Positions 1-39,923 of a stretch of 39,923 nucleotides of DNA are shown here, in pieces. Source of the stretch: Candidatus Rokuibacteriota bacterium (GTDB lineage: Bacteria; Methylomirabilota; Methylomirabilia; Rokubacteriales; CSP1-6); contig QHSI01000008.1 of the NCBI GenBank assembly GCA_003221515.1, positions 1 through 39,923 on the forward strand, in the 5' to 3' direction. The notes beneath the pieces were generated by a model, which worked only from the letters and a program-made list of their open reading frames with translations, was not told the DNA's origin and ran no database searches. Position 1 is the stretch's first letter, and each line of letters begins with the position of its first letter. Made by a program: the position numbers and the translations under genes.

Positions 1-28
1 CGAGGATCTGGGCGAGAAAAAGAAGTAG
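1..28 (+). CDS. 3' end of an upstream gene, possibly dnaK (partial)
   Basis: An open frame runs off the left edge and ends at a TAG at 26-28. The last residues read EDLGEKKK, an acidic-then-lysine tail of the kind seen at the end of many DnaK proteins. The next genes are a DnaJ-type protein and HspR, which commonly follow dnaK, so dnaK is a reasonable guess. Only eight residues are visible, so identity cannot be settled from this window. Confidence 0.35.
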
Positions 29-35
29 GGGCGTG

Positions 36-923
36 ATGCGGCGCGACTACTACGCGGTGCTGGGCATCGCGGCTACGGCTCCGCCGCGCGAGATCCGCCG
101 GGCGTACCAGCGGCTCGCGCGGCAGTACTCGCCGGACATCAACTTCTGGGACGCGCAGGCCCGGGCGCTCTTCGACGAGATCGCCGAGGCGTACCGAGTG
201 CTCGCCGATCCTACCGCGCGTGCCATGTACGATCGGTTCGGTCAGGCGGTGGGCGCGGGCAACGCGCTCGATGCGGGACGTCGCGGCGACGACGCCCACG
301 CCGTCGTGGAGCTGTCGTTCGCCGAGGTGGCGCGGGGTGCGCGGGTCCGCGTGGACGTCCAGCGCTTCTCGCCCTGCGCAGACTGCGGCGCCAGCGGCGC
401 GGTCGGCCCGCGCCGGTGCGGCGCCTGTCTCGGCCGCGGCGTGCGCCGCGCCGTCGACGGGGTGGACGTGGCGATCCCGGCGGGGGTCGACTCCGGCGCG
501 CAGATCCGGGTGGCGGACGAGGGAAGCGCCGGCCCCTTCGGCGCCCCCCGCGGCGATCTGATCGTGAGCACGCGGGTGCGCGAGCATCCGTTCTTCAGCC
601 GGAAGGGCGACAACGTGCACTGCGAGGTGCCGATCAGCGTCTGGGAAGCTCTCCGCGGCGCCCGCGTCCGCGTGCCGACACCGGCGGGCGAGGCGGCGCT
701 GGTCGTGCCGCCCGGCACGACGGGCGGCACGGTGTTCCGCTTGCGCGGTCAGGGTCTGCCGAAGCTCAGCGGGGATGCGACGGGCGACCTCTACGTGACA
801 GTGCGCGTCGAGGTCCCGAGTGGCCTCGACGCGCGGACGCACGAGCTCGTGCGCGAGCTCGAGCGGCTGATGCCGATCGATAGCCGGGCCGCGCTCGAAC
901 GCTATCGGGGAGGGGCACCGTGA
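36..923 (+). CDS. DnaJ-family co-chaperone with altered HPD motif and a single zinc centre
   Basis: This is a cytoplasmic J-domain protein of about 295 residues. The J domain covers residues about 3-68, then comes a short cysteine-bearing insert, then the two beta-domain substrate-binding region of DnaJ/CbpA (about 90-275). Two things are unusual. The catalytic HPD tripeptide of the J domain, which normally triggers Hsp70 ATP hydrolysis, reads SPD (Ser32). The zinc region has only two CxxC motifs (Cys114/117 and Cys128/131) where type-I DnaJ has four, enough for one zinc site. I prefer ATG 36 over the adjacent GTG 33; only 7 bases separate the upstream stop from it. It overlaps the next gene (HspR-like) by four bases (GTGA), so the two are translationally coupled. 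Family assignment is firm; normal Hsp70 stimulation is doubtful. Confidence 0.9.
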   Translation: MRRDYYAVLGIAATAPPREIRRAYQRLARQYSPDINFWDAQARALFDEIAEAYRVLADPTARAMYDRFGQAVGAGNALDAGRRGDDAHAVVELSFAEVARGARVRVDVQRFSPCADCGASGAVGPRRCGACLGRGVRRAVDGVDVAIPAGVDSGAQIRVADEGSAGPFGAPRGDLIVSTRVREHPFFSRKGDNVHCEVPISVWEALRGARVRVPTPAGEAALVVPPGTTGGTVFRLRGQGLPKLSGDATGDLYVTVRVEVPSGLDARTHELVRELERLMPIDSRAALERYRGGAP

Positions 924-1306
924 CCGACCGGAGCAAGCCGCTCTACATGATCGGTGTCGTCGCCGAGATGTTGAACGTCCATCCGCAGACGCTGCGCTTC
1001 TACGAAAAGAAGGGGCTGGTGCGCCCGAGCCGGACCGTCGGACGCACGCGCATGTACTCGACCGAGGACGTCGACGACCTGGCCCGTCTGCTCCGCCTCT
1101 CGCGCGACCTCGGCGTGAATCTCGCGGGCATCGAGATCATCCTAAAGATGAGGCGACGGATGATCGATATGCAGAAGCAGATCGAGGACCTGGTCACGTA
1201 CCTCCGTGAGGACGGCGGCACCACGGCCGGGACGCCGGCGCGCGAGCCCCGCGAGGCGCTGGTCCGGGCCGCCTCCGGCCAGCTCGCCCCGGTCGATCTG
1301 TTCTAG
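920..1306 (+). CDS. hspR: HspR-like MerR-family heat-shock repressor
   Basis: A 128-residue MerR-type regulator. The N-terminal winged helix-turn-helix (about residues 8-75) contains the typical HPQTLRFYEKKGLV recognition segment. A helical tail (about 85-105) follows and would form the dimer coiled coil. In Actinobacteria HspR represses the dnaK operon by binding HAIR inverted repeats with DnaK as co-repressor. Here it sits between a DnaJ-type gene and lon, which fits that role. Start is the GTG overlapping the stop of the J-protein gene. I looked for a CTTGAGT-N7-ACTCAAG type HAIR site nearby and did not see one, so the operator is probably upstream of the window. No cysteines in metal-sensor positions, which argues against a metal-responsive MerR. 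Confidence 0.88.
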   Translation: MTDRSKPLYMIGVVAEMLNVHPQTLRFYEKKGLVRPSRTVGRTRMYSTEDVDDLARLLRLSRDLGVNLAGIEIILKMRRRMIDMQKQIEDLVTYLREDGGTTAGTPAREPREALVRAASGQLAPVDLF

Positions 1307-1309
1307 GTC

Positions 1310-1328
1310 GAGCCCGAACCGCGGGCTC
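1310..1328 (+). promoter_or_regulatory. Hairpin in the hspR-lon spacer
   Basis: GAGCCCG (1310-1316) and CGGGCTC (1322-1328) form a perfect 7-bp stem with a 5-base loop. The lon ribosome-binding site (GGAAGGAG) follows at once. There is no T-run, so it is not a standard terminator; it may stabilise or punctuate the mRNA between hspR and lon. Confidence 0.4.
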
Positions 1329-1342
1329 AGGGAAGGAGTCTC

Positions 1343-3736
1343 ATGGCTGCCGAGCGCGACATCAGCGATCTCACGATCCCCGACGTCCTGTCGATCCTTC
1401 CGCTACGGGGGACCGTGGTCTTTCCGAAAGCCGTGGTGCCTCTCGCGGCCGGCCGCCCCGCGTCGGTGCGGCTCATCCAGGAGGCGCTCCAGGGTAGTCG
1501 GATCATCGGTACGGTGCTGCAGCGCAATTCGTCGGAAGACGAGCCACGGATCCAGGGGCTGCACTCGGTCGGGACGGTGGCCGTCATCCACAAGGCGCTC
1601 CAGCAGCCTGACGGCACCCTGCGGCTCGTCGTGCAGGGGCTGGGGAGATTCCGCATCGTCGAAGGCGTTCAGGAGACGCCGTTCCTGCGCGCGCGGATCC
1701 AGCACATCGCCGACGCCGCACCCTCGACGACGCTCGAGGTCGAGGCGCTCGCGCGCAACGTGACCGCGCTGTTCCAGAAGGTCGTCGTGCTGTCACCGAC
1801 GCTGCCGGACGAGCTCGCGAGCATCGTCGGCACCGCCGAGGGCCCGGGCGCGCTCGCCGATCTGATCGCCGCGTCGCTTCCGACGCTGCCGATGACGCTG
1901 CGGCAGGGGCTGCTCGAGACGCTCGGCGTCGCCGAGCGCCTGCAGCGCCTCGTGGCCGCCCTCACCAAGGAGGCCGAGGTCCTGGAGCTCGGGTCGAAGA
2001 TCCAGTCGGAAGTGCATTCCGAGATGTCGAAGACCCAGCGCGACTACTATCTGCGCGAGCAGATGAAGGCGATTCAGAAGGAGCTCGGCGAGAGCGACGA
2101 GCGCACGCAGGAGATCGACGCGCTCCGTCAGAAGATCGACGGCGCGGGCATGACGGAGGAGGCGCGCGCCGAGGCGACGCGCGAGCTCGATCGTCTCGCG
2201 AAGATGCCGCCGGCGGCGGCCGAATACACCGTCGCGCGCACCTACATCGACTGGCTCGTGTCGATGCCGTGGCAGCAGGAAACGACGGACAGCGTGAACA
2301 TCGCCGAGGCCCACGCGATCCTCGACGAGGACCACGAGGGCCTCGAGAAGATCAAGGACCGCATCCTGGAATATCTCGCGGTGAAGAAGATCCGCCCGTC
2401 GGGGAAGGATCCGATCCTGTGCTTCGTCGGCCCTCCCGGCGTCGGCAAGACGTCGCTGGGGAAGTCCATCGCGCGGGCGCTCGGGCGCAAGTTCCACCGG
2501 ATCTCGCTCGGCGGCATGCGTGACGAAGCGGAGATCCGCGGTCACCGCCGGACGTACATCGGCGCGCTGCCAGGGCAGATCATCCAGGGCCTCCGCCGCG
2601 CCGGGACGAAGAATCCGGTCTTCATGCTGGACGAGATCGACAAGCTCGGAATGGATTTCCGGGGCGACCCGGCCGCCGCACTGCTCGAGGTGCTCGATCC
2701 GGAGCAGAACGGAGCGTTTCGCGACCACTACCTGGACGTGGCGTTCGATCTATCGCGCGTGCTCTTCATCACGACCGCGAACGTGATGGACACGGTGCCG
2801 GCGGCGCTGCGCGATCGCATGGAGATCATTCCGCTGGCCGGGTACACCGAGGAGGAGAAGGTCGCCATCGCGCAGCGGCACCTCGTGCTCAAGCAAGCCC
2901 GCGAGCACGGTCTCGAGCCGGTGATGGACGTCGAGTTCACGCCCGAGGCTCTGCGCCTGCTGGCCCGCGGATACACGCGGGAGGCCGGCGTGCGGAATCT
3001 CGAGCGCGAGATCGCCAGCGTGTGCCGGAAGATCGCGCGGCGCCGGGCCGAGGGGCACGGCGAGTCGGTGCGCGTCACGCCCGATTTGATCACGGCGTTC
3101 CTCGGCGTTCCGCGCTTCGAGCTCGAGGAGGCCGAGGAGCGGACGCGCGAGCCGGGCGTCGCGATCGGGTTGGCCTGGACCCCGGCCGGAGGCGACATCC
3201 TGTTCGTCGAGGCGACGCGGATGAAGGGAGCCCGCACGCTCACGCTGACCGGCCAGCTCGGGGACGTCATGAAAGAGTCGGTGCAGGCGGCGCTCTCGTG
3301 GGTGCGCTCGCACGCCGACGAGCTCGGCATCGCGTCCAACTTCTGGGAGACGGCGGACATCCACGTCCACGTCCCGGCCGGCGCGATCCCCAAGGATGGG
3401 CCCTCGGCCGGCGTCACCATGACGACGGCGCTGGTCTCGCTCCTGACCGGCCGTCGCGTACGCCCCGGCCTCGCCATGACCGGCGAGGTGAGCCTCTCCG
3501 GGCGGGTGCTGCCGGTCGGCGGCATCAAGGAGAAGGTGCTGGCGGCCCATCGCGCAGGCATCAGGACCGTGCTGCTACCCCGGCGGAACGAGAAGAACCT
3601 GCTCGAGGACGTTCCGGCGCGCGTGCGCGATGAGATGACCTTCCATCTCGTCGACTCGGCGCCCGACGTCGTCAGGTTGGCGCTCGAGGACGCGCCGGCT
3701 TGGGCCGACGCCGAACCGTTGACGCTATCGTCTTGA
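1343..3736 (+). CDS. lon: ATP-dependent protease Lon
   Basis: A 797-residue cytoplasmic AAA+ protease of normal length for the LonA family. It degrades misfolded and short-lived regulatory proteins. Domains in order are the N-terminal LON substrate-binding domain (about 10-205), a helical linker, the AAA+ module with Walker A GPPGVGKT (363-370) and Walker B around FMLDEIDKL, and the serine protease domain. The catalytic dyad is visible as Ser688 in PKDGPSAG and Lys731 in GGIKEK. A good ribosome-binding site (GGAAGGAG) precedes ATG 1343. Placement after HspR suggests heat-shock control as part of one operon. Nothing looks damaged. Confidence 0.97.
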   Translation: MAAERDISDLTIPDVLSILPLRGTVVFPKAVVPLAAGRPASVRLIQEALQGSRIIGTVLQRNSSEDEPRIQGLHSVGTVAVIHKALQQPDGTLRLVVQGLGRFRIVEGVQETPFLRARIQHIADAAPSTTLEVEALARNVTALFQKVVVLSPTLPDELASIVGTAEGPGALADLIAASLPTLPMTLRQGLLETLGVAERLQRLVAALTKEAEVLELGSKIQSEVHSEMSKTQRDYYLREQMKAIQKELGESDERTQEIDALRQKIDGAGMTEEARAEATRELDRLAKMPPAAAEYTVARTYIDWLVSMPWQQETTDSVNIAEAHAILDEDHEGLEKIKDRILEYLAVKKIRPSGKDPILCFVGPPGVGKTSLGKSIARALGRKFHRISLGGMRDEAEIRGHRRTYIGALPGQIIQGLRRAGTKNPVFMLDEIDKLGMDFRGDPAAALLEVLDPEQNGAFRDHYLDVAFDLSRVLFITTANVMDTVPAALRDRMEIIPLAGYTEEEKVAIAQRHLVLKQAREHGLEPVMDVEFTPEALRLLARGYTREAGVRNLEREIASVCRKIARRRAEGHGESVRVTPDLITAFLGVPRFELEEAEERTREPGVAIGLAWTPAGGDILFVEATRMKGARTLTLTGQLGDVMKESVQAALSWVRSHADELGIASNFWETADIHVHVPAGAIPKDGPSAGVTMTTALVSLLTGRRVRPGLAMTGEVSLSGRVLPVGGIKEKVLAAHRAGIRTVLLPRRNEKNLLEDVPARVRDEMTFHLVDSAPDVVRLALEDAPAWADAEPLTLSS

Positions 3737-3815
3737 TTTGACGTGCCTTCGCGGCTTTCCGGGAACGCGACGATCTATCTTGAAGGACGTGAAGCGGGTT
3801 CGCTACGATAGCGGC

Positions 3816-4493
3816 GTGACCCGCTTCGCGGTCCTTACTGGCGCGCTCTTGACCGCGGCGATGGCCGTGAGCCCGGCCGGCGCCGAAACCTATCGCCTGT
3901 CCGCGAGCGACGGGACCGTGCACTTCACCAATGCGCCGACCGATCCCCGCTATCAGCGCATGGGCATCGCGGTCTCCGGCACCTCGGCGGGGTGGCTGCG
4001 GCTGCCCCGCACGGACACCCTGCAATACGCCTCGGAGATCCAGGATGCCGCCGTACGCTATGGCGTGCCCGAGCGGCTCGTGCAGTCGGTCATCCGGGTC
4101 GAGTCCCAATTCAATCCCCGGGCGGTGTCGGTGAAGGGCGCGCGGGGCCTGATGCAGCTGATGCCGGAGACGGCGTCCCAGCTTGGCGTGAACAACAGCT
4201 TCGACCCGCGCCAGAACATCGAGGGCGGGGTGCGTCATCTCCGGGGGCTGATCGATCGGTTCGGCAACGACCTTCCACTGGCCCTCGCCGCCTACAACGC
4301 GGGCGAGAAGGCCGTGCTCAACTATCGCGGGATTCCGCCGTTCCCCGAGACGCGCGACTACGTCTCGCGCGTCCTCTATTTCTACGATGGAAGCAACGGC
4401 TCGACGACCGCTCCGAGCCAGCCCGTGTACCGCACCGTCGGCGAGGACGGAACCCTCATCTACACGAACATCCCGCCGCGCGGTCGGCGCTAA
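3816..4493 (+). CDS. Secreted lytic transglycosylase (SLT) with DUF4124-type repeats
   Basis: About 225 residues from GTG 3816. That start gives a clean signal peptide (hydrophobic core FAVLTGALLTAAMAVS, cleavage near PAGA-ETY); the open frame extends further upstream to 3738, but those residues would sit in front of the signal. After the signal there is a short DUF4124-like segment (YRLSASDGTVHFTN). Next comes the Slt/MltE-like catalytic domain, with the catalytic Glu in RVESQFNP, GLMQLMPETA and AYNAGE. The C-terminal DUF4124-like element (VGEDGTLIYTNIPP) mirrors the first. It would cleave peptidoglycan glycan strands in the periplasm with formation of 1,6-anhydro-MurNAc ends. It follows lon with a 79-base gap and no clear promoter. 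Confidence 0.9.
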   Translation: MTRFAVLTGALLTAAMAVSPAGAETYRLSASDGTVHFTNAPTDPRYQRMGIAVSGTSAGWLRLPRTDTLQYASEIQDAAVRYGVPERLVQSVIRVESQFNPRAVSVKGARGLMQLMPETASQLGVNNSFDPRQNIEGGVRHLRGLIDRFGNDLPLALAAYNAGEKAVLNYRGIPPFPETRDYVSRVLYFYDGSNGSTTAPSQPVYRTVGEDGTLIYTNIPPRGRR

Positions 4494-4509
4494 ACCCCGC
4501 CCGTCCGCC

Positions 4510-4530
4510 GTCGCGGCGAAGTGCCGCGAC
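4510..4530. terminator. Stem-loop between convergent slt and comM genes
   Basis: GTCGCGGC (4510-4517) and GCCGCGAC (4523-4530) pair perfectly over 8 bp with loop GAAGT. It lies in the 61-base gap between two convergent genes, where a bidirectional terminator is expected. It lacks a U-tract on either side. Confidence 0.5.
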
Positions 4531-4554
4531 CGAGATCCCACGAGGTCCGTCCCC

Positions 4555-6075
4555 CTACGCACGCCACTGCCGATCGAGCCCGCGGTACTGGATCGCCTCG
4601 GCGCAGTGCTCGGCTCGCAACGTGTCGGCGCCAGCCAGATCCGCGATCGTCCGCGCGACTTTCAGCACCCGATCGTGGCCGCGGGCCGAGAGCCCGAGAC
4701 GCGTGATCGCAGCGGCGAGGAGCCGCTCGGCGTCCGCGGGAACCACGCAGTAACGCCGGACCTGGCGCGCGTTCATGGCGGAGTTGACGCGGAGCCCGGG
4801 TGTGCGAAGGCGCTCGCGCTGCCGCTCACGGGCCGCGGCCACGCGCACCCGGATCGCCTCGGTCACGTCACTCGTCACCGGACCTCGAACGTCGTCCGGC
4901 GCCAGCGCCGGGAGCTCGACGTGCAGGTCGATGCGGTCGAGGAGCGGCCGCGAGAGGCGCCCGAGATAGCGCGCTCGCTCGGCAGGCGTGCACACGCAGC
5001 GATCGAGCGAGGGACAACCGCGCCGGCACGGATTGGCGGCGGCCACGAGCTGGAAGCGTGCGGGAAACTCGCTGACGCCGCTGGCGCGGGCGATGGTGAC
5101 GCGGCCGTCTTCGAGCGGCTGGCGGAGCGACTCGAGGACGTGCTGCTGGAACTCCGGGAGCTCGTCGAGAAAAAGCACTCCCAGATGAGCGAGCGTCACT
5201 TCGCCGGGATGCGGAGGACTGCCGCCGCCGATCAGTCCCGAGACCGAGATCGTGTGATGGGGCGCGCGGACGGGACGGTGATACATGAGCGCGCCGGAGC
5301 GCGGCAGAAGCCCAGCGACCGACCAGATCGTGGACGCCTCGATGACCTCGTCGCGCGTCAGCGGCGGCAGGACGGCCGCGAGGCGTCGCGCCAGCATCGT
5401 CTTGCCCGCGCCCGGCGGCCCGACGAGCAGGACGTTGTGCGCCCCGGCGGCGCCGATCTCGAGCGCGCGCTTGGCGTAGGCCTGACCCCGGACGTCGGCG
5501 AAGTCGAGCTCATCGCTCGTGCTCGACGACACCGGTGTCGACGCCGGCGGCAGGGAGTCGTTCGCCTCGCCATTGAGCAGGCCGACCGCGTCGCGCAAGG
5601 TGGCCGCGGCGAGCACGCGAAGACCGTCGACCGCGCGGGCCTCGACGCGGTTGTCGACCGGAACCAGGAGCGTCCCGACCTTCTGCCGTCGGCACGTGAG
5701 CCCGACGGCGAGCACGCCCCGGACTGCCTGGATCTGGCCGTCCAGCGCCAGCTCTCCCACGACCGCGAACGGACCGATGTGATCGCTCTTGATCGCGCCG
5801 GTGGCGGCGAGGACGCCGAGCGCGATCGGCAAGTCGAAGGAGGCGCCTTCTTTTCGGAGGTCCGCAGGGGCAAGGTTCACGGTGATCCGGTCGCTGGGGA
5901 ACGGGAAGCCGGCATTGCGGATCGCCGTCCGCACGCGCTCGCGGCTCTCGCGCACCGCTGAGTCCGGCAGCCCGACGGTGGTGAAGGCCGGCAGGCCCGG
6001 CGCGACGTCGACCTCGACGCGTACGAGCGCGGCTTCGACGCCGACGAGCGCCGCGGACAGTATGCGGGCGAGCAC
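4555..6075 (-). CDS. comM: YifB/ComM family Mg-chelatase-like AAA+ ATPase
   Basis: A 506-residue protein of standard ComM length. The N-terminal ChlI-like domain (about 20-140) begins with the family signature around GLPAFTTVGLPDSAVRESR. The AAA+ core has Walker A GPPGAGKT (219-226) and Walker B VLFLDELPEF. The cysteine-rich segment NPCRRGCPSLDRCVC is typical of the family, and a C-terminal Mg-chelatase domain follows. ComM is a hexameric helicase that helps branch migration during natural transformation and recombination. The start is GTG 6075. It is transcribed away from the NtrC gene and follows a broken small gene by 31 bases. Confidence 0.94.
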   Translation of the reverse strand: MLARILSAALVGVEAALVRVEVDVAPGLPAFTTVGLPDSAVRESRERVRTAIRNAGFPFPSDRITVNLAPADLRKEGASFDLPIALGVLAATGAIKSDHIGPFAVVGELALDGQIQAVRGVLAVGLTCRRQKVGTLLVPVDNRVEARAVDGLRVLAAATLRDAVGLLNGEANDSLPPASTPVSSSTSDELDFADVRGQAYAKRALEIGAAGAHNVLLVGPPGAGKTMLARRLAAVLPPLTRDEVIEASTIWSVAGLLPRSGALMYHRPVRAPHHTISVSGLIGGGSPPHPGEVTLAHLGVLFLDELPEFQQHVLESLRQPLEDGRVTIARASGVSEFPARFQLVAAANPCRRGCPSLDRCVCTPAERARYLGRLSRPLLDRIDLHVELPALAPDDVRGPVTSDVTEAIRVRVAAARERQRERLRTPGLRVNSAMNARQVRRYCVVPADAERLLAAAITRLGLSARGHDRVLKVARTIADLAGADTLRAEHCAEAIQYRGLDRQWRA

Positions 6076-6106
6076 GAACGATTGTTCAGTCCCTTCGCAT
6101 GACCCG

Positions 6107-6525
6107 TCAATGACGCGGCTCCGATACGGTGACGACCACTCGCCCTGTCTGCGGGGCTAGACGCGTTCCCGTCCCGGCCCTCCGAGCGGGGCGCGGGCTG
6201 AGGATCTGCTCGCCCGAGGCGATTCGTTCGCTGACGCTGCGCTGGACGTAGGATCCGATGAAGGCCCCGAGGGTGAGTGGCGAGAGGCAGGCCGGACAAT
6301 CCAGCCTTCGCGAAGATACCGGCGAAGCCGCCGAGGCTGCTGAGGCGGATGTACTGGTCGACGCCGCGTCGTTGTTTCTTCAATGAACCACACGCCGAGC
6401 TCCTCGGCCGCCGCGCCGCGCGGTGGTGGAGTGGACGCCTTCCGCCTGACCGTCAATGACCACACGAACGCGCCGATTGCGACAACGGAGGCGAAGAGAA
6501 AGAGTAGGCCGCCGCCCGAGAGCAC
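6107..6525 (-). pseudogene. Frameshifted small membrane-protein gene upstream of comM
   Basis: High third-position GC and protein-like sequence move through three frames on the minus strand. The first runs from GTG 6525 and has a clear membrane segment (GLLFLFASVVAIGAFVW) then EELGVWFIEE. Near 6367 the coding signal shifts by one base to a frame reading RGVDQYIRLSSLGGFAG. Near 6285 it shifts again to a frame reading LGAFIGSYVQRSVSERIA, which ends at a TGA at 6107-6109. Each single frame is implausible outside its segment. Two +1 shifts in 420 bases mean a decayed gene or assembly errors. The repaired product would be about 138 residues: one N-terminal membrane helix and a soluble part. I do not recognise the family. 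Confidence 0.6.
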
Positions 6526-6638
6526 CAGCGTCTGTCGCTCGCTGAGAATGCGAGCCGGCGCGGGGAGCGACTGCTGAATCGTGGGACGAGGCTGCGGACG
6601 CGCCCCGAGGCGGCGGCGATCGGTGCTAGAGTCCGGGG

Positions 6639-8018
6639 ATGGCGCGCCCGGTCATCCTGGTCGTTGACGACGACCCCGGCGTCCGAGAGTCGTTCCGGCT
6701 GATTCTCGAAGATCACTACGACGTGCTCGACGTCCCGGACGGCCCGCGGGCGCTCGATGTGGCCAGCGCTTCCCAGATCGACCTCGTGCTGCTCGACATC
6801 CGATTGCCCGGCATGGACGGGATCGAAGTGCTCGAGCGCATCAAGGCGATCGACGAAGGGATCGAGGTCATCCTGGTCACCGCCGTCAAGACCGTGCGGA
6901 CCGCGGTGGCCGCCATGAAGCTCGGCGCGTTCGACTACCTCACGAAGCCGTTCGAGGAGGAAGAGCTGCTGTCGCTCGCTCGCCGCGCGCTCGAGCGGCG
7001 GGCGCTCGAGCGCGAGGTCGCGTTCCTTCGCTCCGAGCTCGAGCGGGCGCACGATCGCGACGAGATCGTCGGCCGCCACCCGGCGACGCAAAAGCTCCAG
7101 GCGCTCATCACGCAGGTCGCCCGCACCGCCACGACGGTGCTGATCACCGGCGAGAGCGGCACTGGCAAGGAGCTGGTCGCCCGCGCGATCCACATTCAGG
7201 GCGCGCGCCGCGAGCGGCCGTTCGTAGCGGTCAACCCGGCCGCGATCGCCGAGTCGCTCATCGAGTCCGAGCTCTTCGGGCACGAGCGCGGCGCGTTCAC
7301 CGGCGCCCACCAACGCAAGCTCGGGCGGTTCGAGCTGGCGCAGGGCGGCACGCTCTTCCTGGACGAGATCGGCGCGCTCCGGGCCGAGCTCCAGGTCAAG
7401 CTCTTACGCGTGCTCCAGGAGCGCGAGATGGAGCGGGTCGGCGGCACGCGCGCCGTCAAGATCGACGTCCGGGTCATCGCGGCGACCAACACCAACCTGA
7501 AGGAAGCGGTGCAGCGCGAGGCTTTCCGCGAGGATCTCTACTATCGCCTCAACGTGGTGCAGCTGGTGGTGCCGCCCCTGCGTGAGCGCGCCTCGGACAT
7601 CCCGCTGCTGGTCGAGCACTTCATCCGCCGCGGCGAGCGAGAGCTCAACAAGCGTATCGACGGACTCTCGCCGGAGGCGCTCGCCGCCCTCCAGGCCTAC
7701 CGGTGGCCGGGAAATGTGCGCGAGCTCATGAACGTCATCGAACGGTGTGTCGTGCTGGCCGAAGGGCCGGTCATTCAGCTCAACGATCTGCCGCTGGACG
7801 TGCTGCTGCCGCAGCAGATGACGAAAGTGCGGGCCGCCGAGACGCTTCCGCTCAACGAAGCCACCGATCAGTTCGAGCGCCAGATGGTGCTGCGGGTGCT
7901 CGAGCGCGTCGGCTGGAACCTCACCGAGGCCGGACGCATCCTCAACGTGCATCGCAACTCGCTCCGCGTGAAGCTCGCGCGCTGGGGAGTGCGCGCGCCG
8001 GGCACGGCCGCGCGATGA
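6639..8018 (+). CDS. NtrC-family sigma-54-dependent response regulator
   Basis: A 459-residue regulator with the complete three-domain plan. The receiver domain (about 4-118) has acidic residues DDD at 10-12, phosphoacceptor Asp53 in LLDIRLPGMDG and the conserved Lys in TKPF. The AAA+ sigma-54 activation domain (about 145-380) has Walker A GESGTGKE (171-178) and the sigma-54-contacting loop GAFTGA (218-223). The C-terminal Fis-type helix-turn-helix (about 415-450) contains LTEAGRILNVHRNSLRVKL. It would activate sigma-54 promoters once phosphorylated. Three dyads start one base after its stop, and a -24/-12 promoter follows at 8159. The two kinases at 10047-13069 are its likely partners, so this looks like the control gene of the downstream operon. 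Confidence 0.95.
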   Translation: MARPVILVVDDDPGVRESFRLILEDHYDVLDVPDGPRALDVASASQIDLVLLDIRLPGMDGIEVLERIKAIDEGIEVILVTAVKTVRTAVAAMKLGAFDYLTKPFEEEELLSLARRALERRALEREVAFLRSELERAHDRDEIVGRHPATQKLQALITQVARTATTVLITGESGTGKELVARAIHIQGARRERPFVAVNPAAIAESLIESELFGHERGAFTGAHQRKLGRFELAQGGTLFLDEIGALRAELQVKLLRVLQEREMERVGGTRAVKIDVRVIAATNTNLKEAVQREAFREDLYYRLNVVQLVVPPLRERASDIPLLVEHFIRRGERELNKRIDGLSPEALAALQAYRWPGNVRELMNVIERCVVLAEGPVIQLNDLPLDVLLPQQMTKVRAAETLPLNEATDQFERQMVLRVLERVGWNLTEAGRILNVHRNSLRVKLARWGVRAPGTAAR

Positions 8019-8072
8019 GCGCCCAGCCGCTGGGCGCCCAGTGCTTGGGCGCTCCGCACAGTTACTGTGCGG
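8019..8072 (+). promoter_or_regulatory. Three enhancer-like dyads (UAS) for the NtrC-type activator
   Basis: Dyad 1 is GCGCCCAG-CCG-CTGGGCGC (8019-8037, perfect). Dyad 2 overlaps it: GCGCCCAG-TGC-TTGGGCGC (8034-8052, one mismatch). Dyad 3 is CCGCACAG-TTA-CTGTGCGG (8054-8072, perfect). All share the form SCGCMCAG-N3-CTGKGCGS. Their centres (8028, 8043, 8063) lie about 157, 142 and 122 bases upstream of the expected start of the sigma-54 promoter, the usual distance for NtrC-type enhancers. That they bind the adjacent regulator is inference. Confidence 0.75.
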
Positions 8073-8158
8073 CGGCGTCGCGAGGCGCCACCACCGCACG
8101 CGGGGTTCACATCCGAGAAACAAGGACTTGGATGGAACGCGCCAATCGTCAGCCCATG

Positions 8159-8174
8159 TGGCGTTCGAATTGCT
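8159..8174 (+). promoter_or_regulatory. Sigma-54 (-24/-12) promoter
   Basis: TGGCGTTCGAATTGCT fits the RpoN consensus TGGCAC-N5-TTGCW, with GG (8160-8161) and GC (8172-8173) separated by exactly ten bases. Transcription would start near 8185. It lies downstream of the three dyads and upstream of the 46-residue peptide gene, with no other gene in between. Confidence 0.82.
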
Positions 8175-8199
8175 CTCTCTTCACCGCGGTCACGCTACT

Positions 8200-8222
8200 G
8201 AGGCTCTCATGGGGAGAGCCTC
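8200..8222 (+). promoter_or_regulatory. Leader hairpin in the 5' untranslated region
   Basis: GAGGCTCTC (8200-8208) and GAGAGCCTC (8214-8222) form a perfect 9-bp stem with loop ATGGG. It starts about 15 bases after the predicted transcription start and ends just before the ribosome-binding site GGAGGAG (8231-8237). It could protect the 5' end or tune translation of the small peptide. Confidence 0.5.
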
Positions 8223-8243
8223 TCAACCGCGGAGGAGAGGGCA

Positions 8244-8384
8244 ATGACGAAGGTTTGGACCAGCATCGTCGTCGTGGCGGCAATCATCGGGTCGTTCCTG
8301 CTCGTGGCGCCGGTCATCGAGTCGGTCTCGAGCTCGACGCAATACTTCCAGGCGGTCGGCACCGCTGACGGTGGAGGCGACTAA
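8244..8384 (+). CDS. 46-residue membrane peptide, first gene of the sigma-54 operon
   Basis: ATG 8244 to TAA 8382-8384 encodes 46 residues and is easy to miss because of its length. A strong ribosome-binding site (GGAGGAGAGG, 8231-8240) sits four bases before the ATG. Third codon positions are mostly G or C. The product has a short N-terminus (MTKVW), one hydrophobic helix (SIVVVAAIIGSFLLVAPVI, about residues 7-25) and a polar tail rich in Ser, Gln and Gly ending GGGD. That is the layout of a single-pass membrane peptide or an uncleaved secreted peptide. It is the first gene after the sigma-54 promoter and is followed by a strong hairpin at 8406. I do not recognise the family. It could be a sensor accessory, a signal, or a membrane-stress peptide; none of these can be chosen from sequence. 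Confidence 0.75.
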   Translation: MTKVWTSIVVVAAIIGSFLLVAPVIESVSSSTQYFQAVGTADGGGD

Positions 8385-8397
8385 CACTCGTACGGGA

Positions 8398-10050
8398 ATG
8401 AGAGCGAAGGGGGGCATCAGGCCCCCCTTCTGGCTCGCCCTTCTCCTCGGTGTGCCGGTGTGCGCCGGCGCTCTGGTGTCGTTTCTCGTCGGAGAGCCGG
8501 TCAAGCACGCCTCGGTCGTGGCGAGCCAGCTCGAGGACACCGAGCGATCGTATCGGCGACCGCTGGCCCACGACCCCGAGACGCTCGATCCGGCGCGGAT
8601 CACCGATGTCTACAGTCGCTCGGTCGCGAACCAGATCTTTGACGGCCTCGTGTACTTCGACGCGACGGTCAACGTCGGTCCGGCGCTCGCGGAGTTCTGG
8701 CGAAGCTCGCGCGACAACCTGACGTGGACCTTCAATCTCCGGAAGAACGTGAAATTCCACCACGGGCGGGAGCTGGTGGCGGACGACGTCGTGTTCTCGC
8801 TGATACGTCTGCTCGATCCGAAGACCGGCTCGAGCGTGTCCGAGCTGTTCATGAACGTCCGCGGCGCGCGTGAGTTCGCGGACGGCAAGGCGAAGACGGT
8901 CTCAGGGCTCGTCGCCCTCGACCGCCACACGGTCCGGATCTCGCTGAACGCCGTGCACTCAGCGTTCGTCTCGTTGCTCGCGGTCGGGCAGGCGAAGATC
9001 CTGCCGCGGGACATCGTGGAGGCGCGCGGCGACGCGTTCGGCGTGCAGCCGATCGGCACCGGCCCGTTTCGGTTCCTCCGCTGGGACCGCGGAAAGGAGC
9101 TGGTCCTCACCGCGAACCCGACCTACTTCCAGGCGCCGCCGAAGCTGTCGCGCCTGGTCTTCCGGATCTTTCCGGGTGACCAGCGCCACGCCATGGACGA
9201 CGAGTTTCGGAGGGGCAACCTCGAGGACGCGCCGATCCCGCCGGGTGCCGACCGGGCGCGTCTGGCGCAGGATCCCGCGCACGTCTACGTGAAGCGTCCG
9301 ATGAACAGCGTGCGCTTCTACGGGTTCAACACCCGGATCAAGCCGCTCAACGACCGGCGGGTGCGGCAAGCCATCAGCCATGCGATCGATCGCGAGACGA
9401 TCATCCAGGACGTGTACCCGGGCCAGTACGTGCTCGCCAACGGGGTCATCCCGCCGACGATGCTCGGCTACAATCGGGCACTCGCCGGCTATTCCTATGA
9501 CCCGGCGCGGGCCCGCGAGCTGCTCGCCCAGGCGGGCTATCCCGGAGGTCGCGGGCTCGGACCGCTGGTCATCTGGTCGAGTGTCAAGCGCGACGACATC
9601 CTCCGAGAGCACGAGCTGATCAGGAAGTCGCTGGCGACGGTTGGCGTCCCCGTCGAGATCCGTTACCTGACGGATTGGCCGACCTTCTCGAAGATGATCG
9701 ACGAGGGCAAGCTGCCGATCTTCCTCTACGCCTGGTACGCCGACGTTCCCGACCCCGACAACTTTCTCGGCTGGTTGTTCCATTCGCGAGGGCCGCGCAA
9801 CTTCTTCGGGTACCGGAACGCCGAGGTCGACCGGCTCCTGATGGGCGCTCGGACCGCGGGCGACGTCCAACTCCGCGTCGACCAGTATCGGAAAGCCGAG
9901 CAGCTGATCCTCGAAGACGCGCCGATCGTGCCGATCTTCCACCACACGTACGAGCGGCTCTTCCAAACCTACGTGCGGAACGTCGAGGTGAGCGGCCTGG
10001 GCGACGCCTACATCCCGTTTCGGAAGATCTGGCTGGAGCGCGCGCGATGA
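8398..10050 (+). CDS. Membrane-anchored family-5 (peptide/nickel type) solute-binding protein
   Basis: About 550 residues from ATG 8398 (a GTG at 8371 would overlap the peptide gene). A hydrophobic segment (WLALLLGVPVCAGALVSFLV, about 11-30) has no convincing lipobox or cleavage site and probably stays as a membrane anchor. The SBP_bac_5 fold follows, with family landmarks around DPETLDPARITDVYSR, TWTFNLRKNVKFHHGRE, VADDVVFSL, IGTGPFRF, DRRVRQAISHAID and DNFLGWLFHS. Such proteins bind oligopeptides, nickel complexes or similar ligands in the periplasm. No permease or ATPase gene is nearby. The gene overlaps the following kinase gene by four bases (ATGA), which suggests that ligand sensing with the kinase is its main job (inference). 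Confidence 0.9.
   Translation: MRAKGGIRPPFWLALLLGVPVCAGALVSFLVGEPVKHASVVASQLEDTERSYRRPLAHDPETLDPARITDVYSRSVANQIFDGLVYFDATVNVGPALAEFWRSSRDNLTWTFNLRKNVKFHHGRELVADDVVFSLIRLLDPKTGSSVSELFMNVRGAREFADGKAKTVSGLVALDRHTVRISLNAVHSAFVSLLAVGQAKILPRDIVEARGDAFGVQPIGTGPFRFLRWDRGKELVLTANPTYFQAPPKLSRLVFRIFPGDQRHAMDDEFRRGNLEDAPIPPGADRARLAQDPAHVYVKRPMNSVRFYGFNTRIKPLNDRRVRQAISHAIDRETIIQDVYPGQYVLANGVIPPTMLGYNRALAGYSYDPARARELLAQAGYPGGRGLGPLVIWSSVKRDDILREHELIRKSLATVGVPVEIRYLTDWPTFSKMIDEGKLPIFLYAWYADVPDPDNFLGWLFHSRGPRNFFGYRNAEVDRLLMGARTAGDVQLRVDQYRKAEQLILEDAPIVPIFHHTYERLFQTYVRNVEVSGLGDAYIPFRKIWLERAR
8406..8430 (+). terminator. Strong hairpin between the peptide ORF and the SBP reading frame (attenuator candidate)
   Basis: GAAGGGGGGC (8406-8415) and GCCCCCCTTC (8421-8430) pair perfectly over 10 bp with loop ATCAG. 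It begins 22 bases after the peptide stop and lies within the first codons of the SBP gene. The shape (A/G-rich left base, C-rich then T-containing right base) is terminator-like, but the T-run is short. It could end most transcripts after the peptide gene and let a fraction read into the SBP and kinase genes. Confidence 0.5.
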
Positions 10051-11945
10051 GGCCGCGCTCGCTGCGGGCCAAGCTGCTCCTGGGCACGTTCCTGGTGATC
10101 GCCCTGGTGATGACGGCTGTCTTCGTGGTGGTCGAGCACCGCCAGAGCGCGGCGATCGTCATCGAGGTCCAGCGCCGCGGCGAAGTGCTGGCGCGCAGCC
10201 TGGCGACGATCTCTCACGCCCCGATCCTGCTCTACAACTTCACCGCGCTCGAGCAGAACGTGGTGCGGGTCGCCGAGGAGCCCGACGTGGTGTACGCGTT
10301 CATTCTCGACGCCGACGGGACGGTCGCGGCCCACAGCAGGCACCCCGAGCGGGTGGGACTCTCCCTCAAGGGCGGTGTGCACGAGCGCGCCGCCCGCGCG
10401 GTCGAGCCCCTGACCCAGGAGACCGTCACCAGCGCGGGCGAAGCGGTCTTCGACTTCGCAGTGCCGGTGATGGTGGAGGACCGCAAGTGGGGCACCGTCC
10501 GTCTCGGCCTCTCCAAGCGCCGGATGGAAGCTGAGATCTTGCGGACGCGGCTCGAGCTGGGGGTCCTGACCCTCGCGACGCTGCTGGTCGGCGGCGTGGC
10601 CGCGGCGCTGGTGGCCCGGCGGATCGCCCGCCCGGTGCAGCTGCTCGCCGAAGGGGCCGCCGCCATCTCGCGCGGAGAGCTCTATCAGCGGATCGAGCCG
10701 TCGACCGCCGACGAGCTGGGCCGTCTCGCCGCCGCGTTCAACCACATGGCGGTGCAGCTGCTGCAGCAGCGGCGGGCCCTGGAGGAAGCGCACGACGGGC
10801 TCCGGCAGAAGTTCGAGGAGCTGATCGACCTCAAGAGCTACACCGACAACATCCTGGGCTCGCTCACCAATGGCATCGTGACGATCGACCTCGGCGGCCG
10901 CATCGTCACGCTGAACCCGGCGGCCGAGCAGTTGACGGGCTTCTTCCGCGGCGAGGCGGCCGGCCGCTACTGCACCGAGCTCTTCGCCCACACGCCCGAG
11001 GTCAGCGATCTCCTGACCGACACGCTGGCCAGCCACGCACCGCTCACGAGCGTGCCGCTCACGCTGCGGCGGCGGAACGGCAGCTCGCTGCCGATCGAGC
11101 TCAGCACGGCCCCACTCAGGGGCGCCGAGGGCAAGGCCCTCGGCGTGGTCGCCATCCTGCGCGACGTGACGCTCGTCCGCCAGCTGGAGAACGATCTGCG
11201 GCGCTCGGATCGGCTGGCGGCCCTCGGGACGCTCGCGGCCGGGCTCGCGCACGAGATCAAGAACCCGCTCACCTCGTTGCTCACGTTCAGCAAACATCTC
11301 GAGCGGAAGTTCGACGACCAGAACTTCCGTGCCCGGTTCGGCAGCGTCGTGCCGCGCGAGCTGGAGCGGATCAACGGCATCGTCGAGCGGCTGCTCGAGC
11401 TGGCGCGGCCAGCGCGGGTCAGCTTCACCCTGGTGAGGCTGCCGGAGTTGCTCGAGCGCGCCCTCGAGCTCTACGGCGACCAGCTCGATGAGCGGGGGAT
11501 CGACGTCGTGCGCGAGTACGCGCGCGACGTGCCACAGATCCAGGCCGACAAGGAGGCCCTCTATCGCGTCTTCGTCAACCTCGTCGCCAACGCGATCGAC
11601 GCGATGCCGAGCGGCGGCCAGCTCACGGTGCGCGCCGGCTGGGCGGCCTCCGGCGACCCGCTGTCGCCGCCAGCGCGCCGGCGGTCGACCAACCGCGTGA
11701 AGGTGGAGATCGAGGACACCGGGGTCGGGATCGAGCCGTCGGAGACGGAGCGCATCTTCAACCCGTTCTATACGACGCGCGACAGCGGCACCGGGCTCGG
11801 CCTGGCGCTGGCGCACAAGGTCGTCCAGGACCACGGCGGGGTGATCAGCTTCAAGAGCACGCCCCGCGTCGGCACGACGTTCACGATCGTCCTGTCGCTC
11901 GTCGCCGAGCCGCCGGCCTCCGCCGACGAGGCGGTGGGCCGATGA
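10047..11945 (+). CDS. Membrane sensor histidine kinase (NtrB-like, Cache-HAMP-PAS-HisKA-HATPase)
   Basis: 632 residues from ATG 10047, whose bases overlap the SBP stop (ATGA). Transmembrane helix 1 (about 11-31) is followed by a periplasmic region of about 135 residues that resembles a single Cache sensor. Helix 2 (about 170-190) leads to HAMP (RIARPVQLLAEGAAAIS), then a PAS domain (about 260-375). The HisKA box is LAAGLAHEIKNPLTSLL with phosphorylatable His402. The ATPase domain shows NLVANAIDAMPSGG, DTGVGIEPSE and GTGLGLALAHKVV. The H-box type (HEIKNPL) is that of kinases paired with NtrC regulators, and the NtrC-type gene at 6639 fits as target. Confidence 0.95.
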   Translation: MRPRSLRAKLLLGTFLVIALVMTAVFVVVEHRQSAAIVIEVQRRGEVLARSLATISHAPILLYNFTALEQNVVRVAEEPDVVYAFILDADGTVAAHSRHPERVGLSLKGGVHERAARAVEPLTQETVTSAGEAVFDFAVPVMVEDRKWGTVRLGLSKRRMEAEILRTRLELGVLTLATLLVGGVAAALVARRIARPVQLLAEGAAAISRGELYQRIEPSTADELGRLAAAFNHMAVQLLQQRRALEEAHDGLRQKFEELIDLKSYTDNILGSLTNGIVTIDLGGRIVTLNPAAEQLTGFFRGEAAGRYCTELFAHTPEVSDLLTDTLASHAPLTSVPLTLRRRNGSSLPIELSTAPLRGAEGKALGVVAILRDVTLVRQLENDLRRSDRLAALGTLAAGLAHEIKNPLTSLLTFSKHLERKFDDQNFRARFGSVVPRELERINGIVERLLELARPARVSFTLVRLPELLERALELYGDQLDERGIDVVREYARDVPQIQADKEALYRVFVNLVANAIDAMPSGGQLTVRAGWAASGDPLSPPARRRSTNRVKVEIEDTGVGIEPSETERIFNPFYTTRDSGTGLGLALAHKVVQDHGGVISFKSTPRVGTTFTIVLSLVAEPPASADEAVGR

Positions 11946-13069
11946 CCGCGGAGGGCGGCGAAGTCTCCGGGGCCGGCGCGGTCAGCCTCGAGCAAGCGCT
12001 GGCCGACAACGCGACTCTGCGGCGACACGCCAGCAGCGTCGCTCACGACTTCAACAACCTGCTCGCGGTCATCAGCGGCTACACCGAGCTGATGCTGAGG
12101 CGCCTGCGGCCGGACGATCCGATGCGGCGCAACGCGGAGGCGATCAAGCGCGCCGCCGAGTGGGGTGCCGCGCTCGCCCAACAAGCTTTGGCCGGAAGCC
12201 GGCAGCCGCCACCGGCGCCGTCGCCCATGGACCTGAACCAGCTGGTCACCAACGTGACGCGTGTGCTCCAGCCGGTACTCGGCGACACCATCGAGCTCAC
12301 GACCCGACTCGCGCCCGGCCTGGCGCGCGTCAGCGTGAACGCGCACCAGATCGGCCAGGTGATCATGAACCTGGTGGTCAACGCGCGCGACGCGATGCCG
12401 GATGGCGGCCGTATCGTCATCGAGACCGCCAACGTGGGTCAGGTCGTCATGCTCTCGGTGAGCGACACCGGATCCGGCATGGACGACGAGACCCGCGCGC
12501 GGCTGTTCGAGCCGTACTTCACGACCAAGGAGCCGGGGCGCGGCACTGGGCTCGGTCTGGCGACGGTCCACGACATCGTCACGCAGTTCGGCGGGCAGAT
12601 TAGCGTGTTGAGCGACGCGGGGAGCGGCTCGACCTTCAAGATCTATCTGCCCCGGGTGGACGAGACGGTCGCGCCCGCCGGCGCGCCCGGGCGGTCGGCC
12701 GGAGCCCAGACCGTTCTCGTGGTCGACGACGAGTCCGAGGTCCGCGATCTGATCCGCGAGATCCTCGAGCTCCAGGACTACGTCGTTCTCGAGGCCGGTG
12801 ACCGGGAGAGCGCGTTCGCGCTCGCCGGACGTCACGCCGGCGCCATCGATCTGATGGTAGTCGACGCGGGCGTGCCGCCGATGCTGGCCGACGAGTGGGT
12901 CAAGCGCGTGCGGGTCACCCGGCCGGCCATCAAGGTGATCTACGTGTCGGGCTATCTCAGCGACGAAGGGTCGATGGACGCGCCGACCCTCGGCCCGCTG
13001 CTCCAGAAGCCGTTCACGGTCGGCGCCTTCACGAAGCTGGTCCGTCTCGTGCTCGGCGGAACCCCCTAG
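11942..13069 (+). CDS. Soluble hybrid histidine kinase with C-terminal receiver domain
   Basis: 375 residues with no membrane segment. It starts with a short tail, then the HisKA-like box SSVAHDFNNLLAVISGY with His35, an ATPase domain (NLVVNARDAMPDGG, DTGSGMDDET, GTGLGLATV) and a receiver domain from about 255. The receiver keeps the acidic pair (VVDDESE), phosphoacceptor Asp308 in VVDAGVPP and the Lys of QKPF. ATG overlaps the stop of the preceding kinase by four bases. A cytoplasmic kinase of this type often feeds or drains phosphate within a phosphorelay. Here it would work with the membrane kinase and the NtrC-type regulator (inference). Confidence 0.93.
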   Translation: MTAEGGEVSGAGAVSLEQALADNATLRRHASSVAHDFNNLLAVISGYTELMLRRLRPDDPMRRNAEAIKRAAEWGAALAQQALAGSRQPPPAPSPMDLNQLVTNVTRVLQPVLGDTIELTTRLAPGLARVSVNAHQIGQVIMNLVVNARDAMPDGGRIVIETANVGQVVMLSVSDTGSGMDDETRARLFEPYFTTKEPGRGTGLGLATVHDIVTQFGGQISVLSDAGSGSTFKIYLPRVDETVAPAGAPGRSAGAQTVLVVDDESEVRDLIREILELQDYVVLEAGDRESAFALAGRHAGAIDLMVVDAGVPPMLADEWVKRVRVTRPAIKVIYVSGYLSDEGSMDAPTLGPLLQKPFTVGAFTKLVRLVLGGTP

Positions 13070-13074
13070 GCCGG

Positions 13075-14136
13075 TCACCGGAACCGCGGCATGACCTCGC
13101 GGGCGAAGAGCTCCATGGAGCGCCGCACGCGCTCCTGAGGCAAGCCGCCGAAGTTCATCCAGCACAGCACCTCGCCGACGCCCAGGCGCCGGAACTCCTC
13201 GATCCGGTCGGCCACGGTGTCGGGCGAGCCGACGGCCAGAGTCTCGGCGACGAGCTGCTCCCAGGTGATCGTGCCGAACCGCTCGGCCATCGCCTGGAAG
13301 CCCGGCTGCAACAGTGGATGCACGCGGTCCATCCGTTCGGGGAGCAGGAAGCGGCGCAGCGCCTCCTGGTACCACATCTCGGCGTCGCGAGCCTCGGCCT
13401 GCGCCGCGGCGTCGGTCGGAGCCACGTAGACGTGGCGCGACACCCCCCAGCGGTTCAGGAGGCTCGCGATGTCGCCGGCGGTCCGGCCAGCTTTCTCGCA
13501 CGCCTTGACGTACGTGTCCCGCGTCTTGGCGAGCTGCTCGGCCGGCCCGCGCAGCAGCGAGTTGAGCATCGGCACCCCCCGCAGCGCGGTCGCCTCGATC
13601 GTGTCCGGGCTCGTGCACACGACGTAGATCGGCGGATGCGGCCGCTGGAGCGGCTTCGGGATGACCCGGACCTCGGGGATCGTGAAGTGGCGACCTTCGA
13701 AGGAGAACCGCTCGGCCGTCCACGCCTTGACGATGATCGCCAGGCTCTCGTCGAAGCGCTCGCGGTTCTCGATCTGGGGCACGCGATAACCCTCGAACTC
13801 CACCGGACGATTTCCGCGCCCCACGCCGACGTCCAGGCGCCCCTCGCTCAGGATGTCGACCATCGCCAGCTCCTCGGCGAGGCGCACCGGATCGTGGAAC
13901 GGCAGGATCGCGGCAGCCAGGCCGATGCGTACACGTCGCGTCCGCATGGCGGCGGCCGCGGCCAGAACCGCCGGCGAGACGGAGAGGCCGTAGTCGATGA
14001 AGTGGTGCTCGGTCAGCCAGATACTGTCGAAGCCAAGCTCCTCGGTCCACATCATCTGCTCGATCTCGTGCCGGATGACGTCGGGATGGCCGACCGCTGG
14101 AGGAGCCTGGAGGAAGTAGTAGGTTCCGAAGCGCAT
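13075..14136 (-). CDS. LLM-class flavin-dependent oxidoreductase (luciferase-like)
   Basis: 353 residues starting at ATG 14136 (MRFGTYYFLQAPPAV); the frame stays open further upstream only because the DNA is GC-rich. It has the TIM-barrel luciferase-like pattern: EELGFDSIWLTEHHFIDYG near residue 40, GLAAAILPFHDPVRLAEELAMVD, GRLDVGVGRGNRPVEFEGY, and PHPPIYVVCTSPDT. These enzymes use FMN or F420 to oxidise or reduce varied organic compounds; substrate is unknown. It is convergent with the hybrid-kinase gene with only five bases between the two stops. Confidence 0.92.
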   Translation of the reverse strand: MRFGTYYFLQAPPAVGHPDVIRHEIEQMMWTEELGFDSIWLTEHHFIDYGLSVSPAVLAAAAAMRTRRVRIGLAAAILPFHDPVRLAEELAMVDILSEGRLDVGVGRGNRPVEFEGYRVPQIENRERFDESLAIIVKAWTAERFSFEGRHFTIPEVRVIPKPLQRPHPPIYVVCTSPDTIEATALRGVPMLNSLLRGPAEQLAKTRDTYVKACEKAGRTAGDIASLLNRWGVSRHVYVAPTDAAAQAEARDAEMWYQEALRRFLLPERMDRVHPLLQPGFQAMAERFGTITWEQLVAETLAVGSPDTVADRIEEFRRLGVGEVLCWMNFGGLPQERVRRSMELFAREVMPRFR

Positions 14137-14156
14137 CGGAGTCGAATCTAGCGCAT

Positions 14157-14894
14157 CTACTCGTGAAAATCGACCAGTAGCGCCGCGTGATCGCTCGGCG
14201 CTCCTTTGCGTCCGCGTCGCGTTCCGGCCCACACGTGCGCCGCGTCCCGCAGGCGCTCCAGCAGCGCGGCATTGACGAACGCCTGATCGATTCGGAAGCC
14301 GTTCTGGCCGTTGGGCGAGTACCACGTGTAGGCGCGCGCTTCGGCGCGCAGGTGACGGAAGGCGTCGAGCCAGCCGCAGCCGGCGAGGGAGTCGATCCAG
14401 CCCTCCTCGCGCGCGCTGAACACGGGCGTTTCCTCGTCGAGCCCGCGCCGGCCGGAGTTCGTGTCCCCGAGGAAGAGGGCCGGCCCCAGGCGCCAGCGAC
14501 GGGCGCACGCCAGCACCGAGTCGAGGAACAGGTACTTGCGCCCGGTCACGCGGTTCGGCACGTGCATGGCGCCCAGCAGGAGCGGGCGCGGCGCGTTCAC
14601 GGAGACCAGCAGCCACCGACCCGGCTCGCGCGGCTGAGCCCTGAGGCGCAGGGGACTCACCGGCCATCGAGCGGCGACCAGCAGGGCGTTGGCCCTCGGG
14701 TTTCGGCGACTCGCGCTCGTGCACTGGTGCGACAGTCCGTGCGAGGCGAGCGAGCGGGCGAGCTCGAGGCTGGGGGGCGTGGCGCGGAACTCGGAGAGAA
14801 CGACCGCGTCCGGGGCCCAGCGCTCGAGGTACCGCGAGATGCGCCCGACGCGCTGACCGCCACCGGCCCGGATGTTCCAGGCAACGATGCGCAT
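14157..14894 (-). CDS. Endonuclease/exonuclease/phosphatase (EEP) family protein
   Basis: 245 residues. It begins MRIVAWNIRAGGG, the first EEP motif with the catalytic Asn. Other motifs are the metal-binding Glu in VVLSEFRA, GAMHVPN, FLGDTNSGRRG (Asp and Asn of the active site), NGFRIDQAFV and the final SDHAALLVDF with the catalytic Asp-His. No signal peptide is visible, so it is probably cytoplasmic. Substrate could be DNA, RNA or a phosphoester; sequence alone does not decide. It follows the cinA-type gene by eight bases on the same strand, so the two may be co-transcribed. Confidence 0.9.
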   Translation of the reverse strand: MRIVAWNIRAGGGQRVGRISRYLERWAPDAVVLSEFRATPPSLELARSLASHGLSHQCTSASRRNPRANALLVAARWPVSPLRLRAQPREPGRWLLVSVNAPRPLLLGAMHVPNRVTGRKYLFLDSVLACARRWRLGPALFLGDTNSGRRGLDEETPVFSAREEGWIDSLAGCGWLDAFRHLRAEARAYTWYSPNGQNGFRIDQAFVNAALLERLRDAAHVWAGTRRGRKGAPSDHAALLVDFHE

Positions 14895-14902
14895 CGGCAG
14901 GC

Positions 14903-15391
14903 TCAGCGGGACTTACGTAGCGACGTCTCCAGCAGGTCGAGGGCGGCCTTCGTGAACGCCCACATGTTCTTTTCGCGATCGCCGTGCCCGGTCTCCACCG
15001 TGATCGCGCGCTCGACCGGCCCCGCCACCGCGATGCACGCGTGGCCGGCCGCGTCGCCGTACCGGTTGCCGGTCGGGCCGCTGGCGCCCGTCTCGGCCAA
15101 CCCCCACGTGGCGCCCAGGAGCTCGCGGATCATCCGCGCCTTGACGAGCGCGTACGCCTCGGTGCTCGACCGGATCCCTTTGACCGAGTCGTCCGTCACG
15201 CGCAGCAGCGCACGCCGCGCCGCCTGGGTGTAGATGACGCCGCCGCCCAGGAAGTACGCGGAGGCGCCGGGCACGGCGAGCAGCGCGGCCGAGATCAATC
15301 CGCCCGCGGACGACTCCGCGACACCGATCGTCTCCTTGCGCTCTTTCAGCAACGCCCCGAGTGCCGCAGCCATCGTCGTCAGCTCGTTCAT
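14903..15391 (-). CDS. CinA C-terminal family protein (nicotinamide-nucleotide amidohydrolase type)
   Basis: 162 residues, the length of stand-alone CinA C-terminal (PncC-like) proteins. The family motif appears as VAESSAGGLISAALLAVPGA (near residues 24-43), followed by YFLGGGVIYT and GLAETGASGPTGN. Classical members have ESCTGG; the ESSAGG form seen here is a known variant. PncC converts NMN to nicotinic acid mononucleotide in the pyridine nucleotide salvage cycle; whether this variant keeps that activity is not certain. Confidence 0.85.
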   Translation of the reverse strand: MNELTTMAAALGALLKERKETIGVAESSAGGLISAALLAVPGASAYFLGGGVIYTQAARRALLRVTDDSVKGIRSSTEAYALVKARMIRELLGATWGLAETGASGPTGNRYGDAAGHACIAVAGPVERAITVETGHGDREKNMWAFTKAALDLLETSLRKSR

Positions 15392-15429
15392 GACGCTGCG
15401 ACCTTAGGTGCAGGGCGTGAGCTTGTCAA

Positions 15430-15462
15430 GCGGATCGGCGGATCGGATCGGCGGATCGGTGG
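15430..15462. repeat. Short CGGATCGG tandem repeat
   Basis: The 8-mer CGGATCGG occurs three times in about 33 bases of the spacer between the cinA-type gene and the sigma-54 regulator gene (with further overlapping partial copies). It has no obvious coding role and may be a slippage product. Confidence 0.7.
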
Positions 15463-15497
15463 AGGCTGGGGCGAACGAACGACGGACGATCGAGCGG

Positions 15498-16553
<1,056 letters not shown>

Positions 16554-16630
16554 GTGCCTTAGTCCATGCTATGAGAATGCCAGAAATCGCCACGTGTAAC
16601 TGCTTGATTTATCTATCCTGCCATTGCATG

Positions 16631-16678
16631 GTACACCACAAGTGGTCAGGAACTGTACGCCCCAAGCGGTCAGGAACT
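16631..16678. repeat. Two tandem 24-bp repeats at the 3' end of the kinase gene
   Basis: Unit 1 (16631-16654) and unit 2 (16655-16678) agree at 21 of 24 positions; both contain GGTCAGGAACT. The kinase stop codon lies inside unit 2. The surrounding 100 bases are clearly less GC-rich than the neighbouring genes. Short tandem terminal repeats of this kind occur at ends of some insertion sequences (for example the IS21 type), so this may be a remnant; no transposase is present. Confidence 0.6.
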
Positions 16679-18112
16679 GATCGGGTGTGGTAATAAAATG
16701 GTGAATCGGCTTCCTTTGCCCTCGTGGGACTCGGCGGTCACACGCCCCCCGTGAGCCTCCGCAACCCCTCGCACGATCGCGAGTCCTAGCCCTGTTCCAC
16801 CGCGCTCGCGGTGCGCCTGGCGGTAAGCGTCGAAGATGTGGGGCAGGGCATCCGCGGGAATACCCACGCCGGTGTCTTCGACCTGGAGCTCGAACTCCGA
16901 GCCCGCGTCGATCACGCGGGCGACGACGCGTCCGCCGCGCGGCGTGAACCGGATTGCGTTGGCGCCCAGGTTGACGACCAGCTGGTGGAGCCGCTCTTCG
17001 TCGCCCCGGTACATGAAGTCGATGCCGAGGCGCTCGCACTCGAGCGTCACCCCCGCCTCGGTGGCGCGCGGGTGGAGCTCTTCGAAGGCCCGGTCCACGA
17101 GCTCCGCCAGATCGACTGGCTGTCGCTGGACCTCCACGAGCCCGGCCTGCAGCCGCGACATCTCGAGGATCTGGTTCACGAGCCCCAGCAGGCGAGCGGA
17201 GCTCTGCGCGATGATGTCCGTGAGGCGCCGCTGCTTGGCGGTGAGCGGTCCAGCGATGTTGTCGTGCAGCAGGTCGGCGGCGCCGCGAATCGAGGTGAGG
17301 GGCGAGCGGAGCTCGTGCGCGACGGCCGCGAAGAACTCTTGCCGGGTCTCTTCGAGCCGCCTCAGCTGATCGGCCATCGAGTTGAACGACCGCGCCAACG
17401 CCCCGATCTCGTCGCGACTGCGGACCGCGAGCGGGCCGCGGAAGGCGCCCGTGGCCACCTCGGCCGTCGCGCCGGACAGAATGTCGAGCGACCGAGTGAT
17501 CCGCCGTGCGACGAGGGCCGTGCCGAGCAGCGCCAGCGCGACGGCCGCGCCCAGCGCGACCAGCACCCCGGTCCACGTTTGCGCCTCGAGCCGCGCGGCC
17601 TCGGCCTGTGCTCCGAGGATTGCGGTGTGGGTCGACGCCATCAGGTTGTCGAGGCTCTTCTGCACCTGCTCGGCCAGCGCGCGCGCTTCGGCGTCGGTGA
17701 GCCGCAGCGCGCCCGCGCGGTCGCCGCGCTTCAGCAGCGCGTGCTCTTCGGCGACGACTTGGCGATATCCGGCGAACGCGGTGCTCGCCTCGCTGAGGTG
17801 CAGCGCCTCCCATCGGCCTTGCGCGTATCCGGCGAGCCGCTCGAGATCCGCGGCGAGCTTCGCCGCCATGTCAGTCCACGCGATCGCATAGCGCGGATCC
17901 CCGAGCACGACGGCGCGCGCTTCGAGACGCAGGAGCGGCGCCATCGCTTCGCGGGCGCTCGAGGTCAGGCGGAGCGCGGGAACCGCGCGGATCGCGATCT
18001 CGCGGTTCACCGAGACCAGGCTCGCCACGGCGCGAAGGCTCAAGGCTCCAACGCCCGCGAGCACGACGATCACGAGCGCCGCCGTCAGGAAAATCTTCGA
18101 GGCCAACCGCAT
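16670..18112 (-). CDS. Membrane sensor histidine kinase (4-helix sensor, HAMP, HisKA, HATPase)
   Basis: 480 residues. TM1 (about 8-28) and TM2 (about 181-202) bracket a periplasmic helical region of about 150 residues like the four-helix-bundle sensors of chemoreceptors. Next come HAMP (203-255), HisKA with His266 in AVAHELRSPLTSIRGA, and the ATPase domain (DTGVGIPADALPHIF, GGTGLGLAIVRGV). Start ATG 18112 is preceded by GGGGGAGAA. It lies upstream of a sigma-54 activator gene on the same strand with a gap of 116 bases. Because that activator lacks a receiver domain, the kinase's phosphoryl target is not evident in this window. Confidence 0.94.
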   Translation of the reverse strand: MRLASKIFLTAALVIVVLAGVGALSLRAVASLVSVNREIAIRAVPALRLTSSAREAMAPLLRLEARAVVLGDPRYAIAWTDMAAKLAADLERLAGYAQGRWEALHLSEASTAFAGYRQVVAEEHALLKRGDRAGALRLTDAEARALAEQVQKSLDNLMASTHTAILGAQAEAARLEAQTWTGVLVALGAAVALALLGTALVARRITRSLDILSGATAEVATGAFRGPLAVRSRDEIGALARSFNSMADQLRRLEETRQEFFAAVAHELRSPLTSIRGAADLLHDNIAGPLTAKQRRLTDIIAQSSARLLGLVNQILEMSRLQAGLVEVQRQPVDLAELVDRAFEELHPRATEAGVTLECERLGIDFMYRGDEERLHQLVVNLGANAIRFTPRGGRVVARVIDAGSEFELQVEDTGVGIPADALPHIFDAYRQAHRERGGTGLGLAIVRGVAEAHGGRVTAESHEGKGSRFTILLPHPISS

Positions 18113-18576
18113 TTGGTTCTCCCCCTAGTGATCGTCGAGCCAATCGAGGCGCCGCCGCGAGCGGTCGCCTGCGTATCACTCGATCGATAGACGATTGGAC
18201 CGGGATCCCGAGGGACCCGGCGCGTACCGAACAGCTACCGAGAACGGACGGACGAGGGGAAGAGTGCGGGCTTCAGAATACGCCGCGACCAGCGAGGCGA
18301 AATGCCGGCGGATGACTCAGCCGCATGACCAGCCGCGAGTCTAAAAGGTTGCGGCGGACGTGTCAACACCGTTCGGCGCTATCGGGAGACTTCGCCCAGT
18401 GTTGCTCGATAGGGCTCCAGATCGCTTTGGGCGAGGTGTAGTGCCGTCTCGGCCGCGGCGATCGCATCCTTGGGTCTTTTCTGGCGAACGAGGACGTGGC
18501 CGGGTTGTTCCAGGCGGCTGGCCCGTCCGGGCGCAGCTTGAAGAACCTCCCCCGACGTCGCATCGCTCCGCCTCCC
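18113..18576. other. Gene-poor spacer, 464 bases
   Basis: No gene is convincing here. A minus-strand ORF from ATG 18563 to a stop at 18363 (66 codons, basic, no recognisable motif) has a fair ribosome-binding site (GGGAGGCGG, 4 bases before the ATG). It has poor codon use and overlaps another open frame, so I do not call it. A dyad CCGGG(N10-11)CCCGG lies around 18200-18222. The region presumably holds the promoter of the kinase at 18112. Confidence 0.5.
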
Positions 18577-19152
18577 TTATCCTGGGTAGCCTCGACCGCG
18601 CATGCACGACGAATACGCGGCGCGATACGCCTCGTCGTGCTTCTTGCCCTCGTTGAGGCCGTACAGCGTGCCGCCGGCCGCGCCGACCACGCCTCCGATC
18701 GCCGCGCCTTTGCCCGCCCCCTTCCCGCCACCGGCGATCCCGCCGCCGGCGGCGCCGATGGCGGCGCCGGCCACGGCGCCGATCAGTGCGTCCGTCACGG
18801 TCTCCTTCGTCTTGCTGCGGTCACCGGCCTGCTCGGTCGCGTGCCGGTTGCACGCGTCAATCGCCTCCTGAGTGGGGACGGTCGCGGCCGGCGCAGGGCT
18901 CGGCTGCGGACTGACCGTCGGGGGGGCGGGTGGTGGGGGCGCGGGCGCTGCCGCGGGGGGTGGGGGCGGTGCGGGAGTCGTCACCTGGACTCCCGCAGGT
19001 GTCGCCGCGGCTTGCTGAACTGGGACCGGCTGCGGCTTCACGGCCGGTGCTGGCCTCGGCGTGGGCTGAGGTGCCTGGGCGGGCGGCACGGGTGGAGGGG
19101 CCGTGGCTTCCTTCGCCTCCTGGCTCGTTTCGCTTGCCGACCGTCGAGCCAC
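18577..19152 (-). CDS. Glycine-zipper protein with proline-rich N-terminal half
   Basis: About 191 residues if GTG 19152 is the start; the start is uncertain because the frame is open further upstream. The first half is a Pro/Ala/Gln-rich low-complexity stretch, likely extended in the envelope. The second half (about 105-190) begins with IDACNRHA and runs into a glycine-zipper membrane hairpin (ALIGAVAGAAIGAAGGGIAG and GAAIGGVVGAAGGTLYG) before YRAAYSSCMRGRGY. This is the glycine-zipper family of small envelope proteins, usually outer-membrane associated. Two cysteines (in DACNRH and SSCMRG) could form a disulfide. No signal peptide is obvious with this start, which hints that the true N-terminus may differ. 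Confidence 0.75.
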   Translation of the reverse strand: MARRSASETSQEAKEATAPPPVPPAQAPQPTPRPAPAVKPQPVPVQQAAATPAGVQVTTPAPPPPPAAAPAPPPPAPPTVSPQPSPAPAATVPTQEAIDACNRHATEQAGDRSKTKETVTDALIGAVAGAAIGAAGGGIAGGGKGAGKGAAIGGVVGAAGGTLYGLNEGKKHDEAYRAAYSSCMRGRGYPG

Positions 19153-19288
19153 GACTTCAGAACAATGATTCCGATGCGGTTGGACCCGCACGGGCGCTCG
19201 CGGCACGCAGCGACGTGGCGCGTTCGTCGGAGTAATTTTTACCCGTGGTGTTTCCGGGCTGACAGTCCGGCGGGAGCCGATGTGGAAG

Positions 19289-20401
19289 CTAGCTCGCCAA
19301 CCCGATCGCGCCCGCGACGGCTTCCAGGTGAAGCTGGGCGTCGCCGAAGTCGAGGCTCGCGGCGTGGATGCGCTTATGGATGAGGTGGAGCGGATGCTCC
19401 GCGCAATAGCTGATCGCGCCGAAGATCTGGTGGCCGCGGCGGGCCACTTCCAGGCACGCCTCGCCCGCGTACGCTTTGGCCATCGACACGTCGACCTCGG
19501 CCGGCAATCCCTCGGAGGCTTTCCAGGCGGCGGCATAGAGGAGCGCGCGCGAAGCGTCCACGTGGCGGACGAGGTCAGCGCAGGAGTGCTGGATGGCCTG
19601 ATAGCCGCCGATCGGCCGCCCACCTTGGACCCGCGTCTTCGCATGCTCGACGACCAGCTCGAGCACGTGCTGAGCGGCGCCGACCATCTCGGCTGTCCGC
19701 GCGAGCGCGCCCGCCTGGAGCGCCGCAGGCAGCGCCGGCCGGGCACGGCCGGCTGCGCCCAGCCGGTCGTCGGCGCTCACCTCGACACCGTCGAAGGCCA
19801 CCTCGAAGAGCTTCTCGCCGCTCAGCGTGTCGAGCGCCACGCGCGTGATCCCCGGACGATCGGTCGGAAGAATGAGCAGGCTGAGCTCTCCACGCTCGCG
19901 CACCGCCACGATCAGCTCGTCGGCGACGTGAGCATCCTTGACGAAGAGCTTGCGACCGGTCAGCCGACCGGGGACCCGGCAATCGAGCGCGACCGCGCCG
20001 GGATCGAACGAACCGGTCTCCTCCACGAGCGCCAGGGTCGCGAGACGCTCGCCGGCGGCCAGCGGCGGGAGCAGACGCTTCTGCTGCGCCGCGCTGGCCA
20101 CCGAGATCAGCAGCGAGGTGGCCACGACCGCGCTCGCCACGAAGGGGCCGGGCAGGCCGGCGCGCCCCATCTCCTCGACCAGCACGATGACGTCGAGCAG
20201 GGAGCCGCCGCTGCCGCCGAAGTCGGGCGGGACCAGGAGCCCCGGCCAGCCGAGCTCGGCCAGGCGCTGCCAGAGCGCGTCGTCGAAGCCGCGCGCGTCG
20301 AGCGCCAGACGCTGCGCCAGCTCGGGCGGGCAGTGCTGACGAAGAAAGGTGCGGGCCGTCGAGATCAGGATCTGCTGTGAGGCGGAAGGGCGGAAGTCCA
20401 T
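19289..20401 (-). CDS. Acyl-CoA dehydrogenase family protein, second subunit
   Basis: 370 residues, slightly shorter than a full ACAD. The N-terminal helical domain is recognisable (SASQQILISTARTFLRQHCP, LAELGWPGLLVPPDFGGSGG), as are the middle barrel and C-terminal helices (GAAQHVLELVVEHAKTRVQ, GGYQAIQHSCADL). The usual flavin-contacting block EPDAGSD is replaced by VEETGSFDPG, and the C-terminal GGT-E segment is not kept. The gene begins one base after the stop of the other ACAD gene. Such one-active, one-degenerate pairs form alpha2beta2 heterotetramers in mycobacterial FadE pairs that act on steroid or bulky side chains; the same arrangement is likely here (inference). Confidence 0.88.
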   Translation of the reverse strand: MDFRPSASQQILISTARTFLRQHCPPELAQRLALDARGFDDALWQRLAELGWPGLLVPPDFGGSGGSLLDVIVLVEEMGRAGLPGPFVASAVVATSLLISVASAAQQKRLLPPLAAGERLATLALVEETGSFDPGAVALDCRVPGRLTGRKLFVKDAHVADELIVAVRERGELSLLILPTDRPGITRVALDTLSGEKLFEVAFDGVEVSADDRLGAAGRARPALPAALQAGALARTAEMVGAAQHVLELVVEHAKTRVQGGRPIGGYQAIQHSCADLVRHVDASRALLYAAAWKASEGLPAEVDVSMAKAYAGEACLEVARRGHQIFGAISYCAEHPLHLIHKRIHAASLDFGDAQLHLEAVAGAIGLAS

Positions 20402-20402
20402 C

Positions 20403-21596
20403 TCAACGCGCCCTAGGCTCGGCGGGCAAGCCGAGACCTCGCACGGCGATCGTGGTGCGGAGCACTTCGGCCGTGCCGCCGGCGATCGTGTGGCCGAGGC
20501 TCGTCAGATACGCATGCGAGATTCGCCCGCCGAGCTTCGCGCCGGGTGAACCGTCGCGCAGCGGGCCCCAGAGCCCGAGCAGATCCATGCCGAGCCGCGC
20601 GAGCTTCTGCCCGGTCTCGTCGGCGTAGACCTTCGCCATCGCCGTCTCGTAGGTGAGGGGGACGCCGTCGCGAATGAGGCACCCGGCGCGATAGAAGAGG
20701 AGACGCAACGCGGCGAGCTCGGCCGCCATGGCGGCGAGCCGCCGCCGCACGCCGGGGTCGCGCGCCAGCGGTCCGTCACCGGCGCGCGTGGTGTTGGCGT
20801 GCTCCACCAGCTGCCGGAGCACGCGCTGGAGCGCCGGCGCCTTGTAGAAGCGGCCCCAGAAGCGGTCGGCGTCGAGGCCGTTCAGCAGCGCCTGGAAGCC
20901 CTCGCCCTCGGGCCCGAGCATGAGATCCGCCGGCACGCGCACGTCGTCGAGGAACACCTCGTGGTGGTAGACCTCGCCGGTCAGGCTCCGGATCGGGCGG
21001 ATGTCCATGCCCGGCGTCCCGTTGCGCACGACGAACATGCTGAAGCCGCGGCTGCGCCGCGCCTCGCGGCTCGTGCGCGCGAACACGAGCCCGTACGAGG
21101 AGATCCCGGCGTGGCTCGACCAGATCTTGTGGCCGCGGATCACGTAGTGATCGCCGTCGCGCCGTGCCTCGGTCTTGAGCGCCAGGAGATCCGAGCCCGC
21201 GTCCGGCTCGCTGTAGCCCTGCCAGAAGGTCGCCTCGCCACGGGCGATCTCTGGCAGCACCTCGCGGCGCAGCCGCTCGGTGCCGAAGCCGATGATCGCG
21301 TCCGCGGTCTGCCACACGCCGGCGAGCGGCCCGAAGGGCGCGCCGGCGAGCGCCAGCTCCTCCATCAAGACCAGCTTCATGAAGATCGGCTGCTCGCGGC
21401 CGCCGTAGGTCTTGGGCCAGCACATGCTGATCCAGCCCTGATCGGCGAGCGCCTTCAAGAACGCGCGCGAGTTCGGACCCGAGCCGTAGCCTGCGTCCAT
21501 GCCGTCGATCGGGAACGACTCGGGCGGGTGCGCTCGCAGGAACCGGCGAACCTCTTCCGCGAACAGGCGCTCGGTCTCGGTCAGTGCGAAATCCAT
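20403..21596 (-). CDS. Acyl-CoA dehydrogenase, catalytic subunit
   Basis: 397 residues from ATG 21596 (MDFALTETERLFAEEVRRFL); the frame is open further upstream but that part is not ACAD-like. Recognisable blocks are WPKTYGGRE, YSEPDAGSDLLALKTEA (flavin and substrate contacts), GHKIWSSHAG, RGFSMFVV, VYHHEVFLDDVRVPADLMLG, and IAGGTAEVLRTTIAVRGLGL near the C-terminus, which is the position of the catalytic-Glu loop in many ACADs. It oxidises an acyl-CoA to the enoyl-CoA with FAD and passes electrons to ETF. Directly upstream of the degenerate ACAD subunit gene (one-base gap). Confidence 0.93.
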   Translation of the reverse strand: MDFALTETERLFAEEVRRFLRAHPPESFPIDGMDAGYGSGPNSRAFLKALADQGWISMCWPKTYGGREQPIFMKLVLMEELALAGAPFGPLAGVWQTADAIIGFGTERLRREVLPEIARGEATFWQGYSEPDAGSDLLALKTEARRDGDHYVIRGHKIWSSHAGISSYGLVFARTSREARRSRGFSMFVVRNGTPGMDIRPIRSLTGEVYHHEVFLDDVRVPADLMLGPEGEGFQALLNGLDADRFWGRFYKAPALQRVLRQLVEHANTTRAGDGPLARDPGVRRRLAAMAAELAALRLLFYRAGCLIRDGVPLTYETAMAKVYADETGQKLARLGMDLLGLWGPLRDGSPGAKLGGRISHAYLTSLGHTIAGGTAEVLRTTIAVRGLGLPAEPRAR

Positions 21597-21600
21597 TTTT

Positions 21601-21622
21601 ATAGGCGCGCCTCGGCCGGCGG
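21601..21622. repeat. Dispersed 22-bp repeat, copy 1
   Basis: ATAGGCGCGCCTCGGCCGGCGG occurs here and, inverted and identical over 22 bases, at 34049-34070. Both copies are intergenic and are accompanied by a GGGCCCCAGCCCC block (here at 21658-21670), so the repeat unit is longer and composite. Confidence 0.7.
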
Positions 21623-21730
21623 CGGGCTTGTTTGGATCGCTCGCCTCGCGCAGCCTGGGGGCCCCAGCCCCCGGGCGGCTCTGCGGCTCGCACGACACCC
21701 CGCGACGGCCGGCGCGCGCACTACTAGCGG

Positions 21731-21744
21731 CGGAGTATACTCCG
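21731..21744. promoter_or_regulatory. Perfect 14-bp palindrome CGGAGTATACTCCG
   Basis: A perfect palindrome four bases before the ATG of the truncated LLM gene. It is AT-rich at the centre in a very GC-rich neighbourhood and looks like an operator for a dimeric repressor. The gene it would have controlled is broken. Confidence 0.4.
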
Positions 21745-21748
21745 GCGC

Positions 21749-21925
21749 ATGCGCTACGGGTTCTATCTGCCGACGCGCGGCGAGACGGCGACGCCGGAGG
21801 CGCTCGAGGCCCTCGTGACGCGTGGCGAGGCGCTGGGCTTCGCCTCCGTGATGATCGCCGACCGCCTGCAAGTCCAGGTACCCGTACACGGTCTCGGGCG
21901 TCTTTCCGGGGCAGGGCGACGCGCT
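21749..21925 (+). pseudogene. 5' fragment of an LLM-class oxidoreductase gene, frameshifted
   Basis: ATG 21749 opens MRYGFYLPTRGETATPEA...GFASVMIADRL, the N-terminus of an LLM/F420-type oxidoreductase. At about 21869 the family-like sequence moves by one base to a frame that reads KSRYPYTVSGVFPGQGDALD, with a few expected residues missing at the join. Similarity then stops where sequence of a PAP2 gene on the other strand begins. Only about 60 of roughly 300 codons remain. Confidence 0.7.
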
Positions 21926-22220
21926 CGACGATCACCAGGACGATCACGAGCACCGTCGTGCCGCCGAGCGCGGTCGCATCGGTCGCGACCGCGACGAGCC
22001 ACGGCGGGCCGATGGGCTTGCGCGGATCGTTCGGGTCGCGCAGGTAGCGGAGCAATCCTTCGTCGAACTCGCGCAGATCGCCCTCTAGCATCTCGCCGAC
22101 GGTCTTGGCGAAGACCAAGAGAGCCAGGATGACGCCGAGGGCGACGAGCAGGACGATGGCCTCCTGGCGCGTGAGCCAGCGGAAGGCGAGCCGGAACACC
22201 CTGGCTGAAGATCCGACCAT
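21910..22220 (-). pseudogene. 5' fragment of a PAP2-family phosphatase gene
   Basis: From ATG 22220 the minus strand encodes an N-terminus with one membrane helix (IVLLVALGVILALLVFAKTV), then the PAP2-family start FDEGLLRYLRDPNDPRKPIG and ALGGTTVLVIVLVIV. The homologous part ends near 21920 where the sequence joins the LLM fragment on the other strand. The active-site motifs of PAP2 (KxxxxxxRP, SGH, RxxxxxHxxSD) are all absent, so it cannot be functional. Confidence 0.7.
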
Positions 22221-22314
22221 CGCCGGTGGCCTCTTCCATCGTACGTACGTCCGGCCGCCAGGTGCTGGTCTGGCTCGACGGCTGTGATACGCTCTCGGCC
22301 GAGATGAACCGCTG

Positions 22315-23019
22315 ATGGCCCGGGACCGCGTTCAGGTCGGCATCGTCGGAGACTTCGACCCGCAGAACCGCACCCATCGGTACACGAACGACGCGCTCGA
22401 GCACGTCGGGCTCCGCTTCGAGTGGATCGCGACGGACGCGGTCGGCGACCCGGACGAGCGCCTGGCGGCGTACGACGGCATCTGGATCGCGCCGGCGAGC
22501 CCGTACCGGAGCATGGACGGCGCGCTCGCGGCCGTCCGCCACGCGCGCGAGCGAGGCGTCCCGCTGGTCGGCACCTGAGGTGGCTTCCAGCACGCGATCA
22601 TCGAGTTCGCGCGCAACGTTCTCGGGTTCCGAGACGCCGACCACGCCGAGACGAGTCCCGCGGCCCCGCGGCTGGTCATCACCGCGCTCTCCTGCTCGCT
22701 GGTCGGCCAGCAGCAGCGCGTCGTCATCGTGCCCCGGACTCGCGCCGCCGCGATCTACGGATCCGCCGAGGCGATCGAGGACTACTACTGCAACTACGGC
22801 GTGAACGCCGACTATCGTCTACGGCTCGAGGCCGGCGGCCTGCGGGTGAGCGGCGTGGGCGGTGAGGGGGAGATCAGGATCGTCGAGCTGCCCGACCATC
22901 CTTTCTTCGTGGCCACGCTGTTCCTGCCCCAGGCGCGTTCGACCGTCGCCAGCCCTCACCCGCTCCTGGTGGCCTACGCCGCGGCCGTCGCGGCCCGCGC
23001 GAGCCTGCTACGCGTTTAG
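22315..23019 (+). CDS. Putative selenoprotein: CTP-synthase C-terminal-like GAT-fold protein with in-frame TGA at the nucleophile
   Basis: ATG 22315 to TAG 23017-23019, 234 residues if TGA 22576-22578 is read through. The part before the TGA is a class-I glutamine-amidotransferase fold similar to the CTP synthase C-terminus: VGIVGDFDPQNRTHRYTNDA, then GIWIAPASPYRSMDGAL, then GVPLVGT. The next codons read (TGA)GGFQHAIIEFARNVLG. The family has GT-C-GGFQ there, so residue 88 is the nucleophilic Cys and is encoded by TGA. The frame then stays open and protein-like for 147 sense codons (RAAAIYGSAEAIEDYYCNYG, LPDHPFFVATLFLPQ). NCBI names this family a CTP synthase C-terminal region-related (seleno)protein, so selenocysteine is the best reading. 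The usual His and Glu of the triad are replaced (FLPQ instead of FHPE), so classical glutaminase activity is unlikely. A nonsense mutation remains possible. The last 12 bases overlap livM on the other strand. Confidence 0.82.
22576..22578 (+). other. In-frame TGA at the catalytic Cys position (probable Sec codon)
   Basis: TGA replaces the Cys codon of the GTCGGFQ nucleophile elbow; one base differs from TGC. It is the only stop in the frame from 22315 to 23017. Confidence 0.8.
22590..22636 (+). promoter_or_regulatory. Two hairpins downstream of the TGA (SECIS candidates)
   Basis: Hairpin 1 (22590-22614) pairs GCACGCGA with UCGCGCGC with one A-C mismatch and a 9-base loop that starts 19 bases after the TGA. 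Hairpin 2 (22617-22636) pairs CG-u-UCUCGG with CCGAGA-CG around loop GUU, with a bulged U in the 5' arm. Hairpin 2 has the GU loop and bulged U that SelB recognises in E. coli, but its loop is 47 bases from the TGA, further than usual. Hairpin 1 has the right distance but no G at the loop start. Either is a candidate only. Confidence 0.4.
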
Positions 23020-23982
23020 ACGGCGGCGCAAGAAGCCGAGGAGTCCCTGCGGCAGGAAGATGATCATGATCACGAAGATGATGCCGAGGGGAATCAGGTA
23101 GTACTCGGTCAGGAAGCGCGAGAGCCCCTCGCGCAAGAGCAGGAAGAACGCGGCGCCCGCGAACGGCCCCACCAGCGTCCCCATCCCGCCCATCACGTTG
23201 AAGATCACGACCTCGCCCGACACCACGAAGAACACGAAGTCGGGCGCGGCGAACTTGTTCTGGAAGGCGTAGAGCACGCCGGCCAGGCCCGCGAAGAGCC
23301 CCGACAGCATCACCGCCACGATCTTGTAGCGCTCGACGTGATAGCCAATCGCGCGCGTGCGCGGCTCGTTCTCGCGGATCGACTGCAAGACTTGGCCGAA
23401 CGGCGACTGGGTGATCCGCCGGACCAGCAGGTAGGAGATCAGCACCACCGCCAGCACGAACCAGTGAAAGGTCGTGGGCGTGAAGCGGTCGCTCCCGAGC
23501 CCGAGGAGCGACAGGCGCGGCTGGCCGAACGTGAGGCCATTCTCGCCGCCGGTGACCTCGGTCCAGGTGAAGATGATGACGTAGAAGATCTGCGAGAAGA
23601 CGAGGGTCGAAATTGCGAAGTAGATGTCACGGAGCCGCGTCGCGAAGTAGGCGACGAAGACCGCGGCGCCACCGGCCGCGACCAGGCCATAGAGCACGGC
23701 GAGCCCGAGGCTCGGCGGCTTCACCGTGAGAAGCGCGGCGGCCGCGCCGTACATGCCGAGGCCGAAGAACGCCGAATGTCCGAACGAGACCATCCCGGTG
23801 TAGCCGATCAGGATGTCGGAGGACATCGCCAGGAGACCCCAGATCAGGATCTCGGTGGCGAACCGCTGCCAGAACGGGGGCAGCACGAGCGGTGCCACGA
23901 CCAGGAGCCCGACCACGACCGCGAATCCGATCCAGTACCCGACGGCGGGTGATCTCGGCCGCGCGGCCGGCATCGCGGTCAT
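23008..23982 (-). CDS. livM: Branched-chain amino acid-type ABC transporter permease (LivM)
   Basis: 324 residues, an integral membrane protein with about ten hydrophobic segments. The LivM signature is visible in GLLAMSSDILIGYTGMVSFGHSAFFGLGMY, with REN and GYHVERYKIVAVMLSGLFAGLAG later. It forms the translocation channel with LivH. Its ATG overlaps the livH stop by four bases (ATGA). It is the last gene of a five-gene Liv operon and its 3' end overlaps that of the putative selenoprotein gene by 12 bases. Confidence 0.95.
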   Translation of the reverse strand: MTAMPAARPRSPAVGYWIGFAVVVGLLVVAPLVLPPFWQRFATEILIWGLLAMSSDILIGYTGMVSFGHSAFFGLGMYGAAAALLTVKPPSLGLAVLYGLVAAGGAAVFVAYFATRLRDIYFAISTLVFSQIFYVIIFTWTEVTGGENGLTFGQPRLSLLGLGSDRFTPTTFHWFVLAVVLISYLLVRRITQSPFGQVLQSIRENEPRTRAIGYHVERYKIVAVMLSGLFAGLAGVLYAFQNKFAAPDFVFFVVSGEVVIFNVMGGMGTLVGPFAGAAFFLLLREGLSRFLTEYYLIPLGIIFVIMIIFLPQGLLGFLRRRLNA

Positions 23983-24839
23983 TTCGGCGTCGGGACGAAG
24001 AGGCCGGTCGGCCGGAAGAGCATCGTCAACACCAGCACCACGAACGAGACGATCACCGCCTGGGCCGGGCTCACGACGATCGCGGCGTAGGACTCGAGCA
24101 GGCTCACGAAGATCGAGGCCAGGATCGAGCCGCCGAGGTTCCCCATGCCGCCGACGACGACCACGATGAACGCACGCAGCGTGAAGTCGAAGCCCATCGT
24201 CTGGGTGACGCCGGCGAACGGGCCGAAGAGGACGCCGCTCGCCGCCGCCATCGCCGAGCCGATCGCGAACACCGCGGTGTAGACGAGGGGCACCGGGATC
24301 CCCATGGCCTGGGCCATGAGGCGGTCCTGGGTCGTGGCGCGGATCCAGATGCCGTACTTACCGTATTTCAGGAAGAGCCAGAGGCCGCCCAGGATCAGGC
24401 CGGCCAGCACCGCGGTGGCGATCCGGTACCACGGGTACTGGAGGTGGAACAGCGTGAAGTCGCCGGGCACCGGCTCGCTGATCCGGCGCACGGACGGGCC
24501 CCACTGCCAGAGCGCGTACTTCTGGATCACCAGCGAGATGCCGAACGTGGCGAGGATCGTCGTGAGCGGATCGCGTCCGATCAGGGGCCGCAGCGTCGTT
24601 ACTTGAAGGACGGCGCCCAGCGCGGCGATGACGAGCGCCGCGCCGAGCAGCGCGAGCCAGTAATTCCCGGTCACGCCCAGCACGCTGGCGCCGACGAACG
24701 CGCCCAGCATCAGCAGGTCGCCGTGGGCGAAGTTGACGATGTCCATGATCCCGAAGATCAGCGTAAGGCCCGAGGCGACCATGGCCAGGACCATCCCGTT
24801 GACCAGGCCGTGGAGCGTCTGGACGAGGATCTGGTCCAT
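23979..24839 (-). CDS. livH: Branched-chain amino acid-type ABC transporter permease (LivH)
   Basis: 286 residues from ATG 24839 (MDQILVQTLHGLVNGMVLAM). Typical LivH blocks are ASGLTLIFGIMDIVNFAHGD near the N-terminus and VVVVGGMGNLGGSILAS near the C-terminus. Membrane partner of LivM. The frame remains open far upstream, but that region codes for livF on a different frame, so the later start is correct. Two bases separate the livF stop from its ATG. Confidence 0.95.
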   Translation of the reverse strand: MDQILVQTLHGLVNGMVLAMVASGLTLIFGIMDIVNFAHGDLLMLGAFVGASVLGVTGNYWLALLGAALVIAALGAVLQVTTLRPLIGRDPLTTILATFGISLVIQKYALWQWGPSVRRISEPVPGDFTLFHLQYPWYRIATAVLAGLILGGLWLFLKYGKYGIWIRATTQDRLMAQAMGIPVPLVYTAVFAIGSAMAAASGVLFGPFAGVTQTMGFDFTLRAFIVVVVGGMGNLGGSILASIFVSLLESYAAIVVSPAQAVIVSFVVLVLTMLFRPTGLFVPTPK

Positions 24840-24841
24840 GC

Positions 24842-25548
<707 letters not shown>

Positions 25549-25549
<1 letters not shown>

Positions 25550-26304
25550 CAGGTCTTGAGGTAGACCTCTTGGACTCGCGGGTTGGCCTGGATCTCCGCC
25601 GGCCTTCCCTCGGCCAGCACCTCGCCGTAGTTCAGGACGGTGATCGTCTGAGCCAGGCCCATCACGACCTCCATGTCGTGCTCCACGATGAGGATGGTCA
25701 GGTCGCGGGCGATGCGGCGGATCAGGTCGACCGTCGAATGCGTCTCCGCCACGCTCATGCCGGCCGTCGGCTCGTCGAGGCAGAGCAGCTTGGGCTCGGT
25801 GGCCAGCGCGATGCCGATCTCGAGGTTGCGCTGCTCGCCGTGCGAGAGGTTCGACGCCAGCTCGTCTTCCTTGCCGGCGAGCCCGACGTCGGCCAGGACG
25901 GCCCGCGCGCGGTCGATGACGTCGCGGTAGGCCCGGTGGTGACGCAGCATGCTCCAGTTGTGGCGACGGGACTGGCTGGCGATCCGCACGTTTTCCAGGA
26001 CGGTGGCGCCCGGTAATAGATTCGTGATCTGGTAGGAGCGCGCGATCGCCTTGCGCGAGATCGTGTGGGGCGGCAGCCCCGCGATGTCCTCGCCGTTGAA
26101 CACGATGCGGCCGCTCGTCGGCCGGAGCACGCCGGTCAGGCAGTTGAAGAACGTGGATTTACCCGCGCCGTTGGGGCCGATGACCCCGCGGATTTCGCCC
26201 CTCGCCACCGAGAGCGACACGTTGCTGAGCGCCGCGAGCCCGCCGAAGCGGACCGTCAGCGCCTTGGTCTCGAGGATCGTCGACGAAGAACTCAGCGCGG
26301 ACAC
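25549..26304 (-). CDS. livG: Branched-chain amino acid-type ABC transporter ATP-binding protein (LivG)
   Basis: 251 residues if GTG 26304 is used, which matches LivG length; the frame remains open to 26391, but that part crosses a strong hairpin and is unlike LivG. Walker A GPNGAGKSTFFN, signature LSHGEQRNLEIGIALA, Walker B LLCLDEPTAGMS and VEHDMEVVMGLA are present. No clear ribosome-binding site precedes the GTG, so the start is less certain than the gene. Confidence 0.94.
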
Positions 26305-26324
26305 GCGCGGCGTAACATAGAGGA

Positions 26325-26347
26325 GCGCCCCGGGTTTCCCGGGGCGC
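26325..26347 (-). promoter_or_regulatory. 10-bp perfect stem-loop between the SBP gene and livG
   Basis: GCGCCCCGGG and CCCGGGGCGC pair perfectly with a 3-base loop. It lies in the 97-base spacer after the solute-binding protein gene. Without a U-tract it is more likely to block 3' exonucleases and raise SBP expression relative to the permease genes, as intergenic hairpins do in other binding-protein operons (inference). Confidence 0.5.
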
Positions 26348-26401
26348 CCCGAACGTCGGGAGGTATGGGGGGCCCTGTCGAGGCCTCCCATGTCACCAGA
26401 C

Positions 26402-27706
26402 TCACGCGAATTTGCACGCCGGCGGGACGATCGTCTTTTCCTTCGGGATCGTTTCCAGCAGCTTGTGCTTGTTGTTCTCGATCTTGAAGATGAACTCCCG
26501 CAGGAACGCCTGGTGGTCTTCCTTCCGGATCGACTTGTCGCCCTGCGGGAAGTCGTCGCCTTCCTTGACCTCCATCCCCTCCAGGGCCTCGATCAGATTC
26601 ATGGTGTCTTCCCGGCCGCGGAACCGGGACTTCTGCATGCCGAGCTTCAGGAAATTCATCGCCTCGAAGTTCGACTGCACGTAGCGGTCCGGCAGCGGAC
26701 CGGACGGATCGATCTGCTTGAGGGCCGCGACGGCCTGGTCGAAGAACTTCTTGTGGTGCGGCGTGTTCAGCGGCGGGTCCATCACCGGGATGTAGCGGTT
26801 GATGCCCACGAATCCCTCGATCTTCTGCCCGAGCGCCGGCAGGTGGGTCGACTCCGCGATGGCGCCGTCGCCCGCGTACTTGTACTTCTTCGTCAGGCCG
26901 AGGTCGTAAACCGCGCTCGTGAAGTTGACGGCGTTGGCGCCGAAGAAGATGCCGAAGAGGCCGTCGAAGTTCCCGCTGATCTTCGAGACGAACGGCGCCA
27001 TGTCGGCGGTGCCCAGCGGCACGCCGGTGGTGCCGACGATCTCGCCGCCGTTCTTCTTGATCTGTTCGATGTACGCGTCGCGGGTCGACTGGCCCCACGC
27101 GTAGTCGAGAAACGCGATGTGCCACTTCTTGCCCATCTTGTTGACGAGGTACGGAGAGATCGCGACGGCCTGCGCCGGCGCGTAGTCGAACGGCCGGAAG
27201 ACGTAGCGGCTGCACTTGCTCGTGGTGATCGTGGTGTCGAGGCAAACGCCGATCATCCAGACCGTCTTGTTCTCCTCGAAGACCGGCATGCACGCCAGAC
27301 AGACGTTCGAGAGGTAGCCGCCCTCGGCGACGTCCACCTTGTCCTCGAGCACGAGCTTCTCGGCCTTGCGGCGGCCCACGTCGGGCTTGGACTCGTAATC
27401 GGCGACGACCAGTTCGATCGGGCGACCGTTCACGCCACCCGTGTGGTTGATCCGCTCGACCGCCATCTGGGTGCCGACCAGCGCGGTCTTGCCGCCGGCC
27501 GCGCCCGTGCCGGAGAGCGGCTGGAGCACGCCGACCTTGAACGGCTTGGCCTGGCCGAAGGCGTCGCGCCACGGCGCCGGGACCAGCATGGTCGCGCCGA
27601 CCGCGCCGGCCGCCGCCGACGAGAGCGCCAGGAATTTCCGGCGCGTCGTCTTGCCGCTCCACCACATGTTCTTCGCCCACGCTTCGTCGTGCCAGCGTTC
27701 AGCCAT
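26402..27706 (-). CDS. Liv-type ABC transporter substrate-binding protein with Tat-like signal
   Basis: 434 residues from ATG 27706, which follows a strong ribosome-binding site (AAGGAGGAA). The N-terminus has a twin-arginine-type signal, TTRRKFLALSSAAAGAVGAT, after 19 leading residues. Mature sequence starts near AKPFKVGVLQPLSGTGAAGG, the periplasmic-binding type-1 (LivJ-like) fold, followed by GTQMAVERINHTGGVNGRPIE and VADYESKPDVGRRKAEKL. Ligand could be a branched-chain amino acid, urea, an amide or an aromatic acid. It heads the Liv operon. Confidence 0.94.
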   Translation of the reverse strand: MAERWHDEAWAKNMWWSGKTTRRKFLALSSAAAGAVGATMLVPAPWRDAFGQAKPFKVGVLQPLSGTGAAGGKTALVGTQMAVERINHTGGVNGRPIELVVADYESKPDVGRRKAEKLVLEDKVDVAEGGYLSNVCLACMPVFEENKTVWMIGVCLDTTITTSKCSRYVFRPFDYAPAQAVAISPYLVNKMGKKWHIAFLDYAWGQSTRDAYIEQIKKNGGEIVGTTGVPLGTADMAPFVSKISGNFDGLFGIFFGANAVNFTSAVYDLGLTKKYKYAGDGAIAESTHLPALGQKIEGFVGINRYIPVMDPPLNTPHHKKFFDQAVAALKQIDPSGPLPDRYVQSNFEAMNFLKLGMQKSRFRGREDTMNLIEALEGMEVKEGDDFPQGDKSIRKEDHQAFLREFIFKIENNKHKLLETIPKEKTIVPPACKFA

Positions 27707-27720
27707 CAGGTGTTCCTCCT

Positions 27721-27747
27721 TGCGGCGCGCGCCGCAGGCCTGCGGCG
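27721..27747 (-). promoter_or_regulatory. Overlapping palindromes in the leader of the Liv operon
   Basis: TGCGGCGCGCGCCGCA (27721-27736) and CGCCGCAGGCCTGCGGCG (27730-27747) are perfect palindromes sharing seven bases, so only one can fold at a time. They lie 15-41 bases before the SBP start codon; the first abuts the ribosome-binding site. A weak -35/-10 pair (TTGCAC, 17 bases, TAAGTA) lies further upstream on the minus strand. Confidence 0.4.
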
Positions 27748-27835
27748 TGGGCAGCGTGGTAACCAGTGAAGAATTGTCCCTACTTACACTAACCGCTCGG
27801 GCCGTGCAAGGGTGCACCTATAAGCGGTGAACGTC

Positions 27836-28615
27836 CTACAGGGTCCCGGGATAGGCGCCGCCGTCGAGGACGAAGTTCTGCCCGGTGATGTAGCCGGCCT
27901 GCGCGCTGCAGACGAACGCGCACACCTCCCCGAACTCCGCCGCGGTGCCGAAGCGCCCCGCCGGATTCTGCGCCTGACGCTCTCGCGTGAGCTCATCGAC
28001 CGACCGGCCGCTGGACTTGGCCGCGGCCGCGATGGTGGAGCGCAACCGATCGGTGTCGAACGGCCCGGGCAGGATGTTGTTGATCGTGACGTTGTGCGCG
28101 ACGGTCTTCCGGGAGAGGCCGGCGATGAAGCCCGTGAGCCCGGCGCGGGCGCCGTTGGACAGGCCGAGGCTCTCGATCGGCGACTTCACCGAGACCGAGG
28201 TGATGTTGACGATGCGGCCGAAGCGCCGCGCGATCATGCCGTCGACCGTGGCCTTGATCAGGAAGATGGGCGTGAGCATGTTGGCGTCGATCGCCCGCAG
28301 CCACGCGTCGCGATCCCACTGGCGAAAATCGCCGGGCGGCGGGCCGCCCGCGTTGTTCACGAGGATGTCGGGCACCGGGCACGCCTGGAGCAGCGCGGCC
28401 CGCACCGCGTCGGTCGTGATGTCGCCGGCCACGGTCGTCACGCGCACGCCGGTCGCGTCGCGAATCTCCTTGGCGGCGGCCTCGAGCGCGTCCTTGGTGC
28501 GGGCGTTCATCGTGATGTTCACACCCTCGCGCGCGAGCGACATGGCGCAGCCCTTGCCGAGCCCCTTGCTGGCGGCACACACGATCGCGTTCTTGCCCTT
28601 GATCCCCAGATCCAT
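27836..28615 (-). CDS. SDR-family oxidoreductase lacking the YxxxK motif
   Basis: 259 residues. The Rossmann nucleotide motif is CAASKGLGKGCA (near residues 12-24), with NNAGGPPPG and the catalytic-type Ser in NITSVSVKS. Where classical SDRs have YxxxK the sequence reads LGLSNGARAGL, so neither Tyr nor Lys is at its place. A subgroup of FabG-like SDRs with SN-R in this position is known; their activity is unclear. C-terminus QNFVLDGGAYPG is typical. It sits after a DHDPS-family gene in the same direction, with a 32-base gap. Confidence 0.92.
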   Translation of the reverse strand: MDLGIKGKNAIVCAASKGLGKGCAMSLAREGVNITMNARTKDALEAAAKEIRDATGVRVTTVAGDITTDAVRAALLQACPVPDILVNNAGGPPPGDFRQWDRDAWLRAIDANMLTPIFLIKATVDGMIARRFGRIVNITSVSVKSPIESLGLSNGARAGLTGFIAGLSRKTVAHNVTINNILPGPFDTDRLRSTIAAAAKSSGRSVDELTRERQAQNPAGRFGTAAEFGEVCAFVCSAQAGYITGQNFVLDGGAYPGTL

Positions 28616-28647
28616 GGTCGTCTCGCTCCTGTCAGAGGGTGGTGAGT

Positions 28648-29586
28648 CTAGCGTCGCTCCGCCGCGAGTCTCGACGCGGCGAGCGCCCGCCGGATCGCTT
28701 CCCGCTCGGCGGCGCCGACGGGCGTGAGCGGCGGCCGGACGTGGGCGGCCGGGATCCGGCCGAGCAGGACGAGCGCTTCCTTCATCCGGTTGTGCATGTC
28801 GACGAAGGGCGGCGCGTAGAAGACGGCGACCAGCGGCGCCAGCCGGTCGTTGATCCGGCGCGCGCCGTCGAGGTCGCCTTTGGCGCACGCGTCGAAGAGC
28901 TCGGCCTGCAGGTCGGCCGTGACGCTGCCCATCCCCGAGATGGCGCCGTCGGCGCCCAGCAGGAAGCTGGCCATCAGCGACATCGTGAACGACGAGAGCA
29001 TCGCCACCGGGCGGCCGGTGGCGCGCACCGCGCGCAGGTTCGCCTCGAAGGCGACGATGTCGTTCGACCAGTCCTTCACCGCGGCGATCTGTGGGATCTC
29101 GGTGAGCCGGGCGAGGGTCTCCGGGGCGTACCCGATGCCCGAGGCGGGCGGGTACTCGAACACGACGATCGGAAGGTCGGCGCCGGCCGCGATCTCGGAA
29201 AAGTGGCGGAGCACCATGTCGGGCTTGAGCTGCGCGCCCCACATGAAGAGTGTCGGCGGGAAGACCAGGACACCCGCCGCGCCGGCGGCCCGCGCGTCGC
29301 GGGCCAGCTCGACTGCTTCGCGCGTGCCGTCGGCATAGACACCGGCGACGACCGGGCACGCGCCCGCCACCTCGTCCACCGCGATCGCCAGCGCCCGCTT
29401 TCGTTCCTCGCGGCTCAGCGAGGACACCTCGGAGGCGTGGCCGTTGGCGACGATTCCGGTGACCCCCGGCGTGTCGACGAGCCAGCGCAGGTGCCGGCGG
29501 TAGGCGACCTCGTCGATGGCGAGATCCGCGGTGAAGGGAAGCAAGTTGGCCGGCATGACGCCCGAGAACCGCAGCGGCTGACTCAT
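28648..29586 (-). CDS. Dihydrodipicolinate synthase / N-acetylneuraminate lyase family protein
   Basis: 312 residues from ATG 29586, preceded by GAGGAGATT. The (beta/alpha)8 class-I aldolase pattern is clear: GVMPANLLPFTADLAIDEVAYRRHL, GIVANGHASEVSSLSREERK, VVFEYPPASGIGY and the Schiff-base Lys in IAAVKDWSND. Members condense or cleave pyruvate-containing keto acids. This one lies among catabolic genes, so a sugar-acid or amino-acid lyase role is more likely than lysine synthesis. Confidence 0.9.
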   Translation of the reverse strand: MSQPLRFSGVMPANLLPFTADLAIDEVAYRRHLRWLVDTPGVTGIVANGHASEVSSLSREERKRALAIAVDEVAGACPVVAGVYADGTREAVELARDARAAGAAGVLVFPPTLFMWGAQLKPDMVLRHFSEIAAGADLPIVVFEYPPASGIGYAPETLARLTEIPQIAAVKDWSNDIVAFEANLRAVRATGRPVAMLSSFTMSLMASFLLGADGAISGMGSVTADLQAELFDACAKGDLDGARRINDRLAPLVAVFYAPPFVDMHNRMKEALVLLGRIPAAHVRPPLTPVGAAEREAIRRALAASRLAAERR

Positions 29587-29596
29587 CACAATCTCC

Positions 29597-30121
29597 TCAC
29601 CACCGCGAGATCTGCGCGGCGATTTCCTTGCTCGTGACGACCCGGCCGTAGGCCCGCCCGATGATGTCGAGGGTGGCCCGCTGGATCTCGGGCCAGAGCG
29701 TCGCCACGCCGTCCTCGACGACGCTGACCCGGTACTCCCGATGGAGGGCGCCGATCACCGTCGCCAGCACACAAATATCGGTCATCGTACCGGTCACGAC
29801 GAGCGATGTCACGCCCCGGGCGCGCAGCGCGCCGTCGAGCGACGTGCCGGCGAATCCGTCGTACCCTCGCTTCCGGAAAACCGGCTCGTCCGGCCCGGGC
29901 GCCAGCGCGGGCACCGTCTCGGCGCTCGGGGTGCCCTCGAGGCAGGAGGACGAGGGCAGGCCGAAGCCTCGGGGCGCTCCCGGCGGCGCTGGGCGGGTGC
30001 GGTGGGGGACGTCGGGACCACGCGGCACGCGTGCGCTGCCCCATCGCGGCTGGGCTCCATCCGGGCGCATCGCGATCCGCCGCCACGTTACGGGAACGGG
30101 TCCCGTCGCCCCCCACCGCAT
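29597..30121 (-). pseudogene. Isochorismatase-family hydrolase lacking its N-terminal half
   Basis: From about 29945 to the stop at 29597 the frame matches the C-terminal half of isochorismatase/nicotinamidase-like hydrolases: CLEGTPSAETVPAL, the catalytic Lys in VFRKRGYDGF, GTSLDGALRARGVTSLVVTG, and the nucleophile Cys in TMTDICVLATV. The part upstream to ATG 30121 is low-complexity and matches nothing; the conserved N-terminal DMQ-type Asp block is missing. The loss coincides with a pair of 38-bp inverted repeats (29982-30019 and 30099-30136). Probably inactive. Confidence 0.7.
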
Positions 30122-30136
30122 CCGCCCAGCGCCGCC
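29982..30136. mobile_element. 155-bp segment bounded by 38-bp inverted repeats (MITE-like candidate)
   Basis: The left arm (29982-30019) and the reverse complement of the right arm (30099-30136) agree at 35 of 38 positions; both begin GGCGGCGCTGGGCGG and end CGGGACC. A 79-base spacer without a gene lies between them. It sits just where the isochorismatase gene loses its 5' half. I see no target-site duplication and no transposase, so mobile origin is only a suggestion. Confidence 0.5.
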
Positions 30137-30154
30137 GCCCCCCCGTCATCGCGG

Positions 30155-31093
30155 TCAGCGGAGGCGCGGCAGGATGTCGCGCGCGACCAGCTCGACCTGC
30201 TCCGGCTCGTACCGATAGGGGATGAGGACGATCCGGTCGACGCCCGTCCGGACGTGAGCGCGCAGCTGCTCGACGCACTCGTCGGCGCTGCCGCGCACGG
30301 CGTGCTCGATCGTCGATTCGCTCCAGGCGGCCACGTCCCACTCGGTCTCGAGCCAGCGACGCATCGGCGCCTCAGTCGCCTCGCGCGAGCGCCCGACGTA
30401 GATCGCGAGCTGGTTGGTGCCGGTGAGCGCCGCCGGGTCGCGCCCGGCCGCGCGCGCGAACCCGACGATCTTCTCCCACGACTTCCGGTAGCTCTCGGGC
30501 GTGTAGAAATAGGTCAGCCAGCCGTCGCCCTTCGTGGCGACGCGCCGGAGCACGGCGTCGACGTAGCCGCCGATGAGGATCGGCGGGCGCGGCCGCTGGA
30601 AGGTTCGCGGCACCATGACCGCCTCGCGCAGGTTGAACTCGTCGGTCTGCAGCGTGACGCGCGCCTCGGTCCAGAGACGCGTGAGGATCTCGAGGTTCCG
30701 CTCGAAGAGCCGGCCGCGCTGCTTGAACACCACGCCGACGGCGTCGAACTCTCGCGCGTACCAACCCGCGGCGGCGCCCACGATCAGCCGGCCCTTCGAG
30801 ATCACGTCGAGCGTGCCGAGGGCCTTGGCGGCCACGGTGGGATTGCGCAGCGGGAGGACGAGCACGCCCGTCCCGAGCTTGATCCGGCTGGTCCGCGCCG
30901 CGATGGCGGTGAGGATGCCGACCGCGTCGAGGATCGGGAACGCCGGCTCGACACCGAGCAGCACGTGGTCCCACGCCCACAGCGACTCGAAGCCGAGCGC
31001 CTCGGCGCGCTCGGCGTACGCGTAGAGCGCGTCGACGTCCGGCGTCTCGGTCGGGCCGACGAAGTTCTTGATGGCGAGCCCGAAGGTCGTCAT
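30155..31093 (-). CDS. LLM-class flavin- or F420-dependent oxidoreductase
   Basis: 312 residues. Luciferase-like features include ALGFESLWAWDHVLLG, TSRIKLGTGVLVLPLRNPTVAAKALGTLD, GRLIVGAAAGWYAREFDAVG and RPPILIGGYVDAVLRRVA. The start is three bases after the CoA-transferase stop, so the two are translated from one message. Substrate unknown; the operon context suggests oxidation of an organic acid or CoA-linked compound. Confidence 0.93.
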   Translation of the reverse strand: MTTFGLAIKNFVGPTETPDVDALYAYAERAEALGFESLWAWDHVLLGVEPAFPILDAVGILTAIAARTSRIKLGTGVLVLPLRNPTVAAKALGTLDVISKGRLIVGAAAGWYAREFDAVGVVFKQRGRLFERNLEILTRLWTEARVTLQTDEFNLREAVMVPRTFQRPRPPILIGGYVDAVLRRVATKGDGWLTYFYTPESYRKSWEKIVGFARAAGRDPAALTGTNQLAIYVGRSREATEAPMRRWLETEWDVAAWSESTIEHAVRGSADECVEQLRAHVRTGVDRIVLIPYRYEPEQVELVARDILPRLR

Positions 31094-31096
31094 GGC

Positions 31097-31864
31097 CTAG
31101 CCGAGGAACCGGCGCTCCGGGTCGAGCGAGCGGAGCATTTCGAGCTCGTCATCCGACGGCGGCTCGGTGGTCTCGATCTGCGCCGCCTCGAGCAGAGCGA
31201 AGCCCGTGTTCTGCCTGATGACGTCGGCGCTGACGCCGGGATGCGTCGCCTCGATCCGCATGCGCTTGCTGTCCGGCTCGAACCCGAGGATGCCGAGCGT
31301 GGTGACCACGCGCGAGACACCGCCGAAGAGCAGACCGGCGGCGCGCCGCGCGCCGTCGCCGCGAAGCCACGCCGGGCTCGTGACGAAGTCCACGCGCTCG
31401 ACGAACCGGCGCTTCTCGTGCGGGGTGACGATGATGACCTCGCGGCAGAGCGAGGCGATGTCGTTCGCCCCGCCCGTGCCCGGCAGCCTGACTTTCGGAT
31501 GCCAGTAGTCGGGGCCCAGCACGCTCGTGTTGATGTTGCCGTACTGGTCGATCTGGGCGCCGCCCATGAACCCGACGTCCACGAACCCGCGCTGGGCGAA
31601 CAGGAAGGCGTCGGTGATCCCGGGCAGCATCGTCGCCCGATGGGCGGCGCGCATCTCGTTGGTCGAGACGGGCAGCCGGCCCGGCGCGATCTGGGGCCCG
31701 ATGATGCCGCCCTCGATCACCATCGTCAGGCGCGGGGCGTGGCGCCGCTTGGCGAGCGCCGCGGCCAGCAGTGGCACGCCGACGCCCGCGAAGACCGCGG
31801 TGTCGTCGCGGAGCTGGCGCGCGGCGATCACCGCGAGGAGCTCGGCGGCGTTGAACCGGGTCAT
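31097..31864 (-). CDS. CoA-transferase subunit B (glutaconate/3-oxoacid type)
   Basis: 255 residues from ATG 31864. Family-I CoA-transferase beta features are AVIAARQLRDDTAVFAGVGVP, the likely catalytic Glu in MVIEGGIIGP, GGAQIDQYGNINTSVLG, LPGTGGANDIASL and VVTTLGILGFEPDS. It works with the alpha subunit encoded upstream to move CoA between organic acids. Its start codon lies in the first copy of a 65-bp direct repeat (31859-31993), which separates it from the alpha gene by about 125 bases. Confidence 0.93.
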   Translation of the reverse strand: MTRFNAAELLAVIAARQLRDDTAVFAGVGVPLLAAALAKRRHAPRLTMVIEGGIIGPQIAPGRLPVSTNEMRAAHRATMLPGITDAFLFAQRGFVDVGFMGGAQIDQYGNINTSVLGPDYWHPKVRLPGTGGANDIASLCREVIIVTPHEKRRFVERVDFVTSPAWLRGDGARRAAGLLFGGVSRVVTTLGILGFEPDSKRMRIEATHPGVSADVIRQNTGFALLEAAQIETTEPPSDDELEMLRSLDPERRFLG

Positions 31865-31993
31865 TGTATCGATCGCGAGAGGCCGGCGCCGGCCGAGGGT
31901 GGCCCGGGAGAGACGCTTGGCTCGGTCATTGTATCGATCGCGAGAGGCCGGTTCCGGCCGAGGGTGGCCTGAGAAGACGCTTGGCTCGGTCAT
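31859..31993. repeat. Two direct 64/65-bp repeats plus a partial third between CoA-transferase subunit genes
   Basis: Unit 1 (31859-31923) and unit 2 (31924-31987) both begin GGTCATTGTATCGATCGCGA, carry a GGCCGG-N2-CCGGCC palindrome and end GACGCTTGGCTC; a third copy starts at 31988 (GGTCAT). They differ at only a few positions. Each unit contains ATGACC on the minus strand, so the ATG of subunit B and the stop of subunit A both lie at repeat edges. Confidence 0.9.
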
Positions 31994-32961
31994 CGCGTGA
32001 GCTCGCGAGCGCGCTTGGCCTGGAGGGCCAGCCGCTCGCTGCCGAAGAGGTCGAGGTAGTCCGTCCAGGCCGGCGGTCCGTAGACGTAACGCTCGAGGTA
32101 GTCGCCAACCGCGCCGGGCCCACGCGCGTCGATGGCCGCCGTGTACTCCGCGAAGTGATCGTAGTCGGCCTCGTAGAGGCCGTAGCACTCGTGGGGGAAC
32201 GAGCCGAACGGCACGTGGACGAGCGCGTCGACGGCAAACCCCGGAATGACGGTGCGGTCGGGATACCGGCGCGTCTCCTCCTCCGGGACGATCTCCTCGG
32301 TCGTCACCAGCACCGTCGTCGCCGCGCGCGCGATGTCCGCGTCCATGTGCGGATAGCCGTCGATCTGGCAGTTCCCGAACACGTCGGCGCGATGGACGTG
32401 GATCAGCGCGACGTCGGGGAACAAGGCCGGCACCGCCGCCAGCGTCTCGCCGGTGTAGGGATCCTGGATGGTCTTGAGGCCGCCGACGCCGACCAGGTCC
32501 GAGCCGAGCATCGTCAGCGCCGGCAAGAACGGCACGCCCATCGCGCCGGCCCGGAACCGGAGCCCGAGCGCGAGATGACTCCACTCTTCGAGCGCGACGG
32601 CCCCGGTCTCGACGTAGTGGCGGAGGATTTTCGACACGCCCCACGGCAGACCGATCGACATCCACGCGGTCACCACGCGCGACACCGCGCCGGCCGCCAT
32701 CAGCAGCTCGCCCTCGGTGCAGGTGAGGTTGCGCGAGAGCGTGAGCGCGCGCCGCCGCTGGCGGAGCACCTCGCGCACCAGGGCCAGCGGCGTGCGCGAG
32801 AAGAGGCAGCCGCCGACGCTCAGGTGGTCGCCGTCCTTCACGCGGCCGACGGCCTCCTCGAGGCTCGTCAGCTTCTCGCCTGCCGACTTCGGCTTGGCCT
32901 CGACGCGGCGGCGGGCCGCGATGAAGTCGTACTCGGCGGGATTCAGGTCAGGATCTCCCAC
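31990..32961 (-). CDS. CoA-transferase subunit A (glutaconate/3-oxoacid type)
   Basis: About 323 residues from GTG 32961. No ATG is available near the expected N-terminus, and this GTG gives VGDPDLNPAEYDFIAARRR, overlapping the end of the cysteine-synthase gene by 19 bases. Subunit A features are AVGRVKDGDHLSVGGCLFSRTPLALVRE, SRNLTCTEGELLMAAG, IHVHRADVFGNCQIDGYP and DADIARAATTVLVTTEEIV. It pairs with the product of 31097-31864. Confidence 0.9.
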   Translation of the reverse strand: MGDPDLNPAEYDFIAARRRVEAKPKSAGEKLTSLEEAVGRVKDGDHLSVGGCLFSRTPLALVREVLRQRRRALTLSRNLTCTEGELLMAAGAVSRVVTAWMSIGLPWGVSKILRHYVETGAVALEEWSHLALGLRFRAGAMGVPFLPALTMLGSDLVGVGGLKTIQDPYTGETLAAVPALFPDVALIHVHRADVFGNCQIDGYPHMDADIARAATTVLVTTEEIVPEEETRRYPDRTVIPGFAVDALVHVPFGSFPHECYGLYEADYDHFAEYTAAIDARGPGAVGDYLERYVYGPPAWTDYLDLFGSERLALQAKRARELTR

Positions 32962-33989
32962 TTCGGCTGGTAGCGGTCGAGCTCGCGGCGCGTCCGCGGG
33001 TCCATCGGGTGCTCGCGCTCCGGGACTTCCACGTGCTTGTCCTCGCCGCAGAGCGCGGTCGTGAAGTATCGCTGCCCGGTGTCGTTCGCCATCGTCACGA
33101 TCGACGACAGGCCCGGCTGGTGGCGCGCGAGCTTGAGCGCGGCCGCCACGTTGCAGCCCGTGGAGATGCCGCAGAAGATCCCTTCCTGGGTGGCGAGCCG
33201 GCGCGCCATGGCGAGGCTCTCGGCGGTCGTGGTGGTGATGACGCCGGAGAGGATCGCGACGTCGAGGTTCTCGGGGATGAAGCCGTCGCCGATGCCCTCG
33301 ATGCCGTGCGGCCCCCACTCGCGCCGCGCCAGCAGCGCGCACTCGTCGGGCTCGACCGCGTAGAGGCGCACGCGCCCGTCGCGCTCGCGCAGGTAGCGCC
33401 CGGCGCCGGTGAGCGTGCCGCCGCTGCCCTGCGAAGCGACGAACGCGCCGACGACGCCTCCGCACTGCTCCCAGATCTCGGGGCCGGTGGTCGTGTAGTG
33501 CGCCTCGATGTTGTCGGTGTTGTCGAACTGGCCGGGCACCCAGTAGCCCGGCGGGTCGCCGTTGCGGATCTCTTGAAGTCGCTGGAGCGAGAGATCGACG
33601 TCGCTCTCGCCGCCGGGCGTGAAGACGAGGTCCGCGCCGTAGGCGCGCGTGATCTTCTTGCGCTCCTCGCTCATTCCCTCGGGCATGACGATCGTGCAGC
33701 GGTAGCCCTTCACCGCGGCGACGAAGGCGCAGGCGATCCCCGCGTTGCCGGTGGAGCACTCGAGCACGCGCATCCCCGCGCGGAGATCGCCCCGCGCCTC
33801 GGCGTTCTCGAACATGTGCAGGTAGATGCGGTCCTTGAGGCTTCCGGACGCCCCGTACCACTCGAGCTTCACGAAGATCGGCGGCGTGACGCCGGCGGTG
33901 ACGCGGTTGAGCCTCACGAGCGGCGTGCGTCCCACGGCCTCGGCGATCGACCCGAGCGCGCTGCGGTGCGTATCCCAGAGAATGGTCAC
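32943..33989 (-). CDS. PLP-dependent cysteine synthase / cystathionine beta-synthase family enzyme
   Basis: 348 residues from GTG 33989 (a TTG at 34016 would add nine residues). The PLP-binding Lys52 is in GASGSLKDRI, the family motif STGNAGIACAFVAA follows, and the phosphate-binding glycine loop is ASQGSGGTLTGAG; GISTGCNVAAALKLA closes the active site. Typical cysteine synthases make cysteine from O-acetylserine and sulfide, but relatives act on other beta-substituted amino acids. Lying at the head of a CoA-transferase/oxidoreductase operon points to a catabolic substrate (inference). Confidence 0.92.
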   Translation of the reverse strand: MTILWDTHRSALGSIAEAVGRTPLVRLNRVTAGVTPPIFVKLEWYGASGSLKDRIYLHMFENAEARGDLRAGMRVLECSTGNAGIACAFVAAVKGYRCTIVMPEGMSEERKKITRAYGADLVFTPGGESDVDLSLQRLQEIRNGDPPGYWVPGQFDNTDNIEAHYTTTGPEIWEQCGGVVGAFVASQGSGGTLTGAGRYLRERDGRVRLYAVEPDECALLARREWGPHGIEGIGDGFIPENLDVAILSGVITTTTAESLAMARRLATQEGIFCGISTGCNVAAALKLARHQPGLSSIVTMANDTGQRYFTTALCGEDKHVEVPEREHPMDPRTRRELDRYQPKWEILT

Positions 33990-34035
33990 GGGAGCGTGAT
34001 TGTACCCGAATGGCAATGCGCGCTGCAGGCCGTCG

Positions 34036-34070
34036 CGGGGCTGGGGCCCCGCCGGCCGAGGCGCGCCTAT
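34036..34070. repeat. Dispersed repeat, copy 2, with hairpin
   Basis: 34049-34070 is the exact reverse complement of 21601-21622. Beside it, the GC-rich block around 34035-34052 can fold as GCGGGGC-TGGG-GCCCCGC. It lies in the spacer between the cysteine-synthase gene and yraN. Confidence 0.65.
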
Positions 34071-34091
34071 GAACTCGACGAGGGCCAGGCG

Positions 34092-34469
34092 TCAGACGAG
34101 CCCGCTCGCGTCGAAGGCGGCGGGGATGTGGCGGATCTCGAAGCGGCCGTCGTGGCGCGGCGTGACGGCGACGACGTCGAACCGGCACCGCGCGTCGGTG
34201 AGGTGCATCCACTTGAGGTAGTGCTGGGCCAGGCGGATGAGCCGGCGGCGCTTCCACCACGACACGGCGGCCCCGGGCCCGTCGTCCCAGCGCGCCTGGC
34301 GGCACTTCACCTCGACGAACACCCACACCTCGCGGTCGCGGCACACCAGATCGATCTCACCGTGCCGCAGCTTGACATTGCGCGCGACGATGCGCAGCCC
34401 GGCGCGCTCGAGCAGCTTCGCCGCGGCCTCTTCGGCCGCGCGCCCCAGGACGTGGCGCGGATCGCCCAT
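34092..34469 (-). CDS. yraN: YraN/UPF0102 family nuclease-fold protein
   Basis: 125 residues. The family pattern is complete: LGRAAEEAAAKLLERAGLRIVARN, then GEIDLVCRD and VFVEVKCRQ, which is the E-D-ExK metal site of the restriction-endonuclease-like fold, then KRRRLIRLAQHYL and CRFDVVAV. It is a predicted Holliday-junction-resolvase-like nuclease of uncertain role. The spacer upstream (34470-34635) shows no gene. Confidence 0.93.
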   Translation of the reverse strand: MGDPRHVLGRAAEEAAAKLLERAGLRIVARNVKLRHGEIDLVCRDREVWVFVEVKCRQARWDDGPGAAVSWWKRRRLIRLAQHYLKWMHLTDARCRFDVVAVTPRHDGRFEIRHIPAAFDASGLV

Positions 34470-34635
34470 GGCCGCGATCGTGACCCACCGCCGCGCGGCT
34501 GAAAATGTCCAATGTTTCAGACGGCGTCATGAGGATGCGCCGCTTGAGCCGTACGCTCTCTTGAGCGCGCGGGGTGACGTCAAGACGGGCCTCAGACCAG
34601 GGATGCGATATCGACGCCGAACACTTCCATCGTGG

Positions 34636-35115
34636 TCACGCGAGGGGCCTCAGGTCGATCTCGAACACCGGCAACGTGCGATCGCGGTCCTCCTCGACCG
34701 GAGCGGAGACCGTCCCTTTCCGCTGCGCGCCCATGCGTACATAGAAGCCGGCGGCGTAGGGATCGGCATGGATGACGAGGACACCCGGCCGCAAGGCTCG
34801 GACGCGGTCGAGGGCGTGCGCAAAGAGTTGTCTTCCCACGCCGCGTCCATGCCAGCCCGGCTCGACCCAGAAGTGTTCGAGTGACCACTGCTCACCCCGC
34901 GGCTCCAGTGCGTAGAATCCGACTGGCGCTTTACCTATTGTTCCAACGTGGACGAGCTGGTGCCGCAGATAGTCCGACGTGATCGTGAGGGCTGGTTTCC
35001 AAACGGACAGCCACGCTTCAGGGTAGCCCCAATGGGCCTTCGCGACGCGCGCGATTTCGGTGAGGCGCTGCGCGTCGGCGGGGACGCCTCGGCGGATTTG
35101 CAGATCAGCCGGCAA
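34636..35115 (-). CDS. GNAT family N-acetyltransferase
   Basis: 159 residues. Acetyl-CoA-binding motif A is clear: LEHFWVEPGWHGRGVGRQLFAHAL; the preceding strand GFYALEP and the later ADPYAAGFYVRMGAQRKG are typical of GNATs. It would acetylate a small molecule or protein amine in the cytoplasm. A 96-base spacer separates it from the P-loop kinase gene upstream. Confidence 0.92.
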   Translation of the reverse strand: MPADLQIRRGVPADAQRLTEIARVAKAHWGYPEAWLSVWKPALTITSDYLRHQLVHVGTIGKAPVGFYALEPRGEQWSLEHFWVEPGWHGRGVGRQLFAHALDRVRALRPGVLVIHADPYAAGFYVRMGAQRKGTVSAPVEEDRDRTLPVFEIDLRPLA

Positions 35116-35211
35116 GCGCGTCCTCCAGTCTCCTGCGCACGCCGGTGGCGGCGTCAGTCGGCGCGGCGAAGAGCAGGACGAAGGCCAGCGCGGTGCGTCG
35201 CCGGACGACGC

Positions 35212-35778
35212 TCAGAACCGCGCCTCGATCGCCGCCAGCTGTTCCTCCGGGGACCGGGCGCCCTCCAGCCTCACGACCGCGCAGGGGAGCGCCGTCAGCC
35301 ACGCCTCGTGCAGGGCGCGACTTCGCATCTCCAGGCCGCCCGTATCGTACTGGCCGGCCCACTCGAGAAACGCGACGTACGCGTCGTGCTGGGCCCCACC
35401 AGCCGCGACGGTTTGACGGCCATATCGTTCGACCTCGCGCTGCTGGAGCCGCCGCAGACGAATCGGCGTCGGCACCGCCAGGAACACCACGAGCTCGAAC
35501 TGCGGGATCAGGGGATCTCCCCAGCCGCAGAGCGATCCCGACAACACCCAGCGCGGAGATTCCGACAGCGCGTGCCGCAGCAGCGCGAGCCGCGCGTCAC
35601 GCGGACGCTTCTCGCGATATGGAGGAGACGTCGGAAGCCAGAAGAAGTCGTCGGTGTCCAGATGGCGGTGACCGTGCTTCGCGGACATCGTGGCCGCGAG
35701 CGACGTCGTGCCGCTGCCCGAGGCGCCGACGATGTGGACGTGATCGGGCAGAGGCGAACGCTTGGCGCCTCCGAGCAT
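35212..35778 (-). CDS. P-loop adenylate-kinase-like ATPase/shikimate-kinase-type protein
   Basis: 188 residues. The Walker A loop is GASGSGTTS near the N-terminus, followed by HLDTDDFFWLP, a segment seen in topology-modulation and adenylate-kinase-like proteins. ELVVFLAVPTPIRLRRLQQRE carries arginines typical of the lid of small-molecule kinases. It starts three bases after the stop of the GlcG/HbpS-like gene. It probably phosphorylates a small metabolite; substrate unknown. Confidence 0.85.
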   Translation of the reverse strand: MLGGAKRSPLPDHVHIVGASGSGTTSLAATMSAKHGHRHLDTDDFFWLPTSPPYREKRPRDARLALLRHALSESPRWVLSGSLCGWGDPLIPQFELVVFLAVPTPIRLRRLQQREVERYGRQTVAAGGAQHDAYVAFLEWAGQYDTGGLEMRSRALHEAWLTALPCAVVRLEGARSPEEQLAAIEARF

Positions 35779-35781
35779 CGC

Positions 35782-36291
35782 TTACTTGAGCTGGTCGGCA
35801 ACCTTGTCGAGGCCCGCCTTGACGCACGCCTCGTCCTTCACGCCGCCCGGGGACTCGAGAGTCGTCACGGCGCCGGACACGCCGGCCGCGCCGATGACAT
35901 CGGTGCCGACCATGATCGGCAGCGCGCCTTGCGCGGCGACGACGTTGGTCAGGTGGACGGCGCCGAGCTGAGGATTGTCCTTGAGCCGCTTGACGATCTC
36001 GCCCGAGGGAACGCGGAAGGTGCGTGAGGTGTAGGCCTTGCGAAAACTGTTTTCCATCGTGTGCGGTGACGCGTTGTCGCCGCGAAGCTGCACGATCACC
36101 TCGCCGGTGCGGCCGACGACGGTGACCGACACGCGCTGGCCTTGCGCCTTGCACGTCTCGGCGGCGGTCGTCGCGATGGTCAACGCCGTCGCGAGCGAGA
36201 GGTCCTTGCGCGCGAGCAGCTCGGCGCTCGCGGGCGCCGCAAGGGCGCAGGCCAGGACCACGGTGACGAGGCGAACGAGGATGGAATTCAT
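35782..36291 (-). CDS. Exported GlcG/HbpS family protein
   Basis: 169 residues. A signal peptide is evident (ILVRLVTVVLACALAAPASA, cleavage near ASA-ELL). The mature part has the HbpS/GlcG pattern LATALTIATTAAETCKAQG, GRTGEVIVQLRGDNASPHTMENSFRKAYTSRTFR and PIMVGTDVIGAAGVSG. HbpS binds haem or its degradation products outside the cell; many relatives are of unknown role. Two Cys in the mature chain could pair. Confidence 0.9.
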   Translation of the reverse strand: MNSILVRLVTVVLACALAAPASAELLARKDLSLATALTIATTAAETCKAQGQRVSVTVVGRTGEVIVQLRGDNASPHTMENSFRKAYTSRTFRVPSGEIVKRLKDNPQLGAVHLTNVVAAQGALPIMVGTDVIGAAGVSGAVTTLESPGGVKDEACVKAGLDKVADQLK

Positions 36292-36316
36292 GGGGGATCC
36301 TCCCGTTGGGGGTTAT

Positions 36317-37513
36317 TCACGCACGGCCCCAGAGCTGGCGGGTGGCCAGACGGGCGCCTTCCGCCATCGCCGCGAACTTCAGCCACGCGATGCTCGGATG
36401 CGTGTCGTTGAATCGTACGGCCGAGGCGGCGAAGCCGCAGTCGGCTCCGGCGATGACGTTTTCGCGCCCGACGATCTTGGCGAAGCGGACGATCCGCTCG
36501 GCGATCAGCTCCGGGTGCTCCACGAGGTTGGTGGTGTGACTGATGACCCCGGGGATGAGGATCTTGCCGTCGGCCGGCCGGAACTGCTCGAAGACGCGGT
36601 ACTCGTGCTCGTGCCGTGGGTTGGCCGCCTCGAACGAGTAGGCGCCGGCGTCGATCTTGAGGATGATGTCGGCGATGTCCTTCAGCTCCATGTCGTAGAC
36701 GCGCGGGCCGACGTCGATGCTGTAGCAGGTGTGAAAGCGCACCTTCTCGGGCGGGATGCCACGGAGCGAGTAGTTGATCGCCTCGACGCGCTTCGCGGCC
36801 CACTTCCGGCAGTCGGCCACGCTGAGGTCGGGGTTCATCATGTACTGGGTGACCAGGCGCGGGTCGTCGACCTGGAGCACGAAGCCCGCGTCGACGATGG
36901 CGCGGTACTCTTCGCGCAGGGCGTCGGCGAGGGCCTGCTCGTATTCCTCGTCGGTTCGATAGAACGTGTTGGTGAGCGTGGCGAAGAGATAGGACGGCGC
37001 GATCGCCGGCATGAAGACTTCTTCGTGGCGCAGGCCCTTCAGCGCGGTCTTGATGTTCTCGATGTCCCGCTGAACGGCCGTGTGGCCTTTGTAGCTGACC
37101 GGTCCCGTGCACACGTCGATGCCGTACCGGCGATCGCCGCCACGGCCGCCCGCCCACTCGGCGATGCGCTCGGACCACGCGTAGTAGTCGGGGAACGCCC
37201 GGTACTCGCGGCCGGCGCCCCGGGGATTGCCTTCCTGACCCGCCGGCGCCGGTGTGCGCGCGAAGCCGTTGAAGCGCTCGACGATGTAGCCGAAGAAGCT
37301 CGCCTTGCCCTGCTCCCCGTCGGTCACGATATCGACGCCCGCCTCGGTCTGCCTGCGGACGACGTCCGCCACCGCGTCCCGGACCAGCTTGGCGAAGGTC
37401 TCCTGGTCGTACGGCTGCCCGCGCTCCTTCGATCGAAGCAGGGGGATGAGGGACTCGGGGCGGGCGAGGCTACCGACATGCGTCGTGAGGATTCGTTCGG
37501 TGCTTCGTTTCAT
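36317..37513 (-). CDS. Cobalamin-independent methionine synthase-like (MetE C-terminal type) protein
   Basis: 398 residues from ATG 37513, preceded by GGAGGAGAGTG. It matches stand-alone MetE C-terminal-domain proteins: TTHVGSLARPESL at the start, DIVTDGEQGKASFFGY, then zinc ligands in RFHTCYSID (His and Cys) and AGADCGFAASAV (Cys). It lacks the MetE N-terminal half. Proteins of this type act as methyltransferases on homocysteine-like thiols or in aromatic demethylation; the methyl donor here is not known. Confidence 0.9.
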   Translation of the reverse strand: MKRSTERILTTHVGSLARPESLIPLLRSKERGQPYDQETFAKLVRDAVADVVRRQTEAGVDIVTDGEQGKASFFGYIVERFNGFARTPAPAGQEGNPRGAGREYRAFPDYYAWSERIAEWAGGRGGDRRYGIDVCTGPVSYKGHTAVQRDIENIKTALKGLRHEEVFMPAIAPSYLFATLTNTFYRTDEEYEQALADALREEYRAIVDAGFVLQVDDPRLVTQYMMNPDLSVADCRKWAAKRVEAINYSLRGIPPEKVRFHTCYSIDVGPRVYDMELKDIADIILKIDAGAYSFEAANPRHEHEYRVFEQFRPADGKILIPGVISHTTNLVEHPELIAERIVRFAKIVGRENVIAGADCGFAASAVRFNDTHPSIAWLKFAAMAEGARLATRQLWGRA

Positions 37514-37556
37514 CACTCTCCTCCAATCGGCACCCACCATACTCCCAATTCGGCCG

Positions 37557-37841
37557 CTATCGCGGCTCCAGCCGCACCGACCTGGCGATCAGCCGCTTGC
37601 CTTTCCACGCGTTGAACTGGTCGTCGCTCACCGCGTATAACGTCGGCTCGGCCGCGGGCACGACCGTGATGAAGTCCTCGATCTGGCCGCCGGCGACGTC
37701 GCGCCGCCGCTCGTAGATCGTGAATCCAGGGCCGGCGCGCAGCTCGGGCGGGTGGCCTTTCGCCACGGTGACGGCCTGCTCAGGGCCGTCTTCGGTGACG
37801 ACCACGAGCGGCCCGCGGTCCGCCCCCTGAGAAGACATCAT
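37557..37841 (-). CDS. Small conserved-looking hypothetical protein
   Basis: 94 residues, no signal or membrane segment and no motif I recognise. It has balanced composition and high third-position GC (PLVVVTEDGPEQAVTVAKG, DFITVVPAAEPTLYAVSDDQ), which supports a real gene. ATG pair at 37841/37838; it is upstream of the MetE-like gene on the same strand with a 43-base gap. Confidence 0.7.
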   Translation of the reverse strand: MMSSQGADRGPLVVVTEDGPEQAVTVAKGHPPELRAGPGFTIYERRRDVAGGQIEDFITVVPAAEPTLYAVSDDQFNAWKGKRLIARSVRLEPR

Positions 37842-37880
37842 GGGAGCCCCCGCCTCACGCCGGTGCGCCGGCTCATTGCC

Positions 37881-38666
37881 TCACTTTTCGGAGCTCGCAC
37901 TGCGTTCGGCGCACTCGCACGTATATCCGATATAGGCGACCGTCGCGTCGAGATCCGGCGCCGCATCGGTGGACGGCGCCAGCGCAACTCGAACGAGAGA
38001 GACCCATCGTTGGTCCAGCGTCTCCTCTGCCCACGTGGCCGCGATCGGTTTTGTCGTGATCGCACCATGGCGCATCGTGTAGAGCATGCGGGACATCGTC
38101 AGAACCGCATAGCGGCGATACCCGCCGTGCCGTAGCAGGGGCCCATCGACCAGCATCGGTCTCCACCATTCGCGCAGGATGCCGAGAACGGCCGCGCGCA
38201 AATCATCGGGCTCGACCGGATCGATCAGCGTTCGTGGCGGCGGGCCAGCCAGCGCGATGCCGTGCTCGCGGAGGATATGGCGGTGGATGATCCAATAGCC
38301 GGTCTCCGGCCGCACCATGACGAGCGAGCTGTAGCGTTCGAGATTGGGGTGAGCGGCCGGCTGCCGGTCGTGACGGAGCGCGCGCCGAGAAATGTACGAG
38401 CCTTCCAGCTCTCTGGCCCACTTCGAGGCCCCGTTGGCAATACGTTCATGCATGGTCTTGAGCTCGTTGAACGTCTCGACGGAGCACTCGCCGTCAGTGA
38501 CCATCACGAAATCGATATCGCTCCGGTCGGGCGCGAAGCCGCCGAGGGCCAGCGAGCCCTCCAGATAGAAGCCGACGAGCTGGCGGCCGAGAATCGCTCG
38601 CGCTCCTGCGTGCAACTCGTGGAGCACGGCGTTGATCTCCGGGTAGGGCGTTGCTTCAAATGTCAT
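37881..38666 (-). CDS. Nucleotidyltransferase of the aminoglycoside adenylyltransferase (ANT) type
   Basis: 261 residues. The polymerase-beta-type catalytic motif is GSLALGGFAPDRSDIDFVMV (GS-x10-DxD). A helical C-terminal domain with DDLRAAVLGILREWW and RYAVLTMSRMLYTM follows, as in AadA/ANT(9) proteins (DUF4111). Family members adenylylate aminoglycosides, but many environmental copies are untested; no mobile context is present, so I would not call it a resistance gene without assay. It overlaps the zinc-ribbon gene by 11 bases. Confidence 0.85.
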   Translation of the reverse strand: MTFEATPYPEINAVLHELHAGARAILGRQLVGFYLEGSLALGGFAPDRSDIDFVMVTDGECSVETFNELKTMHERIANGASKWARELEGSYISRRALRHDRQPAAHPNLERYSSLVMVRPETGYWIIHRHILREHGIALAGPPPRTLIDPVEPDDLRAAVLGILREWWRPMLVDGPLLRHGGYRRYAVLTMSRMLYTMRHGAITTKPIAATWAEETLDQRWVSLVRVALAPSTDAAPDLDATVAYIGYTCECAERSASSEK

Positions 38667-38961
38667 CTCGCAATACGAGGACGCCGACGAAGGCTTTCAC
38701 GATTTGTCCCAGGATCACGCTGATCGCGACGAAGGCTAGCAGAAACTGCCACGTCCAGATCCGCTCGAAGCCGCCGATCATCCCGCCGAGCGTCACCGTC
38801 CCAAAGAGCACGACGCCGCCGATGGCGCCAACCTTCCGGACCGTATCGCGTGAGAACGTCAACGTTGCGCCACACGAGAAGCAGTCGAACGCACCTCGGC
38901 TGACGACGACGCGCCATCGTGGGTAGGCCACGCGGCATCGAGGGCAGGTGAGCTTCTTCAT
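38656..38961 (-). CDS. Zinc-ribbon membrane protein
   Basis: 101 residues from ATG 38961 with ribosome-binding site GGAGG. An N-terminal zinc ribbon (CPRCRVAYPRW, then DCFSCGATL) is followed by two hydrophobic segments (GAIGGVVLFGTVTLGGMIGG and FLLAFVAISVILGQIVKAFV). The function is not known. Overlaps the nucleotidyltransferase start, so the two are co-translated. Confidence 0.8.
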   Translation of the reverse strand: MKKLTCPRCRVAYPRWRVVVSRGAFDCFSCGATLTFSRDTVRKVGAIGGVVLFGTVTLGGMIGGFERIWTWQFLLAFVAISVILGQIVKAFVGVLVLRDDI

Positions 38962-39081
38962 GTCCTCCGCTCTTAGCCGTCCGGTCTCCCGTACACGCCT
39001 AGCCGGCCCCCGCGAACGGATGACAGCGAATAGTCTCACGGTAGAGACTCCATCTACTTCAGGAGTCTATAGGCGGCCGCC

Positions 39082-39609
39082 TCAGTCGCGCAGGAACTTG
39101 AAATAGATCGTGGTGGCGCAGGGCACGCCGTCGGGCAACAGCGCGTATTTCGGGACTTGGCCGCATCGCTGCCACCCCGCTCGCGCGTACAAGCGTTCGG
39201 CATCGGCCGAGGCCGTGTCGAGGACCAGCAGCGTCTTGCCCGCGCTGAGGGCGCGGCGCTCGGCGGCCACGAGCAGCGCTTCGCCGACGCCCCGCCGCCG
39301 GGCGCGGCGATGCACGAGCATCTTCGCGAGGTCCCCGCGATGCGGCTGATTCTCGGGCTGATGCAGGACGATCTGCGCGGTACCGACGATGGCCCCCGCC
39401 GCGTCCTCGGCGGCGAGCACGACGCGCTCGCCGCGCGCCACGCTCGTGGCGATGCTGCGCCAGAACGCGTCTGCCTTGGCGCGGGTCATTGGCAGCATGA
39501 AGCTCACGGAGGCGCCCCCCTCCACGCAGTCGATCAGCACATCACCTAACCCTTCGATCTCGCGCTCACCGATGGTGTGCAGGCAGCGAATCTTGATGTC
39601 GTCGGTCAC
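39082..39609 (-). CDS. GNAT family N-acetyltransferase
   Basis: 175 residues from GTG 39609, which has ribosome-binding site GGAGG six bases before it; the frame is open upstream but without GNAT sequence. Motif A is LAKMLVHRRARRRGVGEALLVAAERRA, and LDTASADAERLYARAGWQRCG is the motif-B region. The GTG overlaps the stop of a cupin-like remnant by four bases. Confidence 0.92.
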   Translation of the reverse strand: MTDDIKIRCLHTIGEREIEGLGDVLIDCVEGGASVSFMLPMTRAKADAFWRSIATSVARGERVVLAAEDAAGAIVGTAQIVLHQPENQPHRGDLAKMLVHRRARRRGVGEALLVAAERRALSAGKTLLVLDTASADAERLYARAGWQRCGQVPKYALLPDGVPCATTIYFKFLRD

Positions 39610-39713
39610 TTTCGCCTCCTCGACGCACCCGATCGCTCGGTGGCGATGGTCACGAGATAGCGTGCGGGCTTGCGCGTGCGGTTGCGGAACGCCGTGGGCG
39701 CGTTGAGTTGCAT
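39606..39713 (-). pseudogene. Cupin-like C-terminal remnant
   Basis: A 35-codon frame, ATG 39713 to TGA 39606-39608, includes APTAFRNRTRKPARYLVTIA, which resembles the second conserved motif of cupins (PHAFRN-x-PARFL). The rest of a cupin is missing and an in-frame TAA lies 27 bases upstream of the ATG. It is probably a leftover 3' end fused by a GTGA overlap to the GNAT gene. Confidence 0.45.
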
Positions 39714-39786
39714 GGCGCATAGGTTGTCGTGTCCAGCTTAGGCCGGGCGGGGGAGTCGGCGCAAAGAATCTGAGCGAGAGGCGGCG

Positions 39787-39923
39787 CTACGCCCCCAGGT
39801 ACGCGCGCCGCACGTGGTCGTCGGCCAGCAGGTCGCGGGCGGCGCCCGCCAGCACGATGCGGCCCGTCTCCATCACGTAGGCGCGGTCGGCCATGCGGAG
39901 CGCGGCGTAGGCGTTCTGCTCGA
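39787..39923 (-). CDS. livF: LivF-type ABC ATP-binding protein, C-terminal end (partial)
   Basis: The last 45 codons of a gene that continues past the right edge. [20 protein letters not shown] and GRIVLAG match the region after the switch histidine in LivF proteins, and the C-terminus RRAYLGA is typical. It is a second LivF, separate from the one at 24842-25549. Confidence 0.88.

Follow-up and report, generated by a model that had tools for sequence, protein, structure and literature searches.

Organization of the locus

The stretch of DNA analyzed here (the window) comprises 39,923 nucleotides of contig QHSI01000008.1 from a Candidatus Rokuibacteriota bacterium. Within it, the gene for an NtrC-type response regulator is followed by three inverted repeats (dyads), a sigma-54 promoter, a small open reading frame (ORF), and the genes for a solute-binding protein and two histidine kinases, HK1 and HK2 (Table 1). 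The regulator combines a receiver domain, a sigma-54 AAA+ domain with the GAFTGA motif, and a Fis-type helix-turn-helix (HTH) with the recognition helix HRNSLRVKL, in agreement with a first-pass annotation of the window that had read the gene as a sigma-54 activator of the NtrC type. The genome carries one copy of rpoN (PF04552, E = 7.9e-61), on whose presence that annotation had made its reading depend. The encoded RpoN shares 70% identity with its counterpart in a record named Candidatus Rokubacteria, compared with 40–53% for eight genomes from other groups, in line with a placement among Rokubacteria and their relatives. With the NCBIfam equivalog models, the regulator scored 439.6 bits for ntrC (cut-off 558.6) and 331.6 bits for LuxO (cut-off 800), and it was also under the cut-offs of the AtoC and ZraR models.

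The first-pass annotation led from the promoter straight into the kinases and joined these to the regulator in one circuit. HK1 and HK2 do follow, but the small ORF and the binding protein gene come before them, and the original list of targets was thus incomplete. The order of regulator, peptide, binding protein, HK1, and mostly HK2 is conserved. No permease or ATPase gene was found beside the binding protein gene in the window or in the syntenic operon of relatives, where a kinase gene comes directly after it, and the combination of binding protein, permease, and ATPase genes that defines a family 5 peptide ABC importer is therefore incomplete at this locus. Beyond the kinases, a second sigma-54 activator gene is kept at a similar distance in three other genomes (G013, G017, and G019).

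Table 1. Features of the regulator locus and its surroundings (window positions)
Feature	Position	Strand	Remarks
NtrC-type response regulator	6639-8018	+	Pfam PF00072, PF00158, PF25601, PF02954; translation; orthologues in family
Dyad 1	8019-8037	.	Perfect 8-3-8, GCGCCCAG-CCG-CTGGGCGC; likely enhancer site
Dyad 2	8034-8052	.	7/8 pairs, GCGCCCAG-TGC-TTGGGCGC; 4-bp overlap with dyad 1
Dyad 3	8054-8072	.	Perfect 8-3-8, CCGCACAG-TTA-CTGTGCGG
Sigma-54 (-24/-12) promoter	8159-8174	+	TGGCGTTCGAATTGCT; predicted start near 8185
Leader hairpin	8200-8222	+	9-bp stem, AUGGG loop; covarying in relatives
Shine-Dalgarno-like stretch of small ORF	8232-8239	+	GAGGAGAG; purine-rich stretch kept in relatives
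Small ORF	8244-8384	+	46 aa; single hydrophobic helix with an acidic, Gly-rich tail behind it
Junction hairpin, small ORF/binding protein	8406-8430	+	GC-rich, 10 bp
Family 5 (OppA/DppA-like) solute-binding protein	8398-10050	+	Sec-like signal peptide
HK1, membrane histidine kinase	10047-11945	+	Cache between two hydrophobic stretches, HAMP, PAS, HisKA, HATPase
HK2, soluble histidine kinase and receiver protein	11942-13069	+	
Luciferase-like monooxygenase and endonuclease/exonuclease/phosphatase genes	13075-14894	-	Convergent with operon; syntenic in genus
Second sigma-54 activator	15498-16553	-	Without receiver domain

Dyads and the sigma-54 promoter

Dyad 1 starts immediately past the stop codon of the regulator gene, and the centre-to-centre spacing is 15 bp between dyads 1 and 2 and 20 bp between dyads 2 and 3. 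The two perfect dyads and the near-perfect one that had been reported with a common motif are exactly where they were placed: with at most one mismatch, SCGCMCAG-N3-CTGKGCGS gives three matches in the whole window, all of them at this cluster, as opposed to a mean of 0.09 in shuffled windows, none of which held three. Their reported distance of 120–160 bases upstream is correct only when counted from the predicted start at ~8185; the dyad centres lie ~110–145 bp upstream of the GC of the -12 element.

We assembled a set of 45 small-ORF loci in 44 genomes of the class and counted dyad cores in the 260 bp upstream of each GG-N10-GC element. An initial count, restricted to near-perfect 8-3-8 pairing, did not pick up the outer clades, and a recount with a GCAC-N7-GTGC core and with N8 allowed recovered many of their dyads. 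The core GCMC-N7-GKGC (GCAC or GCCC opposite GTGC or GGGC) occurs at 47 exact sites in the 45 loci compared with 1.8 in shuffles, and the other spacings from 3 to 12 yielded between 0 and 17 sites each. The runner-up, N8, appears to be a real dyad variant used by some clades. It is found mostly in clades with an HRNT recognition helix and N7 mostly in those with HRNS, the exceptions being G092 and G028 (HRNS with N8) and G011 (HRNT with both). One of the N8 cases, at locus L185 in G076, has three near-identical TTGCACAA-N4-TTGTGCAA dyads (TTGCACAAAAAATTGTGCAA-type sites) upstream of the small ORF. This genome is an AT-rich relative from another family, and two of its dyads are in tandem with one closer to the promoter.

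The letters of the dyads also track the recognition helix, HRNSLRVKL occurring with GCGCMCAG, HRNSLKR(M/L)L with TTGCACCA, and HRNSLNAKL with GTGCACTG. The TTGCACCA-N3-TGGTGCAA dyad, present in several genera, includes the consensus of NtrC itself, TGCACCAnnnTGGTGCA (PMC8743547). Because the genomes are related, the co-variation of helix and dyad is an association and no independent proof. Conservation of the dyads upstream of orthologous operons, whose absence had been named beforehand as refuting the reading, holds through the class, although with the criteria used a clean dyad was absent in several clades (e.g. G058, G060, G062, and G005). With this conservation, and with letters and spacing that change in step with the recognition helix, the adjacent regulator very probably binds at these dyads.

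The promoter element TGGCGTTCGAATTGCT is the sole TGGCN7TTGCW in the window, and the same pattern occurred in 24 of 100 shuffles of the window; taken alone, the element is weak evidence and not significant in one 40-kb window. We accept the promoter on the conservation of the element at the orthologous place and not on the motif match alone. The small ORF is preceded by a GG-N10-GC element at every one of the 45 orthologous loci, a count that is partly by construction because the scan fixed GG and GC and took the best match. The remaining letters were free and are nearly invariant, reading TGGC (C at position 4 in 42 of 45) and, on the -12 side, TTGCT (T before GC in 44 and T after GC in 41); in G029 the match is poor. 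The promoter proposed in the first-pass annotation thus stands, and its description as an exact -24/-12 element applies to GG-N10-GC, not to the full TGGCACG, which is not present.

A scan for the dyad motif had been suggested as a way to define a regulon, and this found no support. Genome-wide, single dyads with three mismatches gave 578 matches against 572 for the reversed motif, which amounts to no signal, and a regulon built from single dyads was dropped on this comparison. The best single hits that were inspected at other places (L034–L042 and L044–L046) all lack TGGCN7-[CT]TGC within 350 bp. The tandem pattern, by contrast, is found in the genus only at the regulator locus and at one extra site in G018, and this near-uniqueness points to a local loop and not to a broad regulon. 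The extra tandem pair (L205, contig C570, ~408–444) lies upstream of an unrelated ORF (665–1729) and a phospholipase D-like ORF, with no clear GG-N10-GC downstream of it. It may be a second regulator target in G018, a genome scored as 9% contaminated.

A conserved small membrane protein

By its position behind the predicted promoter, the small ORF is the first gene of the putative sigma-54 transcript, ahead of the kinases. It was found with good scores, in single copy, in 38 of 57 genomes of the family and, more sparsely, elsewhere in the class, where six additional genomes have it, among them G093 with two copies that each have their own regulator. At all 45 loci the small ORF adjoins the same regulator, following it. 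This linkage is exclusive: family genomes without the small ORF have no regulator above ~64% identity, except for G046 and G052, in which the contig ends at or shortly past the regulator and the small ORF was not seen. No small ORF was found at 80 more distant regulator loci outside the class, nor in one named Rokubacteria genome, which may lack the relevant branch. The pN/pS ratio is 0.22 in the genus, where pS has already reached 0.50, and 0.39 across the family, which demonstrates purifying selection, and the small ORF is a real coding gene.

The protein has no convincing match in Pfam, NCBIfam, or the PDB. Its copies have one or two Lys/Arg residues at the N terminus, a hydrophobic stretch at approximately residues 4–22, and, in nearly all, P-x-x-E; the tail is acidic and Gly-rich, and only four copies, all from outer clades, have Lys/Arg past residue 4. 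An AlphaFold model shows one helix, to which we give limited weight as it was made from a single sequence. From the positive-inside rule, the peptide is probably oriented with its N terminus in the cytoplasm and its tail in the periplasm, and the Pro residue after the hydrophobic stretch argues against release of the peptide by ordinary signal peptidase cleavage. A small hydrophobic protein with a single helix, encoded behind a structured leader, could also be a tightly controlled membrane toxin of a type I-like kind. We consider this highly improbable, as the gene is single copy and syntenic and was not found in plasmid or phage collections, no antisense RNA gene was identified, and the soluble tail is conserved.

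RNA hairpins flanking the small ORF

With the loop ATGG as the anchor for 35 leaders, the nine flanking positions pair above re-paired controls; the anchor was the loop and not the pairing, so the near-invariance of AUGG is partly by construction. In an alignment of 25 leaders, all nine stem pairs change on both sides, and 95.6% of the cells are paired compared with 78% in shuffles and 40–63% when the alignment is slid. The hairpin model has one good-scoring copy per genome in the genus. As to its role, mRNA stability or ribosome access to the Shine-Dalgarno stretch would be our guess. The AUG in the loop was considered as the start of an upstream ORF and ruled out, its distance to the true start not being conserved in frame and the AUG being missing in some relatives.

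A covarying hairpin with a near-invariant AUGG loop (with the reservation about anchoring given above), on a sigma-54 transcript under an NtrC-type regulator as in LuxO-Qrr (PMC4878744), raises the question of whether the locus makes a dual-function RNA in which the leader hairpin and a short transcript are regulatory and the ORF is secondary. Conservation, however, is in the protein reading frame, and the hairpin has neither convincing matches elsewhere nor a match to an Rfam family, which makes this reading improbable.

A second, GC-rich hairpin at the junction with the binding protein gene is present after the small ORF in most members of the genus and in many relatives. The copy in the window has no T-tract and was not scored as a terminator, and a mainly short transcript is therefore not established; it is possible that the hairpin acts as an attenuator that lowers read-through or translation. 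In the genus, its bases also encode the KGG(G)-x-PPF start of the signal peptide of the binding protein. RNA structure and protein sequence (the Lys-Gly-Gly and Pro-Pro codons) thus occupy the same bases.

YcaO and TfuA genes at the locus

TfuA is uncommon in the class, occurring in 5 of 95 genomes, and in four of these five genomes the YcaO-TfuA genes are at the regulator locus; in the fifth, G008, they are elsewhere. They lie between the regulator and the small ORF in G045 (L178) and G029 (L179) and, in G004 (L209), a short way upstream of the regulator. In G041 (L208), the contig that carries the pair starts with the end of ComM, the start of which adjoins the regulator on another contig, and the matching contig ends place the pair probably ~2.5 kb from the regulator locus. 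The four cases come from four genera. Chance would hardly bring four of five cases to one locus in three arrangements, and shared ancestry may account for part of this clustering.

YcaO and TfuA are an established thioamidation pair (PMC6511847), and the small peptide is an obvious candidate substrate. Its ORF might accordingly encode a precursor of the RiPP type, with a modified tail, thioamidated where YcaO-TfuA is present, that serves as a secreted signal or antimicrobial. The placement of the pair at the locus in four genomes favors this proposal, but YcaO-TfuA is missing from the locus in 40 of the 44 genomes with the small ORF, including that of the window, in which no YcaO and TfuA are encoded with the would-be precursor, and nearly all of these 40 have no such pair at all. 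The protein moreover has no obvious division into leader and core and no Cys-rich or repeat core, and its entire sequence is conserved, including the hydrophobic part. We therefore regard a RiPP precursor as an unlikely explanation of the locus.

Comparison with known systems

Like NtrC and the other group I enhancer-binding proteins, the regulator joins a receiver, an AAA+ domain with GAFTGA, and a Fis-type HTH, with dyads upstream of a -24/-12 element. It differs from NtrC in that it appears to target one local promoter and no nitrogen regulon and has, in the genus, the half site GCGCMCAG. In the quorum-sensing circuit of Vibrio, LuxP is a periplasmic binding protein and the Qrr RNAs are sRNAs. 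The locus resembles LuxP-LuxQ-LuxO-Qrr in combining a periplasmic binding protein and a membrane kinase with an NtrC-type regulator for a sigma-54 transcript (PMC4878744). Here, however, the transcript encodes a conserved peptide and not an sRNA, the binding protein belongs to family 5 (OppA/DppA), all parts are in one locus, and no separate phosphotransfer protein was seen. With a LuxO score far under the cut-off and a coding output, the locus shares the LuxPQ-LuxO layout but is not a member of that system.

The kinase part of HK1 resembles AtoS and ZraS, and the domain order of the regulator resembles AtoC; unlike AtoSC and ZraSR, the locus remains under the equivalog cut-offs and has an additional binding protein, small ORF, and second kinase. 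The four genomes with YcaO-TfuA near a short conserved ORF recall the RiPP clusters with this pair (thioviridamide-like and thiovarsolin), from which they differ in that the product of the small ORF resembles a membrane peptide that is not cleaved and that the pair is missing in the genome of the window and in most relatives. A literature search found no paper that combines Rokubacteria and sigma-54.

Proposed circuit

That the regulator, its dyads, the promoter, and the sensor genes form an autoregulated sigma-54 two-component loop, whatever the peptide may do, we hold with high confidence. In this loop, a sensor consisting of the binding protein and HK1, possibly with HK2, would phosphorylate the NtrC-type regulator, which would assemble on the dyads just 3' of its own gene and drive the sigma-54 promoter. 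The predicted transcript would carry a structured leader, the 46-residue membrane peptide, the GC hairpin, and then the binding protein and the two kinases, and so yield more sensor. The tail of the peptide would be in the periplasm, the same compartment as the binding protein and the Cache domain of HK1, and because of this probable co-localization a feedback ligand or modulator is the simplest role for it; the peptide is thus most likely a self-produced signal or modulator that acts back on the sensor. The complete proposal, in which the first output of the loop is a small membrane peptide feeding back on its own sensor, is the one we favor, with moderate confidence. The peptide could instead work within the membrane or on a target outside the locus.

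The binding protein comes from a family of nutrient receptors, and the operon in the window has no exporter or processing gene. Both observations would also suit an operon for nutrient sensing only. In that case HK1 and the regulator would respond to a peptide or comparable solute that the binding protein captures from outside, and the small protein would be no signal but a lesser accessory in the membrane, for instance a mini-protein that stabilizes the kinase; the Pro residue at the membrane boundary, which disfavors release of a free peptide, likewise speaks for such an accessory. On the other hand, the small ORF is proximal to the promoter and has a conserved hairpin leader of its own, its linkage to the regulator is at least as strong as that of the kinases, and an accessory role alone leaves YcaO-TfuA at the locus unexplained. 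Nutrient sensing with an accessory mini-protein therefore seems to us rather unlikely.

The feedback loop can be extended to a class-wide, hitherto undescribed autoinducing peptide circuit of Rokubacteria and their relatives, in which the tail would be read by the OppA-like binding protein and the Cache kinase, the loop through the NtrC-type regulator would be positive, and the signal would be thioamidated in some lineages. Export, release, and sensing of the peptide are suggested by its predicted topology and its linkage, and this extension, with all of its parts taken together, is speculative and doubtful.

The point of interest is an undescribed mini-protein as a regulated output. In a group known mostly from metagenomes, the locus adds a family of conserved mini-proteins that neither Pfam nor NCBIfam lists, and for this family the promoter, enhancers, leader hairpin, and likely partners can be named as well. 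Should the feedback interpretation prove true, the locus would represent a sigma-54-based loop for peptide sensing in a Gram-negative group, and we found no such signaling described in this group. Even without feedback, the locus offers a clean natural series across which the recognition helix shifts together with the letters and the spacing of the dyads, and this series should help to work out how regulators with a Fis-type HTH recognize DNA.
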